A program made the position numbers and the translations under genes. From Salisediminibacterium beveridgei (GTDB taxonomy: Bacteria > Bacillota > Bacilli > Bacillales > Salisediminibacteriaceae): a DNA stretch of 64,000 nt. The notes beneath the pieces were generated by a model. It was not told where the DNA came from, made no database searches, and saw only the letters and a list, made by a program, of their open reading frames with translations. The DNA lies in assembly GCF_001721685.1 (NCBI RefSeq), contig NZ_CP012502.1, forward strand, positions 2,728,001 to 2,792,000, read 5' to 3'. This document shows positions 1 to 64,000 of this stretch, piece after piece. How positions within the stretch are numbered: the stretch's first letter is position 1; every line of letters begins with the position of its first letter.

Positions 1-106
1 CTTTCACTTCTTTCACTTCTTTCACTTCTTCTGCTCCAGCAAAACCAGGTGATGCCACCAGAGCTAATACCACTAAAGTCAATAATGAATACATAGTTTT
101 TCTCAT
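1..106 (-). CDS. Secreted protein, N-terminal part only (runs off the window)
   Basis: The minus strand opens with ATG at 106, preceded at 8 bases by a GGAG ribosome binding site. The first 25 or so residues form a classical signal peptide: Arg-Lys near the start, a Leu/Val/Ala core and an AGA-type cleavage region. After that the peptide becomes a run of Glu-Val-Lys triplets, encoded by a 9-base tandem repeat (the ttcacttct units at the extreme left edge). The rest lies outside the window, so function cannot be given. The charged repeat after the signal sequence suggests a linker or a surface or secreted repeat protein. The repeat is prone to slippage, so copy number may vary. Confidence 0.6.
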   Translation of the reverse strand, partial: MRKTMYSLLTLVVLALVASPGFAGAEEVKEVKEVK

Positions 107-271
107 CTAAATAACTCCGCCTAAGATAAATGTTTACCGCATAAATGAAAACTCCACATCTAAATTCCAATAAATATTTTATTAACTAAATTATACATTG
201 ATTACTCTGTTAATATAATGAAAATTCAGAAATCATTATATTTTCTTTTTTATAACAAAAAGTGATATCAC

Positions 272-457
272 TCACCCCGACTTTTTATAGTTTACTATTA
301 ACTTTTCTATGAAATAAACTGCTACATAAAACAACAATCCCAAAATCAAACTATACACTATACCTACCAATAATCCGTCGCCAATACTTCCCAAAAGCCC
401 TGCTGTAATACCTCCATAAGCTGCTACCATAGGATACCTAAATAATTTAGTCTTCAC
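272..457 (-). CDS. Small hypothetical membrane protein (61 aa)
   Basis: It starts with GTG at 457 behind a strong AGGAGGG site, which supports translation. The 61-residue product begins MKTKLFRYP and then has two hydrophobic, glycine-rich segments (about residues 10-30 and 32-52), ending in a basic tail (IVNYKKSG). It is therefore probably a two-helix inner membrane protein with both ends inside. The gene lies alone in AT-rich DNA between a secreted protein gene and a decayed region. I do not recognise the family. Small hydrophobic peptides of this kind can be bacteriocin-like, holin-like or accessory proteins, but nothing here decides between these. Confidence 0.5.
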   Translation of the reverse strand: MKTKLFRYPMVAAYGGITAGLLGSIGDGLLVGIVYSLILGLLFYVAVYFIEKLIVNYKKSG

Positions 458-479
458 AACAACCCTCCTAATTCTTAAA

Positions 480-1787
480 AATCAACAAATAAACACTCCC
501 TCTATAAAATAATTAATACTTCTAATATCTCACGATATCTCCGAATTCCTGCACCATCTGTTTTCAATACACGAAGCCGAATAGACATTTATACCACCAT
601 ATTAATTATATGGAAATTACGCATGCATCCAACAATCAAAATGGGTGATAATACCATTTAATGGGTGGTTGATATGGTCGCACTAGCGGATCTCCACAGT
701 ACTCACGGTGGTGTAACCTCCCATGACACGCGGAGTCTATGCTCCAAAATGCCTTCGTTCATCCTGCCCATGAGGTGGAGATTGGATATGCTCCTTTGCT
801 GGGTCATCTTGCCTTTACAGTGAAATATTAACCGGCTTCTCCGCGCTTCATTTGTCAAAATAATTGATACTGAACCTATTATCGTGAGATCAACATCAGT
901 GACTCTTTAGGCAGCTTTCTGTGTGTCTCTAAACACGAATCCTGCGTTCTTTATCGAAATCACACTCTCTTATCCCGATCACAAAAAAGATACGTATCAG
1001 TTTGCCGCAAAGGACAATCAGGGACTGTTTACCGGTCAAAAGATGATCAGATCGGTTTCAATAATAATCATGCAGTTTCTTAAAGGCTGAATTTTGGGAT
1101 GACAACGGCATGGCAACGCTGAAAAACAGGGCTCTGAGTTTTCTTCTTCCCCGCTTGGAAATCCTGGTTTGACCTTTGTGAGTACCGGATTCATTTCGTC
1201 GAAGATAGAGTCCCCTGCCACTCGATCCTAGAGATAGTAGACCTAGGCGGAACTCGATGCAAGTTGGATCGGTTACACTTAGTTGGACAGATTCGTTAAG
1301 TTCCCGTACAATTGGTCCAAATACAAATCGAAGAGAATTATTTTACAACAACTCGCAAACGAAGAAGTTTTTCGAAAGAATTGAAGGAACGGATCGTTCA
1401 ATTGCACGAAGCTTGAACACACGAGCTGATGCTTACTAACTTTGATTAGTAAATGGTTTTCTTTTAACGGATTCTTTTAGAACTTCCACAATCAAGGGTT
1501 TTTCTTCCCTCTTTAAAACTAATCCAAATCATCATAAATACACATGTTCTCTCACCCACTTTCACTTGAAATTACATCGACCTTACCAGTTTTGATCATC
1601 CTGTTCAGACTGCTTGATTGATCCAACAAATGGCCTAAAAAAGGAACATTCGACAATTTTCCACAAATTTCTACATCGTGAAAACTTGAAAGTAACAAAG
1701 ATCATCCCTTCTTTTGTTTCTCATAAATAGATTAAAATGGCATTTAATCAAAAAGCACCCTCCTTTCGTTATATTTTGTTAAAATAT
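480..1787. other. AT-rich stretch without an intact gene; gene debris
   Basis: No convincing intact gene is visible in about 1.3 kb. An open plus-strand stretch at about 917-1096 has protein-like codon content (it contains the peptide SYPDHKKDTYQFAAKDNQ) but no start codon and begins right after a stop. A 60-codon plus-strand frame at 1257-1439 has no good ribosome binding site. Just downstream of the recombinase stop, a strong minus-strand AAAGGAGGG site near 1770 leads only to a 26-codon frame. The picture is of remnants left after deletion of a mobile element between the small membrane gene and the truncated recombinase. The parent genes cannot be named from these remnants. Confidence 0.45.
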
Positions 1788-2681
1788 TTATTTTATTCGG
1801 TTCTTCCACCCTTCCGCATAACGATTTGCCTTCATTTCGACCACCGACCCATCCAAGAAGTGAAACCGGAGCGTCTGTTTATCCTCGACCACAATACGTT
1901 CCAAGAAGCGTCGGACCAGTTCTGGTTGATAATCACTCAATTCTTGATGGCTCTTCGCCAGTTCGATGAATTGATCCAGCTTATAGTTGAGTAGTGGATC
2001 TGCCTGTTCTTTGGCCTCGGTCCATTTTTTTATGTTGTTCTGATTGAGCAACTCCTTCAATGCCTGCATAAACGCCGGTGCTAAGTCCAGATCATTCACA
2101 TGATGATTCTTCACTCGGCACCGCTTTTCCCCTTTCACGTATCGGTTCTTACAGAGCCACACATGTCGGCGTGCATTCGGGTCGTTGGCATGCCAGGTCC
2201 GTCTGCCAAAAGCGCTGCCGCAGTGCCCGCAGATGACTTTGCCGAAGAATACATAGTCATCACCGTTGAAGGTCATCTTCTTGGATCCTGTCCCTTCAAC
2301 GAAAGCGATTCTCCGCTCCTTCTCCAGCTGGACTGCCTCCCAGGTATCACGCTCGATGATGGCCGGGTGGTTGTCCTCGATGAGGTACATCGGCAGCTCG
2401 CCTTCGTTCTTCATCCGCTTTCGCGTGAGGAAGTCAACCGTGTACGTCTTCTGCATCAAGACGTCGCCTTTGTACTTTTCATTCTCAAGCATCCGCTCAA
2501 TGGTGCTTGCTCGCCATTTTGATTCCCTGTTCCAGCCAGGTATGCCCTCTTCTTTTAATTCTTCTGCGATTTGCACAGATCCTTTGCCATCGAGAAAAGC
2601 TTGATTAATCTGCAAAAGTACCGCAAAAAACGCCCTCCAGGATCCTCCCCGAAGAGCGCTTATCTCGATACCTATTTTCAA
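1788..2681 (-). pseudogene. Large serine recombinase lacking its catalytic domain
   Basis: The frame (TTG start at 2681, 297 codons) encodes the middle and C-terminal parts of a large serine recombinase. The Recombinase domain begins at about residue 26 (INQAFLDGKGS.QIAEEL) and contains the typical TIERMLENEKYKGD helix. It is followed by a Cys4 zinc ribbon (CGHCGSAF ... CKN ... KRC) at about 160-200 and a coiled, charged tail. The roughly 150-residue resolvase domain with the catalytic serine is absent: only 22 bases separate this frame from the rlmCD stop codon. The first 25 residues do not resemble the family. The protein could not catalyse strand exchange. It is best read as the scar of an element that used the 3' end of rlmCD as its target. 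Confidence 0.8.
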
Positions 2682-2703
2682 AATCCCTTTACGCCAAGGG
2701 CTT

Positions 2704-4080
2704 TCAGCCTTCCCTGTACATCACCGTGACCGCTTCCACGTGTGTGGTTTGCGGGAACATGTCCACGGGTTGGACTTCTTTGGCGTGGTAGCCTTGTTCT
2801 GCCAAGTGTTTCATGTCTCTGGCAAGCGTTGCTGGGTTACAGGAGACGTAGACGATGCGGTTTGGCTTCATGGCGGCCATGGCATCGAGCATCTCTGTTT
2901 CACAGCCCTTTCGCGGTGGATCGACGACGATGACATCGGGATCCAGACCCTGGCTGTGCCACCAGGGCATCAGGCTCTCTGCTTCACCGACTGCGAATGT
3001 CGCGTTGTCGATATGATTGGCTTTGGCGTTCCGCCTGGCATCATCGATCGCCGCCGCTACGGACTCCACCCCATACACATGACGGGCTTTCTGTGCGAGG
3101 AACAGACTGATCGTGCCGATTCCGCAGTAGGCATCAATGACCGTTTCAGACCCTGACAGATCGGCATAATCCAGCGCTTGCTGGTAGAGCACTTCCGTCT
3201 GGTCGGGATTCACCTGATAAAAAGACCTTGCCGAAATGACAAATTCAATCCCTTTAATGCGGTCCTTGATGGTTTCTTCACCCCAGAGACAGACGGTTTG
3301 GTCTCCGAAAATCACATTCGTCCGCTTCGGGTTGATGTTTTGCATGATGGATGTGACATTCGGCACGGCTTCGGTAATCGCCTGAATCAGATGCTCTTTA
3401 TGAGGCAGGGACTGATCCTTTGTCACAAGAACGACCATCAGATCCCCGGTCGTCTTCGCGCGCCGTATCACCACATGACGAAGCGTTCCTTTATGTTTAT
3501 GGTCATCATAGCCTCTGATGCCGTGCTGTCTGGCCAATTCCTTCACGACGTTGACGACACGGTCCTGGTCTTCATGCTGAATGAGGCACGCGTCCATATC
3601 AACGATGGTGTGGCTCCGTTCGGCGTAAAAGCCGGCAACAATCTTCCCGCGCTCTTCGCCAATCGGCACCTGGGACTTGTTCCGGTAACGCCATGGATCG
3701 GTCATGCCATTCACCGGATGGACCTGCAGATGATCGAATCCGCCGATCCTTGCCATGACGCTCTCAACCTGCTTTTGTTTTTCGTGAAGCTGACCTGCGT
3801 AGCTTAAGTGCTGCAGGGAACAGCCCCCGCAGCGGTCATAGATGGGACACGGCGGCTCTGCTCGCTCAGGGCTTGCTTCGTGCACCTTCAGCAGTTTCCC
3901 GAAGCCGTATTGTTTTTTGACTTTGATGACTTTCACATCAACTGTCTCTCCGGGGAGGGCACGTTTCACAAAAACCGGGAAGCCTTCTATTTTGACCACA
4001 CCGGCCCCGTCGTGGGTTAAATCGGCCACACAGGCGCGGTAGGTTTCATTTTTTTGAACAGGTGGTTTCTGGTTCGACAT
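2704..4080 (-). CDS. rlmCD: 23S rRNA (uracil-5-)-methyltransferase RlmCD
   Basis: This 458-residue SAM-dependent methyltransferase makes 5-methyluridine in 23S rRNA; the B. subtilis orthologue (YefA) modifies both U747 and U1939. An N-terminal TRAM domain covers residues 1-65. The iron-sulfur cysteines are at 78, 84 and 87 (CPIYDRCGGC), with a fourth near 164. The SAM site is VIDAYCGIGT, followed by VVDPPRKGC, and the catalytic nucleophile is Cys414 in SCNPATLARD. The C-terminal HVEAV motif is intact, so any element that used the gene end as its target regenerated the frame. Length is normal. The upstream neighbour 4131-5120 is on the same strand after a 50-base gap and may be co-transcribed. 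Confidence 0.95.
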   Translation of the reverse strand: MSNQKPPVQKNETYRACVADLTHDGAGVVKIEGFPVFVKRALPGETVDVKVIKVKKQYGFGKLLKVHEASPERAEPPCPIYDRCGGCSLQHLSYAGQLHEKQKQVESVMARIGGFDHLQVHPVNGMTDPWRYRNKSQVPIGEERGKIVAGFYAERSHTIVDMDACLIQHEDQDRVVNVVKELARQHGIRGYDDHKHKGTLRHVVIRRAKTTGDLMVVLVTKDQSLPHKEHLIQAITEAVPNVTSIMQNINPKRTNVIFGDQTVCLWGEETIKDRIKGIEFVISARSFYQVNPDQTEVLYQQALDYADLSGSETVIDAYCGIGTISLFLAQKARHVYGVESVAAAIDDARRNAKANHIDNATFAVGEAESLMPWWHSQGLDPDVIVVDPPRKGCETEMLDAMAAMKPNRIVYVSCNPATLARDMKHLAEQGYHAKEVQPVDMFPQTTHVEAVTVMYREG

Positions 4081-4130
4081 GGTATTCTTCCTTCCTTGAT
4101 CGCATCATTTCGAACCCGATTGTATCATAT

Positions 4131-5120
4131 TTATTTCACAGCGTCTTTTCGATCCTTGTGAATCGCTCCGGCCACATCGACCCCTGACAAATAGGCGCTC
4201 TCCACCCGGGAACCTGCTGCTTCATCATCCGGGTCCAAAAAGCAGTCGCCGGCGAGATACACTGGGAGATGATCCAGCTTTACATACGTGGCCGGAAAAA
4301 AAGCCTCCGCCTGGCTGTATTGCCAGCGTTTCAGCTGTTTAGCCGCAATGGCTACTTCCTGATCCGGAACGGCTCTTCGGAAGCGGTTCAGGATGTCGGA
4401 AAGGATATCCGCCTTGCTCTCACTGTCGTGGCTCTTCGTCCACTCCCCGTCCATGTAAACACTGACGAGGGGGCTGTCCGTGATGCCCTTTTGATCATTG
4501 GCAACGATTTTCAAGATCCCTTTTGGCAGGTCATCATCCAGCAAACCCTTCTCACCAATCTCAACGGGGAATTTCAGATCAAAGAGTCCCACATAGCTTG
4601 GTTCAAAGGTGATTTTCCCCAGTTCCGCGCGCTGATCTTTACTGATCGGGAGCGTTGAACCATTCAACACCTCAATCGTCTGTGGCAGAGGAGATGTCAG
4701 CACCACACTGTCAAACAGATGCCGGTTCCCGTTTTCATCAGCCACCATCACCTTGTCGTCTTCATATTGGATGTCCGTGATTTTCGTTTCCAATTGGATC
4801 GTTAATCCTTTTGCATACTGCTTCATGAGGGGATTCATTCCTTCAGTCCCCACATACCTCGGATGATCATCTCCGAACCAGTGCCGCGCTGCGCCTTCAT
4901 TTACCCACTCATCCACTTGTTTTTGGAATGCTTCAGTCCTGACGGTAAAAAAGACCGCACCGTGGTCCATCCGGCCATTGCCGACACGCCTGGTCGCCAT
5001 TCTTCCCCCAGGACTTGTGCTTTTCTCAAACACGGTGACCTCATAACCCTCCTGTTTCAGCTGGTGTGCAGCTGTGAGTCCAGCCATGCCTGCTCCGATA
5101 ATCCCAATTGTCGATCCCAT
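4131..5120 (-). CDS. NAD(P)/FAD-dependent amine-oxidase-like oxidoreductase (COG3380 type)
   Basis: This soluble 329-residue flavoprotein opens with a Rossmann dinucleotide motif (IGIIGAGMAGLTAA, residues 5-18), an acidic beta-2 end (VFEKS) and the GG motif typical of the amine-oxidase/renalase clan (SPGGRMATRR). Near the C-terminus, VYLAGDCF and the following Gly/Ser-rich stretch complete the FAD site. It resembles the COG3380 family, whose bacterial members have no agreed substrate. The start ATG at 5120 follows GGAGGCGATACATA, a usable ribosome binding site. No partner enzyme lies nearby, so the reaction cannot be inferred from context. Confidence 0.8.
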   Translation of the reverse strand: MGSTIGIIGAGMAGLTAAHQLKQEGYEVTVFEKSTSPGGRMATRRVGNGRMDHGAVFFTVRTEAFQKQVDEWVNEGAARHWFGDDHPRYVGTEGMNPLMKQYAKGLTIQLETKITDIQYEDDKVMVADENGNRHLFDSVVLTSPLPQTIEVLNGSTLPISKDQRAELGKITFEPSYVGLFDLKFPVEIGEKGLLDDDLPKGILKIVANDQKGITDSPLVSVYMDGEWTKSHDSESKADILSDILNRFRRAVPDQEVAIAAKQLKRWQYSQAEAFFPATYVKLDHLPVYLAGDCFLDPDDEAAGSRVESAYLSGVDVAGAIHKDRKDAVK

Positions 5121-5276
5121 TATGTATCGCCTCCGCTAATGAATGTCATGGTGTCATTATACCCGATTCGTGACCCGGATACGCAAGTATTGAAGAGGGA
5201 GTTCTATCCAACGATATTTGATGTATGATCATTTGTTATTATTAAATGCTCTATGATATTAAATGATTCATTCAAC

Positions 5277-5669
5277 TTAATTTTCTTCCAGGAAAATATC
5301 ACTCAATAGATTTAGCATTTCATCAATACTCGTTCCCCTGATACCTAAATTCTTAAAATCAGGCAGGTCTTGTCTGATTTCCTTATTGAAAAGCATGATG
5401 TCCTTTTGAATTTCTGTATTTACTTCAATTCTGCTGAAAGTGATACAAAAGCGAGAAGTCTGAAAATATCATTTTTATAATTCCCAGAAGGTATCTCCAA
5501 AAGAAGAATCAAGAACTTCTATGATGAGTACGATATCCAAATCTTTTGTTGCTCGAAACTCTCCACCTGATTCTTCCATTAAAATATCACAAGCTGTACC
5601 ACCAATAAAGACATACTGATGTGTATGATCTCTGAAATACTCTTTGAATTTCTCTATTCCATGTACCAT
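5277..5669 (-). pseudogene. AbiEii-type nucleotidyltransferase toxin gene, deleted and frameshifted
   Basis: The first 55 codons (from ATG 5669) encode a nucleotidyltransferase start with the GGTACDILM and KDLDIVLI motifs of AbiEii-like proteins. The frame then meets TAA at 5475. In the next frame the DNA continues with EIPSGNYKNDIFRLLA, and after a second frame change with IEVNTEIQKDI ... GIRGTSIDEMLNLLSDIF, ending at TAA 5277. These pieces look like the C-terminal part of the same protein, so roughly the middle hundred codons have been deleted and a further frameshift accumulated. The gene overlaps the 3' end of its upstream partner (5654-6631) by 16 bases, as in translationally coupled toxin-antitoxin pairs. 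The product would be non-functional. Confidence 0.75.
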
Positions 5670-6631
5670 GACTCACCTCGCATGATTTCTTCCAATGCCT
5701 GTTCAACCCTTTCATCAGGTACATCTTTCAAAGATAAAAACAATGACAATCGATCGACATGGCGTTTACCTGAAATCAGCAAAGGATCATAGTCCCACAG
5801 TTCAACCTCCACGAATTGGCTATCTTTAATTTCATCTTTGTTGCTGACGATATGATTTAGCCCATCATTCAGTTTCTTTTTATCCATTGCCATAATGGAG
5901 TGGGACGGTGAATTGATCCATGATAAATCTGCCAGCGCATCAAAACCTGCAATCAAAGCATGTGGAGGTTTACTTTTTGTATGAATCACTTTCTTTACCG
6001 GAGATTTTAAATATTGTTGTCCATTCAGAAAATAGTCGGGATCCGGAATTCTTCTGTATTCTTTACTGCGGCCTGTTTTGCCTCCCAATTCATAAGTGAT
6101 CAGATTTACTCGGAACAACTCATTTAAAGCTCTGGAAGCTGTCATTTCAGTAAATCCCATCATCTCTGCAAGCTTTGTGGTGTTGACAACTTGATCTTTA
6201 TGGTACAGGAAATACAAGAACACAACTTGTGCAGAAGCTGAAAAAAATTTCACTTCATTTGCAGCTTCTTCCGATACTTTTTTTAGATCCAGTGCAAGAA
6301 ATGGCAAATACATTTGACCATCTTCGATGACGAAAGGAATCTTGTTTTTGATCAGTGATTTCCTTCGATAACTTGAAAGTTCTTTGGAAAGCAATACAAT
6401 TGGTTCCTTTGTTATTTCCCTGATTTGTCTGATATGTTTTTTAAGATAATTCAACCCAGGAACATCTCCAATGACTTCGATCAAAGTACATCTCGTTTCA
6501 AGAACCGTCATTTCATAGAAATTGTAGTTATTTCTCAAAAAAACCGGCAGTACCTTATCATTAAGCCATGGTTTAATTTTACAGTTCTCATCAATATTTG
6601 CTTTTAGGTACGATTCTGCATAGATCATCAA
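5654..6631 (-). CDS. AbiEi-like winged-helix regulator/antitoxin (325 aa)
   Basis: This 325-residue protein has a central winged-helix region (about residues 130-195: VVNTTKLAEMMGFTEMTASRALNEL) followed by a wing with GGKTGRSKEYRR, and a C-terminal domain of about 110 residues. The arrangement, and the overlap with a nucleotidyltransferase gene behind it, resemble the AbiE type of bicistronic system, where the first protein represses the operon and counters the nucleotidyltransferase. Here the partner is broken (5277-5669), so this gene may survive only as an autoregulator. A large palindrome sits just upstream of its start. The gene is AT-rich against its neighbours, which suggests horizontal acquisition. 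Assignment to AbiE is by architecture and context, not by close sequence match. Confidence 0.6.
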   Translation of the reverse strand: MMIYAESYLKANIDENCKIKPWLNDKVLPVFLRNNYNFYEMTVLETRCTLIEVIGDVPGLNYLKKHIRQIREITKEPIVLLSKELSSYRRKSLIKNKIPFVIEDGQMYLPFLALDLKKVSEEAANEVKFFSASAQVVFLYFLYHKDQVVNTTKLAEMMGFTEMTASRALNELFRVNLITYELGGKTGRSKEYRRIPDPDYFLNGQQYLKSPVKKVIHTKSKPPHALIAGFDALADLSWINSPSHSIMAMDKKKLNDGLNHIVSNKDEIKDSQFVEVELWDYDPLLISGKRHVDRLSLFLSLKDVPDERVEQALEEIMRGESWYME

Positions 6632-6644
6632 TACACACCCCCTA

Positions 6645-6706
6645 ATATAACATTTAATATTTTAAATATAACATATATTTGTTACATTTAAAATAATATC
6701 GTTATA
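6645..6706. promoter_or_regulatory. AT-rich nested palindrome upstream of the AbiEi-like gene (likely operator)
   Basis: Two 13-base arms at 6661-6673 and 6680-6692 (TTTAAATATAACA and its complement with one mismatch) surround a 6-base spacer. Outside them lies a second pair, ATATAAC at about 6645 and GTTATAT at about 6700. The element is centred some 45 bases upstream of the start codon at 6631. Regulators of AbiE type bind inverted repeats in their own promoter, so an autoregulatory operator is the natural reading. Confidence 0.5.
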
Positions 6707-6711
6707 TTATC

Positions 6712-6738
6712 AAAAAGCCGCGGATTTTCTCCGCGGCT
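6712..6738 (-). terminator. Rho-independent terminator of the arsenic operon
   Basis: A 9-base stem (AGCCGCGGA with its complement, 6716-6724 and 6730-6738) with a 5-base loop is followed on the minus strand by TTTTT. It lies 22 bases after the arsB stop codon. Confidence 0.85.
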
Positions 6739-6759
6739 TGTTCCTGAATCCTTATGAAC

Positions 6760-8091
6760 TTACCCGATGACGAGGAGCCATAAATACAGGCCGGTCAGTG
6801 TGATGAAGAGGGTTGGAATCGTGATGACGATCCCCACTTTGAAGTAGTACCCCCAGCTGATTTTAACGCCTTTCAGTGCCAGGACGTGCAGCCAGAGAAG
6901 GGTTGCCAGTGAGCCGATCGGTGTGATTTTCGGACCGAGGTCGGAACCGATGACGTTGGCATAGATGAAGGCCTGCTCCATCGTTCCTGTTAAAGCCGCA
7001 TCGTTAATCGCCAGGGCATTGATCATCACTGTCGGCATATTGTTCATGATAGAAGACAGGAATGCAGCAATGAAGCCCATGGAGATGGTTCCGACGAATA
7101 GTCCCTGATCGGCAGCGCCGTTAAAGACGCCCGCCAATACGTCTGTGAGCCCCACGTTTCGAAGACCGAAGACCACCACGTACATCCCGATGGAGAAGAC
7201 GACGATGCCCCAAGGTGCACCTTTCATGACCCGCGTTGTATCCACGGCGTGACTGCGGCTCGCCATCACAAGGAAGAAGCCGGCAATCGTCAGTGCCACA
7301 AACGATACGGGGAAGGTCATGGATTCACCGGTGATCGGATTATTGATGTAAATGAATTCACTGATGAAATACCCTGCAAGGAGGACCGCCAAAACTGCCC
7401 AGGAAAGACGGAACATCTTGTGGTCCTTGATGGCCTCCTTCGGTTCTCTCAACATCGACATATCGTACGTTGTCGGTATGTCTTTTCGGAAATAAATATA
7501 CAACACGAGAATACTGGCAATGATCGCAAAGAAGTTCGGTACGATCATGACCGTGGCATATTCAATAAACCCGATGCCAAAGTAATCCGCGGAAACAATG
7601 TTCACCAGGTTACTCACGATAAGTGGCAACGAGGTGGAATCCGCAATGAAACCGCTGGCCATGATAAACGGCAGGATCATTGCATCTTTAAATTTGAGTG
7701 CCCGGACCATCGCCAGGACGATCGGGGTTAAGATCAGTGCCGCACCGTCGTTTGCGAAAAACGCGGCAACAACAGAGCCGAGAAGTGACACGAACACAAA
7801 CATTTTAATGCCGTTCCCTTTTGCAACCCGAGCCATATGTAGCGCTGCCCATTCAAAAAAGCCGATTTCATCGAGGATTAACGAAATGATAATGATCCCG
7901 ATAAAGGTCAAGGTCGCGTTCCAGACGATACCGGTGACTTCACCCACGTCTGCAAAACTGACGACGCCGGCAAGGAGTGCCAGCACGGCCCCGATGGTGG
8001 CAGACCAGCCGATGCCAAGATTTTTCGGCTGCTTGATGACGAGAAATAAGGTGAAAAGAAAAATAAGGACTGCAACAAAAATGGAAAACAT
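6760..8091 (-). CDS. arsB: Arsenite efflux transporter ArsB
   Basis: This 443-residue, very hydrophobic protein of the ArsB/NhaD ion transporter superfamily has about 11-12 membrane segments. The conserved segment [13 protein letters not shown] (about residues 110-122) and the symmetric [16 protein letters not shown] near residue 340 are the paired re-entrant motifs of the family. The family exports arsenite or antimonite; with ArsA it becomes an ATP-driven pump. The gene is the last of the operon arsD-hesB-like-arsA-arsB, with its own AGGAGG site and a terminator behind it. A hairpin separates it from arsA. An Na+/H+ antiporter role would be the alternative in other contexts, but the ars neighbours make arsenite the clear substrate. 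Confidence 0.92.
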
Positions 8092-8137
8092 GTTTTACGC
8101 CTCCTGTTCGGTTTAAACATCGTTTTTTCGAAACTGA

Positions 8138-8168
8138 GGCAGACCGCAAAGGGTTTTGCTGGTCTGCC
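8138..8168 (-). other. Intercistronic stem-loop between arsA and arsB
   Basis: A 13-base-pair stem with one bulged base (GGCAGACC-A-GCAAA against TTTGC-GGTCTGCC) and a 4-base loop lies between the arsA stop and the arsB ribosome binding site. No U-run follows, so it is not a typical terminator. It could protect the arsA 3' end or lower arsB expression. Confidence 0.5.
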
Positions 8169-8194
8169 CGTTTCTTGAGGGGGTGTTACCGGAT

Positions 8195-9958
8195 TTATTT
8201 CGTCAGGGCTTTCAGTTTTTCCAGCCCTTTTATCTGATCTGCCTGCCAAGGAATGATGCAGGTTTTATTAGCATAGCTTTCTTTGACTTCCTTGATCCAT
8301 TTCCGTTCCGCATACGCGCGTCCGGCAAGCACTGGATCTGTTGTACCCGTTTCATGGTAGCTTTGATTGATGATCCACCAGGCAGGTTCAATCTGTGCGC
8401 GTCTGAGATCTTCCTGAAGACGCCCTGCCTCGTAAACCGGCGTGGCTTCCGGCAAGGTAACGAGACTGATGAAAGTCTCTTCAGGGTTACGAAGTCTTGG
8501 TAACAGCTGTTTGACTGATTCCGGCAGATCACCCTGAGTCCGTTCCACTTCCTTGTGGTAGGACTGTGCCGCGTCAAGGAGCAGCAGCGTGTGACCAGTT
8601 GGGGCGGTGTCAATCACCACAAAGGCATCTTTTGCCTGATCAACGGTCTCTGCAAAGGCACGGAACACGGCGATCTCTTCGGTACACGGCGATTCCAGAT
8701 CTTCTTTAATATAAGCAAGCTCATCTTCATTCAGTTCAGAACTGACGTTGTTCAGGACCTGGGCTTTGTAATTCTCCACTTCCACCTTCGGATCGATCCG
8801 GCTGACAGAGAGTGATCCTTCCAGCGCATCATGATCCATCACCATGTCCACATGGGCCGCCGGGTCTGTTGTCGTCAGGAGCACTTTATGCCCCCGTCCG
8901 GCAAGTCCCGTTGCGACGGCAGCTGCGACGGTGGTTTTGCCTACGCCGCCTTTGCCCATCGTCATGAATACGCCCTGGTTTCTGGCGGACAATTCGTCGA
9001 TCATCTCACTGATGGCAGGCAGATTCATCGGCTCGACAGGTGGAATGTCTTCCACCAGCTGTGAAGCATCCCGGTCAAACAGGTCACGCAGTGCCTGGAA
9101 ACCGGTCAGATTATACGGCACCAGCGGTAACGTGAACGTCGGCTTGTCGTCGAAGTATGCCGGGATCGCCTTTAACGCTTCATGCTGCTTCGCTTCCAGC
9201 TGGATCGCCGTGTCATCTTCGGACGTTCGTTCAAAGACGCCATTGATGACAAGCATCTGATTCAAAATCCCGATGTCCCCCAGTTCCTTCGCTGCTTTAC
9301 CCGCTTCAATCAGGGTCGATTCATCGGGACGGGCAACGAGAATCAGTTTCGTCCGCTCCCCGTTTGCAAGGGCCTCGACGGTTTTCTGATAGAGGGCTTT
9401 TTTGTCCGCAAGACCTGCCAATGGCCCGAGGCAGGATGCACCGTTCTCATTGCCTTCAAGGAAATCGCTCCAGGCGTTTGGCAATTGGAGCAGTCTCAAG
9501 GTATGCCCCGTCGGAGCCGTGTCAAAGAGAATGTGATCGAAATCCGCTGTCGCTTCTTCGTTCGCCAACAGGCTTGAGAACTCGTCAAATGCAGCGATCT
9601 CCACGGTACAAGCGCCGGACAGCTGCTCTTCCATGCTGTCGAGGGCGGCTTGCGGCAGTGTGCCTTTATAGGGATCGATCATTTTTTTCCGGTAGGTGGC
9701 TGCGGCTTCTTCGGGATCGAGGTTCGCGGCAAACAGGTTGTCCACTCCGGGTACCGGTGCCGGTTCATTGGCAAGGGTGGTGCCGAAAACGTCCTGCAAA
9801 TTTGATGCAGGGTCGGTACTGACAATCAGTACCTTCTTCCCCTGATCCGCAAGGGACATCGCTGTTGCGCAAGCGGCGGATGTCTTACCAACGCCGCCTT
9901 TTCCGGTGAAAAATAAATAATTTGTATCCACAATATCCTGTGGCATGAGTCGTTTCAT
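8195..9958 (-). CDS. arsA: Arsenical pump-driving ATPase ArsA
   Basis: ArsA is the cytosolic ATPase that drives ArsB. The 587-residue protein is the full two-lobed form: the first P-loop GKGGVGKT is at residues 19-26, the second near 335 (GKGGVGKTT). Both lobes keep the DTAPTGHT signal motif. All three metalloid-binding cysteines are recognisable: in GACTVEIAAFDE (about 113), in SCLGPLAGL (about 173) and in SPCTEEIAVF (about 410). The start ATG at 9958 follows AAAGGAGG. It lies downstream of arsD, which encodes the arsenite chaperone that hands metalloid to ArsA, and of a HesB-like gene. Length and motifs are those of an active enzyme. Confidence 0.97.
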   Translation of the reverse strand: MKRLMPQDIVDTNYLFFTGKGGVGKTSAACATAMSLADQGKKVLIVSTDPASNLQDVFGTTLANEPAPVPGVDNLFAANLDPEEAAATYRKKMIDPYKGTLPQAALDSMEEQLSGACTVEIAAFDEFSSLLANEEATADFDHILFDTAPTGHTLRLLQLPNAWSDFLEGNENGASCLGPLAGLADKKALYQKTVEALANGERTKLILVARPDESTLIEAGKAAKELGDIGILNQMLVINGVFERTSEDDTAIQLEAKQHEALKAIPAYFDDKPTFTLPLVPYNLTGFQALRDLFDRDASQLVEDIPPVEPMNLPAISEMIDELSARNQGVFMTMGKGGVGKTTVAAAVATGLAGRGHKVLLTTTDPAAHVDMVMDHDALEGSLSVSRIDPKVEVENYKAQVLNNVSSELNEDELAYIKEDLESPCTEEIAVFRAFAETVDQAKDAFVVIDTAPTGHTLLLLDAAQSYHKEVERTQGDLPESVKQLLPRLRNPEETFISLVTLPEATPVYEAGRLQEDLRRAQIEPAWWIINQSYHETGTTDPVLAGRAYAERKWIKEVKESYANKTCIIPWQADQIKGLEKLKALTK

Positions 9959-10041
9959 GGCTGTGGTGCCTCCTTTTACTATCTATGCAATGTGGCGAAG
10001 TTGTTTCTTCTCAGTAAAAAAGTTCAGTGAATGTCTCTGGA

Positions 10042-10323
10042 TCAGCAGGAAGGCGACGGATCATGAATGACGATCCCTGTGCCGTTTTCGTCGTGACGAA
10101 CATCGAAAGTCAGATCGGTCACATACGAGCTGACTTGCTGCTCGATGGCCACCTGAATTCCGTTTACCTCCACGATTTCATCGTTTGCGGATGGTTCGTC
10201 CAGGGACAAGCCAATCTGGGGACTGCAGCACCCCATACCTGCGAGAAAGATCTTGATATTCTTTGCTTCATTACTCTCGATTTGTTCCGTAATAAACATT
10301 TTCGCTTCGTTTGTAATTTGCAT
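10042..10323 (-). CDS. HesB/IscA-like protein within the ars operon
   Basis: This small protein (93 residues from ATG 10323) belongs to the HesB/IscA-like (iron-sulfur biosynthesis) fold group. It shows GMGCCSPQIGLSLDE near residue 30 and a single cysteine at the very end (DPSPSC), instead of the paired C-terminal CxC of true A-type carriers. An ATG three codons earlier (10332) abuts the AAAGG site with no spacing, so 10323 is preferred. The gene sits between arsD and arsA on the same strand. Related small HesB-like proteins, some containing selenocysteine, occur near arsenic genes. The Cys-Cys pair could bind As(III) or an Fe-S cluster. Its precise role is unknown. Confidence 0.75.
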   Translation of the reverse strand: MQITNEAKMFITEQIESNEAKNIKIFLAGMGCCSPQIGLSLDEPSANDEIVEVNGIQVAIEQQVSSYVTDLTFDVRHDENGTGIVIHDPSPSC

Positions 10324-10348
10324 TTCAATCATCCTTTCTTTTTATTGC

Positions 10349-10711
10349 TTAAAGCATATTCAACGTTTTTTTCGGTGTTTTCATTTTTTCACGAAGTTCG
10401 CTGTCTTCCATTTCAAACCATTGGGCAAATTCCGTAATTGTCGGATAACGTCCACTGAAGACCAGTTCCCCGTCAACAACAACAGCGGGCAGGCTTTCCA
10501 CACCTTCTGTGTCCATCAGTTTGATCACGTCCGGGTTCGTTGAGAAATGCATCGCTTCCTGGGCAAGATTATAGCGTTTCACATCGTACCCCATTCCGCT
10601 CAGTACGGATACAAGACGCGCGATTTTGGTCAGTTCGGGATTCACATCCGTTCCGCAAACCCCTGTTGGACAGCAAAGTGCCGGATCAAAAATCTCTACT
10701 TTATTTTTCAT
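10349..10711 (-). CDS. arsD: Arsenite metallochaperone / trans-acting repressor ArsD
   Basis: ArsD (120 residues) delivers As(III) to ArsA and also acts as a weak repressor. The metalloid site is visible: Cys13-Cys14 and Cys19 in the ALCCPTGVCG motif near the start. The thioredoxin-like fold continues with VESLPAVVVDGE. The additional C-terminal Cys pairs of the E. coli protein are absent, as in many Gram-positive ArsD proteins. The ATG at 10711 has an ideal AAGGAGG site. A copy of the ArsR operator lies directly upstream (10726-10747), so arsD-hesB-like-arsA-arsB probably form their own inducible unit. Confidence 0.95.
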   Translation of the reverse strand: MKNKVEIFDPALCCPTGVCGTDVNPELTKIARLVSVLSGMGYDVKRYNLAQEAMHFSTNPDVIKLMDTEGVESLPAVVVDGELVFSGRYPTITEFAQWFEMEDSELREKMKTPKKTLNML

Positions 10712-10725
10712 GTGATTGTTCCTCC

Positions 10726-10747
10726 TTATATAATCAATCTCTTATAT
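10726..10747. promoter_or_regulatory. Second ArsR-type operator, in front of arsD
   Basis: A 22-base element with TTATAT at both ends and AATCAATCT in the centre is identical, except for one base, to the operator at 11225-11246 upstream of arsR. It lies 15 bases before the arsD start and partly overlaps its ribosome binding region. On the minus strand a TTGAAA-like -35 lies upstream, but promoter spacing is poor, so a weak internal promoter or a roadblock role is possible. Confidence 0.75.
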
Positions 10748-10814
10748 GCAATTTCAATTATATGATCTGTCTGGATGAAATGCAACCCTTCAGGAGAGTT
10801 GTCACTGGATTTAC

Positions 10815-11192
10815 TTATTTTCTTTTTTCAAGAAAGCGGATCTCGGTGATTTCAATCGAACAGCGGGAACGGATGCCGCTCGCTGTGATCTCATCCACCT
10901 GCTCCTTCGCCGATGGCAAATTGTCCAATATCGAAAGGAGCTGATCATAATGCCCGTACCCCTCATTCAATGTATAAATCTGCCACTGGTCATGGCGGTG
11001 GGAAGTAATCAATCCTGTCTGTTTTAACTTACGCAAGTGCTGGCTCACTGCCGGCTGACTCATCTCCAACAGGACTTCCAGGTCGCAGACGCACAATCCG
11101 CCAACCTTTAAAAAACGGAGGATATGCAGCCGCTTTTCATCTGAAAGCATCTTATACATGGCCGTCTGGCTCGTTAAATCCGGATGGTTCAT
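10815..11192 (-). CDS. arsR: Arsenic-responsive repressor ArsR
   Basis: This 125-residue winged-helix repressor of the ArsR/SmtB family leaves DNA when it binds As(III) or Sb(III). The metal site motif LCVCDLEVLL (about residues 32-41) provides the paired cysteines in helix 3, just before the recognition helix SQPAVSQHLRKLK. A further cysteine sits near the C-terminus (RSRCSIEI). The start ATG at 11192 follows AGGTGATG. Its promoter contains an operator that fills the whole spacer and -10 box. The 100-base gap to arsD holds a second operator, so arsR and the pump genes may be controlled separately. Confidence 0.95.
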   Translation of the reverse strand: MNHPDLTSQTAMYKMLSDEKRLHILRFLKVGGLCVCDLEVLLEMSQPAVSQHLRKLKQTGLITSHRHDQWQIYTLNEGYGHYDQLLSILDNLPSAKEQVDEITASGIRSRCSIEITEIRFLEKRK

Positions 11193-11223
11193 TTACATCA
11201 CCTCATCGTTATATAGTGTTTCC

Positions 11224-11252
11224 ATTATATAATCAATCTATTATATAAACAA
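11224..11252 (-). promoter_or_regulatory. arsR promoter with overlapping ArsR operator
   Basis: On the minus strand a -35 box TTGTTT (11247-11252) and a perfect -10 box TATAAT (11224-11229) are 17 bases apart. The 22-base operator at 11225-11246, with inverted TTATAT/ATATAA ends, covers the spacer and the -10 box, so bound repressor would exclude RNA polymerase. Confidence 0.85.
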
Positions 11253-11423
11253 CCCGTGATGAAGAATTCCTGCTTACAAAAACACCGCCTTTGTCCATTC
11301 AGTGACGATTTGCACTTTCGCACTGATGTTATTGAGGAAAGCGTTGACGGCAGATTCATCAAAAAAACAGCCACGCCAACCGCCTCAGCAGTTAGAGTGA
11401 CTGTCCTGTCATTTACACTGTCA

Positions 11424-12464
11424 TCACAATCCCCCGTTAGCCGACAGCAATTGACGGATCGCCGGCACGACCGTTAACTCAATGTCATCTTCATGAATAT
11501 CCAGATGTGTCACGAACCGGAGTACGCCCGGTCCCATGGCACCGACCTGAATCCCCCGTTCCTTCAAGCCATTGATCCAGTCCTCATTGGAGAGCCCGCT
11601 CTCCGAGACATCCACCATGATGATGTTCGTATCCACCTGGTTCGTCACACTGAGCCCTGTCATCTGATCCAGACCCGTCGCAAGTTGTCTCGCGAGCCGG
11701 TGATCGTCTGCAAGACGCGTCACATGATCACGAAGGGCCACCCGTGCAGGTGCCGCCAAAATACCTGCCTGGCGCATCCCGCCGCCCAGGCGTTTTCGCC
11801 ATTTTCTGGCCTGTTTGATAAAGTCCGCCGATCCGGCAATGATGGAGCCCGCAGGTGCGCCCAGTCCTTTGGAGAGGCAGAACTGGACCGTATCGGTGTA
11901 CCCTGCGAATGCACTCACCGGTTCTCCTGCAGCCACTGCCGCATTGAACAGCCGGGCCCCATCGAGATGCACTTTGATATCATATGCTTTTGCCAATTGA
12001 TGAATGGTCCACATGTTACTCAAAGGCACCACTGCCCCGCCTGCTTTGTTGTGCGTGTTCTCAATGGCGATCATTCCGGTTTCCGGAAAGTGAATATCGT
12101 CCCCGCGGATCGCGGCTTCCACATCAGAGGGGTTCATCGCGCCCCGCTCCCCTTTTATCGTTCGTGGCTGCACACCGGCAAGAGCGGAGATGCCCGCCCC
12201 TTCATACAAGAAAATATGGGAATCTGCTTCAAGGATCACTTCCTGTCCCGGCTGACAGTGGACCAGTGCGGCAATCTGATTTCCCTGGGTACCGCTGGTG
12301 ACAAACAGCGCGTCTTCTTTCCCCAGCATGTGCGCCGCTTCCTGTTCCAGGGCATTGACGTTCGGATCCTCCCCGTACACATCATCGCCCACTTCAGCTT
12401 CAAAAGCCGCACGTCTCATCACATCCGTAGGTTTTGTCACCGTATCACTGCGTAAATCAATCAA
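11424..12464 (-). CDS. ltaE: Low-specificity L-threonine aldolase (PLP enzyme)
   Basis: The protein (about 346 residues) is a fold-type I pyridoxal-phosphate enzyme that splits L-threonine or allo-threonine to glycine and acetaldehyde. It starts with the family signature IDLRSDTVTKP and has SGTQGNQIA for phosphate binding, HLDGARLFNA with the cofactor-contacting Asp, and the Schiff-base lysine in CLSKGLGAPAGS (about residue 200). A GAGGAG site sits directly against the ATG at 12473, so the TTG at 12464, nine bases further on, gives better spacing and the usual N-terminus. It stands alone between arsR and deoC, facing the same way. Some relatives act on phenylserine or beta-hydroxy amino acids instead. 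Confidence 0.9.
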   Translation of the reverse strand: MIDLRSDTVTKPTDVMRRAAFEAEVGDDVYGEDPNVNALEQEAAHMLGKEDALFVTSGTQGNQIAALVHCQPGQEVILEADSHIFLYEGAGISALAGVQPRTIKGERGAMNPSDVEAAIRGDDIHFPETGMIAIENTHNKAGGAVVPLSNMWTIHQLAKAYDIKVHLDGARLFNAAVAAGEPVSAFAGYTDTVQFCLSKGLGAPAGSIIAGSADFIKQARKWRKRLGGGMRQAGILAAPARVALRDHVTRLADDHRLARQLATGLDQMTGLSVTNQVDTNIIMVDVSESGLSNEDWINGLKERGIQVGAMGPGVLRFVTHLDIHEDDIELTVVPAIRQLLSANGGL

Positions 12465-12510
12465 ACTGATCATCTCCTCATCACGTTATCCATTTTCAGT
12501 ATAGCACAGG

Positions 12511-12545
12511 AAAAACCCCGATTCCTCAAATCGGAAACCGGGGTT
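12511..12545 (-). terminator. Terminator of deoC
   Basis: A 7-base stem (AACCCCG and its complement, 12514-12520 and 12539-12545), with an inner CCGAT/ATCGG alternative, is followed by TTTTTCC on the minus strand. It lies 8 bases after the deoC stop. Confidence 0.8.
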
Positions 12546-12552
12546 CAGAGAA

Positions 12553-13224
12553 TTAATAATCGCTTTTTGCTTCTTCGCCTTTGACAATTTTCACACCGGC
12601 ACTGGCACCAATCCGGGTAGCCCCGGCTTTGACCATCGCTTCCGCGTCCTCCAGGCTCCGAACACCGCCGGAAGCTTTCACACCGGCTTTGTCACCCACG
12701 GTTTTACGCATTAAGGCAACGTCTTCCACGGTGGCATTGCCTGTGGAGAAGCCCGTGGAGGTTTTGACGAAGTCGAGCCCTGCCTTTACTGCGATTTCGC
12801 AGGCGCGGACTTTCTCTTCGTCTGTTAACAGACATGTTTCAAGAATGACTTTCGTCAGGGCCTTGCCTTTTGCCGCTTCCACTACGGCTTTCATATCCTG
12901 CTCGAGAAGCTCGTCGTCGCCGTCTTTCAACGCGCCGATATTGAGGACCATATCGATTTCCGTTGCGCCGTTTTCAATGGCATTCTTCGTTTCGAAGGCC
13001 TTCACTTCCGGTGTTGATGCACCCAAGGGAAAACCGACTACGGTACAAACGTCCACACCGGAACCTTTCAGCAGTTCTGCGGATTTCTTGACCCAGGTCG
13101 GCGTCACACAGACGGATGCAAACTGGTACTCCTTCGCTTCCGCGCAGAGGGTGACGATCTGTTCCTCTTTTGTTTCCGGTTTTAACTGAGTGTGATCGAT
13201 GATTTTTGCAATGGATTGACTCAT
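12553..13224 (-). CDS. deoC: Deoxyribose-phosphate aldolase DeoC
   Basis: DeoC cleaves 2-deoxy-D-ribose 5-phosphate to glyceraldehyde 3-phosphate and acetaldehyde in deoxynucleoside catabolism. The product from ATG 13224 is 223 residues, the same length as the B. subtilis enzyme. Frame codons further upstream (ATG 13233, TTG 13242) collide with the GGAAGGG ribosome binding site. The Schiff-base lysine is in FVKTSTGFS (about residue 152), the second lysine in VKASGGVR, and the phosphate loop in RIGASAGV. No deoR, nupC or pdp genes accompany it, so it forms a single-gene unit ending at the terminator 12511-12545. Confidence 0.95.
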
Positions 13225-13487
13225 GTTCTTCATCCCTTCCAATTAAATACTTATTTTGTTTCATGATTCCACGTAAGATGTCAGACCTTTGTATTTGATA
13301 TGTTCAGTTTAGCATAACCTGAGCGGAAATTGAAATCCTTTTCAAGGATGAAGCAGATCTTTGAACAGGACCAGCTCAAACTCTCAAACAAATCTGTAAA
13401 AATACATGGTCATTCCCATCGCAATCGTTTAAAATAGAAAATGAAGGGAATAGTACTCCATTAGCGATAAAATGGAGGGATTCATGT

Positions 13488-13835
13488 ATGACAGTGTCCA
13501 AAGAGCAGGAAAAGAAAAAAATCCCGTCGTCGAGCCGTGGTGATGAAAAGCGGCACGAAGAAAATGAACGCTTTGAGGCCTTGCTCGATAAGCTTGAGGA
13601 TATGACCACAAAGGGTCGATTGAAGGACATGGCTTATCACTTCACGAATAAAAAAGAAGTGATCAAAACCAACTTGCTTGCCGGTGTGGCAAGAGGTGTC
13701 GGTTTGACCGTGGGAACGGCGATTTTTCTCGTCATTCTGTTCTTCATCCTCGCACAAATGGTGGACATGCCACTGATCGGGGAATGGATCGGTAACTTGT
13801 TAAACGAAGTGGAGCAATATCAGGACACCCCGTAG
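13488..13835 (+). CDS. DUF5665-type small membrane protein
   Basis: This 115-residue protein has a charged N-terminal half (Glu/Lys/Arg-rich, predicted helical, residues 1-60) followed by the family segment LLAGVARGVGLTVGTAIFL, one long membrane helix (about 65-95), and a short PLIGEWIGNLL end. That order matches DUF5665 proteins of Bacillota, whose function is unknown. It is transcribed away from deoC and is followed after 83 bases by a DUF948 gene, probably in the same operon, with one terminator behind both. The ATG at 13488 is preceded by GGAGGGATTCATGT, a good ribosome binding site. Confidence 0.75.
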   Translation: MTVSKEQEKKKIPSSSRGDEKRHEENERFEALLDKLEDMTTKGRLKDMAYHFTNKKEVIKTNLLAGVARGVGLTVGTAIFLVILFFILAQMVDMPLIGEWIGNLLNEVEQYQDTP

Positions 13836-13918
13836 CTGAGCTGATGCCGCGTAACGTGAATGGATGAATCATGCTGCTGTGATGAACGGCAGCCAAAATA
13901 CTAAATGAGGTGATACAT

Positions 13919-14353
13919 ATGGATTGGTTAGGTATAGGCGTATTTATCCTGTCTCTCGGATTTGCGGGACTGGTGATCATTTTGATTCCGGTTATGAAAA
14001 ATCTCGCACTCACATTGGGGAATGTGGCAGGAACAGTGGAAACAGCAAACAAAAGCGTCGGTGAAATTACCGGGGAAGTCACGGTCATCCTGCACAACAC
14101 GAACGAAACGCTGGTGGATGTACACGGAAAAATGCAGAAGGTCAACCCGATCTTCGACATCATTCATGACACAGGAACCGCCGCTCATAATTTCACGTCG
14201 ACATTTGCCAACTACACCGGGGCCAAGACGGAGCGGGCAGACGAAGGCATCAGCCTGCTGGATAAGAAAAATCTTGAAGGGCTCCTCCGTGGTGCAGCAT
14301 TCATTTATTACATGAAGGAACTGAAGAAAGAGAAAGAAGCCAAGGCTGAATAA
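13919..14353 (+). CDS. DUF948-type membrane-anchored protein
   Basis: From ATG 13919 (behind GAGGTGATACAT) the product is 144 residues. One N-terminal membrane helix (about residues 4-28, IGVFILSLGFAGLVIILIPV) leads to an amphipathic segment with repeated Val/Asn/Thr positions (MKNLALTLGNVAGTVETANK), as in DUF948 proteins, predicted to form a coiled coil along the membrane. The C-terminus is Lys/Glu-rich. Proteins of this family are general envelope or stress-associated proteins in Bacilli without a known activity. A GTG three codons upstream lies inside the ribosome binding site and is less likely to be the start. Confidence 0.75.
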   Translation: MDWLGIGVFILSLGFAGLVIILIPVMKNLALTLGNVAGTVETANKSVGEITGEVTVILHNTNETLVDVHGKMQKVNPIFDIIHDTGTAAHNFTSTFANYTGAKTERADEGISLLDKKNLEGLLRGAAFIYYMKELKKEKEAKAE

Positions 14354-14370
14354 AACGGATCAGAACATGT

Positions 14371-14398
14371 AAAGACCCGCCGGTGGCGGGTCTTTTGT
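14371..14398 (+). terminator. Terminator of the DUF5665-DUF948 operon
   Basis: A perfect 11-base stem (AAAGACCCGCC and complement) with loop GGT at 14371-14395 runs into TTTT on the plus strand, 18 bases after the DUF948 stop. Confidence 0.88.
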
Positions 14399-14419
14399 TG
14401 TTGCTATGAATTCCCCCGG

Positions 14420-15352
14420 TCAGTCGTTTTCGTCATTCAGATCCTTTTCGCCAAGACATGCCAAGGGTTCTTTTGAAAGCATAAGATCGATATGACGATG
14501 GAGATTCACAAACCGGCTCGGCAGCTTCCCGCCGTATTCCCCGTCCAGGTTCAATAGCATCTCTTCCCCTGCCTGAATATCAATTTCCGCCGCCTGTGTG
14601 TAGATCACCCGGTCATCGGTAATATGTTCGCCACGAAGGGCCGAGGTGACGACCCGAACAACATCGGCCAGATTGGTCTTCTTCAAAATCATCAGGTCGA
14701 ACTTCCCATCGTTGATCGTGGCTTTCGGTGCCAGCTTCTCAAAACCGCCGATGGAGTTGGTGTTCGCCACAAGAAAGAGCATGATTTCTCCTTCGAAAAC
14801 TTTTCCGTCATAAGATATTTTCACCGCTGTCGGCTTGATACGCGGCAGTTTTTCAAAGCCTTTGACGTAATAAGCCAGCTGCCCGATCATCGTCTTCAGA
14901 CGACTCGGGACTTCATACGTGAGCTCCGTCAGGGTTCCCCCTGCAGCAATATTGATGAAGCAGGAATCACCTACCTGCCCAACGTCGGCAGTGACCTTAC
15001 GCCCCTCGACGATCACCTTGCACGCATCCGGTATACTCTTCGGTAAATTCAGGGCTCTGGCAAAATCATTGGTCGTCCCGCCGGGGAGAATGCCAAGCGC
15101 CGGCCGGTGCGGCTGGTTCACCATGCCCTGTACCACTTCATTGATGGTGCCGTCACCACCGGCAGCGACGATCAGGTCAAATTGTCTGTCGCAAGCGGCT
15201 CTGGCAGCCCGGGTTGCGCAGTCTTTTCCGGTTGTCGCATGGGCAGATGCCTCGTAGCCTGCCTTCTCCAGGGTTTCCAATATGTATGGAAGATATTTTT
15301 TCACATGTTCCCGTCCCGATGACGGGTTATAAATCAGCCGTGCCCGTTTCAT
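14420..15352 (-). CDS. dgkB: Diacylglycerol kinase DgkB
   Basis: DgkB phosphorylates diacylglycerol released during lipoteichoic acid synthesis, returning it to phospholipid synthesis. The 310-residue protein has the lipid kinase catalytic domain: YNPSSGRE near the start, the nucleotide loop AAGGDGTINEVVQG (about residues 60-73) and LGILPGGTTNDFARAL. The C-terminal domain ends in the usual LNLDGEYGGKLP segment. The start at 15352 is set by the GAGGTGGACGT site; an open frame continues 40 codons upstream but has no better signal. In B. subtilis dgkB lies next to rlmCD and gatB, as here, so this is backbone. Confidence 0.95.
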   Translation of the reverse strand: MKRARLIYNPSSGREHVKKYLPYILETLEKAGYEASAHATTGKDCATRAARAACDRQFDLIVAAGGDGTINEVVQGMVNQPHRPALGILPGGTTNDFARALNLPKSIPDACKVIVEGRKVTADVGQVGDSCFINIAAGGTLTELTYEVPSRLKTMIGQLAYYVKGFEKLPRIKPTAVKISYDGKVFEGEIMLFLVANTNSIGGFEKLAPKATINDGKFDLMILKKTNLADVVRVVTSALRGEHITDDRVIYTQAAEIDIQAGEEMLLNLDGEYGGKLPSRFVNLHRHIDLMLSKEPLACLGEKDLNDEND

Positions 15353-15444
15353 ACGTCCACCTCGTTTTCCCGTTATTTCCATGTTCAGTATACACGGTTT
15401 AACGGCCGCTGAAAAGGAATTGCCCCGCCCCTTCCGGGCAGACA

Positions 15445-15707
15445 AATGAAAAGCGGCTTCATCGTCCTTCAATTAAGGATTCGATGAGCCGCTTAACTTC
15501 CTATATCACTTATCATAACTTTCGTTAACCATCTCCTTTGCAATCATCTCGTGATGCGCATTTCGTTCGAACCCGCGGATCCATGCATTCATCCGCTTCG
15601 CTCACGCTACGTCATCGGATTCACATCCTTCTGTGTGATGGTTGCTGATTTTTGACGGTCTGCCCTCCTCTTCTATGGATATTGCCAGCAATGCTTTTGA
15701 TTGCTGT
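15445..15707 (-). ncRNA. Candidate small RNA (or short peptide gene) between dgkB and 15828
   Basis: A very good SigA-type promoter (15714-15742) points at about 260 bases that end in a strong hairpin at 15451-15494 (AAGCGGCT arms, further pairing through TCCTT) followed by TTTTCATTT on the minus strand. There is no long frame. One 28-codon frame (ATG near 15597, MNAWIRGFERNAHHEM...) lacks a ribosome binding site, though its codon pattern is protein-like. I recognise no SRP, 6S, tmRNA or RNase P signature. A regulatory RNA is the simplest reading; a small-protein mRNA is the alternative. Confidence 0.45.
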
Positions 15708-15713
15708 ACATGT

Positions 15714-15742
15714 AGTATATAAAAGAAACTATGTATTGTAAA
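15714..15742 (-). promoter_or_regulatory. Strong SigA-type promoter for the 15445-15707 transcript
   Basis: On the minus strand the -35 box TTTACA (15737-15742) and the -10 box TATACT (15714-15719) are separated by exactly 17 bases. No annotated gene follows on this strand before dgkB (start 15352), 360 bases away. A GGAGGGA/TCCCTCC stem-loop (15761-15780) lies just upstream and may end transcripts from 15828-16265. Confidence 0.7.
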
Positions 15743-15827
15743 TATTCAGAATATTTAATGAGGAGGGATTAGCTCCCTCCATCTGCTGTTTTCAGCCTAT
15801 CCTTGCCATTTTCGGCTTATTTCTTGA

Positions 15828-16265
15828 TTATTGCACCCTGACTCTGGGGCGGACTTCACCGGCAACCCGCCGCGCGATCCAGCTGTAAACGGCCCTTGAA
15901 ATAAGCACAATGGCAAAGGAGAACAATACCAGACCGAGCCCGGAGAACACGATCCCGGTCACTCTCGCTTCAAGCTGAACGGTATAGTAGACGAATGCGC
16001 CGACTTGAATGGCATTCACCAGATACGGGTAAATAATGCGCCGGACTCTTCGTTGAATCCGGATCATCTTCATCGCATCAATCACCTGAAGGGGAATGAT
16101 CCAGAGAAACACACCTCCGGCAAACCAGATCAATGCGGTCATGGACTGTATCTGAATCTCCAAAGCCGGTATAAACGAAAGACCGAATGTCACGAGGGCG
16201 ATCACACCGATGGCGAGTCCGATCATGCTGAATAACTTACTGAAAAATTGCATACTGAAAATCAC
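15828..16265 (-). CDS. Hypothetical four-helix membrane protein
   Basis: This 145-residue protein has four clear hydrophobic segments (about residues 8-30, 40-62, 78-98, 105-130), with a basic loop RIQRRVRRI between the second and third. The C-terminus ends RPRVRVQ. Both ends probably face the cytoplasm. I do not recognise the family. The frame starts with GTG at 16265 shortly after AAAGG; an ATG four codons later (16253) is the alternative start. It is a single-gene unit downstream of the gat operon, on the same strand, in the position that B. subtilis fills with other small genes between dgkB and gatB. Confidence 0.55.
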   Translation of the reverse strand: MIFSMQFFSKLFSMIGLAIGVIALVTFGLSFIPALEIQIQSMTALIWFAGGVFLWIIPLQVIDAMKMIRIQRRVRRIIYPYLVNAIQVGAFVYYTVQLEARVTGIVFSGLGLVLFSFAIVLISRAVYSWIARRVAGEVRPRVRVQ

Positions 16266-16377
16266 TTGCCTTTCCCGGTATTGAACCTGTCTGTACAGGA
16301 TTCTTGTTTTTCACACATGTTTGTCATTGTAACACACTGATAAACAGGTTCAACCGCCAGGGACAGGCATATAGCGC

Positions 16378-16407
16378 CAAAAACCCCCGTCCACTGGGGA
16401 CAGGGGT
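16378..16407 (-). terminator. Terminator of gatCAB
   Basis: A 10-base stem (ACCCCTGTCC with GGACGGGGGT, one mismatch, 16383-16407) is followed by TTTTT on the minus strand, 8 bases after the gatB stop. Confidence 0.85.
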
Positions 16408-16414
16408 GATAAGA

Positions 16415-17854
16415 TCAGCGTTTCTTGATTTCTTCTGCCAATAGCTCGTTTACCATCTGCGGATTGGCTTTTCCTTTGGACGCTTTCATCACTTGACCGA
16501 CGAGAAAGCCGATCGCTTTATCTTTTCCGTTCCGGAAATCATCCACGGACTGCGGATTCTGATCCAAAGCAGCATTTACCATGCTGCGGATCTCACCTTC
16601 GTCACTGATCTGAACGAGGCCTTTGTCCTTGACGATCTTCTCCGGATCACCGCCTTTTTCGATCAGTTCCTTAAAGACCTTCTTGGCGATCTTCGAGGAA
16701 ATGGTCCCTTTATCGATCATGGCAATCATCGAGACGAGCGCTTCCGGTGTCATCGGGACATCTGTGATCTCTTTGTCGTTCTGGTTCAGATAGGCATTCA
16801 CTTCACCCATGAGCCAGTTGGAAAGCTGCTTTGGTGGTCCACCGACAGCGATCGCCTGTTCAAAGAAATCACTCATGGCCTTCTCCTGGGTCAGGACACC
16901 TGCATCATAAGCTGGAAGGTCCAACTCGGATACATAGCGCTTCTGCCGGGCGTCCGGCAGTTCAGGGATCGACTGGCGCACCCGTTTTTGCCATTCCGGG
17001 TCCAGGTGATACTGCACCAGATCCGGATCAGGGAAGTAACGGTAATCGTCCGATCCTTCCTTGACCCGCATGAGAATGGTCCCTTTCGTTGCTTCATCGT
17101 AACGGCGGGTTTCCTGCAGGATCTCACCTCCGCCGTTGATCACTTCCGCCTGCCGCTTCTCTTCATGCTCAAGCCCTTTTTGCACGTGTGCGAATGAATT
17201 CAGGTTCTTCAGTTCGGTTTTTGTACCGAATTCATCCTGTCCGTAAGGCCGGATGGAAATGTTCGCATCACAGCGAAGGGATCCTTCTTCCATCTTACAG
17301 TCAGAGACTTCCGTATACTGAATGATGGCTTTCAGTTTTTCCAGGTACGCATAGGCTTCCTCGGGTGTCCGGATATCCGGTTCGGAGACGATTTCCACAA
17401 GTGGCGTACCGACGCGGTTATAGTCGACGAGTGTGTGACTGTCGATGCCTTCCACATGAGTCAGCTTCCCCGCATCTTCCTCAAGATGAAGACGGGTGAT
17501 GCCGATGCGTTTTGTTTCCCCGTTCACTTCGATGTCAATGTACCCGTTCTCACCGATCGGCTGATCATATTGAGAAATCTGATAGGCCTTCGGGCTGTCC
17601 GGATAGAAATAGTTCTTGCGGTCAAACTTCGTCACGTCCGCAATGTCACAGTTGATGGCCATGGCGGCCTTCATGGAATAATCCACGGCCTGACGGTTCA
17701 GCACCGGGAGGACACCGGGATGCCCGAGACAGACAGGGCATGTATTGGCATTCGGCTCAGCTCCAAATGATGTGGAACAGCCGCAAAAGATTTTCGAGTT
17801 TGTTTTCAGCTCAACGTGGACTTCGAGTCCGATGACTGTTTCAAACTGGCTCAT
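16415..17854 (-). CDS. gatB: Asp-tRNA(Asn)/Glu-tRNA(Gln) amidotransferase subunit B
   Basis: GatB (479 residues) binds mischarged tRNA and activates the misacylated residue with ATP in the GatCAB complex. It begins [13 protein letters not shown], with the metal- and tRNA-binding motif [13 protein letters not shown] and the zinc-type cysteines CGCS ... CPVC in the first 45 residues. The kinase-like core contains EEDAGK and [10 protein letters not shown]. The YqeY-like C-terminal tail domain covers about the last 150 residues. Its start overlaps the gatA stop by 4 bases (ATGA), so the two are translationally coupled. It is the last gene of gatC-gatA-gatB and has the standard length. Confidence 0.98.
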
Positions 17855-19320
17855 TTGGCAGCGCCCCCTTTCAGTGACGGTTGTTTCAGATGATGATCCG
17901 TCGCCTCCTGGTAGGCATGTGCCACCCGGAAGATCATTGGCTCATCAAAATGCTTGCCGATGATCTGAAAACCGACAGGCATATCGTCTGAAAAGCCGCA
18001 CGGGATACTGATGGCCGGCACGCCGGCCAGGTTCATCGGTACCGTGAGAATATCGTTGGCATACATCGTCAACGGATCATCCACCTGTTCCCCGATCTTG
18101 AAGGCAACCGTCGGTGCGGTCGGTCCGACAATGACGTCATACGTTTCGAACAGCTTGTCGAAGTCATGCTTGATGAGCGTTCGGACGCGCTGGGCTTTAT
18201 CGTAATAAGCATCATAGTAACCGGAGCTGAGTGCAAAGGTTCCGAGCATAATCCGGCGTTTCACCTCATCCCCGAAACCTTCACTGCGGGATTTTTTATA
18301 CGTATCGAGCAGGTTGTCGGATTCTTTACGCACGCCGTAACGGATGCCGTCAAAACGGGCCAGATTCGCGGATGCTTCTGAAGAAGCGATCAGGTAGTAA
18401 GCGGCAGTGGCATATTTGGAGTGGGGCAAGGAGACTTCCTCACAGACAGCTCCCTGCTTTTCAAGCTCCGCAATCGCTAGTTTCACCTGTTCGGTGACGC
18501 CCTCATCCACGCCTTCCCCGAAATATTCTTTCGGGACAGCGACTCTGAGGCCGTCCACACCTGTTCGTAAATCCTTCGAAAAATCCGGTACCGGCACATT
18601 GGCACTGGTAGAATCCCGGTCATCGTGTCCGGCAATCGCCTGAAGCACAAGGGCACTGTCCTCAGCACTTCTCGTGAGCGGACCGATCTGGTCCAGCGAG
18701 GAGGCAAAAGCGACCAGGCCAAACCGGGAAACCCTTCCGTATGTAGGTTTCATTCCGGTAATCCCGCAATAAGCTGCAGGCTCACGGATGGATCCGCCGG
18801 TGTCTGAGCCAAGGGCAAAAGGCACTTCGCCTGCAGCAACTGCCGCCGCAGAGCCACCGCTGGAGCCTCCGGGAACCCGGGTGATGTCCCACGGATTTTT
18901 GACCGGATGGTAACTGGAATTCTCATTTGATGAGCCCATGGCGAACTCGTCCATATTCAGTTTCCCGACGGTAATCGCATTCTGGGCCGCGAGCTTCTCG
19001 ACAACGGTTGCGTTATGAACCGGTTCAAAATTGGCCAGAAGCTGTGACGCACACGTCGTCTTCATGCCTTTTGTTACAATATTATCCTTAATCCCGACGG
19101 GCAGGCCAAACAGGGCATCATCCACTGAAAGCTGACCCAGTTCGAGTTTCTCATCCAGCGCTTCGGCCTGTTCAATGGCAGCGCGCTCATCAATGCGCAA
19201 AAAAGCGCCGATTTCCTGATCCACTTGCTTAATCCTAGCGATGGAGGCATCGACGATTTTGCGGACCGTCGTTTCACCATTTCGCAGTTGATCGTGCAGG
19301 GTCTTTACTGACTGTTCCAT
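17851..19320 (-). CDS. gatA: Asp-tRNA(Asn)/Glu-tRNA(Gln) amidotransferase subunit A
   Basis: GatA is the glutaminase of GatCAB and supplies ammonia through a channel to GatB. The 489-residue protein carries the amidase signature: the catalytic lysine in GIKDNI (about 78), the cis-serine in [12 protein letters not shown] (about 153) and the nucleophilic serine in [12 protein letters not shown] (about 177). The frame opens at 19338 inside gatC, but the AAGGAGG site points to ATG 19320. This preserves a short overlap between the gatC stop (19335) and the ribosome binding region. Length matches the family. Confidence 0.98.
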
Positions 19321-19334
19321 AGCTTCCTCCTTTT

Positions 19335-19625
19335 TCAATCCAGGACTGACTGAACTTTGTACTGTCCGTCTGCCTGATCCGGTGCGTTTTTCATCGTATC
19401 CTTCCTCGTTGGGGAAGGTTTCACTACATCTTCACGGAGCACGTTCTGTACATCAATGGCATGAGACGTCGGTTTTACCCCGTCCGTATTCACTTCATTG
19501 AGCTGTTCGGAAAATTCGATGATCTTACCGAGCTGATCCGTGTACGATTCGATTTCATCTTCGGAAAACGTCAGCCGTGCAAGATCCGCCACGTGCTGAA
19601 CCTGTTCTTTCGTAATGCGTGTCAT
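19335..19625 (-). CDS. gatC: Asp-tRNA(Asn)/Glu-tRNA(Gln) amidotransferase subunit C
   Basis: GatC (96 residues) wraps around the GatA-GatB interface and stabilises the complex. The sequence shows the family pattern: [18 protein letters not shown] near the start, the [19 protein letters not shown] helix and belt, then the [14 protein letters not shown] segment. It is the first gene of the operon, starting at ATG 19625 with GGAGGTGTCCTTGG in front. No T-box or other leader structure was recognised in the 270 bases upstream, which instead hold the camS terminator. Confidence 0.96.
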
Positions 19626-19816
19626 CCAAGGACACCTCCTTCTATGATCGTCCCATCCAATTGAGACGCCTGGGCGTGTATTCCCAGCTTCTTTTATGAA
19701 AAATCAACCTAATGAAAACTATATCAAAGATACTTTGTTCCGGCAACGTAACAAAGGTTCATCAGAAGCGACTGCGTGCCTGTTTTTTCGCTATTGGTCC
19801 ATCCGGTCCCCGAAAA

Positions 19817-19859
19817 ATAAAAAAAGTCCCGGAAGAAGGCTCCTGCCTCTGTCCGGGAC
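19817..19859 (-). terminator. Terminator of the pcrB-pcrA-ligA-camS operon
   Basis: An 8-base stem (GTCCCGGA/TCCGGGAC, 19826-19833 and 19852-19859) with an 18-base loop is followed on the minus strand by TTTTTTTATTTTT, 40 bases after the camS stop. Confidence 0.9.
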
Positions 19860-19899
19860 CGGGAATGGTTTAACTGAAAACGGTCCTGCACAATGTTGA

Positions 19900-21090
19900 T
19901 CAATTCAGGACATGCATGAACGGTTCCTCATCAGGGTGCTGAATGATGATCGCTTCCATCCCGTTGATGGATTCGACATAGACTTTAATCGGCACCTGAA
20001 CCGTGAGCACTTCGTTCAGGCGGTCGGAAATGAATTGACTCAGGGCAATGATCTCCGCTTGTCCATGGGACTGCAGGTTGAGTTCTATGGTCAGTTCTTC
20101 GAGAATGTCATTGTTATAGCGTCCGACACCGACTGCACCGATTTTCCGGTCGAAGAAATCTTCCACTTCTTCCCTGAACTGGCTCATCTGATTGGACAGG
20201 TTCGCATCATAACTGCTGGCTTCGCTCGATGGGAACACAATGAAGTTTTCATCGATGTCTTCCCAGCCCCCGATTTGAAGGGATCCGCCATCCACTTGCG
20301 CGAATGCCGTAAAACCGCCGGGAGCGACTGCGCCATCGGGTTTTTCCTGATAGAGCGCAAAAGAGATCGGCACATCCTGCAAATCTTCCCGGCTTCTCAA
20401 CCGGTTCAAAATGACCTGGGCCTGTTCCCTGCCGTATTCCTGTACTTCACTTTCATCCAGTGATTCTTCGTAGAAATTGATCGTACCATCTTCGTTTGTG
20501 GTGTTGAAATAATACACAGCACGTAAACCGATACCGATCATGATCCCGTCCAGCTGCGCACCTTCCTCTTCCGAACCGCGCCAGTAATTATGTTCCATAA
20601 TGTGAGAGATCATCAGCGGTGCATCACGCATCCGTTCATCCATCGGATCATCGTCGCTGCCTGCCAGCTCGGGATTCAGTCCACGCTGCAGCTCATTCTC
20701 GATTTCAGGATCATACCGCCGGATCCAGCTGTTGATCAAATCACCGGACAATTGCTGTCCCTCGGTGAAATAATACTCATCTGTCGAATAGACTCCTGAC
20801 GCCAGTTCCGTCAATCCCCGTTCAAAATGGTCCAGATCCACGCGGTTTCGAAACGCATCTGACACCACACCACGGGCATCACTCCGGTAGTAGGTGCCAT
20901 CTTCAAGCACCGTTCGATAGAAATTATCATCAGAATCCACGGTTGGTGTAAACACCACTTCGGATTCCTCGTCTTCAGTCTCTTCCACCACGATGACATC
21001 CTGCTCTTCTTCTTCATCTGCCTGTTGCAGACAGCCACTGAGCATGAAGAGCGTCAACCCAAGAAGAATTATCATCCATCCCTGTTTCAT
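19900..21090 (-). CDS. camS: CamS-family sex pheromone lipoprotein precursor (YerH)
   Basis: This 396-residue lipoprotein has a signal peptide (MKQGWMIILLGLTLFML) and the lipobox LSGC (Cys20). The linker after it is extremely acidic (DEEEEQDVIVVEETEDEESE). The rest matches the CamS family (IGIGLRAVYYFN..., and the C-terminal IKVYVESINGMEAIIIQ). In enterococci the processed signal peptide of a CamS homologue acts as a conjugation pheromone; in Bacilli the mature protein's job is unknown. ATG 21090 is chosen because GGGGA lies 9 bases away; the frame extends to 21138. In Bacilli camS follows ligA and pcrA, as seen here, with 98 bases between ligA and camS. Confidence 0.9.
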   Translation of the reverse strand: MKQGWMIILLGLTLFMLSGCLQQADEEEEQDVIVVEETEDEESEVVFTPTVDSDDNFYRTVLEDGTYYRSDARGVVSDAFRNRVDLDHFERGLTELASGVYSTDEYYFTEGQQLSGDLINSWIRRYDPEIENELQRGLNPELAGSDDDPMDERMRDAPLMISHIMEHNYWRGSEEEGAQLDGIMIGIGLRAVYYFNTTNEDGTINFYEESLDESEVQEYGREQAQVILNRLRSREDLQDVPISFALYQEKPDGAVAPGGFTAFAQVDGGSLQIGGWEDIDENFIVFPSSEASSYDANLSNQMSQFREEVEDFFDRKIGAVGVGRYNNDILEELTIELNLQSHGQAEIIALSQFISDRLNEVLTVQVPIKVYVESINGMEAIIIQHPDEEPFMHVLN

Positions 21091-21188
21091 ATCCGTCATT
21101 CCCCTATCTCTTTGTTCCAATTGATTACATATTAACATGCACTCGCCATTTTCTCACAATACTTTCTGTAAGAACAGCGGCGAAGGAA

Positions 21189-23216
<2,028 letters not shown>

Positions 23217-25469
23217 TTAGGCTTTTGTAATCGGGGCAAATCTGGCTGCGAGCCTTTTGACACCGATTTCCGGAAAAGCGATATCCAGTTCGATATTCTC
23301 TCCTTCTCCGCGGGTACTGACGACTGTGCCGGTCCCCCATTTTTTGTGGGCTGCTTTATCCCCCACATTCCAATCAAATTCGCCGCCGCCCGTATTCGTC
23401 GTGACCGGATTAGTCACTGAGCGCCTGCGCGGTACCATGTGTTTCGGTTTCGGCTTTGGCTCAGGATACCGGTCCGGACCGTCGGATCGTTTCATCCAGG
23501 GCAGATCTTCCGCAGTGCTTTTTTCCACCACGTGTCCGGAAGACGTTAACAGTTCTTCAGGAATCTCACTGAGAAAGCGCGATGCCGGGTTCATATTGGT
23601 CTTGCCGAAAATCGTCCGCATTGTCGCACGGGTCAAATACAGTTCCTGTTCCGCACGGGTAATGCCCACATAGGCGAGGCGCCGCTCTTCCTGCATCTCG
23701 TCTTCTTCCATGAGGCTCCGGCTGTGCGGAAAGACCCCTTCTTCGAGTCCGGCGAGAAAGACGACCGGGAATTCCAGGCCTTTCGCTGAGTGGAGTGTCA
23801 TCATCAACACCTTTTCCACTTCTTCTTCCTCATCCACTTTATCAATGTCCGCGATCAGGGCCAGATCCGTCAAAAAGGCAATCAAGGTCTTATCGTCACT
23901 GGCCTCTTCAAATTCCGCCGCCACCGTCAGAAATTCTTCAATGTTCTCAAGTCGTCCTTCAGCTTCGAGGGTATTTTCCCGCTCCAGCATGTCCCGGTAA
24001 CCGGTCTTGTCCAGCAGTTCATCCACCAGTTCTTTTACCGGCACGTACTCCTGCATATTGATCCAGCCGCTCAGCTGTTCGTGGAAATTCCTGAGCATCT
24101 TTGTAAAGCGTGCATTGAGGCCGACTTCTTCTATCTCCGCCACAGTCTGAAAGAGCGACAGATCATTGGCATTGGCATAGGCCTGCAGTTTATCAAGGGT
24201 CGATGCACCGATCCCGCGTTTTGGAACATTCACAATCCGGCGGAAACTGACGTCGTCATCGGGGTTCCCCACCAGTCTTAAATACGCGAGGAGATCCTTG
24301 ATTTCCTTACGGTCATAGAACTTCGTTCCGCCGACAATCGTATAGGCCATATTCGATTTCACGAACAGCTCCTCCATGACACGGGACTGTGCATTCGTCC
24401 GGTACAATATCGCGATGTCCGAAGGGCGGAGATCCTTATCCCGGTCGTTCAGCAACGACTGAATTTCACCGACAATGTAAGACGCCTCATCATGTTCATT
24501 GCGTGCAGAATAGAGGGTCAGCTTCTTCCCGCCATCATTTTCGGTCCACAGGTTCTTATCCTTACGTCCCGTGTTATGACTGATCACCTGATTTGCCGCA
24601 TCGAGAATCCGTTTGGAGCTCCGGTAGTTCTGTTCGAGCAGAATCACTTTAGCATCCGGGTAATCCTTCTCAAATGACAGGATATTCTTAATATCCGCAC
24701 CGCGCCAGCGGTAAATCGACTGATCCGAGTCCCCGACGACACAGAGATTCCGGTGCCGCTCCGCGAGAACCTTCACGAGACGGTACTGGGCATGGTTCGT
24801 ATCCTGATATTCATCGACCATAATGTAGCGGAAACGGCGCTGATAATATTCCAGCACTTCCGGCACCTGATCAAACAGACGGATCGTGGTCATGATCAGA
24901 TCGTCGAAGTCCAGGGCCTGATTACGCTTCAGTTCCCGTTCGTAGGCTTCATAGACCGTGGATGCCACCTGTTCAAAATACCCGTTTGCCGATTGATCGT
25001 ATTCCTTCGCCGTCTTCAGTTCATTTTTTGCCGAGCTGATCATCCCGAGTATGGCCCGGGGGTCGAATTTCTTATTGTCGATATTCTTTTCTTTGATAAT
25101 CCGCTTGATCACCGTCAGCTGATCCGAACCGTCCAGAATCGTAAAATTTCGGTTGATTCCCATACGGTCGATATCCCTGCGGAGAATGCGCACACACATC
25201 GAGTGAAACGTGGAAATCCACATCTCCTCGGCTTCTGCGCCGATGTTCTTCTTGACCCGGTCTTTCATCTCCCGGGCCGCTTTATTCGTAAACGTGATCG
25301 CCAGAATCGACCAGTGAGGAACGCCTTTTTCACTGATCAGATGGGCAATCCGGTTGGTCAGCACCCGCGTTTTGCCACTGCCGGCCCCGGCCATGATTAA
25401 CAGCGGCCCCTCATTATGACGCACCGCCTCCTGCTGCTCTTTGTTTAAACCTTCGATCATTGATTTCAT
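23217..25469 (-). CDS. pcrA: ATP-dependent DNA helicase PcrA
   Basis: PcrA is the essential UvrD-like 3'-5' superfamily 1 helicase of Gram-positive bacteria, acting in repair, RecA removal and conflict resolution. The 750-residue protein has the Q motif LNKEQQEAV, Walker [11 protein letters not shown] (about residues 28-37), DEYQDTN (motif II), [13 protein letters not shown] (III), EQNYRSS (IV), LHSAKGLEF (V) and VGITRAEQ (VI). The C-terminal Tudor-like RNA polymerase interaction segment [15 protein letters not shown] is present. The frame is open 35 codons further upstream, but GGAAGGTGATCTG directs ATG 25469. Confidence 0.98.
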
Positions 25470-25593
25470 CAGATCACCTTCCAAACGTTTGTTCTTTCTT
25501 TGAAGTTTATCCTGTTTCCCGAAAAAAGTACAGCCACGTAACAATCGGAGGCAGCTCGTTGACGAGGTCTGCACTCCGATTCTCCTGACGTTA

Positions 25594-26304
25594 TCACGAC
25601 TGCCGTTTTTCCGAGGGTTCCTTTACCGCATCGACGGTTTTGAGCGCCTGTTTGAGATCATCATAAATGACATTGCCCACGACGATTGTGTCAGCCAGGG
25701 CCGCCATTTCCTTGGCCTGCTCCAGGGAGGTGATCCCGCCGCCATAGAAGAGCTGCGACTTCTCCAGTACATCGTTCACATCGGATACGACTTCCGGATC
25801 ACCGTATGCTCCGCTGTATTCCAGATAGAAGATCGGCATATGGAACAGCTGGTCCGTCATTCTCGCATAGGCTACGATGTCATCCAGACCGAGATTCGTA
25901 TCCGCGTCCGTGACATGTGCCACGGACGAGTCGGGGTTCAGTACACAAAAGCCTTCGGACAGTACTTCCTCCATATGCATCAGGTGACCGAATTCCTTCA
26001 GTGCCCGGTGATGCAGTCCGTTCAGGAATGTCACCTGCCGGGTGTTCAGCACAGACGGGATCAGGTAATAATCAAATCCCGGAACCACCGATTGAATCGT
26101 GCTCACCTCAAGGGCACAAGCCACCCCATACCGGCGTACCCGCATCAGCATCTCCAGCGTATTGTCTTCCGTTACATCTTCACTTCCGCCAACGATGACC
26201 GCGTCCGTTCCCGATTCGCAAATGGCTTCCAGGGCCTCGTCGTCCAACGATTTGGCGGGATCCAGTTTAAAAACGTGCCGCCACTCATGATAGGATTTCA
26301 TCAC
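25594..26304 (-). CDS. pcrB: Heptaprenylglyceryl phosphate synthase PcrB
   Basis: PcrB transfers a heptaprenyl chain to sn-glycerol 1-phosphate, giving an archaea-like ether lipid precursor in Bacillales. The TIM-barrel protein (236 residues) keeps [29 protein letters not shown], the substrate motif [11 protein letters not shown] and the phosphate loop YGGGITS...VVGNVIYDD. These match the B. subtilis protein throughout. The GTG at 26304 is 8 bases from AAGGAG; the ATG next to it (26301) is also possible. It leads the operon pcrB-pcrA-ligA-camS. A 124-base gap before pcrA holds no terminator. Confidence 0.95.
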
Positions 26305-26400
26305 AGTCTAATCTCCTTTTGCTTCCAACGATTGTCTCTGATCTCAGTATAGCAAATATCCCTCCCTCAGCGCCATACATCCATGGGATTCGCTCATAAG

Positions 26401-26426
26401 AAAATGCTTCCGGGGACCGGAAGCAT
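26401..26426 (-). terminator. Terminator of the chemoreceptor gene
   Basis: A 10-base stem (ATGCTTCCGG with its complement, 26404-26413 and 26417-26426) with a 3-base loop runs into TTTTC on the minus strand, some 60 bases after the stop at 26484. Confidence 0.75.
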
Positions 26427-26483
26427 CGGATAATACAAGGTCATTTTCAATTGCTGAAGCCTTGGTACAGACCCTATGTTGCA

Positions 26484-28562
26484 TTACAATCTGAACCTGG
26501 CCGTGTTCATCTGCAGATGCTGGGCTAGCTCTGACAGACTCTCACTGGCGTTTGCGATCTCTTCGATCGAAGCGGATTGTTCTTCCATCGCTGCAGACAC
26601 TTCCTGGGTGGATGCGGAATTTTCCTCAGCGATCGCTGCCAGATTCTGAAGGATATCAAGAATCTTCTCTTTCATGGCCTCCATTTCACTGCCGGACTGA
26701 TTCAATTCAGCTAACCGGGCTTCGTTGTCACCCATCGCCTGAGCGATTGTATCATACTTCGCCTTCGTCTCATGCACTTTCTCCCTTTGAAGTTGAAGTA
26801 CTTCGGAGACCCTTCCCATCACATCCACAGAGTGGCTCGCATTCCCTTGCAGGGACTGGACGATTTCATCAATCCGGATCGTCGACTGTGTGGACTGCTC
26901 AGCAAGCTTTCTGATCTCGTCCGCCACTACGGCAAAACCTTTCCCCGCTTCTCCTGCTCTCGCTGCTTCAATGGCCGCATTCAATGCCAGCAGATTCGTC
27001 TGATCGGCAATTTTGGCAATCACACTGCTTGCCTCACTGATTTTGACGGCACTCTCATGGGTATTCCTGACCCCGTCCTGCACTTTCTTCGTTTCTTCGC
27101 CACTTTCTTTCGATATCGCAGCGAGTTCTTCGATAATCACAAGGCCTTCCTGCACTGTATTACTGACGTTTACATTGCTTTCATTTAAAGACTGCATAAA
27201 TTTCTGGTCTTTTTCAATAATCTCACCGAGATGAAGTCCTTTATTTGAGCCATCCTCAGTATTCCTGGCCTGATCGGACGCGCCTGTCGCAATTTCCTCC
27301 ACCGTCTTCGCCACTTCCTCTGCTGCAGTTGCCGACTGTTCTGAGGTGGCCGTCAGTTCTTCCGAGGAGGAAGACACCTGTTCTGCCGCTGTCATGATGT
27401 CATGAATCGTCTCTCTCAGACTGTCCGTGATCGTTTTCAAAGCCCGGGTAATATCGCCGACTTCATCCTTTTGCAAGACCAGCTTCTCCGGCATATCCTG
27501 GCTGAGATCAAGTGCCGCGATCCGACCCGCCTGACTGACGATCGTATGGAGGGGACGGCTGAGAAGAGAAGCAAAATAAAAGGCAAGAGCCAGCCCGATC
27601 ACAATCACACCGCCTGTCAACGTCAGCGTCATCCCATACATGGCAGACATGGCAGCCATCGCCTCATCTTCATCGACTTCGACGATCAGCGCCCCCATCG
27701 TGTCCCCGACGTTTACGATCCCACCACTTCCAAGAACCGCGTTTCCGAGATAATCGTCATATATTCCGGTATTCGTCGCTTCTGTATTCCCCTGAGCCAC
27801 TGCTTCGGTCAATGCCCGGGTCATTTCTGTATTCACCTGACGATTCATTGCTGCATCCTCACTATATTCCCCGAGGCGGGTATTGGTCAGGAGGAGACCG
27901 TCTTCGTCAACGATGTAAGCATCCCCGCTGACACCCAGTCCTTCCACCCCGTTGTGTACGATCCCGTCCATCACCGTCTGATCAATCAGGATGTTGACAC
28001 TGCCTGCGACCTGGTTGCCACCCCCGCCTTCGAACACCGGCGTAGAAAGAACAATGGTGTAATCATCGATGAAATCCGAATAGAATAATTCGGACCATGT
28101 CTGTTCTCCTGAAAGACTTGAAATCAGATAGTCACGGTCCGACAGATCGTTCCCCTCCAGTTCATTCTGAAACACCGAAGCCATGATCACTTCACCCGCA
28201 TTATCCGTCAGAAAAATATCCCGGAAGCCGTATTCCTCTACTGCCACTTCAAACAAACTGTCTATATGCACATACTGATCCTGCCACTCGGAAGATCCTG
28301 CACCAAACTCTTCCAGTGCTTCGAGACCCTCAAATACATCCGCTGTGGCACTGAGTACCCGCCCGTCCCCGCGACGTCCGTCATAATACTCATTGATTTC
28401 GGCACTCTTCAACGATAAAAAGGTACTGTTTTCATTCAATGCATTCATTTCAAGTTCATCCGACACTCGATTTGAAAGCAGGAAACCCAAGACCAAAACC
28501 GGTATCAGACCCGTCACCACAAACATCACGATCAGCTTATACTTCATTTTCAACTGCCTCAT
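26484..28562 (-). CDS. Methyl-accepting chemotaxis protein with dCache-type sensor
   Basis: This 692-residue membrane chemoreceptor has a first membrane helix at about 8-28 and a periplasm-side double-Cache-type region (about 35-310, with [25 protein letters not shown] and [16 protein letters not shown]ache signatures). A second helix lies at about 315-340, followed by HAMP and a long signalling coiled coil. The hairpin tip ([20 protein letters not shown]) binds CheA/CheW. The C-terminus lacks the NWETF-like tail for CheR. The start is taken as ATG 28562 behind GGGAGG; the frame opens at 28601. A c-di-GMP-I riboswitch precedes it, so expression should follow the second messenger that governs motility against biofilm life. 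The ligand is unknown. Confidence 0.95.
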
Positions 28563-28644
28563 CTTCATTCCTCCCTGAATTTCGTTTGCTGATTCATACA
28601 TGCTTTCACATCAAACACTTCACTCAAGCAACGTACTGAAGTGA

Positions 28645-28770
28645 AAAGACAAAAAAGAACCCTTTTGCTTTCACCACATAAGGATCCTTGATTGCAACCG
28701 GCTGTCATATCAGAAACTGATGAAGACCCTTGGCTTTGCGTCCCTGCTTTTCAACAGGTTTGCCCATATG
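28645..28770 (-). ncRNA. Cyclic-di-GMP-I (GEMM) riboswitch with terminator
   Basis: Read on the minus strand, the leader holds GGGCAAACC (28757-28765), a GAAA-capped stem, GGGACGCAAAGCCA (28731-28744), the second stem AAGGGTCTTCATCAG..., and ACAGCCGGTTGC (28694-28705). These are the conserved parts of the GEMM-I aptamer in the right order and spacing. Behind it GGATCCTT pairs with AAGGGTTC and is followed by TTTTTT (about 28648-28687), an intrinsic terminator that can serve as the switch. The chemoreceptor gene starts 85 bases later. Direction of the response (on or off) cannot be read with certainty. Confidence 0.9.
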
Positions 28771-29032
28771 TGTTTGTGATTTGAATGATTCTTATCTGAC
28801 AATAAGGACAGTAGTATATGACTGCATTAATAGTCTTTTTTAATTCCTAAAACATGTATTATATTAGTTAATTATTACTATAATGGATTTTTAATCAGCT
28901 GTGTTAAATGAGATGAAAAGTTCGGATTTTGTACATATTTGATGGTGGGATTCGGCCGTTTATGACCCTATACAATTCGATTTCTATTCGTGGTAGAATA
29001 ACATGTAGCTGTAAATGAAGGAGATAATCGCG

Positions 29033-29428
29033 ATGAAAAAAACAGTGAAAGTCGTTGGTGCCATTATTGAGAACGCACAGAATGAAGTGCTTTGTGCTCT
29101 GCGATCTCATGAGATGAGTTTACCGAATTTGTGGGAGTTCCCGGGTGGCAAAGTTGAGGTAGATGAAAATTTGCAGGAGGCTCTTGAAAGAGAGATACAA
29201 GAAGAACTTGGATGTGCCATCGATGCAGGATCAGTTTTCCACAGTAATGTGCATGAATATGAAACGTTCATCATCGAACTGATTTGTGTTCGTGCATCCT
29301 TAAAATCAGGGGAGCCAAAGCCTAGTGAGCATGCTACTTTACTCTGGCTACCAAAGGAGCATTTGACTTCATTAGTCTGGGCACCGGCAGATATTCCTGC
29401 TGTAGAGGCTTTAATTGAAAAAGTCTAG
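29033..29428 (+). CDS. Nudix hydrolase, MutT-like (deoxy)nucleoside triphosphate pyrophosphohydrolase
   Basis: The 131-residue protein has the Nudix box GGKVEVDENLQEALEREIQEELG in full (about residues 36-58), preceded by the MutT-type LRSHEMSLPNLWEFP. Such enzymes hydrolyse oxidised or non-canonical nucleoside triphosphates, or CTP-like substrates, to monophosphates. ATG 29033 follows GAAGGAGATAATCGCG; the ATG at 29015 precedes that site and is unlikely. A promoter with -10 TAGAAT (28994-28999) and TACAAT 17 bases upstream fits. The gene faces the helicase gene 29441-32257 and shares its terminator. In related genomes Nudix proteins occur beside or fused to DUF3427-type helicases (from general knowledge), so a joint role is plausible. 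Confidence 0.9.
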   Translation: MKKTVKVVGAIIENAQNEVLCALRSHEMSLPNLWEFPGGKVEVDENLQEALEREIQEELGCAIDAGSVFHSNVHEYETFIIELICVRASLKSGEPKPSEHATLLWLPKEHLTSLVWAPADIPAVEALIEKV

Positions 29429-29452
29429 CCACTTAATCGGCTAGACTTTTTC
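29417..29452. terminator. Bidirectional terminator built from both gene ends
   Basis: A perfect 14-base inverted repeat (arms 29417-29430 and 29439-29452, core AGTCTAGCC) with an 8-base loop has a run of T at the far end on either strand. Its arms contain the last codons and stop codons of both convergent genes, so both proteins end in Glu-Lys-Val. Confidence 0.9.
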
Positions 29453-32257
29453 CGTGAATTCAACATAAAGGTTTTGTGGGACTTCGTGCTCTAATCTTAG
29501 AATGGTTGTAATCGGTTGTTCTCCACTATATTCTACAGTATGGCCTTTTCCAATGTAGATGTAAGGTTCCGTCTTTGCATCGATTTTCCGATACTTTCGA
29601 ACGAATAAATGCAAATGTACCCCTCGTTTTTCATTGTAAATAATGTCTTGTCCAGTGTCAGAGATTTGTTTTGTTGCATTTTGACTTTGCCATTGAAAAT
29701 ATCTCCGATCGATAAATTGGTCTTTATAATTGATTCGTTCATCAATATCCGCTTCTTTATGAAGATCGATAAACAAGAAAAAGTCTTTGCCATTTTTCAG
29801 TAAACCGGATCCTCGAAAAGCAGAGTGCGTCTTTCGGTAATTTGACAATATCGCTGCATCTACCATTTGATATTGTTCATATAGTTTGAAATGAGGAATG
29901 CCGTAATCAATAGTTTGAAATTCTCGTTCATATCGAAGAATCCCGTAAAACAGTGCATCTTCAAGGTACTTACGATAGGCTTCATGTTGCAGTAATCTTG
30001 CTAAACTCGCAGTCCGTGTAAGTGTTGATACTCCATCAAACTCAGCCATTTTAAAAGCATGTTTTTTCTTTACATGATCGAAAAAATCATGATTGATGGC
30101 TTCAAAAACATGAATGACCGTATCGCGATAAACTGTTTGAATATATTTCTCGATTTCTTTCGTTGCTTCATTAAGAGTCACGATGTCTTGTTCAAACAGC
30201 ATTCTTATCACAACGAAATCATGGATCCGTTTGATCGGAAGCCGTTTTGAAAGGTCTTTAAGAGCTTTATCGAATTCTTCGTCTATACAAAGTCCTTTTA
30301 ACTGATCGTCTTTTTCCACCGTTGCGACAAAATCTAGATAATGATTCTTTTTAGAGATGAAGGCCACTGGATCAGGAGCCCCGTCATAGGTTAAATAATC
30401 CACCAAATAATGTGGTGTTTTCCCATTCAGGAATTGTTTAAATTCCAAATATGCCTCTCGCAAATATTTCATCGAATTGAAATTCTCTTGATCGATTTGC
30501 GATAGGATCCGCTCTTTTGAGATTTCATCCATCTGGATATGTGTTGAGCCTGGAATGTTCGCAAAGTCTGTGGATACAGCTACTTTCAAGCTTTCTTTGT
30601 CATAAAAACGGCTGCCGTTTAAGGCGATGGCTATCAGGAACGTTCGTTTATGATTACCAATGAAATCAAGCACGGTCAAAAAGGATTTCCCCTCATGCCT
30701 TCTCAGTCCCCGTCCAAGTTGTTGGATGAAAATAATCGGGGAATTCGTAGGCCGAAGCATCAATACTTGATTGACAGATGGTAAATCAACACCTTCATTA
30801 AAAATATCTACAGTGAAAATTACCTCGAGTGGATCTTTGTCATCTTCTAAACGATTCATCGTCTGTTCACGAACTTCTGCCGAGTCACTTCCTGAGAGAT
30901 GAGTACTCAAAATGCCACGATGATTGAACTCATCGGTCATATATTTGGCATGTTCAATACTTGCACAAAAACCTAAGCACTTTCTTAATTCCCCATCATG
31001 ACCATAAAACAACATTTGCTCAATGATATAATCGACACGTTCGTGTACTTTGAGTCGCTTCGTCACTTCCTCGATATCATCAATATCCACATCGGATAAA
31101 TCCACAGCATCAATGTCTGTAATCCCAAAATAATGAAACGGAATGATTAATTCATCATCTAAGGCTTCGTGCAAGCGAACTTCCACGGCTACATTATGAT
31201 CAAACAACTCGAAGACGCTTTGTGAGTCACTACGCTCTGGTGTTGCCGTCATGCCCAACATAAATTTCGGCTTAAAATAATTCATTACTTCTCGATAAGT
31301 CTGGGCTGCGGCGTGGTGGGCCTCATCTACGATGATATAGTCAAATTCGTCCGGTCGAAATCGATGGTAATGCCCTTTCACCGTTTGGATTGTAGCGAAA
31401 AGGTAATCGGCCTCGATGTTTTTTTCAGTACCTGTAAATAGTCCACATTGTTTATCCTTGTTATTTGGAATCAAGTGTTGGAACGTTTCCATTGCTTTTC
31501 GCATGATTTCACCACGATGAACAAGAAATAATAGCCGCTTCGGTTCAAATTCTTTTACATCAAAGGCGGACATATAGGTTTTCCCAGTTCCTGTAGCTGC
31601 TATCACCAATGCACGATCTTCTCCATAGGAACGAATTCGCTCGAGGTTTTCCCTAGCCCTTTTTTGCATTCGGTTAGGGGTGATGTAATCCTCTCTTTCA
31701 AAAATGAGTGTCGGTGTATCCTCTTTCTTCGGGAGATCCCGAATAAAATCCGCATACTCTTTTAAGAGATTTTCCGAAGCTTCTCTGCTATCTTGCCATA
31801 ATCGGTCAAATTCATGACGAACATTTTCTATGAAATCACCGTTAGGTTTTGAAATGATCTCAACATTCCATTCAATATTACTTTTTAGTGCACTTTGTGT
31901 AAGGTTCGATGAGCCAATGATGACTTTATAATAATCATCATATTCGAAAATATACACTTTCGTATGAAATCCGATTTCTTTATCCGTGACAAAGATTTTC
32001 AGATCCAAATGATCGAATTCCTTTATTTTATGTAATGCTTTCGGTTCGGTGAAATTTAGATAGGTCGAAGTAATAATTCGCCCTTTAATCCCCCGTTCTT
32101 TTGCTTCTTGAAGAGGCTCTAAAAGTAATTGAAGACCACTAAAATTGATGAAAGCCACACTGAAATAAAAACTTTTACATGTTCTCATCGAACTGACCAA
32201 TTCATTCAACATGTTCACTGGGCCTTCATTGATGATAAGTTTCTGATCATCCGTCAT
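29441..32257 (-). CDS. PLD-family nuclease / SF2 helicase with DUF3427-like C-terminus
   Basis: This 938-residue protein has three parts. Residues 1-180 form a phospholipase-D-type nuclease domain with one HKD half-site (HTKVYIFE ... IIGSSNLTQSAL). Residues 200-560 are a superfamily 2 helicase: Walker A AATGTGKTYMSA, motif II VDEAHHAA, motif III GMTATPERSD, motif VI QQLGRGLRRHEGK. The remaining 380 residues resemble the DUF3427 region. Proteins of this architecture (COG3886 plus COG1061) are frequent in defence and mobile islands. The DNA is AT-rich compared with neighbours, pointing to acquisition. ATG 32257 follows AGGTGA. A 70-residue gene sits 20 bases upstream in the same operon. The target (foreign DNA or damaged DNA) is unknown. 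Confidence 0.85.
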   Translation of the reverse strand: MTDDQKLIINEGPVNMLNELVSSMRTCKSFYFSVAFINFSGLQLLLEPLQEAKERGIKGRIITSTYLNFTEPKALHKIKEFDHLDLKIFVTDKEIGFHTKVYIFEYDDYYKVIIGSSNLTQSALKSNIEWNVEIISKPNGDFIENVRHEFDRLWQDSREASENLLKEYADFIRDLPKKEDTPTLIFEREDYITPNRMQKRARENLERIRSYGEDRALVIAATGTGKTYMSAFDVKEFEPKRLLFLVHRGEIMRKAMETFQHLIPNNKDKQCGLFTGTEKNIEADYLFATIQTVKGHYHRFRPDEFDYIIVDEAHHAAAQTYREVMNYFKPKFMLGMTATPERSDSQSVFELFDHNVAVEVRLHEALDDELIIPFHYFGITDIDAVDLSDVDIDDIEEVTKRLKVHERVDYIIEQMLFYGHDGELRKCLGFCASIEHAKYMTDEFNHRGILSTHLSGSDSAEVREQTMNRLEDDKDPLEVIFTVDIFNEGVDLPSVNQVLMLRPTNSPIIFIQQLGRGLRRHEGKSFLTVLDFIGNHKRTFLIAIALNGSRFYDKESLKVAVSTDFANIPGSTHIQMDEISKERILSQIDQENFNSMKYLREAYLEFKQFLNGKTPHYLVDYLTYDGAPDPVAFISKKNHYLDFVATVEKDDQLKGLCIDEEFDKALKDLSKRLPIKRIHDFVVIRMLFEQDIVTLNEATKEIEKYIQTVYRDTVIHVFEAINHDFFDHVKKKHAFKMAEFDGVSTLTRTASLARLLQHEAYRKYLEDALFYGILRYEREFQTIDYGIPHFKLYEQYQMVDAAILSNYRKTHSAFRGSGLLKNGKDFFLFIDLHKEADIDERINYKDQFIDRRYFQWQSQNATKQISDTGQDIIYNEKRGVHLHLFVRKYRKIDAKTEPYIYIGKGHTVEYSGEQPITTILRLEHEVPQNLYVEFTEKV

Positions 32258-32276
32258 CTTTCTCACCTAATTTCCG

Positions 32277-32489
32277 TCAAATGATCTCAATGTATTTCGA
32301 TTTTGGATTTTCCGGTAGTAATGGGATGGTTTGACCGCTACTATGGCGTACTTCAAATTGACAATCTGAGCTATTCAAAATGACTTTTCCTTGGAAATTC
32401 AGATTTACTATCCTCACTTCGTCACCCACTGCAATTTCACGATCATGGCAATCATACAATCCGATTTTGTCCCCCAATTCAAACACCAC
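32277..32489 (-). CDS. Small hypothetical protein upstream of the helicase
   Basis: This frame of 70 codons (GTG at 32489, or TTG at 32477, which is better spaced from AAGGTGG) encodes a soluble beta-rich peptide: GDKIGLYDCHDREIAVGDEV, then a second beta-hairpin GKVILNSSDCQFEVRH and a charged end. It looks like a small SH3-like or YopX-like barrel, but I cannot assign a family. It lies 20 bases before the helicase start on the same strand, so it is probably its operon partner. It could be a regulator or specificity factor; this is conjecture. Confidence 0.55.
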   Translation of the reverse strand: MVFELGDKIGLYDCHDREIAVGDEVRIVNLNFQGKVILNSSDCQFEVRHSSGQTIPLLPENPKSKYIEII

Positions 32490-32584
32490 CTTAGTTGTAT
32501 TTTACTGGTATTGGTAACGAATATCCACTCATTCATACGATTCATCACTCATAATCCACAAATTTCATTCTACCCTCACCCCTG

Positions 32585-33060
32585 TCACTCACTGTCACCG
32601 ACCATCAGTTCGATATCAGGGTATAAAAAAAGATGCCTCAGTCTCCTGAAACATCTTAAACCGTTTTCGTTTTCAGTTCGATTTGCTTTAAACTCTCTTG
32701 TCCATTCATAATTCACACATTGCAGCATTAATCCATTTAACGCCACCTCTTCATCCTCTGTACCGACTTGCCTGAATCCGTTTCTCTCCAGGACTCTCTG
32801 TGAGGGGATGTTGTTCGTTGTCGTTTTGGCGAACAGACGGTTCAGATGGCTTTTTCGATGAGAAGCGCCAGTGCTTTATTTGCAATGCCTTTGCCAATAT
32901 GCTTTTCCCCTACACGGTAGCCTGCGTGACCGCTTTTAAGTAATGGATCGAGATCCACCAGGCTCATTCTCCCAAGGATTTCACCTTCTGGATTCATGAT
33001 GAGAAAAAACAAGGATTCACCTGTTTCCTGTTCATTTGGCTTGTTGATCTTATTTTGCAA
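32585..33060 (-). pseudogene. GNAT acetyltransferase (RimJ/RimL type), truncated and frameshifted
   Basis: The first frame (33060-32842) contains the middle of a GNAT domain: FFLIMNPEGEILGRMSLVDL, then GYRVGEKHIGKGIANKALALL, the acetyl-CoA site. It stops at TGA directly after EKAI. In another frame the domain continues with HLNRLFAKTTTNNIPSQRVL and ERNGF..VG.EDEE, the usual C-terminal GNAT end. A single-base change in the AAAAAGCC run explains the shift. The N-terminal third is missing, and the shifted frame runs through the terminator hairpin before it stops, so the original stop is also lost. It directly abuts the intact GNAT gene 33061-33546. Confidence 0.75.
32624..32657 (-). terminator. 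Terminator behind the acetyltransferase genes
   Basis: AAGATG and CATCTT arms with inner TCAG/CTGA pairing (32630-32657) are followed by a run of seven T on the minus strand. Confidence 0.8.
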
Positions 33061-33546
33061 TTATAATTCCAGATACAATTTTTTCGTTTTGAGCACATGT
33101 CCGAACAATTCATCATCATATTCCTCACTGAGCCGAAACCCTTGAGCCTCATAAAAAGCGAGCCCTCCATGATTTTCACTCTCCACTTCCACGTGGATGA
33201 TCGATACATCGGGAAGTTCCTTGAAGCCTTCTCCGAGCAGTGCACTCCCGATCCCTTTTCCCTGTGCTCTTGGATCGATGTACAATGCCCCCAGCATCGC
33301 TTCTTTGCCTTTTGAGAAAAGGTTGGCAAAACCCACCGGTTTCCCGTCTTTTTCCGCAAGGAGCAGAACAGAATAATGGACTCTCCTCTCCATGTTTTCG
33401 TCAGAATACGCCTGCTCGATAAACCGGTCCTGCACGTATCTTGGGATAATGCCTTCATAGGTATGATGCCAGGTTTTCTTTGCAATATGCTGAATGTCTT
33501 CAATATCAGCTGTTGTCGCTTTTCGAATATTTGTTTCGTTTTGCAC
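33061..33546 (-). CDS. GNAT-family N-acetyltransferase
   Basis: This 161-residue GNAT enzyme moves an acetyl group from acetyl-CoA to an amine of unknown identity. Beta-4 is GALYIDPRAQGKGIGSALL, which contains the pyrophosphate loop R/Q-x-x-G-x-G/A (QGKGIG, about residues 100-105). The C-terminal NHGGLAFYEAQGFRLSEE is the motif B region with the general-acid tyrosine. The N-terminus has the IRKATTADIEDI pattern common in the family. The start ATG at 33546 is preceded by GGGGGGAATTGTGTGCAAA, an acceptable ribosome binding site. A degenerate second GNAT gene follows immediately. Small-molecule, antibiotic or protein N-terminal acetylation are all possible. Confidence 0.88.
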   Translation of the reverse strand: MQNETNIRKATTADIEDIQHIAKKTWHHTYEGIIPRYVQDRFIEQAYSDENMERRVHYSVLLLAEKDGKPVGFANLFSKGKEAMLGALYIDPRAQGKGIGSALLGEGFKELPDVSIIHVEVESENHGGLAFYEAQGFRLSEEYDDELFGHVLKTKKLYLEL

Positions 33547-33620
33547 ACAATTCCCCCCAGAAAAACTTTCCTCTATTTTACAACCATTCCTTTAAAAAAG
33601 AAATCGTTGTTTATCAGTTA

Positions 33621-34949
33621 TTACCCCCGCTGCACGACCTTCATACGCAGCCCGTCTTTAATCCGAAGCGAAACCAGCGGATCCGGTTTCACGGTGTCCT
33701 CACCGATCAGTTCAAAGCGGACCGATCGTCCAATGACTGCCAGTAAGATCGCCGCCTCCATCATCGCGAAGCGGTAGCCGATGCAGCTTCTGGAGCCTCC
33801 GCCGAAGGGGACGTAGGCGAATGGCGGAATCTGTTTTTCGGCCTCGGGTTCGAATCGTTCCGGTCTGAAGGTTTCCGGGTCTTCGAAGGCATCAGGGTCC
33901 CGGTGGATGGCGTAGGTGGCCATCATGAAAATGGTGCCTTCTTCGTACTCTTCGCCCTGCAGGGTGACGGGTTCGTCCGCTTCCCGGTAGATGATCCAGG
34001 CAGGTGGATAGAGTCTGAGGGTTTCTTTGATGATCTGTGTTGTATAAGGCATTTCCCGGCTTTTTGTGAAGGGATCCGCTGTGATGTCATCCATCGCGTC
34101 AATTTCTTCGTGGAACTTCGCCTCTGCTTCAGGGTTCTTTGCCAGCAGATAGAAGACCCAGGTCAAAAGATTGGCGGTGGTCTCATGTCCGGCGAGGAGC
34201 ATGGTCATCATCTGATCCCGGAGTTCCTGATCGGTGACTTTGTCTCCTTCAGGTGTAGCCACGGCGTCCATGAGGAGCCCCACCATGGTTTCTTTGTAGG
34301 CTTCGGGATTGGCCCGGGCTTCTTTCAGAATCCCGTAGACCTCCGTTTCAAGGGTTTTGATGGCCCGTTTGTGGGCAATGTTGCCTTTCGTCGGAACGCT
34401 CATCGGAAGCAGCACCGGCAAAAAGATGCTTTTGGCGGTTTCCTGGATGGTGACGTCCACCGCCTTGGCAAGGGCTTTTTTCCGTTTTCCCGGGTCTGTC
34501 GCGAACATGACTTTGGAAATGATCGACAGGGTCAGTTGCATCATTTCGTCATCAATCCGGCAGGTGTCTTTTTGTTGAAGCCCAGTGACGGTATCTCCTG
34601 CATCAGCCGCCATGATGCCGGCATAGTTTTTCAGGCGTTCTTTGTAGAACACCGGCTGGGTGTAGGCTTTTTGCATTTTATGTGCGGTTTTCTCCGTGGT
34701 GAGGAGCCCGTCCCCGATGGTACGGGTCAGTACTTTCGTCGGACGTCCTTTTCGAAAAGAAGCATCCTTTGTAACGAGGATCTCCTGCAGGTGGGCCGGG
34801 TTGTTGATGACAAATGTGGGCATTACTCCCGTATTCAAGGGAACCACCTTTCCCATTTCGCGCATACGCAGAAAGAAATCAAGCGGATCACGCCGGAAAT
34901 CCAAATAATTTGTCACCCGTTCGGTGAATTTAATTTTTGTTATCGCCAT
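33621..34949 (-). CDS. Cytochrome P450
   Basis: This soluble, class-type bacterial P450 of 442 residues has no membrane anchor. The oxygen-activation motif AGHETT is in helix I (about residue 254), the ExxR pair in ETLRLYP, the PERF motif (RPERFEPEAE) and the heme loop FGGGSRSCIG with Cys389 as axial ligand. All canonical residues are intact. P450s of this clan oxidise fatty acids, terpenoids or xenobiotics with an external redox partner. No ferredoxin or ferredoxin reductase is adjacent; the next gene upstream on the same strand (35036-36238) is a flavoprotein, separated by 86 bases, and might act with it. Substrate unknown. Confidence 0.93.
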   Translation of the reverse strand: MAITKIKFTERVTNYLDFRRDPLDFFLRMREMGKVVPLNTGVMPTFVINNPAHLQEILVTKDASFRKGRPTKVLTRTIGDGLLTTEKTAHKMQKAYTQPVFYKERLKNYAGIMAADAGDTVTGLQQKDTCRIDDEMMQLTLSIISKVMFATDPGKRKKALAKAVDVTIQETAKSIFLPVLLPMSVPTKGNIAHKRAIKTLETEVYGILKEARANPEAYKETMVGLLMDAVATPEGDKVTDQELRDQMMTMLLAGHETTANLLTWVFYLLAKNPEAEAKFHEEIDAMDDITADPFTKSREMPYTTQIIKETLRLYPPAWIIYREADEPVTLQGEEYEEGTIFMMATYAIHRDPDAFEDPETFRPERFEPEAEKQIPPFAYVPFGGGSRSCIGYRFAMMEAAILLAVIGRSVRFELIGEDTVKPDPLVSLRIKDGLRMKVVQRG

Positions 34950-35035
34950 GGCTATCTCTCCTCATCAGACTGTTTCTTCCATTGTATAACGATTGATGAA
35001 GAGATGCATAATGGAATGAATTGGCGTTTTGGTTT

Positions 35036-36238
35036 TTACTGATGAACGGGCAGGGGTGCCTGTTTGAGAACCGGGATCATTCTTGCGGCTGCCTGTCTTG
35101 CTCCGGCGATATTGCGGGCAGTGGGGCCGAGTTCAAGTTCAGCAAGGGCGCCCGTCAGATAAATGCCGTCATGCCAGGAGAGGTTCTGATCCACCACTGG
35201 TGTGCCGCACGGGGCATAAGGAAGATCAAAATCGTCTCCATAGATTTTGAGCCAGTCCGGGATTGGGCATTCCTGTCTGTAGCCGGTCGCGAGGATGACC
35301 GTCCTGGCATGAAGGGTATCGCCGGATTGCAGATGAAGCAGCATATGGCCATGGTTTACGGTTGTGCCGTCGACTTCGTCCTGACAGAGATGCAGGTTTC
35401 CTTTTGCTTCTTCACTGACCAGTGCGCGTTTGATCTCCGGCGGCACAGAGCCCCGGTATCTGGCCATTCGTATCGTCTGCCGCCTTCGCTGATTGTCTTT
35501 CAGCTGACTGAACCCGTTCATGTATTTCGGTCCGAGCCAGCCGGGATCACTGTCAAAATCATGCGTCCGAAGGGAATGCCTGGTGAGCAGCGTGACCTGT
35601 CCCGGGTACTCTTTTGAAAGCTTTAATGCAGTGTGTGCTGCGGTGATCCCGCCACCTGTAATGACGATTGGCGCTTCACTGTCTCTTGTCACATCCTCCG
35701 CTTCATGAAACACGTGCTCCACATGTCCGCCGGCGTCTTGTAGTCCACAGGCCCACTCCGGCCAGGCAACCATTTCATTCATCCCTGTTGCAACGATCAC
35801 TTGCCGGGCTGTCGTCGTCTCACCTGAGGCGAGTGTCACATGAAGCAGATCGTCTGAGTCTCTGGTGAGTCCGCTGACACTACCCTGATGATGCAAGGCA
35901 GCCAGTCCCGTTTCCTCAATCAGCGCCTGACAGTGCTCGTGAAACAGATCCAGAGACGGCCGTTTGTATCTGCCTAAGAAATCTGTTCCGTCCTGATCGT
36001 TTGAGAACTTCCGGAGACTGAAAGGATCCAGATCCAGATGATGAACGGACGGGGAGCGCAGATAGCGCATGCCGATGCGCGTCGTGTTTGTTTTCCACCT
36101 TGAAATCAATGACTCATTCGGGTCGACAATCCGCAGATCGTCCTGACGGAGTGTTCCGGATTTGAGGATTTGAACCCCCAGTAACGTGCCGTGAATACCG
36201 CCTCCAATGATGAGGCAGGTGCCAGGGTTTGTCTTCAT
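35036..36238 (-). CDS. FAD/NAD(P)-dependent oxidoreductase, monooxygenase-like
   Basis: This 400-residue flavoprotein has two Rossmann sites: FAD at LIIGGGIHGTLLG (residues 9-21) and NAD(P) at VITGGGITAAHTALKLS (about 190). It has the ATG motifs IVATGMNEM and ILATGYRQECPIP that are typical of N-hydroxylating or Baeyer-Villiger-like flavoprotein monooxygenases and of lysine/ornithine N-monooxygenase relatives. The start ATG at 36238 follows AAGGAGG. It precedes the cytochrome P450 gene on the same strand. It could be an independent monooxygenase or supply electrons; neither is shown by the sequence. Confidence 0.8.
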   Translation of the reverse strand: MKTNPGTCLIIGGGIHGTLLGVQILKSGTLRQDDLRIVDPNESLISRWKTNTTRIGMRYLRSPSVHHLDLDPFSLRKFSNDQDGTDFLGRYKRPSLDLFHEHCQALIEETGLAALHHQGSVSGLTRDSDDLLHVTLASGETTTARQVIVATGMNEMVAWPEWACGLQDAGGHVEHVFHEAEDVTRDSEAPIVITGGGITAAHTALKLSKEYPGQVTLLTRHSLRTHDFDSDPGWLGPKYMNGFSQLKDNQRRRQTIRMARYRGSVPPEIKRALVSEEAKGNLHLCQDEVDGTTVNHGHMLLHLQSGDTLHARTVILATGYRQECPIPDWLKIYGDDFDLPYAPCGTPVVDQNLSWHDGIYLTGALAELELGPTARNIAGARQAAARMIPVLKQAPLPVHQ

Positions 36239-36284
36239 AAGATCAGCCTCCTTCTTTCGTTTTCCCAGCGGTACGATGTTGGAT

Positions 36285-36323
36285 CAAAAAAACCTGCCGG
36301 CGAAGGGGGATCGCCAGACAGGT
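36285..36323 (-). terminator. Terminator of the rpsN paralogue operon
   Basis: A stem with outer ACCTG/CAGGT and inner TGGCGA/TCGCC-type pairing (about 36292-36323) runs into TTTTTTT on the minus strand, 12 bases after the rpsN stop. Confidence 0.8.
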
Positions 36324-36334
36324 CCAATGGATGG

Positions 36335-36604
36335 TTACCAGCTTGCTTTTCGGACACCGGGAATCTGCCCTTTATGCGCCAGATCCCGGAATTTGATCCG
36401 CGACAGTTCGAACTTACGAAGTACTCCGCGCGGGCGCCCGGTGACTCTGCACCTGCGGGTCAGTCTTGAAGGGGCTGAGTCTCTTGGCAGTTTCGCAAGG
36501 GCTGCATAATCCCCTTTTTCTTTGAGTTCCCGGCGTTTGTCTGCATATTTAGCAACCAGTGCCTCCCGTTGTCTTTCTTTTGCGACTTTTGATTTTTTCG
36601 CCAT
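36335..36604 (-). CDS. rpsN: 30S ribosomal protein S14, zinc-independent paralogue
   Basis: This 89-residue S14 is the long, zinc-free form: it begins [10 protein letters not shown] and has no CxxC pairs, in contrast to the 61-residue zinc-ribbon S14 in the main ribosomal operon. The C-terminal [19 protein letters not shown] and the [11 protein letters not shown] end are conserved. In Bacilli this paralogue (YhzA) is repressed by Zur and replaces the zinc form when zinc is scarce, freeing zinc. Its ATG overlaps the stop of the upstream gene (ATGA at 36604), so they are translated together. Zur-type boxes lie in front of that operon, opposite to a CobW-family GTPase gene. Confidence 0.95.
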
Positions 36605-37011
36605 CAGTATGATGCTCCTCTCTCTTCGTCGTTCTCATGATTCCTGTCGTTGGTGAACGACAGATAATAGAATTTCGTTCGATTTGCGGCTTCCTCGCCG
36701 CGATACAGTACCATCAGTTCCGTCATATCCTGGAAACGGCAGGCTTTTGCACGAAGAAGCACCTCTTCGTGGATCGTCTCTTCAAGTTCCTGCATCATGG
36801 TGTACATATCATCTGCAGACTGACCGAAGCGAACGGCCACCTGTTCGAACGGCCGATGATCGATCATCAGCTGCAACAGTTCCGTTTCATCGCAGGCCGC
36901 TTCCACCAGCTCATTTTCCAGCGTTTCATAAGCAATGATCCGTCCCCGCTCGGGTTCCGGCAGAGATTGAATCACCTGTTTCCGAAAAAAATCGTACTGT
37001 GCCGCTTGCAT
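36604..37011 (-). CDS. Uncharacterised protein coupled to the zinc-independent S14
   Basis: From ATG 37011 (ribosome binding site GGAGGTGGCATC) the product is 135 residues, acidic and predicted mainly helical. It contains [20 protein letters not shown] and a long helical segment [20 protein letters not shown]. There are two cysteines, not paired, and no membrane helix. I do not recognise a family. It is the first gene of a two-gene unit with rpsN and starts 26 bases inside a Zur-box promoter region, so expression under zinc limitation is expected. It might act in ribosome remodelling or zinc handling, but the sequence gives no catalytic motif. An open frame upstream to 37128 crosses the operators and is not real. 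Confidence 0.7.
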
Positions 37012-37033
37012 GATGCCACCTCCGGCCGTTTTT

Positions 37034-37167
37034 AAATCGTAACGATTACGATTAATACCAGTAAAACATATCTCGTTTATTTTGTAAACCGCAACCATTA
37101 CGATTTTCAAAAATCTTGATTCCGGCACTTTGCTGTGGTATGTTTTAGATCGTAATTATTCTGATTT
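37034..37167. promoter_or_regulatory. Three Zur-type boxes in the divergent zinc-gene promoter
   Basis: The B. subtilis Zur consensus is a 7-1-7 inverted repeat (TCGTAATnATTACGA). Box 1 at 37034-37054 has core TCGTAACGATTACGA, in front of the rpsN operon. Box 3 at 37147-37167 has core TCGTAATTATTCTGA, 14 bases before the GTPase start region. Box 2 at about 37087-37106 is degenerate, with one good half (ATTACGATTTT). Both divergent units should be repressed when zinc is plentiful. Confidence 0.85.
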
Positions 37168-37181
37168 AGGAGTGTGTCATC

Positions 37182-38366
37182 ATGACTGAACAACGAATCC
37201 CTGTGACGGTGTTGAGCGGCTATTTAGGTGCCGGCAAGACGTCCTTACTGAACCATTTACTCAGTGAAACGAACATTCAAAATACCGCTGTCATCGTCAA
37301 TGATATGAGTGAAATCAACATTGACGCCCTGGACGTGAAAAACAGAACCGTCCACCGCACGGACGATCAACTCATCGAAATGTCCAACGGCTGCATCTGC
37401 TGTACGTTACGGGAAGATCTGCTGCAGGAAGTACAACAAATCGCTGAACAAGGCGGCATTGACTATATTCTGATTGAATCCAGCGGTATCTCGGAGCCCG
37501 TACCCGTCGCTCAGACCTTCACCTTGATCGATGAAGAAATGGGCATCGACCTCTCCGCATTATGCCAGTTGGATACAATGGTCACTGTTGTCGATTGCCA
37601 GCGCTTCTGGCATGACTATGGCTCCGGGGAGTCTCTTGCAGAAAGAGGCCAGGAAGCGGATGAGAATGACATCCGGGACATCAGTGACTTACTGGCAGAT
37701 CAAATTGAATTTTGTGACGTGCTGGTTCTCAATAAGGCGGACGCCATTTCAAAAGAAGCCCTCCATTCCATGAAAGCTGTCATGAAGCGCCTTCAGCCTG
37801 AAGCAAAGATCATTGAAACGAATTATGGACGGATTTCACCTGAAGAAGTACTCCATACCGGCTCCTTTGATTATGAAAAAGCGAGCCTGTCTGCCGGCTG
37901 GCTGAAAGAGCTGGAAGCAGAAGAACATACGCCGGAGACGGAGGAATACGGGATTTCCTCCTTTGTCTACAGACGGACGCGCCCCTTTCATTCCGAACGC
38001 TTCATGGCCTGGGGCGAAGCGATTCCTGAAGCAGTGATCCGCTCCAAAGGCATTGCCTGGTGCGCCACCCGAAACGATGTTGCCCTACTTTACTCCCAGG
38101 CAGGTCCTTCTGCTTCACTGGATCCGGTTTCGTTTTGGGTAGCCTCTACGTCAGCAGAGAACATTCAGGAATATCTTGCGGAAGAACCCGGCGCCCGGGA
38201 TGAATGGGATGATGAATTTGGCGATCGGAAAACGGAACTGGTGTTTATCGGCCAGAACATCGACCGGGAAGCCCTTGAGGCCGAACTCGATGAGTGCCTG
38301 CTCACGGACGAGGAAATGGCTGGGGATTGGGGCCGTTTTACCGATCCGTTTCCATGGGAGACGTGA
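37182..38366 (+). CDS. CobW/COG0523-family zinc metallochaperone GTPase (ZagA/YciC type)
   Basis: The 394-residue G3E GTPase has Walker A GYLGAGKTSLLNH (residues 10-22), the metal-binding CxCC motif in GCICCTLRED (about 69-78), the ESSGISEP switch and LNKAD for guanine. The C-terminal CobW_C domain (from about 265) holds RTRPFHSERF. COG0523 proteins of this kind are induced by zinc starvation and load zinc into essential enzymes such as FolE. The start ATG at 37182 follows TTAGGAG, and a Zur-type box lies directly upstream. The divergent zinc-independent S14 supports the zinc assignment over cobalt or nickel. No His-rich tail is present. Confidence 0.92.
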   Translation: MTEQRIPVTVLSGYLGAGKTSLLNHLLSETNIQNTAVIVNDMSEINIDALDVKNRTVHRTDDQLIEMSNGCICCTLREDLLQEVQQIAEQGGIDYILIESSGISEPVPVAQTFTLIDEEMGIDLSALCQLDTMVTVVDCQRFWHDYGSGESLAERGQEADENDIRDISDLLADQIEFCDVLVLNKADAISKEALHSMKAVMKRLQPEAKIIETNYGRISPEEVLHTGSFDYEKASLSAGWLKELEAEEHTPETEEYGISSFVYRRTRPFHSERFMAWGEAIPEAVIRSKGIAWCATRNDVALLYSQAGPSASLDPVSFWVASTSAENIQEYLAEEPGARDEWDDEFGDRKTELVFIGQNIDREALEAELDECLLTDEEMAGDWGRFTDPFPWET

Positions 38367-38453
38367 ATTCTTGTGAGGGTGTAAGAGTTGATCGTACTCC
38401 AGCATCAATTATGCTAGTATTTAAGTAATCACAAAAACAGGAGGCGACACACC

Positions 38454-38891
38454 ATGACCGTAAACGCCATTTTGACGTCTCTCTTTATGTGCTCGGCAGA
38501 TGATGCCTGTGAAGTGTCACTTGAAAAAGACCCTGAATTTATTGTGGACCTGAGAGCAGAAGCTGATGTACCCGTATCCGGAGCTATGTCCCGTTTTGGC
38601 ACAAAATCATTTGCTCTGGTGAACGGTGGGCCCACTTCGCCTGAGGAACTGAAGCGGGCCATTGTATTTGTCAGCGGACAACTCGAATATGGCAACCGGG
38701 TTGTTCTGCATTGACAGGGAGGAAAAAGCCGCACCGGGAGTGTGGCCGCAGGGGTCCTTCTTGAACTGAATCTCGTTGCATCCGTTGAAGACGCACAACA
38801 GGAAATTCTCAAGTTCCAGCCCATTGCACTGATTCAGGACGAAGCCAAAGGTGTTCTGGCCAGTCTGTACGAAACCCGGCAGTCATCGTAA
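38454..38891 (+). CDS. Dual-specificity/tyrosine phosphatase-like protein with in-frame TGA at the catalytic cysteine (possible selenoprotein)
   Basis: Read through one TGA at 38712-38714, the frame gives 145 residues. The TGA is codon 87, inside VVLH-TGA-QGGKSRTGSVAAG. This is the HCx5RT active-site loop of protein tyrosine/dual-specificity phosphatases, with TGA exactly at the nucleophilic cysteine. Everything else is intact: start ATG behind AGGAGG, VDLRAEAD near residue 32, the helix after the loop and a normal end, with a terminator hairpin overlapping the TAA at 38889. A 7-base-pair hairpin lies 13 bases behind the TGA. Either the codon is selenocysteine or a single TGC/TGT-to-TGA mutation has truncated the protein at 86 residues. 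No selenocysteine-insertion genes occur in this window. Confidence 0.6.
38715..38746 (+). promoter_or_regulatory. SECIS-like hairpin downstream of the in-frame TGA
   Basis: GCCGCAC (38728-38734) pairs with GTGTGGC (38740-38746), seven pairs including one G-T, closing a CGGGA loop. The loop guanine lies 22 bases from the TGA, within the spacing reported for bacterial SECIS elements (a short apical loop with G in its first two positions). GC-rich coding DNA can form such a stem by chance. Confidence 0.4.
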
Positions 38892-38904
38892 CTGCCGGGC
38901 ATTT
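38875..38904 (+). terminator. Terminator overlapping the end of the phosphatase frame
   Basis: CCCGGCAGT (38875-38883) pairs with ACTGCCGGG (38891-38899) around a 7-base loop that contains the TAA; CATTTT follows. Its position marks the natural gene end as the TAA, not the TGA at 38712. Confidence 0.75.
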
Positions 38905-38983
38905 TGTATGCTTATTTTTAGATCCCTTTATTGATATCAAAACTTACGATAAACAACAACTGATGTATGCGGGAGGGAAACTG

Positions 38984-40150
38984 ATGAAAAACTGGCTTGA
39001 AATATTCCTGATTTCACTGCGACTGGGCTTGACGTCATTTGGCGGTCCCGTTGCACATCTTGGTTATTTTCATGAAGAGTACGTGAAACGAAGGGCCTGG
39101 CTCACGGAGAAACAGTATGCAGATCTCGTGGCGTTATGTCAGTTCCTGCCTGGACCTGCATCGAGTCAGGTCGGGATCGGCATCGGCATGGTCCGCGGCG
39201 GTGTTGTCGGCGGTTTCATCTCGTTTACCGGTTTTACCATGCCATCTGTTCTTTTACTGATGGCCGTTGCTGTCGGATTTCAGCAGCAGGGACTCATAGA
39301 ACTGGGTATCATCGACGGTCTGAAGATCGTTGCCGTCGCCGTTGTCGCTCACGCCCTGCTCGGCATGGGCCGAAATCTGGCTCCGGACAAAGAGCGGGCA
39401 ACCATCGCTGTCCTGGCTTTTACATCCGTCCTCCTGGTCCCTTCCGTCTGGATTCAGGTTGTCGTCATTCTGACAGCAGGCCTCCTCGGCTGGCGTTTGT
39501 ACCGAAACGAAAATCTCCCAAAAGCTGAAGGCCTCCCTTTGAAGCTGCCATTAAAACTATCTGTGGTGATGCTTGGGTTGTTTGGCGGATTACTGGCTTT
39601 ACTGCCGGTTTTGCGGGCCATGACAGATCATTTACATATCCAGCTGGCGGACAGCTTTTACCGGGCAGGTGCTCTGGTGTTTGGGGGCGGCCATGTGGTA
39701 CTTCCCTTGTTGGAGCGTGAAATTGTCCCGGCCGGCTTGATGAGTGAGTCGCAGTTTCTGGCCGGGTACGGTGCGGCCCAGGCGGTTCCTGGGCCATTGT
39801 TCACCTTTGCCAGTTACCTCGGGATGGTCATTGACGGCGTGCCTGGTGCTGTGACTGCAACGGCAGCTGTCTTCCTGCCGGCTTTTTTGCTGCTTCTGGG
39901 TGTCTTGCCGATCTGGCTGAAGATCCAGCAGATCCCTGCCATGCTGGCGGCCGTCACCGGTGTAAATGCGGCAGTGGTCGGGATTCTCGCCGCTGCCTTA
40001 TACAGTCCGGTCTTTACTTCTGCCATTCTCGAAGCCAGGGACATGGCTTTTGCGGGGCTGTTGTTCATGATTCTCGTCTATTGGAAGCGTCCCGCGTGGG
40101 TTGCCGTGATTCTCGGCATTCTGGGTGGACTGTTGTTCTACGGTGGTTGA
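38984..40150 (+). CDS. chrA: Chromate transporter ChrA (long-chain, two-domain form)
   Basis: This 388-residue membrane protein has two homologous CHR halves and about 10-12 membrane segments. Half one starts LRLGLTSFGGPVAHLGYFHEE and has QFLPGPASSQVG; half two repeats the pattern with RAGALVFGGGHVVLPLLE and GYGAAQAVPGPLFTFASYLG. The family exports chromate by proton motive force and gives resistance; some members have other anion or unknown roles. ATG 38984 follows GGGAGGG; the ATG at 38963 is in the same frame but has no site. It is a single-gene unit. The TGCCACT array and a terminator follow it. Confidence 0.92.
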   Translation: MKNWLEIFLISLRLGLTSFGGPVAHLGYFHEEYVKRRAWLTEKQYADLVALCQFLPGPASSQVGIGIGMVRGGVVGGFISFTGFTMPSVLLLMAVAVGFQQQGLIELGIIDGLKIVAVAVVAHALLGMGRNLAPDKERATIAVLAFTSVLLVPSVWIQVVVILTAGLLGWRLYRNENLPKAEGLPLKLPLKLSVVMLGLFGGLLALLPVLRAMTDHLHIQLADSFYRAGALVFGGGHVVLPLLEREIVPAGLMSESQFLAGYGAAQAVPGPLFTFASYLGMVIDGVPGAVTATAAVFLPAFLLLLGVLPIWLKIQQIPAMLAAVTGVNAAVVGILAAALYSPVFTSAILEARDMAFAGLLFMILVYWKRPAWVAVILGILGGLLFYGG

Positions 40151-40176
40151 ATCATTTAAGGGCTTTCGCTGTTTTT

Positions 40177-40499
40177 CTGCCACTGAAAACCGGAATTTGG
40201 GTCTCAGTGGCAGATCTCAAGCTGATTTCTGCCACTCAGAAGCTGAATGAGCGTCAGCGGCAGGAATTTCACCGCAATATACTTTTATTGGAAAATCAAA
40301 CTGCCACCGAAAGATAAAATCGAATCGAGTGGCAGGATTGTCGACCGTCTTTGCCACTGGATCGCTAAATGCCCTTGAGTGGCAGTATTTAGAATCACTA
40401 AATCCATCACGTCTGCCACTCAATCCAAAATCCTTACCAAGTGGCATATTTTCCTGAGAGCCCTGCCACTCGAAACTGAAAAACTGAATTGAGTGGCAG
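40177..40499. repeat. Array of six TGCCACT hairpin units (twelve alternating motifs)
   Basis: Six units of 35 or 37 bases each begin CTGCCACT and end AGTGGCAG with a variable interior of 19 or 21 bases: 40177-40213, 40229-40263, 40301-40335, 40351-40385, 40413-40447, 40463-40499. Only four of the 96 motif bases deviate. Gaps are 15, 37, 15, 27 and 15 bases, so units form three pairs. Centre-to-centre distances are 51, 72, 50, 62 and 51 bases, close to whole helical turns. Interiors are unrelated to one another. No protein frame explains the pattern. It fills the space between convergent chrA and mhqD. Function unknown; it could be a protein-binding array or a series of RNA hairpins. Confidence 0.9.
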
Positions 40500-40514
40500 T
40501 CTTTCTCTAAAATG

Positions 40515-40557
40515 AAAAGCCGGTTTCTGTATGAACTACAGAAAACGGCTTTTTTTC
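40515..40557. terminator. Bidirectional terminator between chrA and mhqD
   Basis: A 15-base stem (AAAGCCGGTTTCTGT with its near complement, 40516-40530 and 40538-40552) ends in seven T on the plus strand and TTTTCATTTT on the minus strand. Confidence 0.85.
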
Positions 40558-40560
40558 GGA

Positions 40561-41166
40561 TCATTTTTTCATTTTGTACCAGGCTGCAGCTGCGTCCACT
40601 TCTTCCCGGGTTAACTGATGACCGTTGTTTTCCCAATGAAGCGTCACGTCCGCATTCGCCTCTTGCAGCAGGTGATGAAGATCTTCGGATTCCTGCGCCG
40701 GACAGATCGGGTCGTTTTCGCCGGCTGCGATAAAGACCGGGGTACCGGTTAAGTCCGGCAGTTCAATGCCCCGTCTTGGTACCATCGGGTGATGCAGGAT
40801 GGCTCCCTGGAGTGCATCTTTGTAATGAAACAGCAGACTGCCGGCAATATTCGCACCGTTGGAATATCCCACGGCCACGAGATTGCCCCGATCGAATCCG
40901 TAGTCGTTCGCGGCCTTGTCAAGAAAATCGTTCAATTCCTTCGTCCGGAAAATCAGATCTTCTTCGTCAAAGACCCCTTCAGCCAGTCGTCTGAAAAACC
41001 GGGGCATACCGTTTTCCAGAATATTTCCCCGGATGCTTAAAACAGAGGCTTCCGGATCAATGATGTCCGCCAGGGGCATCAGATCATTCTCCGTTCCCCC
41101 TGTCCCGTGAAGAAGCACCAGTGTCGGACGTTTTGGGTTGGACCCTTTTTTGAATACATGTTTCAT
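40561..41166 (-). CDS. mhqD: MhqD-like hydrolase (carboxylesterase/phospholipase fold)
   Basis: This 201-residue alpha/beta hydrolase has an oxyanion region LVLLHGTGGTENDLMPLA, the nucleophile Ser in GYSNGANIAGS (about residue 109), the acid in AAGENDPICP and the base in NNGHQLT. It matches the MhqD group of putative esterases, which B. subtilis induces under quinone and catechol stress. It lies 16 bases after the dioxygenase gene 41183-42109 in one operon. The start ATG 41166 follows AAAGGAGCGAATCACTC; the frame is open further upstream into the neighbour but lacks a site. Its true substrate is not known. Confidence 0.85.
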   Translation of the reverse strand: MKHVFKKGSNPKRPTLVLLHGTGGTENDLMPLADIIDPEASVLSIRGNILENGMPRFFRRLAEGVFDEEDLIFRTKELNDFLDKAANDYGFDRGNLVAVGYSNGANIAGSLLFHYKDALQGAILHHPMVPRRGIELPDLTGTPVFIAAGENDPICPAQESEDLHHLLQEANADVTLHWENNGHQLTREEVDAAAAWYKMKK

Positions 41167-41182
41167 GAGTGATTCGCTCCTT

Positions 41183-42109
41183 TTACAAATTAAAATTTGG
41201 CAGCGTCTGTTCAATCGTCTCCCGCTGCGATTCAAATTGTGGTGGCAGCTTCAGTTCACTGCCCATCTTATCCTTCGATTCGTCAATGGCAAACCCCGGA
41301 GAATCCGTCGCAATTTCAAAGAGGATTTCTCCTTTTTCACGGAAATAAATGGCGTTGAAGTAGTTTCGGTCCCGAACCGGCGTCACCTTGTAACCATGGC
41401 CCTCCACGTATTGTTTCCAGTCCAGCTGATCCGTATCATCCACTGCACGCCAGGCGATGTGGTGCACCGTTCCCACGCCCATCCGCCCTCTCGGCATGGC
41501 TGCAGTCCTGACATCAATGAGATTGCCGATGGTTCCGGGAGCCTTAAAGCGGATGAGGTCATTTTCCTGACCGATCCGTTTCAGTCCCATGGTGTTTTCA
41601 AGGGCATTTACTGTGTCTTCAGGACTGGTGGAATACAAAACCGCTCCGCCAAACCCGATAATGGCCATGTCTTCGCCCAATTTTCCTTGAAGATGGTTTT
41701 TCACCCTCTCTGCTTCTCTTTCCACCAGTTCCAATTTTAAACCATGCGGATCATTAAAACGCAGGTACGTTTCGCCAAAACGTTCCGAACGGGCCCAGGC
41801 AATACCGTGTTCCTCCAGGCGCTCCTGCCATTTCATCAGGGAACCCTCCGGAATGATATAAGTTGTGGCGCCTGCCTGTCCACCTCCGATTCGTCCCTGG
41901 TGGGCTTTGGGCCAGGGGAAGAAGGTGATAATCGTTCCAGGATCACCGGATTCATTGCCAAAATAAAGATGATAGGTGCCAGGATCATCAAAATTGACCG
42001 TCTTTTTCACAAGCCGCAAGCCTAAAACGCCGGCATAAAAATCGGCGTTCTCCTGCGGGTGACCAACGATGGTTGAAATATGATGAATGCCCTGAGTTTG
42101 TTTGGTCAT
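41183..42109 (-). CDS. mhqO: Ring-cleaving dioxygenase MhqO-like (glyoxalase fold)
   Basis: This 308-residue enzyme consists of two vicinal-oxygen-chelate (glyoxalase/extradiol dioxygenase) domains. Metal ligands are recognisable as His in GIHHISTIVG (residue 9-10), His in VGTVHHIAWR (about 218) and Glu in EILFEIATDSPG (about 270). The family (MhqO, MhqE, MhqA) is thought to open hydroquinone-type rings during detoxification. A consensus promoter with two MhqR-like operators precedes it, and mhqD follows, matching the quinone-stress regulon of Bacilli. The repressor gene is not in the window. Confidence 0.88.
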   Translation of the reverse strand: MTKQTQGIHHISTIVGHPQENADFYAGVLGLRLVKKTVNFDDPGTYHLYFGNESGDPGTIITFFPWPKAHQGRIGGGQAGATTYIIPEGSLMKWQERLEEHGIAWARSERFGETYLRFNDPHGLKLELVEREAERVKNHLQGKLGEDMAIIGFGGAVLYSTSPEDTVNALENTMGLKRIGQENDLIRFKAPGTIGNLIDVRTAAMPRGRMGVGTVHHIAWRAVDDTDQLDWKQYVEGHGYKVTPVRDRNYFNAIYFREKGEILFEIATDSPGFAIDESKDKMGSELKLPPQFESQRETIEQTLPNFNL

Positions 42110-42138
42110 GATACACCGCTCCTTTAAGACAAACGATT

Positions 42139-42269
42139 TTATTTCGAATTCGAGATGTATAGTTATTCAGAAGAACTTAGCATTCTGCCAAGTCCATAGG
42201 ATCGAACGATTTTTCAGTTATTTATTTCGAATTCGAGATAATTATATTCCAATCTTTTCATCTTGTCAA
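42139..42269 (-). promoter_or_regulatory. Promoter of mhqO-mhqD with two MhqR-type operators
   Basis: On the minus strand a perfect -35 TTGACA (42264-42269) and -10 TATAAT (42241-42246) are 17 bases apart. The palindrome ATTTCGAATTCGAGAT lies directly downstream of the -10 (42222-42242), and a second copy is at 42139-42159, 83 bases further on. The sequence agrees with the MhqR operator of B. subtilis. Two copies suggest cooperative binding or a roadblock. Confidence 0.85.
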
Positions 42270-42344
42270 GATGACTGATTCGGTTGGATCAGGCTTACTA
42301 TGAGTAATAACCATCGACTTTCTTCAATGCCTCTATCATGATTT

Positions 42345-42578
42345 TCAGAAAAAGGACTCTAAAATGCCAAGTACAAAGAAACTGAAAATCAATATCGGTA
42401 AAAAGATTTGATCAGTTGTTTTACGGTTTTCCACTTGCTCTCTTTTCATCACTAATAACCGAATTAAAAAAAGAAAGGAAACAATAAAATAGGTGATAAA
42501 TAATGGTATATCCAATACAGCAATGAGTATGATCATCAGTATTGCAGGCACAATATAGAAAAGATGCATCCGTTTCAA
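42345..42578 (-). CDS. Small hypothetical membrane protein (77 aa)
   Basis: The frame begins with TTG at 42578 (MKRMHLFY), ten bases behind AAAGGAGTGGGG. The product has two adjacent N-terminal hydrophobic stretches (about residues 5-43) and a third at 58-75, separated by the basic loop MKREQVENRKTTD. It would span the membrane three times. No family is recognised. It is a single gene in AT-rich DNA between the mhq promoter and the yerC terminator. It may be specific to this lineage. Confidence 0.5.
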   Translation of the reverse strand: MKRMHLFYIVPAILMIILIAVLDIPLFITYFIVSFLFLIRLLVMKREQVENRKTTDQIFLPILIFSFFVLGILESFF

Positions 42579-42671
42579 AAAGCCCCACTCCTTTTATGAT
42601 TCTTTTCCAAGTTAATTAATCCCATTATATCCAAAAAAAAAATACAACCAGCAATTTTAAAAATGAACAAC

Positions 42672-42708
42672 AAAACAGTTTTCATCCGTCACAGATGAAA
42701 ACTGTTTT
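42672..42708. terminator. Terminator of yerC (bidirectional in form)
   Basis: A perfect 15-base stem (arms 42672-42686 and 42694-42708, core ACAGTTTTCATC) with a 7-base loop is flanked by T runs on both strands. It follows the yerC stop by 13 bases. Confidence 0.85.
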
Positions 42709-42720
42709 CTATTCAGATCA

Positions 42721-43038
42721 TTATTCACTTTTCAGTTCTTCTTTGTGCTGATCGGACACCCGCTCCAATGCAAATTTGTAGCCGTCGTTGCCATAGTTGA
42801 TGCAACGTTTCACCCTTGAGATCGTTGCCGTTGAGGCACCGGTATCCCGTTCGATCCGCTGGTACGTGTCTCCACCCATCAGCATGCGGGCTACTTCCAG
42901 GCGCTGTGCAAGGGACTGAATTTCGTTCATCGTGCACAGATCATCGAAGAACTGATAACATTCCTCCACATCCTTCAGATTCAAGATCGCTTCAAACAGT
43001 TGATCCAATTCTTTTCCGCGAAGCTTATCAATTTGCAT
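42721..43038 (-). CDS. yerC: TrpR-like DNA-binding protein YerC
   Basis: This 105-residue helix-turn-helix protein of the YerC/YecD family (TrpR superfamily) is all-helical. The recognition region is MGGDTYQRIERDTGASTATISRVKRC (about residues 55-80, given in two parts: the helix TYQRIERDTGAS and the recognition helix TATISRVKRC). The B. subtilis orthologue has 104 residues and lies in the same place behind yerB. Its regulon is unknown in detail. It is transcribed after yerB with a 25-base gap. No ligand pocket like that of TrpR for tryptophan can be asserted. Confidence 0.92.
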   Translation of the reverse strand: MQIDKLRGKELDQLFEAILNLKDVEECYQFFDDLCTMNEIQSLAQRLEVARMLMGGDTYQRIERDTGASTATISRVKRCINYGNDGYKFALERVSDQHKEELKSE

Positions 43039-43063
43039 ATCTGGATAGTCACCCTTTCTTAAG

Positions 43064-44131
43064 TCATTCTGAGTTGATTGTTACATGGGCGTCGATCCCT
43101 CCGCCGCCCGATTGCACGAAGTTAATGAATGTCTGTCCCGGCAAAAACGACAGTGGTTCCCCGTCGAGATACGGTAAAATCACCCCATCCACGTTCTGCC
43201 ATTCTGCACGGATTGCCACACCGTCCTGTAGCAGATACGCAGGACCGCCGGATTCAATATTAATATCCCGCCTGCCTACGTCATCAATCACCCGATGATC
43301 TGCTTCCACGATAAAGACATTCCTTGGCGTTACAGGTTCACCGGTTTCCAGATCGTTCATCTGTTCACCACCCGCAAAGCGGATATACCCCCCTGCAGCT
43401 TCATCGTACGAATACTCAATATTGTTCAGACTGCTGCCGTAACTTACATGAACGTATGCAGCTGCTTCACCGTCCGCTTCCGGTTCTTCCGAAAAAGGCA
43501 GATCCGGGGTATCCCGGTCTTCGAGCTCGTAGCCCATATCTGCAGCTGCCCCTGTCAGACCTTCATAGGACGTATAGAGGTTGTGCGGTGCACTGCGCTG
43601 ATTCCATCTTTCCAGAAAGCGTCCGTCATAGGTCAGTCCGTTGACAAACGCCACTTCCCCACGAGCCATCATTGAAAATGCATCCGGACTCCCGCCGGCG
43701 GATGTGTACACGGCATCGTAGCCGTTATTCAAGCGGATGTAATAGTCTCTTGCACTCCTTACAGGCCCGATTCGCTCCGGTTCCTGGCTGTGGTAAAATG
43801 CCAAAAGACGGGTAATGTTTCCTTCGGATAACACTTCGTATACCACATCGGCCATATAAAGACCCGATTGCGGGCGGGCATTGTTGCTGTTTTCGATCAT
43901 CACGCCCTGTACGCGGTGATTCACAGATTCATCGGTTCCGATGCCGGTCAGCGGATATTTATGGTCATAGTCTGACTCGGGTTCTCCCCATTCAGGTACC
44001 GGCATCTCTTTCACCCGTTCGGTTTTTTCAACCGCCTCCTGAACAGCTAATGCTTCATTATCATTGCCGCATGCGGCAACGGTAGCCATTAAGATCATGA
44101 CAAGGAGGATCCATAGCCACTTTTTCATCAC
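43064..44131 (-). CDS. yerB: DUF3048 lipoprotein YerB
   Basis: This 355-residue lipoprotein has a signal peptide (MMKKWLWILLVMILMATV) with the lipobox VAAC (Cys21). The body has the DUF3048 N-domain (PLTGIGTDESVNHRVQGVMIENS, ARPQSGLYMADVVYEVLSEG, then GPVRSARDYYI) and the C-domain (WQNVDGVILPYLDGEPLSFLPG near the end). The orthologue in B. subtilis sits between yerA and yerC, as here. The family is widespread in endospore formers; activity is unknown, though an envelope role at the outer face of the membrane is implied by the anchor. Confidence 0.93.
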   Translation of the reverse strand: MMKKWLWILLVMILMATVAACGNDNEALAVQEAVEKTERVKEMPVPEWGEPESDYDHKYPLTGIGTDESVNHRVQGVMIENSNNARPQSGLYMADVVYEVLSEGNITRLLAFYHSQEPERIGPVRSARDYYIRLNNGYDAVYTSAGGSPDAFSMMARGEVAFVNGLTYDGRFLERWNQRSAPHNLYTSYEGLTGAAADMGYELEDRDTPDLPFSEEPEADGEAAAYVHVSYGSSLNNIEYSYDEAAGGYIRFAGGEQMNDLETGEPVTPRNVFIVEADHRVIDDVGRRDINIESGGPAYLLQDGVAIRAEWQNVDGVILPYLDGEPLSFLPGQTFINFVQSGGGGIDAHVTINSE

Positions 44132-44187
44132 GCCACCCCGTTCACGTTATCTTTTATCTCTATCCAATACTTTCACACGTTACCATT

Positions 44188-45948
44188 TTACCGCATAATC
44201 GAAGGAAAGAGTACCCTTTTCTTCTTCACGTCAAAAATCCCCCGTTGGGTGACACGTACATAAGGCAGATGAGTGGACGAGAAAAATAACAGGCTGTAAA
44301 TCGGGTCATTGAACTTATACCCCCGCTCCTTCAGAACTTCACGGAGCTGTTTTTCCTCTGCCATGAGGCCACCGTCAATCGCCTTATCCGACAGCACACC
44401 ACTGATGACCAGCGGCACCCTGGCTGCCGGTCCGTCCCGGTCCATGACGACAATGCCGCCACCCATCTGTTTCATTTCCTGAAAGGCATCAAGAAGTCCT
44501 TGCTTACTCTTGCCGATCAGAATAATATCACCGGTCCCGGAGAACGAACTCGCCATCCCGTAAATATCAGTGGCGAACCCTTTGATGAGGGTGCTGACAA
44601 TCCATTTCCCGTGACGGTCTGCGAAAATCATAAACATTTCATCCGATTGCTCCGGCAGTTCTTCAAATGTCAGGTTAAAGCCGATCCGGTATGGCTTCAT
44701 GATCACCTCGTTGATCATCTCCACCCCAACCGGCATGGAAAAGTGAAAGTCTTTATAGGAAAGCTCCCATTCGATTTCCTGCGGCGTGAATCCGTACGAT
44801 GCCCAGTCAAAATCAATCTCCGGGTAACAGGGGACATTATTCTTTCTGACCCAGGTCCCTTTTGCCATGACATCAACCGGCCTCGGATTCTCAGTATCCT
44901 CAAGAATATTCAGGTTCGCCAGCCGGCCGGGTGCGATCATGCCGATCACGTCGTCCATATAAAAATGCCTCGCTACGTTCACCGTGCACATGTTGATGGC
45001 TTCAATCATCGGTACACCTTCCGCCACCGCCAGCTCAATCAGGTGGTCCATCATGCCATTCTCAAGAAAATGCGGCGGGGATCCGTCCGTATTCATCATC
45101 AGATGATCATAGTGAGTCAACCCGAGCTCATGAAGTTCCCGAATGATCTTCGGCAGATCCGGGCGAATGGAAGAGTGCCGGATCGACGCTGTCATACCGA
45201 CATCGAGACGCTTGAGAATATCTTCGCCGCTCATGGCTTCATGATCGCCATTCACACCGAGAATGGCCATCTGGGCGAGCGTCTTTTCCCCTGCTCCGGG
45301 AAGATGCCCTTCTATCGGCTTCTTGACGTCTTTCGTCTTCAACATCCAGTGAAGCATCTGATCGTTACCTTTGAGCACAGAGGGCCAGTCCGTCAACTCA
45401 CCGCCCTGCACGACATAGGGATGATCCAGCCACGCTTTCATATTCGAATGCAAGAACAGATTGTGATCATTGATCAGTTCGGTCTGACCATCATAGCGTG
45501 CCCACCAGAGAAGCGTCGCAGGCTGGGACGTCTGTAAATCTTCAATCAGCCGTAACGCATTGTCATTTGTCAGATGAAAAATAAACGGCATATTGTCGTT
45601 GATCAATGTCGTCGTCCCACGCTCTGCTGCGTACTTGGCAAGCGTCAAAGGGTTATAAAGCTGGAACGGATGTGCATGATGTTCGATATAGCCTGGCACG
45701 ACCGCTTTCCCTTTCAGGTCAATGATCGTCACGTTGTCAGTGTTTTCAGGCATACTGGTGCCTGTATAAATGATCCGGTCTTTATGAATCCAGATATTCC
45801 CTTCCTGCCAGATCTTTCGGAAGCTGTTTAAGTATTTGCCGCCAGTCAGTACCGTGGTTGGCGCTTTTTTCCCCTGCACCACTGCCAACTGATCCCTGAT
45901 TTCTTTTTTATTCCAATAATGTGAGAAGCCTCTGACCATTGTTATCAC
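44188..45948 (-). CDS. yerA: Adenine deaminase-like amidohydrolase YerA
   Basis: This 586-residue amidohydrolase is related to adenine deaminase (Ade). The metal ligands are seen in PGYIEHHAHPF (about residue 90), the central EGHLPGAGE (about 225) and NTDGSPPHF (about 305). The IPGA-like FSGTGDIILIGK and the final HLPYVRVTQRGIFDVKK regions agree with YerA. True Ade has HxH and a different C-terminus, so the deaminated base may not be adenine. In B. subtilis yerA lies next to purD with unknown physiological role. It is followed by yerB after 56 bases on the same strand. Confidence 0.9.
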   Translation of the reverse strand: MITMVRGFSHYWNKKEIRDQLAVVQGKKAPTTVLTGGKYLNSFRKIWQEGNIWIHKDRIIYTGTSMPENTDNVTIIDLKGKAVVPGYIEHHAHPFQLYNPLTLAKYAAERGTTTLINDNMPFIFHLTNDNALRLIEDLQTSQPATLLWWARYDGQTELINDHNLFLHSNMKAWLDHPYVVQGGELTDWPSVLKGNDQMLHWMLKTKDVKKPIEGHLPGAGEKTLAQMAILGVNGDHEAMSGEDILKRLDVGMTASIRHSSIRPDLPKIIRELHELGLTHYDHLMMNTDGSPPHFLENGMMDHLIELAVAEGVPMIEAINMCTVNVARHFYMDDVIGMIAPGRLANLNILEDTENPRPVDVMAKGTWVRKNNVPCYPEIDFDWASYGFTPQEIEWELSYKDFHFSMPVGVEMINEVIMKPYRIGFNLTFEELPEQSDEMFMIFADRHGKWIVSTLIKGFATDIYGMASSFSGTGDIILIGKSKQGLLDAFQEMKQMGGGIVVMDRDGPAARVPLVISGVLSDKAIDGGLMAEEKQLREVLKERGYKFNDPIYSLLFFSSTHLPYVRVTQRGIFDVKKKRVLFPSIMR

Positions 45949-46104
45949 CGCTCGCTGCTAGAATGTCCTGTAAAACCGGTTAAGTAACCGCTTTCAACAT
46001 CGTAACATATTCACACTTTACATGGGTAAAGAATTGCGAACTTTTTTAACAGACTTTTTTGCCTGACCGTTGTGCAAGTTGACAAAAAAGGCTGTATACA
46101 GACG

Positions 46105-46136
46105 AGAACACCCTCAGCCTGGGCCGAAGGTGTTCT
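46105..46136 (-). terminator. Hairpin behind the N-formylglutamate amidohydrolase-like gene
   Basis: AGAACACC and GGTGTTCT (46105-46112 and 46129-46136), with inner GCC/GGC pairing, form a stem 14 bases after the stop. No T-run follows on the minus strand, so it may stop transcription only weakly or protect the message. Confidence 0.45.
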
Positions 46137-46150
46137 GCTATGGCGTGGGT

Positions 46151-47023
46151 TTACGAAATCGCTTCTTCCCCGTCTGCCGGGAATGTGGCTGTTTCCTCCA
46201 CCAGTGCCTCGAAGACTTTTTCGAGTGTATCGCGAATCACCTTCAGCCTGGCCTGTTGTTCCTCGCTCATGACAAGCGGTCCATCTTGCGTTTGCGGCAG
46301 ATACAGCCGGCGGTTAATCTCCAGCTGAATCCACGGAATCGGGCCTGCGGTGCCGTGCCGGCGGGTCATGTACCCTCCGGAGAAGGGTTGATTCATCGTG
46401 ACGAACGGCGTCATGCCTGGGTCTTTGATCCATTCTTTTATGAGATCGCCAAAATGCTCTTCAAGGAGCCGTTTCAGTGTCTGCATCATCTCGACCGGTG
46501 CCGTGATGGGTTCATTGACGAACCCGCCACTCTCGGAGCCCCGGTTGCCGATACAGAATAACGGCCGCTGTTCAAAGAGGTGCGTGCCTTTCACCGGACC
46601 GATATCAAGCATGGAGTGTCCGTCGATCCCGAGGATGGCCCCTGATGTCCGGGACACCTCAGCGACCCGCTCATGATAGGGATCATAATGGGCTTGTATC
46701 ATCTGATCCGCTTCCTCAGGGGTCAGTCCTTCGGGGTCTGCCCATACCTGCTGTCCATCGACAGAGAGGGTCTTGACGATCCCATCCGGATTCGCAGGGG
46801 GCAGATCGCCTTTTTCACGATTCAAATCCACCACCAATCTGGACACATCGGTCTCAATGAATGCCGCGGCCACATCTTTGAAGTCAAACAGTTCCCTCGT
46901 CCACGTATCACTGTCGAGCAGCACAGCCTGTTCATCCAGCAGCAGTTTTTCCTGCAGCTCTTCGGGAATCGCTGTTCCGCCATGGGGGACAGATATCACG
47001 ATCGGCAGTTTTTCCTCTTTCAT
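46151..47023 (-). CDS. N-formylglutamate amidohydrolase-like protein
   Basis: This 290-residue protein belongs to the N-formylglutamate amidohydrolase (FGase, COG3741) family. Motifs are ISVPHGGTAIPEEL near the start (zinc or substrate loop), DVSRLVVDLNR, GIDGHSMLD, and the RRHG...IQLEINRRLY end that carries conserved Arg and Glu. The family removes formyl from N-formylglutamate in histidine breakdown, but no hut genes occur here. It overlaps the upstream ATP-grasp gene, so it is made with it. ATG 47023 gives 10-base spacing from GGAG; ATG 47029 or GTG 47032 are alternatives. In this context the substrate may be another N-acyl- or gamma-linked glutamate compound. Confidence 0.85.
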   Translation of the reverse strand: MKEEKLPIVISVPHGGTAIPEELQEKLLLDEQAVLLDSDTWTRELFDFKDVAAAFIETDVSRLVVDLNREKGDLPPANPDGIVKTLSVDGQQVWADPEGLTPEEADQMIQAHYDPYHERVAEVSRTSGAILGIDGHSMLDIGPVKGTHLFEQRPLFCIGNRGSESGGFVNEPITAPVEMMQTLKRLLEEHFGDLIKEWIKDPGMTPFVTMNQPFSGGYMTRRHGTAGPIPWIQLEINRRLYLPQTQDGPLVMSEEQQARLKVIRDTLEKVFEALVEETATFPADGEEAIS

Positions 47024-47028
47024 AGCCA

Positions 47029-49173
47029 TCACTCTCCTTCAAGATGCAGAGCCAGTAACAATGTCCGCTGAGCCAGTTCACGGCGGTGAAGGGCTTCGTT
47101 CGGTGTAAACAGGTCTTTACTTGCCGGTGCAAATCCGCAGATTGCCGGGATGTCCTTCGGTACAATGCCCGCAGCGCTCGGCAACAGACTGGATTCCGTC
47201 CCATAAGGAATATTCCAGGACTCACTGAGTTCATGGAGGCGGTCTCTGAGCGGATGATTCTTTTTCCGGCTCATCGGCTTGCGGTCAACGATTTCTTCCA
47301 CATACGTCCGGATCGATGTCCCGTTACTGTTGAACGTCTCCCGAAGCTGTTTCTCCGCCTGTCGGGCCAGTTCAGGATCAATATACGTGATGGAGAATGT
47401 TGCCACCACCCGGTGCGGCATCAGTACGCTGTAGCGTTCACTCTTTACATCCTGCATGGCCACGGCAAGTTTCTTGCGGCGGTTGGAGAGGGATTGCAGT
47501 TCGTCTGCCCGTTTGATGAAATACGTGAGGACATCCGGGTCACGGGTGGATTTCCCCATGCGGACAGGGTCCCCTTCCACAATGACATTAAACTGTTTGA
47601 ATCCCCGGCGCTGATCAACGATTTTTCCTTCCATGAAGCCAGGCTGAAGCACGATCACTTCCCCGGCGTGTTCAACAGCCTGTTCAAAGGCGGCCGTACT
47701 GTAGCGCATCCCTCTGCCTTCGTCGGCATAGAAGAAGACACCAATTTTCCGGGGCGAGAGTTTTTTCGTATCCTTCAAGGCTGTCAGGGCGTGAAACATC
47801 GTCGTTAACCCCCCGCGACTTGAGGCCACGCCTTCGCCGTAGATCCATTCCTGCTCTGTGCGGTAAGGAACCGGATAGCCGGTGCGGTCGCCCGGGACGT
47901 CAATCGGAACCACCAGCAGTGTACCGTCTTTAAAACCCTTCTTAGTTTCCCATGTCCAGGCTGAACGGCCATTTGTGTATTGTTTGTTCAACTGAAGACC
48001 GAGTTTTGCAGCCCGTTCTTCTATTTTTTTGCGGACTGAACTGAGACCTACCGGATCTTCTGTCCGGCTGGACATATTCGTCCACATCTTCAGGTCTTTC
48101 TCGAGTCCGGAGCGGTTCTTTGTGATTACTTCAAAGAGATCCATGCCTTTTTTCTCGCCGGATTCATCGGCACTGACGACGAACTGCGGTCCGAAATACC
48201 GTTCACTGGTCACTTCGACAATCCGGTTCATGATCTCCGCGTAGCTCATGCCAAGCGTCTGGGCAGCGTAGACGAAGGACCCATCCGCGCCCAATGAGGC
48301 CATGGAATTCACCTCGAGAATGTATGGATTTCCGTCTTTATCAATTCTGAAATCCACCCGTGCCGTATCAAAGCAGTTCAGGGCATGAAACGTATCAATG
48401 GCAAGCTTCTGGACTTTGGCGGTTAATTCATCGCCAAGCGGAGCCGGACATACTTTTTGGACACGGCTTCCCTGACCACTGGTTTTGTCTTCGTACGTAT
48501 AAATCTGCGGACCCTCACCGAAGGTCAGTTCCACCGCCGGCAGTGCCTGCACCGGACTGTTTCCGAGCAGGCCGACATTGACTTCACGGCCTTCGATATA
48601 TTCTTCCACAAGCGTCGGGGAATGAAAATTATCGTAAATGATTTTCACACCCTCACGCAGTTCTTCTTCGTTATGAACGATCTTCAGGCCGAACGAGACC
48701 GCTTCGTTTTTCGGTTTGACAATGAGTGGATAGGTCAACTCTGCGGTGATGGGTGAGTCCGGTTTTTCCAGTTCGGCGAACCGTGGTGTCGGAAGGCCTT
48801 TTTGCAGGAGAATCATCTTGGTGACAACCTTGTCAAGGGCCATGGCATGGGTCTCCGGACCGCTTCCTACGTAGGGGACCCCGATCATCTCAAGAATGCC
48901 CGGTACGTGCATGTACCTGCCTTTTCCCTGAATGCCGTAGCTCAGGTTGAAAACGAGCCCCGGCCGTTCACCGGAAATCACCGAAGGCATATACTCCTCC
49001 AGCTTTTGAATGATGTTCTTATCCCCTTCAAACGTCTTCACCTGATGGCCGAGGGTCTGGAGGCCGTCTTTGATTTTTTTGATCGTTTCAAGTCCGTATT
49101 TTTCACGGTTCGGTGTCCCGAACAAATTGATGACTGCCTGGCTTTCACGGTTATAAACGATTGCAATTTTCAC
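47029..49173 (-). CDS. ATP-grasp ligase fused to an M20-type peptidase-like domain
   Basis: This 714-residue two-domain protein is notable. Residues 1-330 form an ATP-grasp ligase of the D-Ala-D-Ala ligase type: IAIVYNRES, GVPYVGSGPETHAMALDK, YPLIVKPKNEAVSFG for the ATP lysine, LVEEYIEGREVNVG and ARVDFRIDKDGNPYILEVNS for magnesium. Residues 370-714 resemble an M20/M28 zinc peptidase (GTLLVVPIDVPGD, GEGVASSRGGLTTMFHAL, VFFYADEGRGMRYS). A ligase and a hydrolase in one chain suggest making and trimming an amide bond. It lies between a gamma-glutamyltransferase and an FGase-like gene in one operon (gap 4 bases, overlap 4 bases). The product is unknown; it is not a cell-wall Ddl. Confidence 0.8.
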   Translation of the reverse strand: MKIAIVYNRESQAVINLFGTPNREKYGLETIKKIKDGLQTLGHQVKTFEGDKNIIQKLEEYMPSVISGERPGLVFNLSYGIQGKGRYMHVPGILEMIGVPYVGSGPETHAMALDKVVTKMILLQKGLPTPRFAELEKPDSPITAELTYPLIVKPKNEAVSFGLKIVHNEEELREGVKIIYDNFHSPTLVEEYIEGREVNVGLLGNSPVQALPAVELTFGEGPQIYTYEDKTSGQGSRVQKVCPAPLGDELTAKVQKLAIDTFHALNCFDTARVDFRIDKDGNPYILEVNSMASLGADGSFVYAAQTLGMSYAEIMNRIVEVTSERYFGPQFVVSADESGEKKGMDLFEVITKNRSGLEKDLKMWTNMSSRTEDPVGLSSVRKKIEERAAKLGLQLNKQYTNGRSAWTWETKKGFKDGTLLVVPIDVPGDRTGYPVPYRTEQEWIYGEGVASSRGGLTTMFHALTALKDTKKLSPRKIGVFFYADEGRGMRYSTAAFEQAVEHAGEVIVLQPGFMEGKIVDQRRGFKQFNVIVEGDPVRMGKSTRDPDVLTYFIKRADELQSLSNRRKKLAVAMQDVKSERYSVLMPHRVVATFSITYIDPELARQAEKQLRETFNSNGTSIRTYVEEIVDRKPMSRKKNHPLRDRLHELSESWNIPYGTESSLLPSAAGIVPKDIPAICGFAPASKDLFTPNEALHRRELAQRTLLLALHLEGE

Positions 49174-49177
49174 AAGA

Positions 49178-50803
49178 TCACCCTTTCAGAATATGTGCCG
49201 GTCCACCGGCCGTTCCGTCCCGGCGCGGATCTGCCACTCCGGTGAAGCTTTCACGCCATTTCACAGGGAGCTGCACACCCTGGACACAGCCGAGATAAAA
49301 ACTGTATGCCCCGCGTTTCTTAATTTCAAACCCCGCAAGTTCCAGGGCATCGAGCGTTTCCTGCTTGAAACGCCGCTTCTCAATCAGGAGAGCCCCCGTA
49401 TCTGAAGAGTGAAACCTCGGGGCGGCAATCGCTTCTTCCAGGGTCTCACCCTTATCCACCAGCCTCGTGATCACCTGGGCCAGTGCCGTGGAAATCCGCG
49501 CGCTGCCCGGGCTTCCCATCAGGTATTTCGGTTTGCCTTTCTCGAAAATCATCAATGGTGCCACGCTGCTCCACGGCCGGCCGCCAGGGAGGAGATAATA
49601 CGGGTGGGCCGGGTCTTTGTATTCAAATGCACTCATGTAGTTATTGTAGAAAAAGCCGAGGCCATCAGCCATGGCTTTGCTGCCGAAGACAAGTTCCACG
49701 GACTGGGTAATGGCACAGCTGTTGCCGTCCTTATCCACGACCGATAAATGGGTAGTTTCCCCGGAGGTTGGCGGTGGTATGAACGTATCCACCAGCGCCC
49801 GGTCATAGATGCTGCGGATTCGCTTTGCTATCTCTTCCGCATAGCCCTTATCCACCAGCAAATTTGTGGTTGTCTGCAGGTAATGGTCCGGACTCATCGG
49901 CATGCGCTTTCTGTAATTGAGGGCAAAGCGAAAAGCCATCGCCAAAATGACAGCCCCCAGTGGCTCATCCGGGTCCAGTTCTTCAGGAGAAAACTGTTCC
50001 AGGGTATTGAGAATCTGAACGAGTACGCGGCCTGCTCCCGGTGGCGGATACGTGTAAATATCCAACCCCCGGTAGGTGCTGTGCAGGATATCCCGCTCAA
50101 CCGGTACCGGAATCTGATGCATGTCCACATCGGTGATCATCCCGCCCCGTTTTTGCATATCCGTCACGATTCGTTCGCCAATTTCGCCGACGTAAAAATC
50201 CTGCCATCCGACTGTCGCGAGCCGCTGCAATGTATCTGCAAGTTCAGGCTGCTTCAGGGTATCACCTGCTTTGAGCGGTGATTTTTTGGCATCAAAGTAG
50301 TTTTTGACAATGCCGGCATCCTTGATCAGCTCATCTTTTTCTTTCTCGATCATTTGAGCGATCAACTCCGTAATCTCAAAACCTTCCCTTGCAGTGCGGA
50401 TCGAAGGCGTTAGTGTCTCCCGTAACGTCAGTTCACCGTAGTAATCCTGTAAATAACCAAGTGCCGCCACCGTGGAGGGTACCGTCGTTGAGGCAAGCCC
50501 GAGCTTGATCGGTTTCTTCGGATTTTTCTTCGGATGCAGTGAGAAGGGGGCCCGGGATGAGCCATCCAGCGCAAACATCTTCTCCTGATTTTTGAAATAA
50601 ACAAGTGCCATCGATTGTCCCCCGATGCCGGAAGCCTGAGGTTCAGACACACCCAGGCAAAATGCCGCGGCTACTGCCGCATCGACAGCATTACCTCCTT
50701 GTTCGAGGACCTCTACCGCAGCCTGCGTTGCCTGACTTGAAGCCGTGGATACCATGCCGAATTTGCCTTCCACCACCGAGACGTGCCGATCATTAATGAC
50801 CAT
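49178..50803 (-). CDS. Gamma-glutamyltransferase-family Ntn-hydrolase
   Basis: This 541-residue protein matures by self-cleavage before the catalytic threonine in TTHLSVVDKDGNSCA (about residue 360). The N-terminal AAVEVLEQGGNAVDAAVAA and ASGIGGQSMALVYF, and the later GRPWSSVAPLMIF and MGSPGSARI, are standard for the family. There is no signal peptide, unlike secreted GGT, so it should act in the cytosol. It may transfer or hydrolyse gamma-glutamyl groups; relatives include cephalosporin acylase and capsule depolymerase-like CapD. ATG 50803 follows AAGGGGGGAGCAGTTC. It leads an operon with an ATP-grasp/M20 fusion and an FGase-like gene, implying a pathway for a gamma-glutamyl or peptide-like compound. 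Confidence 0.88.
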   Translation of the reverse strand: MVINDRHVSVVEGKFGMVSTASSQATQAAVEVLEQGGNAVDAAVAAAFCLGVSEPQASGIGGQSMALVYFKNQEKMFALDGSSRAPFSLHPKKNPKKPIKLGLASTTVPSTVAALGYLQDYYGELTLRETLTPSIRTAREGFEITELIAQMIEKEKDELIKDAGIVKNYFDAKKSPLKAGDTLKQPELADTLQRLATVGWQDFYVGEIGERIVTDMQKRGGMITDVDMHQIPVPVERDILHSTYRGLDIYTYPPPGAGRVLVQILNTLEQFSPEELDPDEPLGAVILAMAFRFALNYRKRMPMSPDHYLQTTTNLLVDKGYAEEIAKRIRSIYDRALVDTFIPPPTSGETTHLSVVDKDGNSCAITQSVELVFGSKAMADGLGFFYNNYMSAFEYKDPAHPYYLLPGGRPWSSVAPLMIFEKGKPKYLMGSPGSARISTALAQVITRLVDKGETLEEAIAAPRFHSSDTGALLIEKRRFKQETLDALELAGFEIKKRGAYSFYLGCVQGVQLPVKWRESFTGVADPRRDGTAGGPAHILKG

Positions 50804-50962
50804 GAACTGCTCCCCCCTTACAATAACCATTTATATCTTTTTAAGGTTATAAATGTAAATTAAGTGTCTTATAAAACCCTTCCTTCGTCCTCAGAAGAGC
50901 AACAGTTGAAAGGGGTATTCTATTAGATTAAGTATAGAGGCGGTTTCCTTTTTGCACAACAA

Positions 50963-50999
50963 AAAGATTGCAAAAATCTGAAACATTTTTGCAATCTTT
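50963..50999 (-). terminator. Terminator behind the half-size flavoprotein gene
   Basis: A perfect 15-base stem (AAAGATTGCAAAAAT and complement, 50963-50977 and 50985-50999) with a 7-base loop ends in TTTTTGTTG on the minus strand, 15 bases after the stop at 51015. Confidence 0.85.
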
Positions 51000-51014
51000 G
51001 GTTATTTCTGTCAT

Positions 51015-51593
51015 TCAGCTGTCATGCCACACATGGGCTTTTCCTTTTTCCTTCGTGATGATCTCCATCGCCACCTGGGTTCCCTGCCCGGCAGCGATGA
51101 TGCTTTGTGTCGGCACACCGGATAAGAGGCCTGCGACGTAGAGGTTGTCCACCCCGGTTTCCCCGTTCCACGAGCCACCTGTGACCCGTGAAATCTTGCC
51201 GCTTGGAACTGCCGGACTGACTTCCGTTTCAATACCGAGATCCTCTAACGGCTGAAGGTTCACGTTGGAAGCAACCACGAGATACGTTGACGTCAGCTTT
51301 TCACCGTTTCCACTGACCACACGGAATTTCCCGTCAACTTGTTCCGTTGCCGTCACCGCATAATCAGAGAGCACTGCCCCGAATTTCACTGCCTGCTCCC
51401 GCATCTTCGCGACAAGTGTTTCCCCTTCAATGCCTTCCGGAAAGCCCGGATAGTTATAAACTTTACTGATCGGCTTAATCTGCGATTTTCCGCTGTCAAA
51501 CACGATCGTCGGCAGGCCGGCCTGCGCCGTGTAGATCGCTGCAGATAAACCGGCGATGCCGCCACCTATGATAATCACGTCCTGATCATTCAT
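51015..51593 (-). CDS. Half-size thioredoxin-reductase-like flavoprotein
   Basis: The 192-residue protein resembles only the FAD-binding half of thioredoxin reductases. It starts with the FAD Rossmann motif IIIGGGIAGLSAAIYTA and has NYPGFPEGIEGETL, VASN (a variant of the ATG motif), and the final VDNLYVAGLLSG and IIAAGQGTQVAMEI that close the FAD site. The NAD(P)H domain and redox-active CxxC are absent. It therefore needs another electron donor or acts as a flavin-dependent enzyme of different chemistry. Proteins of this size exist widely in Bacilli. ATG 51593 follows AGGGGTGTTCAGG. It diverges from the TPP-controlled operon, with its own terminator. Confidence 0.75.
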   Translation of the reverse strand: MNDQDVIIIGGGIAGLSAAIYTAQAGLPTIVFDSGKSQIKPISKVYNYPGFPEGIEGETLVAKMREQAVKFGAVLSDYAVTATEQVDGKFRVVSGNGEKLTSTYLVVASNVNLQPLEDLGIETEVSPAVPSGKISRVTGGSWNGETGVDNLYVAGLLSGVPTQSIIAAGQGTQVAMEIITKEKGKAHVWHDS

Positions 51594-51721
51594 CCTGAAC
51601 ACCCCTTAGCGTATAATGGTCTATTCTACACGAAACCGGACTGCTTTTCACGGGTTACAATCATTTTGCAAACGTAACGATCTGTGCTATCGTTATCAGT
51701 AACAACAATTGAATCGAACGA

Positions 51722-51905
51722 ACCGCTAGGGGTGCTTTAAAGCTGAGAGAGACTGCCGAGTCTTAACCCTGTCACCTGAACTGGCTAATACCAGCGGAGG
51801 GAAGTGGTGCTGACACATTTGGAATAACGGCCTTCACCGGCATTCCAATCATCTTAAACCGTCAACCACTCCTGACTGCCTGACAGTTCGGGGGTGGTTT
51901 TTTGT
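51722..51905 (+). ncRNA. TPP (thi-box) riboswitch with terminator
   Basis: The aptamer at about 51724-51809 has AGGGGTGCT, GCTGAGAGAGACTGCCGAGTC (P2/P3 region, given as its key parts GCTGAGA and GACTC-type pairing), AACCCT, ACCTGAACTGG and the invariant CTAATACCAGCGGAGGGAAG. This is a standard thiamine pyrophosphate riboswitch. Downstream, AACCACTCC (51864-51872) pairs with GGGGTGGTT (51891-51899) and TTTTTT follows, an intrinsic terminator that would stop transcription when TPP is bound. tenA begins 44 bases later. Confidence 0.96.
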
Positions 51906-51948
51906 ATTCATTGCGTTGAATTCAGAGTTTCGGAAAGGATGACTGCTT

Positions 51949-52626
51949 ATGACATTCAGTGCACGATTACACGAAAAACTACAGCCCGTCTGGCGTCAGA
52001 ATCACGAACACCCTTTTGTGAAAGGGCTTGGGAGCGGGGAGCTTGACGAAGAAAAATTCCGCTTTTTCATGGTACAGGATTATCTCTACCTCATTGAGTA
52101 TGCCAAGCTGTTCGCCATCGGCGCTGTAAAAGCAACGGACGTTGACACGATGAGCAAATTTGCCGGCCTGTTGGACGGGACGATGAATACAGAGATGGAG
52201 CTCCACCGGCAGTATGCCAAAGAGTTCGGTATTTCACTTGAGGAGCTCGAGAATGCCGAGGCGAGCCCGGTGACGCTGGCGTATACCCACTACATGCTGC
52301 ACGTCGGCAATAACGGCGGACTGGCCGAACTGGTGGCAGCATTGTTGCCATGTATGTGGAGCTATGCGGAGATCGGCAAGGAGCTGGACCGGATCCCGGG
52401 CGCACGGGACGGCAAATACGGCGAGTGGATCAAAATGTACGCGGATGATGAATTTCAGAGTCTGAATGAATTGACGATCCGGATGCTCGATGAACTGGCA
52501 GAAGGAAAGCCCGAGCACGAACTGAAGCGTCTGGAGGAAATCTTTTTGAACACGACGCGTTTTGAATACCTGTTCTGGGATATGTCCTGGAATCAGCAAA
52601 TGTGGCCATTGGAGGAATCAACGTGA
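51949..52626 (+). CDS. tenA: Aminopyrimidine aminohydrolase / thiaminase II TenA
   Basis: TenA hydrolyses amino-HMP (from broken-down thiamine) to HMP, the pyrimidine precursor of thiamine. The all-helical 225-residue protein keeps Asp44 (MVQDYLYL), the catalytic Cys134 in LLPCMWSYAEIG and the C-terminal glutamate of FEYLFWDMSW (about 204). ATG 51949 follows GGAAAGGATGACTGCTT. It is the first gene behind the TPP riboswitch and overlaps the transporter lipoprotein gene by 4 bases (GTGA), which ties salvage of the pyrimidine to its uptake. Length is typical. Confidence 0.96.
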   Translation: MTFSARLHEKLQPVWRQNHEHPFVKGLGSGELDEEKFRFFMVQDYLYLIEYAKLFAIGAVKATDVDTMSKFAGLLDGTMNTEMELHRQYAKEFGISLEELENAEASPVTLAYTHYMLHVGNNGGLAELVAALLPCMWSYAEIGKELDRIPGARDGKYGEWIKMYADDEFQSLNELTIRMLDELAEGKPEHELKRLEEIFLNTTRFEYLFWDMSWNQQMWPLEEST

Positions 52627-53534
52627 AACATAAAATAGCAGTCCTGATGGCAGCCGCCTTATTCATGGCAGGCTGTCAGAATAACGGTACCAATGACAGT
52701 GCAGCAACAGACAATGACCAGCCGGAAGAACTCGTGATGGGGTTTTTCCCGTCCACTGATTCAGATCAGGTCACGACCCGGGTGGAGCCTCTGGCCGAAA
52801 AGCTGGAGGAAGCTTTGGGAATTCCTGTCCGGGGTGAAGTGATGACGAATTACTCCGCGCTCGTTGAGGCCATGGGGAGTGGCCAGGTGCAGATCGGATT
52901 CATTCCGGCATTTGCCTATATTCTCGCTAATGAACGCCATGACATTGAAGTGATCTTAAAATCGCTTCGGGACGGAGAGGACAGCTACCGCTCCCAGTTC
53001 ATGGTCCGGGCTGATTCCGGCATTGAAGAAATCGCTGATTTAGAAGGGGCAGTATGGGCTTTCCCTGACGTGGCGTCCACCAGCGGGTACCTCTTTCCTG
53101 CCACGCAGATCCGCAATGATTTCGGTATGTCAGAGGATGATTTTTTCAGTGATATGCTCGAAGCCGGGACACACGATAATGCCCTCGTGGCCGTGCTTGA
53201 AGGCAATGCCGATGTGGCCACTACCTTTGAAGATGCCCGGGTGCGTATCGAGGACGATTACCCGGAAGTCTATGACGAAAACGACGGTCTGAAACAACTG
53301 TCGTTCACCGATCCGATTCCTAACGACACGATTTCCGTCATTCCAGGTCTCTCCGATGAACTGAAAAATGAGATCAAAGAAGCCTTCCTCTCCTTTAATG
53401 ATGATGAGGAAATGATTGAGATCATGGAGGAAGTTTACAGGTGGGACGGCATCACCGAAGCCTCTGACGACGAATATGACATTATCCGGCAGACGTACGA
53501 AAACTTCGCCGATGAGATTGATCCGCTGGAGTAA
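52623..53534 (+). CDS. PhnD-family substrate-binding lipoprotein in the TPP regulon
   Basis: The 303-residue lipoprotein (GTG at 52623 behind GGAGGAATCAAC) has signal MKHKIAVLMAAALF and lipobox MAGC (Cys18). The mature part matches the PhnD/phosphate-phosphonate-binding family: MGFFPSTDSDQVTTR, LVEAMGSGQVQIGFIPAFAYI, the EDSYRSQFMVRADSGI hinge, and PNDTISVIPGLSDEL. The surrounding genes make the substrate a thiamine precursor (HMP, its phosphate or a thiamine breakdown product) rather than phosphonate; the phosphate-binding ancestry would fit a phosphorylated pyrimidine. A terminator behind it lies before the ATPase gene, which would leave more binding protein than transporter. Confidence 0.82.
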   Translation: MKHKIAVLMAAALFMAGCQNNGTNDSAATDNDQPEELVMGFFPSTDSDQVTTRVEPLAEKLEEALGIPVRGEVMTNYSALVEAMGSGQVQIGFIPAFAYILANERHDIEVILKSLRDGEDSYRSQFMVRADSGIEEIADLEGAVWAFPDVASTSGYLFPATQIRNDFGMSEDDFFSDMLEAGTHDNALVAVLEGNADVATTFEDARVRIEDDYPEVYDENDGLKQLSFTDPIPNDTISVIPGLSDELKNEIKEAFLSFNDDEEMIEIMEEVYRWDGITEASDDEYDIIRQTYENFADEIDPLE

Positions 53535-53546
53535 CAGGGTATGGGT

Positions 53547-53575
53547 AGAGAGGGAATGAGCTTCCCTCTCTTTTT
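53547..53575 (+). terminator. Internal terminator between the binding protein and the ATPase gene
   Basis: AGAGAGGGAA and TTCCCTCTCT (53547-53556 and 53562-53571) form a 10-base stem with loop TGAGC, followed by TTTTT. It sits 13 bases after the lipoprotein stop and before the ATPase gene of the same transport system, so it probably attenuates transcription. Confidence 0.85.
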
Positions 53576-53672
53576 CTCATATTTCACAGGAAAGTATAAG
53601 TGCAACTGAGGCTTTTGCCATTGGCTTGACGAGAGATTGTACATACCATTATGCAAGGGAGACACGGCGATC

Positions 53673-54458
53673 ATGATTGAATTTAAGAACGTCTCATTGA
53701 CTTATCCCAACGGCAACCGGGGATTGCATCAGATTCATACACGGATCGAAGCAGGCGAATTTGTCGTGATCGTCGGACTCTCCGGTGCCGGCAAATCGAC
53801 ATTCATCCGCAGCATCAACCGGATGGTGATGCCCACAGCAGGTGAACTGATCGTCGATGGGGAAAATGTCGTGCCATTAGCCGGCAAGAGGCTGAGGCAG
53901 CTGCGCACGAAGGTCGGGATGATCTTCCAGCAATACAACCTCGTGAACCGTTCAACCGTGATGAAGAACGCCATCGCCGGACGGCTCGGGCATACAGGGA
54001 CGCTTCGCAGTGTACTCAATCTGTACAAAAAACAGGACCGCTCCCTGGCCTATCAATCCTTACTCCGGCTCAATATCGGTGACAAAGTGCATGCGAGAGC
54101 CGATGAACTGAGCGGTGGTGAACAGCAGCGGGTGAGCATTGCCCGTGTTCTGACACAGGAACCCATGGTCATGCTCGCTGATGAACCGGTGGCAAGCCTC
54201 GATCCGCCCACCTCCCACCAGGTGATGCGCGACTTGAAACGGATCAACGAGGAGGACGGGATCACCACCCTCATCAACCTTCACTACATGGACCTGGCGA
54301 TGGAATACGCGGACCGGATCATCGGTATGCGTGACGGTGAAATCGTGTTTGATGGGCCGGTGGAATCCGTGACGGAAGCGACCTTCGAAGAGATTTACGG
54401 CCGGAAAATCCGTGGAAATGACCGGGCGGGAGGGGATCCGATTGACCCGACAAACTGA
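53673..54458 (+). CDS. PhnC-family ABC transporter ATPase in the TPP regulon
   Basis: This 261-residue ABC ATPase has Walker A GLSGAGKSTFIRS (about residues 36-48), Q-loop FQQYNLV, signature LSGGEQQRVSIAR, Walker B VMLADEPVASLD and H-loop INLHYMDLA. It is of the PhnC type (the NRSTVMKNAIAGRLG segment is characteristic). It starts at ATG 53673 behind AAGGGAG; the frame opens earlier without a site. It energises the two permeases that follow, with which it overlaps, and works with the PhnD-type lipoprotein upstream. TPP control and tenA suggest uptake of a thiamine precursor rather than a phosphonate. Confidence 0.9.
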   Translation: MIEFKNVSLTYPNGNRGLHQIHTRIEAGEFVVIVGLSGAGKSTFIRSINRMVMPTAGELIVDGENVVPLAGKRLRQLRTKVGMIFQQYNLVNRSTVMKNAIAGRLGHTGTLRSVLNLYKKQDRSLAYQSLLRLNIGDKVHARADELSGGEQQRVSIARVLTQEPMVMLADEPVASLDPPTSHQVMRDLKRINEEDGITTLINLHYMDLAMEYADRIIGMRDGEIVFDGPVESVTEATFEEIYGRKIRGNDRAGGDPIDPTN

Positions 54459-55263
54459 GCCTCATCAGGCTTACGACCAGCCTGATCCACCTCGTCTCAG
54501 CGCGGGAAAAACCCGCTTCAAACTGGGGTTTGTTTTCATTTCCGTCGTTGTTATTTATGGAATGTCCACGGTCTTTACTGCAGCTTCTCCTGCAGCTTTA
54601 TGGAATGGCCTGCCGCAAATCTGGCGGATGGTGACCGAGCTTTTCCCGCCCAATTGGGGTTATACACTGGAAGCCTGGGACCGTTTGGCTGAAACGATTC
54701 AAATGGCGATTATCGCGACAACGATCAGTGCTTTTCTTTGTATTCCCCTCAGTCTGATGGCTTCATCGACGATTGCACCGAACCGTTTTGTCTATCACAT
54801 CACGAAACAGTTTATGAATATCCTGAGAACCATTCCGGACCTGCTTTTGGCCGTCATTTTTGTCGGGATCTTCGGTATTGGTGTCTTTTCAGGGATCATG
54901 GCATTGACGATTTTTTCTTTGGGTATTCTGGCCAAATTGTTGTCTGAAACGATTGAAGCCATTGACCCGAACCCGCTTGAAGCCATCCGTGCCTCAGGAG
55001 GCAATACGGTGCAGGTCATCGTTTACGGTGTCATGCCGCAAATCCTGCCGCAATATACCTCGTTCACTTTGTATGTATTCGAAATTAACGTCCGGGCCTC
55101 ACTCGTTCTCGGCTTTGTCGGTGCAGGCGGCATCGGCCAATTGCTGCAGCGCTCCATCAGCTTCTTTCAATATGGCAATGCCATGATGGTGATACTGATG
55201 ATCTTCGCCGCCGTGGTTCTCATTGAATCCATCAGTGGCCGGATCAGGAAGGCGGTGATCTGA
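54442..55263 (+). CDS. PhnE-family ABC permease, first subunit
   Basis: The permease (273 residues from TTG 54442, spaced 6-7 bases from GGGAGGGG) has a first membrane helix near residue 25 and five further helices. The ABC coupling loop is EAIDPNPLEAIRASGGNTVQ (about 170-190). The typical C-terminal sequence FEINVRASLVLGFVGAGGIGQLL is intact. It overlaps the ATPase stop by 17 bases and the next permease by one base (TGATG). Together with the second PhnE-like protein it forms a heterodimeric channel. The start upstream at 54412 lacks a ribosome binding site. Confidence 0.88.
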   Translation: MTRQTEPHQAYDQPDPPRLSAGKTRFKLGFVFISVVVIYGMSTVFTAASPAALWNGLPQIWRMVTELFPPNWGYTLEAWDRLAETIQMAIIATTISAFLCIPLSLMASSTIAPNRFVYHITKQFMNILRTIPDLLLAVIFVGIFGIGVFSGIMALTIFSLGILAKLLSETIEAIDPNPLEAIRASGGNTVQVIVYGVMPQILPQYTSFTLYVFEINVRASLVLGFVGAGGIGQLLQRSISFFQYGNAMMVILMIFAAVVLIESISGRIRKAVI

Positions 55264-56078
55264 TGGGGAAATCCGATACCGAATGGATATTACCCCCGGT
55301 TAAAAAACGCCCCTTACGGGTGATATTTCGTAATTGGGGCATCGCGATCGCGCTTATTGCACTGTATACCTGGACTTTTTCCGGCATCGGGATTGACTGG
55401 AGCCGCATTTTCAGTGAACAGACATCCGGCAATCTCAGCCGCGTGATCCCGCAGCTGTTTTCACCGGACTGGTCAAGTTCAGGCCAGGCCTTGTCTCTTA
55501 TGGGCGAAACGTTGGCCATGGCCTATGCCGGCACGTTTCTTGCTGCCATAGTTGCGATTCCTTTCGGGTTTCTGGCTGCAAAGAATATGGTGCGAAACCG
55601 TGGATTGAATGCCGCGTCCAGGCTGAGTCTGGATGCGATCCGCGCCTTCCCTGAAATCATGCTGGCATTGATTTTCGTGTCCGCAGTGGGTCCTTCCGCT
55701 TTTGCCGGGGTGCTCGCCATCGCCATCGGCTCGATCGGGATGCTCGGGAAACTGTATGCCGAAGTCATTGAATCCATCGACATGAAAACGATTGAATCAT
55801 TGAAGGCCAATGGTGCGAATCAGACGCAGACACTGTTTTACGGCGTGATCCCGCAGGTCATTCCAGAATGCCTCTCCTACGCCATTTACCGCTATGAGAT
55901 CGATGTTCGTTCCTCCACTGTTCTCGGGATTGTTGGCGCGGGTGGCATCGGGATGATGATACAGATCGCGACGATGAACCGGAACTGGGATGAAGTCGGA
56001 ATGGCGCTGCTCGTGATCATCGCGGTCGTGACCTTCATCGATTATGTCAGTTCCTGGATCCGAAAACGGATTGTCTGA
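55263..56078 (+). CDS. PhnE-family ABC permease, second subunit
   Basis: This 271-residue paralogue of the preceding permease has an N-terminal helix at about 22-40, then five more. The coupling loop is VIESIDMKTIESLKANGANQ, and the end EIDVRSSTVLGIVGAGGIGMM. Its ATG overlaps the stop of the first permease gene. It closes the operon tenA-phnD-phnC-phnE-phnE type. The 3' end of this gene is present again, decayed, at 58315-58415, on the other side of the copper ATPase gene. Length is normal and the frame intact. Confidence 0.88.
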   Translation: MGKSDTEWILPPVKKRPLRVIFRNWGIAIALIALYTWTFSGIGIDWSRIFSEQTSGNLSRVIPQLFSPDWSSSGQALSLMGETLAMAYAGTFLAAIVAIPFGFLAAKNMVRNRGLNAASRLSLDAIRAFPEIMLALIFVSAVGPSAFAGVLAIAIGSIGMLGKLYAEVIESIDMKTIESLKANGANQTQTLFYGVIPQVIPECLSYAIYRYEIDVRSSTVLGIVGAGGIGMMIQIATMNRNWDEVGMALLVIIAVVTFIDYVSSWIRKRIV

Positions 56079-56097
56079 ACTCAAAAAGCTTAAGGAC

Positions 56098-56137
56098 ATC
56101 CCCTCCTGAAATCAGATTCATCAGAAGGGGATTTTTC
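56098..56137. terminator. Terminator behind the TPP-regulated operon
   Basis: ATCCCCTCCTGA (56098-56109) pairs with TCAGAAGGGGAT (56121-56132), one mismatch, followed by TTTTTC. It also faces the 3' end of the convergent copB gene. Confidence 0.85.
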
Positions 56138-56141
56138 ACAG

Positions 56142-58196
56142 TTAAGCATTTCGTAAAAGCTGTGCGTTGATGGCTACGATGATCGTACTCAGTGACATCA
56201 GTACGGCACCGACTGCCGGTGTCAAAATAATACCAATGCCGTAAAGCACACCTGCAGCCAACGGAAGTGCCACGATGTTGTAACCGGTGGCCCACCATAA
56301 GTTCTGTACCATTTTCCGATAGGTCTTTCTCGACAGGTCAATCAAAGCCAGTACATCTCTCGGTTCACTTCTGACCAGCACTATGTCTGCCGTTTCGATG
56401 GCTACATCTGTCCCTGTCCCGATCGCAATGCCTAAATCCGCCTGGGCAAGAGCTGGTGCGTCATTGATGCCATCCCCTGTCATACCGACCCGCTTCCCTT
56501 CTTGCTGGAGCGATTCGACATACTCAGATTTTTCGTGAGGGAGTACTTCGGCAAAGACCCTCTCAATGCCGATTTGACCGGCTACCCAATTGGCCACCCG
56601 CTCATTGTCACCTGTAAGCATAACCGGTTCAATATGGCGTTTTTTCAGCTCACCGACAACTTCAAACGCACTGTCTCGAATCTGATCCGCCAATGCTATC
56701 ATGCCTCTGACTTCATCATCGATCAATACAAAAACAACTGTTTTCCCTTCATCTGACCATGTTTCAAAGGCCTCTTTGTCCGGGATCTTCAATTGATTTT
56801 CATCCATGTATCCTGGACTGACGACTTTCACTTCTTTCCCTTGTACTGTCCCGGTCAATCCCCTGCCTTTAATAATGTCGACATCTTCCGGACTGGACAG
56901 CTTGTACCCTTTGTCCAAAGCAGCCTGATAAATTCCCTGGGCGATCGGATGTTCAGAATAGGATTCCAATGACGCAGCAAGTGTTAAATCGTCTTCATCG
57001 TCTGTCAAGGACGTATCCGTGATCCCGAATTCACCCTTTGTCAGTGTGCCTGTTTTGTCAAACACCAGCACATCAATCCGACGGCCATCCTCGAATGCCG
57101 TCCGGTTTCGAATGAGCAACCCCTCTTTGGCAGACTTCGATGTGGTCACTGCGTTCACAAGTGGAATCGCCAGCCCCAATGCATGAGGACAGGCGATGAT
57201 CATGACAGTGACCATTCGCACAATTGAAAAGTCGACGCCAAATCCGGCAACCATCCAAGCGGAAAATGTGGCAATACCTGCTGCAACTGCAAGATAGAAA
57301 AGCCATGCAGCGGCACGATTCGCCAGGTTTTGTGTTTTGGACTTCGAAGCCTGTGCATCTTCGACCAATTTGACGACTTGCGACAGATAGGAGTCTTCTC
57401 CTAATCGTTCAACTTCCACTTAGAGTGTCTGATCGTTATTCACAGATCCGCCTACAACCTGATCATGTTCCGATTTTTCCACCGGTACAGATTCCCCGGT
57501 CACACTGGATTCATCGATGTTCGAATGACCTTTCAATATGAATCCATCGACGGGGATTTTCTCTCCTGCCTTGACTAACACGCGGTCGCCAGGCGATAAT
57601 TCTGATATTTTCACAACGTTGATGTCGCCGGATTCATCAATCTGATTCGCTTCATTTGGCATGATTTTAATTAATTCTTCCAATGCATTGGATGCTCCGT
57701 GGACGGATTTCATTTCAATCCAATGCCCGAGAAGCATAATTACGATCAATGTGGATAGCTCCCAATACATATCGTGACCGTCAAAGCCGAAAACAACTGC
57801 CGTACTGTACACATATGCCACGGTGATGGCCATGGCAATCAATGTCATCATACCAGGCTTTCGATCTTTGACCTCATCCACAACTCCTGAAAGGAACGGC
57901 CAGCCACCGTAAAAGTAAACAAAGGTTGAAAGCAGCGCTAATACATACAAATCAAATGTGAATTGCAAATCGATTCCCAGAAATGTTTGTATGGTTGGAG
58001 ATAATAAAAGAATAGGTACCATGAAAATCAGCGACACCCAAAATCGCTTTTTGAACATCTCAACGTGATCATGATGATCATGTCCCTCATGATGATCATG
58101 TCCCTCATGATGATCATGGCTCTCTTCATGATTATGGTGTTCATGATGGTCCTCTTCAGTTTTGTGGTCATGATGCCGGTGCTTATCGTGATCCAT
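56142..58196 (-). pseudogene. copB: CopB-type copper-translocating P-type ATPase, interrupted by one TAA codon
   Basis: Read through a single in-frame TAA (57420-57422), the frame gives a full P1B-ATPase of about 684 residues. The N-terminus is a His-rich metal-binding tail (repeated HDHHEG), encoded by an 18-base tandem repeat at about 58060-58120. TGES is in SSVTGESVPVEK, the copper motif CPH in IIACPHALGLAIPL (the CopB type), the phosphorylation site in FDKTGTLTKGE and the hinge in TGDGINDAPALAQAD. The stop falls in the actuator domain between VNNDQTL and VEVERLGEDS, where a sense codon is expected. A GTG follows directly, but there is no ribosome binding site for restart. Apart from the stop codon all catalytic motifs are intact, so the mutation looks recent. 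Confidence 0.85.
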
Positions 58197-58314
58197 CGCC
58201 AGTGTCCTCCTTCTTTATCTCATATAAGAGATTTTGTTCCCGAAGTTTCGGTTCTAGTAAACGATTTCCTTTATTTTCGATCTGTAAACTCAGATATCTG
58301 GGCTGATAGAAGAG

Positions 58315-58415
58315 TCAGATCGCGACGATGAGTCGGAATCGCATCGCGCGTGATCATCGCGGTCGGGACCATTACCAAAGATGTCGGTTCCTGGATCCGA
58401 CATCGGATTGACCGA
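58315..58415 (+). pseudogene. Decayed copy of the phnE 3' end
   Basis: The stretch begins CAGATCGCGACGATGA, repeats GTGATCATCGCGGTCG and GGTTCCTGGATCCGA, and matches the end of the second phnE gene (about 55960-56078) with small deletions and substitutions; the frame is lost. A GCCTGAA/TTCAGGC hairpin (58425-58456) follows, as a terminator would follow phnE. The copB gene lies between the real gene and this remnant, so copB entered next to, or between, duplicated phnE ends. The interval 58197-58314 shows nothing else. Confidence 0.7.
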
Positions 58416-58560
58416 ACCTACAGTGCCTGAAGGCTTTGCTTTTGGGTTTTTCAGGCCAAGTTTGTGAATCGCAATGAGGCCTCAGTATTTTCAGCTGTAA
58501 GAAACGTTGTATTGTCGGTATTTTCACAAAGATTTTTCCGAAAAATTTGGCTCAAGGGGT

Positions 58561-58588
58561 TTCACAATGTTTTCACAGGGTATATAAT
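58561..58588 (+). promoter_or_regulatory. SigA-type promoter of the 70-residue membrane protein gene
   Basis: TTCACA (58561-58566) and a perfect TATAAT (58583-58588) are 16 bases apart, about 50 bases before the start at 58641. Confidence 0.6.
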
Positions 58589-58640
58589 GGTAACAAGAAA
58601 GCGTTCACAAATTGTTCACAATTACAAGGAGGAAATCGTT

Positions 58641-58853
58641 ATGAACCTGAAAGTGCTTGGCTATATCATTGCAGCAATGAGTGCTGCAGTCATTATTTTC
58701 ATTTACCCATTTGCATATGAGAATTTAACAGCACTGACAGGCATCCGCTTCTTGGCCGCCTTCACCTTCCTGATTGGTGTCGGCATGATTGCCGCTCATT
58801 ATGAAGCAAACCGGCCAAAACTGCGGCTCATCAATGGAAAACGCAACATCTGA
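58641..58853 (+). CDS. Small hypothetical membrane protein (70 aa)
   Basis: The ATG at 58641 follows an excellent AAGGAGG site; the frame upstream of it has no start signal. The 70-residue product has two membrane helices (about residues 5-25 and 33-53) with a short external loop, and a basic C-terminal tail (ANRPKLRLINGKRNI). It has its own promoter and terminator, so it is a real single-gene unit. I do not recognise the family. Similar two-helix proteins are common in Bacilli and often belong to stress regulons. Confidence 0.6.
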   Translation: MNLKVLGYIIAAMSAAVIIFIYPFAYENLTALTGIRFLAAFTFLIGVGMIAAHYEANRPKLRLINGKRNI

Positions 58854-58880
58854 CTAATGCCTCTCCCATATTCTCATAGA

Positions 58881-58918
58881 ACCCCGGAACCTTATCCCTT
58901 GTTCCGGGGAATTTTTTT
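58881..58918 (+). terminator. Terminator of the 70-residue membrane protein gene
   Basis: CCCCGGAAC and GTTCCGGGG (58882-58890 and 58901-58909) form a perfect 9-base stem with a 10-base loop, followed by a run of seven T. Confidence 0.9.
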
Positions 58919-59114
58919 GTACGTCAGAAACGTTTAACTTCGCTGAAGGATTAAAATCTAAGTTCTGCTAAGGCTTTCGCCAATACGGCTTGGCGGAAGC
59001 CCATAACCCATGTATTCTTTATTCTCATGCGTTTCAAAAGGGGTGACAGTTTCATTTTTCAGAATGAACAGGTACACTCAGATTAACGGAACCAACAGAA
59101 AGGCTGGTTTGATC

Positions 59115-59699
59115 ATGAAGCATTCTATCATAGCATTTGGTTTAATCGTGGGACTCGTTTTGATGACGATGTTTCTTTTCAACGAGGATCCGGTTGAGCG
59201 GTCGAATGATCCTTTGGAAGACGAAGACATCCCATTCACTTACTCTCTTCCTGAATTTCAGGATTATGAACTGATGATGATGCGTCTGTCAAAGCATGAT
59301 GACAGAGATGAAATCATATCCTCCTATGGCACCGGCGTCGACGAGAATAGTATGGACGAATTTGATGGTTTTGATGAAACTGATGATCTGATGATCGAAG
59401 GACCTTATTCCTTTGAGAAAGAGAAAGTGTATATCGTCCAAAGCAATGAATTATTAGGGTTTCGAGGAGACTTCGACAGTTATGAAGATGCAACACAAAA
59501 TTCCAATTATCTGCAATACACTTTGGATGAACTTGACGGCTGGTATCTGCACGAAGGCAGACACATCCAGTTATTCACAGAAATCGATGAGACGTATTTC
59601 CTCATCCATTACAATCAACCCGGATCCGAACGTTCCCAGGAGGCCATTGAAGCCATCGTGGAGAACTTGATGCGAATTGTTCGAAACGGAATGGACTGA
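59115..59699 (+). CDS. Hypothetical membrane-anchored acidic extracytoplasmic protein
   Basis: From ATG 59115 the product has 194 residues: a single N-terminal membrane helix (HSIIAFGLIVGLVLMTMFLF) without lipobox or clear cleavage site, then an acidic domain outside the cell (many Asp/Glu: DPLEDEDIPF, DEFDGFDETDDLMIEG). A mixed alpha/beta body ends in AIEAIVENLMRIVRNGMD. No family is recognised. The ribosome binding site AAAGG is rather distant (12 bases); the frame is open upstream to 59010. The high acidity agrees with a protein facing a salty medium. Confidence 0.6.
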   Translation: MKHSIIAFGLIVGLVLMTMFLFNEDPVERSNDPLEDEDIPFTYSLPEFQDYELMMMRLSKHDDRDEIISSYGTGVDENSMDEFDGFDETDDLMIEGPYSFEKEKVYIVQSNELLGFRGDFDSYEDATQNSNYLQYTLDELDGWYLHEGRHIQLFTEIDETYFLIHYNQPGSERSQEAIEAIVENLMRIVRNGMD

Positions 59700-59741
59700 A
59701 AAAAGCTTGCCTTACCGACGTAATCCGTCGATGGAGCAAGC
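59699..59741 (-). terminator. Minus-strand terminator next to a gene fragment
   Basis: GCTTGC and GCAAGC arms (59705-59710 and 59736-59741), with inner CGACG/CGTCG pairing, run into six T on the minus strand. It lies behind the fragment 59751-59862. Confidence 0.65.
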
Positions 59742-59750
59742 CGCTGATCG

Positions 59751-59862
59751 TTACTCTTTATAATCCATATGCTGGTGAATGATGGTCGCAATTTCTTCAA
59801 AAGAGTATTTGTGATTAACAACGTCCACTGTAAAATCATCCCTGAATTTAAACTGGTGCACC
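59751..59862 (-). pseudogene. Probable C-terminal fragment of a lost gene
   Basis: A minus-strand frame (VHQFKFRDDFTVDVVN, then SFEEIATIIHQHMDYKE) ends at TAA 59751 just before a terminator and begins right after a TAG. It looks like the end of a real protein with no start left. The opposite strand is also open here for about 53 codons, with a less protein-like product. The rest of 59863-60024 shows nothing. Confidence 0.35.
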
Positions 59863-60024
59863 CGAATCTATGTGACATGGTAGACATCGAAGAAGACAGC
59901 GATTGGATTGATCACATGTTCAGCATGGTATTCTGACCAATATATCCATCAGTCATGATACCGCAAATTGAAAAGGCCAGTATTTCCTTTGTCAGGAAAT
60001 ACTGCCTATTTGCGTCCTTGAAGT

Positions 60025-60420
60025 TCAGGATGGTTTCGGCCGCCATCTCAGGCAGGACCAGTCATCGTCCAAGGCCACCTGTCTCACCGGCCGGAGCGAC
60101 AACTCATCCATCGCTTCCCAGCCGTGATCCCGGTCAACGGTTGCTTTGTAGCGCTTGGAGCTCTTCTTCGGATAAGCAACCCAGAGCATCCCGTCTTTTG
60201 GCAGCCTCTTTCTGACGATCAGCGCAGCTTTTGCAATGTCTTCAGGTGTTAGCACAAAGATCAGAATTGCATCGACCAGCTGATCATCGGGAAGTTGTTC
60301 ATCATCTGTCATCGTTTCAATTTCCCATTCGGAAAGCGTTTGTTCAAAATCCTTCGGATGATTTATTACGAGGATATTCTTTCCTTCTTTCAATTGCATT
60401 TTTTTCGCCAGTGCATGCAT
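60025..60420 (-). CDS. DUF3052-like small protein
   Basis: This 131-residue soluble protein has a Rossmann-like layout: KNILVINHPKDFEQTLSEWE, an acidic middle, AILIFVLTPEDIAKAALIVRKRL, then the best conserved part DGMLWVAYPKKSSKRYKATV and RPVRQVALDDDWSCLRWRP. That last pattern is the signature of DUF3052-like proteins, whose function is unknown. The ATG at 60420 lies 3 bases after the stop of the YcxB-like gene, so the two genes form an operon. A second ATG at 60396 is possible. Confidence 0.65.
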   Translation of the reverse strand: MHALAKKMQLKEGKNILVINHPKDFEQTLSEWEIETMTDDEQLPDDQLVDAILIFVLTPEDIAKAALIVRKRLPKDGMLWVAYPKKSSKRYKATVDRDHGWEAMDELSLRPVRQVALDDDWSCLRWRPKPS

Positions 60421-60423
60421 GGA

Positions 60424-60972
60424 TCAGTCACTTCCTTGATATAATTGAATCAGCTGCTTGTCCGCAGGCATTACTTTGACGATCAATGACCGGAACGTTT
60501 TTATGTCCGCATCATTTTGGAAGAAATGCTTCGGTAAAATGGCAATCTGTTCTTTCCCGAGGTAGAGCTGAAACAGTTCTTCCCGCTCACGGATGAGTGT
60601 TACCTCCCGCCAGTCCACTGGCGCTTCGTTATCCGCCACGTATTGTGTGAAGCCGTCCTCATTGAAAACATAGGCCATCTTTTTGGTGTTCATACCTTCC
60701 CTGTAATACTGCCGGTACGCCTGACGTTTAATCGCCATTCGGAGTGTTCCGGCGATCAGGGCTCCGAATACAAATGACGTCCCCAGGCTGATGCCCAAAA
60801 CCTCATAGGTGCTTCCGGACACCGAGTCAGACATGATGAGTAGTACGAACGTCATCAAAAATACAAAACTGAATCCTGCCGGTACCACAGATCGCTGGTG
60901 ATAAACCGCATGCCGGATAAAGTCGTCACTCGATAAATTCCCTTTCACTTCAATTTCTATTGGTTCGCCCAT
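60424..60972 (-). CDS. YcxB-family membrane protein
   Basis: This 182-residue protein begins with a short beta-rich N-terminus (IEIEVKGNLSSDDFIRHAVYHQR), then two membrane helices (about 32-50 and 58-82), and a C-terminal domain with KMAYVFNEDGFTQYV and REREELFQLYLGKEQIAILPKHFF. This agrees with the YcxB-like domain, found in many Bacilli and of unknown role. ATG 60972 follows GGGGGAATAAAATC. It is followed at 3 bases by the DUF3052-like gene. Confidence 0.75.
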   Translation of the reverse strand: MGEPIEIEVKGNLSSDDFIRHAVYHQRSVVPAGFSFVFLMTFVLLIMSDSVSGSTYEVLGISLGTSFVFGALIAGTLRMAIKRQAYRQYYREGMNTKKMAYVFNEDGFTQYVADNEAPVDWREVTLIREREELFQLYLGKEQIAILPKHFFQNDADIKTFRSLIVKVMPADKQLIQLYQGSD

Positions 60973-61077
60973 GATTTTATTCCCCCTGATGCAGATCGAT
61001 TGCCGCGCGTATTCGTTTCCACTATGTATTATTGTACCCGTTTCAGTTTGGAAATGCCACAGTCGTCAGGGGATACG

Positions 61078-61111
61078 AAAACCTGCGGACCTCAGATGGC
61101 CCGCAGGTTTT
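61078..61111. terminator. Terminator of the acetyltransferase gene
   Basis: AAAACCTGCGG and CCGCAGGTTTT (61078-61088 and 61101-61111), with additional CC/GG inside, form a strong stem ending in TTTT on both strands, 12 bases after the stop at 61124. Confidence 0.85.
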
Positions 61112-61123
61112 TGCGTTGAAAGA

Positions 61124-61684
61124 CTATTGATCAATCAATTTTAATACCTTCGCGGGGTTTCCCCCGACGAGCGCATTTGCCGGTACGTCTTTTGTGACAA
61201 CTGCGCCTGCAGCAACAACCGCATTGTCATTGATGGTGACGCCGGGCATAATAACACAAGCGCCTCCAAGCCACACATGATCACCAATCGTGACAGGTTT
61301 CCCGTTTTCCAGTCCTGAATTCCGTTCAATATAACCAAGCGGATGCGTCGCCGTATAGATCTGAACTGCCGGACCGAGCATGACATTTTTTCCGATGCGA
61401 ACGTCACATACATCGAGAATCACGCAATTAAAATTCGCGTAAAAGTTCTCCCCGATATGAATATTGGATCCGTAGTCACACCGGAAATCGGGTTCGATAT
61501 TGAGGTCCTCCCCGGTCGTTTTGAAAAGCTCTTTTAAGATATCAGTCCGTTTTTCCCCCTCGGTTTCAAGGGACTGATTGAACGCCCGGATCAGCCGTCT
61601 GGCGCGGGTGCGTTCCTCAACGAGCTGCGGATCCTGACTGTCATACATCTCACCTGCCAGCATTTTTTCTTTTTCTGTCAGCAT
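61124..61684 (-). CDS. Maltose/galactoside O-acetyltransferase-like (left-handed beta-helix)
   Basis: This 186-residue hexapeptide-repeat acetyltransferase has the Mac domain at the start ([21 protein letters not shown]), then the beta-helix with repeats such as [30 protein letters not shown] and [19 protein letters not shown]. The catalytic histidine is in ATHPL (about 114). The C-terminal [15 protein letters not shown] binds acetyl-CoA. It resembles B. subtilis Maa, which acetylates maltose or glucose; the true acceptor here is not known. It stands alone with its own terminator. Confidence 0.9.
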
Positions 61685-61717
61685 GTCTTAGTCACAACCT
61701 GTTCTGTATAGAATCGA

Positions 61718-62182
61718 TTAGAGTTCCTCCGCCTGGTAGAGATGCTTCATGATATCACGTCTGGAGATTATGCCGATGATCTTCCCTTCATCGTCAACAA
61801 CCGGAAGACGCTTGTAGTTTTTGTTCAGCATCCTCGTTGCAATATTTTCAATACTGTCCTCCGGGTCCGCAGTGACCACTTCGGTCTTCATCAGATCACC
61901 GATGGTCAGAGCCATCGCCTGTTTGAGTTCTTCCATGTATTTCGTCGGGCTGTCGAGATAGATCAGTCCTCCTAGGAATTCCAGCACTGCCGGGGATTGA
62001 ATGTGAGACGCCCGTTTAATGATGTCGCCTTCACTGACAACACCTTGCAGGACCCCATCTTCATCAACGACAGGTACACCGCTGAAATGGTGCTTTAAGA
62101 GGAGCTTCGCTGTATCTTCAACAGATGTATCCGGTGTAATGGTGACCACTTCTTTCGTCATAATATCTTTGATTCGTTCCAT
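61718..62182 (-). CDS. Twin CBS-domain protein
   Basis: This 154-residue protein consists of two CBS motifs (residues 1-55: IKDIMTKEVVTITPDTSVED, FSGVPVVDEDGVLQGVVSEGD; and 90-150: IGDLMKTEVVTADPEDSIEN, YKRLPVVDDEGKIIGIISRRD). CBS pairs bind adenosyl nucleotides such as AMP, ATP or c-di-AMP and act as energy or messenger sensors. The linker LEFLGGLIYLDSPTKYMEELKQ is typical for free-standing Bacillus CBS proteins. ATG 62182 follows AAGGAGG; the open frame to 62347 has no signal. No partner is adjacent. Confidence 0.88.
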   Translation of the reverse strand: MERIKDIMTKEVVTITPDTSVEDTAKLLLKHHFSGVPVVDEDGVLQGVVSEGDIIKRASHIQSPAVLEFLGGLIYLDSPTKYMEELKQAMALTIGDLMKTEVVTADPEDSIENIATRMLNKNYKRLPVVDDEGKIIGIISRRDIMKHLYQAEEL

Positions 62183-62379
62183 TTGATCAAACCTCCTTCT
62201 ATATTGTTCCATACCACTATCATTCGACGCTGAATCATCAATTTCCTTTCTGACTGGAAGGCATCTCAGACAGGACACCTCAATGCCGGGAATTATACAA
62301 GGTCTGCTGCGACATGTTTTCTTCTCTCCTCTGGATTCTTGTCGCATTTCACCTCTTTGGCGACACGATGTTGTTCCTG

Positions 62380-62421
62380 AAAAAACAAAAAGATGCCCGC
62401 TCTGTTTTACAGAGGAGCATC
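62380..62421 (-). terminator. Terminator of the purine operon behind purD
   Basis: GATGC and GCATC outer arms (62392-62396 and 62417-62421) and inner CTCTGT/ACAGAG pairing are followed on the minus strand by TTTTTGTTTTTT, 20 bases after the purD stop. Confidence 0.88.
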
Positions 62422-62441
62422 GTTAATTATCGGTGATGAAT

Positions 62442-63719
62442 TTAATTGTGATTCCGGTCCCTCACATGATGGGCGATGTCTTTTCGGTAAAAGAGTCCAT
62501 CCCACGAAACTTCGTCCAGTTTTTCATACGTTCTGTTTACCGCTTCATCGATGGTTGGTGCCAACGTGGACAAGGCAACCACCCGTCCCCCGGCAGTCTT
62601 CCATTCCTCACCGCTTCGTTTACTTCCGGCATGAAACCAGCGCTGTCCCATGGATGCGGCCACTTCAGGCAATGAGAACAGCGAGCCTTTCTCATAGTTT
62701 CCTGGATAGCCTTTTGAAGCGAGAACCACCGCTGCACAGGCATCACTTGTCCAGAGCACATCCGGCTCTTCACCATTCATCACACTCTGAATGGTTTCGA
62801 CGAGGTCACTTTCCATCCGGGGCAAAATGACCTGCGTTTCCGGATCACCGAAGCGCGCGTTAAATTCAATTACTTTCGGGCCCTCGGTGGTGATCATCAG
62901 GCCCCCATACAAAATCCCGGTAAACGGGACCCCTTCTTTCACCATCGCTTCTGCCATGGGGCGCAGGATTTCACTTTCTGCGCGCTTTTGCCAGTCGCCA
63001 TCCAGATGAGGAACAGGTGAGTAAGCGCCCATTCCGCCTGTATTCGGGCCAAGGTCTCCTTCATAGGCACGTTTATGATCCTGAGCAGTGACCATCGGCA
63101 CCACAGTGGTTCCATGGACAAACGCCATAAAGGAGAGCTCTTCGCCAACAAGGCATTCTTCAATGACGACCCGGCTACCCGCTTCGCCAAACTGTTTATC
63201 TGCCATCATACGCTCTGCTGCGTTCAGTGCTTCATCCACCGATTCACAAACGACGACACCTTTCCCCGCGGCGAGTCCATCCGCCTTAACGACAATGGGA
63301 GCCCCTTTTTCATGGATATAGGCTTTGGCTTCTTCCAAATCAGCGAATGCAGCATAGGCTGCAGTTGGAATGCCGTGTTTCAGCATGATTCCCTTCGCAA
63401 AATCTTTAGAGCCTTCGAGGGCTGCGGCTGCTTTTGTCGGCCCGAAAATTGTCAAGCCGGCTTCCAAAAACGCATCGGTGACCCCATCGACAAGCGGTGC
63501 TTCCGGCCCAATCATCGTCAATGCCACACGGTTTTCTTTGGCAAAACCGACGAGTTTCTCATGATCATTTTCCTGAATGGGCACCGATTGACAGCCCGGC
63601 TCTTCGGCAATCGCATCATTTCCCGGAGCCACATAGACCTGTTCCACAAGCTCTGACTGTGCGAATTTCCAGGCCAGCGTATGCTCCCGGCCGCCTGATC
63701 CAATAACGAATACATTCAC
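62442..63719 (-). CDS. purD: Phosphoribosylamine-glycine ligase PurD
   Basis: PurD (GAR synthetase) joins glycine to 5-phosphoribosylamine in step two of purine synthesis. The 425-residue ATP-grasp protein has NVFVIGSGGREHTLAWK at its start, GPEAPLVDGV, the ATP lysine in PIVVKADGLAAGKGVVV, the EEFLVGEE-like ECLVGEELS, GMGAYSP and the magnesium motif VIEFNARFGDPETQV. The GTG at 63719 is chosen because CAGGAGGGATCACCCC precedes it. It follows purH on the same strand, as the last gene of the pur operon in Bacilli, and is closed by a terminator. Confidence 0.97.
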   Translation of the reverse strand: MNVFVIGSGGREHTLAWKFAQSELVEQVYVAPGNDAIAEEPGCQSVPIQENDHEKLVGFAKENRVALTMIGPEAPLVDGVTDAFLEAGLTIFGPTKAAAALEGSKDFAKGIMLKHGIPTAAYAAFADLEEAKAYIHEKGAPIVVKADGLAAGKGVVVCESVDEALNAAERMMADKQFGEAGSRVVIEECLVGEELSFMAFVHGTTVVPMVTAQDHKRAYEGDLGPNTGGMGAYSPVPHLDGDWQKRAESEILRPMAEAMVKEGVPFTGILYGGLMITTEGPKVIEFNARFGDPETQVILPRMESDLVETIQSVMNGEEPDVLWTSDACAAVVLASKGYPGNYEKGSLFSLPEVAASMGQRWFHAGSKRSGEEWKTAGGRVVALSTLAPTIDEAVNRTYEKLDEVSWDGLFYRKDIAHHVRDRNHN

Positions 63720-63760
63720 GGGGTGATCCCTCCTGATTCTTTTCAATATGTACCTGCAGA

Positions 63761-63777
63761 GCCCCGGAATCCGGGGC
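63761..63777 (-). other. Short hairpin between purH and purD
   Basis: GCCCCGG and CCGGGGC with a 3-base loop form a stable stem in the 74-base gap between purH and purD. No T-run follows, so it is probably a message-stability element or weak attenuator, not a terminator. Confidence 0.45.
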
Positions 63778-63793
63778 CTGTTCGTGATGATTC

Positions 63794-64000
63794 TTAGTGT
63801 TTAAAATGGCGTACGCCGGTCATGACCATGGCGATACCGTATTCGTTCGCCATATCGATCGATTCCTGATCGCGCTTTGACCCGCCCGGCTGAATGATGC
63901 AGCTGACTCCGGCCTGTGCCGCAGCTTCAACCGTATCACTCATCGGGAAGAAAGCGTCAGATGCCATCACAGCGCCCTGAGCCTTTTCCCCTGCCTGTTC
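63794..64000 (-). CDS. purH: PurH, AICAR transformylase end (5' part outside the window)
   Basis: The visible 68 codons encode the C-terminus of the bifunctional AICAR formyltransferase/IMP cyclohydrolase: [14 protein letters not shown] [17 protein letters not shown], then [37 protein letters not shown] and the final VRHFKH. This is the transformylase active-site end, with the conserved Asp-Ala-Phe-Phe-Pro. It completes the two last steps to IMP. The gene is on the same strand as purD, upstream of it. The start is beyond position 64000. Confidence 0.97.

Follow-up and report, generated by a model that had tools for sequence, protein, structure and literature searches.

Conservation of an in-frame TGA at the nucleophile codon of a dual-specificity-phosphatase-fold gene in Salisediminibacterium beveridgei, and its probable reading as selenocysteine

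Is the TGA inside a small phosphatase-like gene of Salisediminibacterium beveridgei a lesion, or is it a codon for selenocysteine (Sec)? The gene lies at 38454..38891 on the forward strand of the window, the whole stretch of 64,000 nucleotides that was analysed; positions refer to the window unless stated otherwise. The frame opens with an ATG, 9 bases downstream of a Shine-Dalgarno-like AGGAGG (38439..38444, +), and consists of 86 codons, the TGA (38712..38714, +), 58 further codons and a TAA, giving 145 residues. This TGA is the only one inside the frame. Within LH-TGA-QGGKSRTG it takes the place of the Cys nucleophile in the HCx5R signature of dual-specificity phosphatases (DSP), the remainder of which is kept. 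Sequence and translation thus bear out the sequence-only reading, which had described a full-length frame with one TGA at the catalytic Cys codon 87. The terminator that it had placed at the later TAA was recovered as a terminator-like hairpin overlapping the TAA (38875..38899, +) in a consensus scan of 801 bases, in which 0.8 such sites are expected by chance. Further downstream a chromate efflux transporter gene, chrA, was identified (38963..40150, +; TIGR00937, 359.8 bits). Judging by the frame translation, the homologues and the predicted fold, the gene almost certainly encodes a selenoprotein with Sec87. The explanation as a whole, a Sec-decoded protein of the DSP fold that serves most likely in defence against toxic tetrahedral oxyanions, is considered very probable. 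We infer from genes, sequence and conservation that the residue inserted at the UGA is Sec itself.

The window is part of a complete 3.58-Mb genome, which was searched for the Sec genes, as had been proposed when the TGA was noticed. All four are present: selB (347.6 bits, the cut-off being 242), a gene for tRNA-Sec (selC) with anticodon TCA adjoining selB (63.4 bits), selA (533.5 bits) and selD (395.4 bits). The selD gene (3203246-3204172 of the host genome) itself holds one in-frame TGA, in KAG-TGA-GCK, a feature shared by 31 of the 45 genomes searched (the host counted among the 31). UGA decoding therefore appears to be part of the organism's own Sec supply.

A homologue at E <= 0.001 was detected in 43 of 199 related genomes. 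Sixteen of these 43, the host genome included, contain a frame with TGA, and each time this TGA is the codon of the nucleophile. A scan of contigs with the pattern GG[KRE]SR[TA]GSVA yielded 14 loci that were confirmed, spread over 13 organisms and every one with TGA; since Cys homologues mostly read GTV, this pattern favours the Sec form and gives no fair count of Sec versus Cys. Eight of the 13 organisms coincide with the 16 TGA genomes, which brings the total to 21 organisms. Among them are Sinobaca qinghaiensis, two Alkalicoccus, two Evansella, Salipaludibacillus keqinensis, Litchfieldia alkalitelluris, two Halalkalibacter, Halalkalibacterium ligniniphilum, Mesobacillus campisalis, Alkalihalobacillus bogoriensis and Bacillus sp. 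MRMR6; identity was 31-56% for the 13 relatives aligned. Homologues lacking the TGA have TGC or TGT at the nucleophile codon in every set inspected (15/15, 20/20 and 11/11, the first two sets overlapping), and neither TAA nor TAG was found there among the homologues of the 199-genome search. To the question posed beforehand, whether homologues carry Cys or TGA at this position, the answer is that relatives in 21 organisms keep TGA at the same codon. This conservation in bacilli points to what would be a new selenium-protein family.

The TGA form follows the Sec trait of the genome. All 16 searchable TGA genomes contain selB, and a Cys codon is used in all 13 homologue-bearing genomes without selB (Fisher p = 5.5e-4 for TGA form versus selB). 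A tRNA-Sec gene scored over the cut-off in the host genome, in all 15 other TGA genomes and in none of the 13 homologue-bearing genomes without selB. Where a homologue occurs together with selB in the remaining 14 genomes, it is of the Cys form, so that the Sec machinery is needed, yet the Sec form is not forced by it. Two genomes of the host's own genus have no homologue at E <= 0.001 despite the presence of selB and selD. In a phylum-wide sample of 398 genomes, five matched at 1e-12 and TGA occurred solely in the host genome; in an order-wide sample of 397 genomes, 76 matched at 1e-12 and 11 had TGA, all of them within the TGA set of the 199-genome search. No copies were found in phages by tblastn, and no relative was present among 20 pattern matches in viral contigs. 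On plasmids, 33 records had a homologue, all with less than 60% identity, and the three inspected encode Cys. One genome (G166), assigned to Sinobaca by sequence identity, was found to have two tRNA-Sec matches above the cut-off (107174-107266 and 123794-123885 of its contig C2).

A SECIS-like hairpin (38728..38746, +) starts 13 bases past the TGA, with a stem of seven base pairs (38728-38734/38740-38746) and the five-base apical loop CGGGA (38735-38739), which contains G. The stem and loop reported from the sequence alone are thus present, but they are energetically unremarkable in this one sequence. In the 49-nt minimum-energy fold that had been suggested as a check, the hairpin was seen with z = -0.45, and z was -1.76 for 25 nt, both no better than many shuffles. 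Fold energy was therefore left out of the evidence, and it is conservation across TGA genes, not single-sequence folding, that raises the hairpin above chance. The TGA and the hairpin are kept together in 20 of 21 TGA genes, which answers the question raised beforehand whether several genomes keep both. Twenty distinct TGA genes could be aligned without gaps from the TGA onward; over the seven pairs, 99.3% of cells are paired and all seven pairs are kept in 19 of the 20 genes, versus 42.9% of cells at the same place in 15 Cys homologues. One stem pair is A-U in 16, G-C in three and G-U in one of the TGA genes, another is C-G in 16 and U-G in four, and four pairs are invariant. Compensatory change is confined to one pair in three sequences, with a covariation score reached by 2 of 500 shuffles. 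RNAalifold returned the same helix for the TGA set and no structure for the 15 Cys homologues.

The codons that form the hairpin are frozen as well. Pairwise codon identity at codons +5 to +10 past the TGA is 0.774 in 19 intact TGA genes, compared with 0.226 in synonymous shuffles within the gene (z = 30.5, reached by none of 1000 shuffles); for the 15 Cys homologues these values are 0.312 and 0.305. Arg93 (CGC) and Val97 (GTG) are each written with a single codon in all 19. Codon and protein counts leave out two genes. The gene of A. bogoriensis (G039) keeps TGA and hairpin and is frame-shifted elsewhere. In genome G016 the TGA is kept, and an unrelated short inverted repeat, accompanied by a frameshift, stands in place of the hairpin; decay, mis-assembly and recent rearrangement are candidate explanations for its state.

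Scanning the host genome with a model of this hairpin gave 64.8 bits at the locus and 19.4 at the next place, among the 150 of 1425 candidates that were scored; with a next-best score of 19.4, the model misses other Sec genes such as selD. For selD, too, folding of single sequences from 16 of the genomes with the TGA form gave a hairpin after the TGA in 15. The core CRCARGU of the selD hairpin occurs in all 16 selD genes and in 15 of 20 DSP genes, whereas the hairpin in the window lacks it and reads CACCGGG. The selD hairpin also sits about 12 bases further from its TGA, and the selD protein is unrelated. There may be a likeness to the loop of E. coli fdhF.

A confident DSP fold was predicted by AlphaFold for the window protein. 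Its score with PF00782 (DSPc) is 23.3, under the gathering cut-off of 33.5, which two of its Sec relatives pass (51.4 and 43.9 bits). Conservation is lower 5' of the motif than 3' of it. Two positions deserve mention. Cys13 (38490..38492, +) is typical of the Sec clade, being present in 16 of 19 intact Sec proteins, absent from the other three and found in none of 15 Cys homologues. Position 57 (38622..38624, +) is Asp in 14 of 19 Sec proteins and in 14 of 15 Cys homologues, and Asn in five of the 19 Sec proteins, that of the window among them. Going by the alignment, this Asp is presumably the general acid, a residue which the window protein would consequently lack. The suggestion of a possible selenocysteine phosphatase is supported as regards selenocysteine: of the two outcomes named beforehand as refuting it, a genome lacking selB, selC and selD and close relatives that all have Cys and no conserved hairpin, neither was observed. 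The fold is predicted to be that of a DSP. Action as a phosphatase is less secure, given Asn57 at the presumed general-acid position and gene surroundings that point to defence against arsenic and chromate oxyanions.

Of 21 Sec genes, 11 have a long chrA gene (TIGR00937) no more than about 3 kb away; of 20 Cys genes, none has (Fisher p = 1e-4). Three arrangements occur, with chrA either upstream or downstream and, in the latter case, on the same or the opposite strand. One chrA over the cut-off was found in each of 33 of 34 genomes searched, so its adjacency is not due to many copies; in nine of 16 TGA genomes the chrA beside the Sec gene is the genome's over-cut-off chrA. At ten of 21 Sec loci no chrA was found in the available neighbouring DNA, and no common theme emerged when the nearest neighbour or two were scanned at each of these loci. 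Cys homologues stand among arsenic genes at 16 of 20 genome loci, a subset of those seen, and at the three plasmid loci inspected of 33. Over the 20 loci, arsR and arsC lie upstream in 16, an arsB-like gene is present in 14, and arsA and arsD in 13; the four loci without ars genes (L083, L085, L089 and L093) have unrelated neighbours. The Sec locus of H. ligniniphilum has both chrA and arsR, arsB and arsC. The organisms are related, and these context counts are thus not independent events. A DSP-fold Cys protein is regularly encoded downstream of the ars genes of Bacillales, and on a Klebsiella plasmid such a gene was seen between two arsC genes; it is a candidate accessory gene of arsenic resistance.

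With the Cys form among ars genes and the Sec form repeatedly near chrA, a role of the family in oxyanion defence is somewhat favoured. The UGA at codon 87 is almost certainly read as Sec by SelA, SelB, tRNA-Sec and SelD of the host, with the conserved hairpin directing the insertion. In the mechanism proposed for the protein, an oxyanion may bind in the P-loop and be attacked by Sec, after which Cys13 or a cellular thiol could resolve the selenenyl adduct. The gained Cys, the missing Asp and the reliance on selenium would fit a redox pair of Sec87 and Cys13, and on these grounds a reductase rather than a phosphohydrolase may be considered, albeit with appreciable doubt. Still more tentative is the full scheme of a DSP-fold, Sec-dependent oxyanion reductase, in which Sec87 would attack arsenate or chromate instead of phosphate, Cys13 would resolve the adduct and the product would leave via an efflux pump. 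If true, the PTP/DSP superfamily would thereby have, as far as we know, its first selenoenzyme, and a redox enzyme would have been made from a phosphatase by exchange of Cys for Sec and one gained cysteine, the clade of the window having also lost the presumed general acid. That 21 organisms retain the Sec form, complete with a hairpin of its own and a clade-typical partner Cys, raises the question of what a phosphatase-like P-loop gains from the costly use of selenium, and it renders the function of an unassigned protein in many ars clusters testable.

A true selenoprotein could also act as a signalling phosphatase on phosphotyrosine or another phosphoester, its arsenic and chromate neighbours being incidental. 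The DSP fold, the two Sec relatives above the DSPc cut-off, the Asp57 kept by most Sec proteins and the ten Sec loci without a nearby chrA are all in keeping with this. The Asn57 of the remaining five Sec proteins, the position of Cys homologues among ars genes on chromosomes and plasmids, and the linkage to chrA in three separate arrangements argue against it, and such a function is regarded as possible but rather unlikely. The gene might otherwise be a selenium-responsive switch, with an 86-residue fragment having a role of its own when selenium is absent and the full protein being made when it is available. When Sec runs short, bacterial Sec genes yield a truncated product, and this gene should do the same; the first 86 residues, however, lack the P-loop and belong to the less conserved part of the protein, which makes a switch highly improbable.

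The sequence-only reading had held a single Cys-to-stop mutation to be realistic, pointing to a comparable nonsense codon (TAA) in copB of the same window. A codon of this kind exists: at 56142-58196 (-) a TAA near 57420 interrupts a putative copB frame that carries a P-type ATPase motif (DKTGT at 57059), leaving pieces of 258 and 425 codons. This split frame is a pseudogene or a sequencing error and no Sec case. For the DSP-fold gene, a former Cys codon mutated once to TGA in this lineage would leave a nonsense pseudogene, and two of the 21 TGA homologues are indeed frame-shifted. Against this stand the same-codon TGA in 21 organisms, with selB and tRNA-Sec in every searchable one, the conserved frame after the TGA, the frozen hairpin codons and the lack of TAA or TAG at this codon among the homologues of the 199-genome search. 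A nonsense mutation was rejected on these grounds and is ruled out for practical purposes. Decoding of the UGA as ordinary Cys or Trp, through a suppressor or a reassigned code, has nothing found in its favour apart from the suitability of Cys at a nucleophile position, and it can be dismissed in view of the TGC or TGT of the Cys homologues, the complete Sec machinery with its TGA-containing selD and the hairpin that goes with the TGA.

PTP and DSP enzymes are textbook phosphatases with a Cys nucleophile, and ACR2 and the ArsC of the LMW-PTP type are P-loop phosphatase-like scaffolds turned to arsenate reduction, Cys enzymes with Cdc25 or LMW-PTP folds. Tk-PTP (PDB 5z59/5z5a), ShufPTP (9e9l) and the DUSPs (PF00782) have the fold and the HCx5R P-loop in common with the window protein, which differs from them by its Sec nucleophile, its sub-cut-off DSPc score and its Asn57. 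Further near counterparts are the Cys-type DSP proteins of ars clusters, with the same length and an HCx5R P-loop, at 27-34% identity in the alignment and 29.7-32.3% for the three plasmid proteins (L117-L119), which are annotated 'dual specificity protein phosphatase family protein'. They have Cys for Sec, no hairpin and ars genes rather than chrA as neighbours, and in the 15 aligned position 13 is Gly in all and position 96 is Thr in 14. The Sec-containing arsenate reductase ArsC (COG1393) and Sec rhodanese differ from the window protein in motifs and presumably have folds other than DSP. Like the window protein as proposed here, they place Sec in an oxyanion- or sulfur-handling enzyme, and both are included among the 87 prokaryotic selenoprotein families tabulated in 2022 (PMC9312934 Table 1). 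That table has no DSP/PTP entry, which agrees with the earlier remark that no described selenocysteine version of this phosphatase class was known. According to PMC9312934, most of the known prokaryotic selenoproteins are considered redox proteins, and a thioredoxin-like fold is found in the majority. In the searched text of the selenium papers PMC1794560, PMC5322559, PMC9312934 and PMC1088965 and of the ars-gene paper PMC6205960 the word 'phosphatase' is absent; its 26 mentions in PMC2398784 concern, in the passages inspected, a PP2C domain fused to peroxiredoxin. A limited literature search thus found no Sec DSP/PTP family, although a later report (2022-2026) is possible. No model in NCBIfam (June 2026) fits a DSP-fold family with Sec, and such genes are therefore probably truncated or missed in annotation.

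Elsewhere in the window, a c-di-GMP-I riboswitch was located at 28690-28774 (-) and a TPP riboswitch at 51718-51819 (+).
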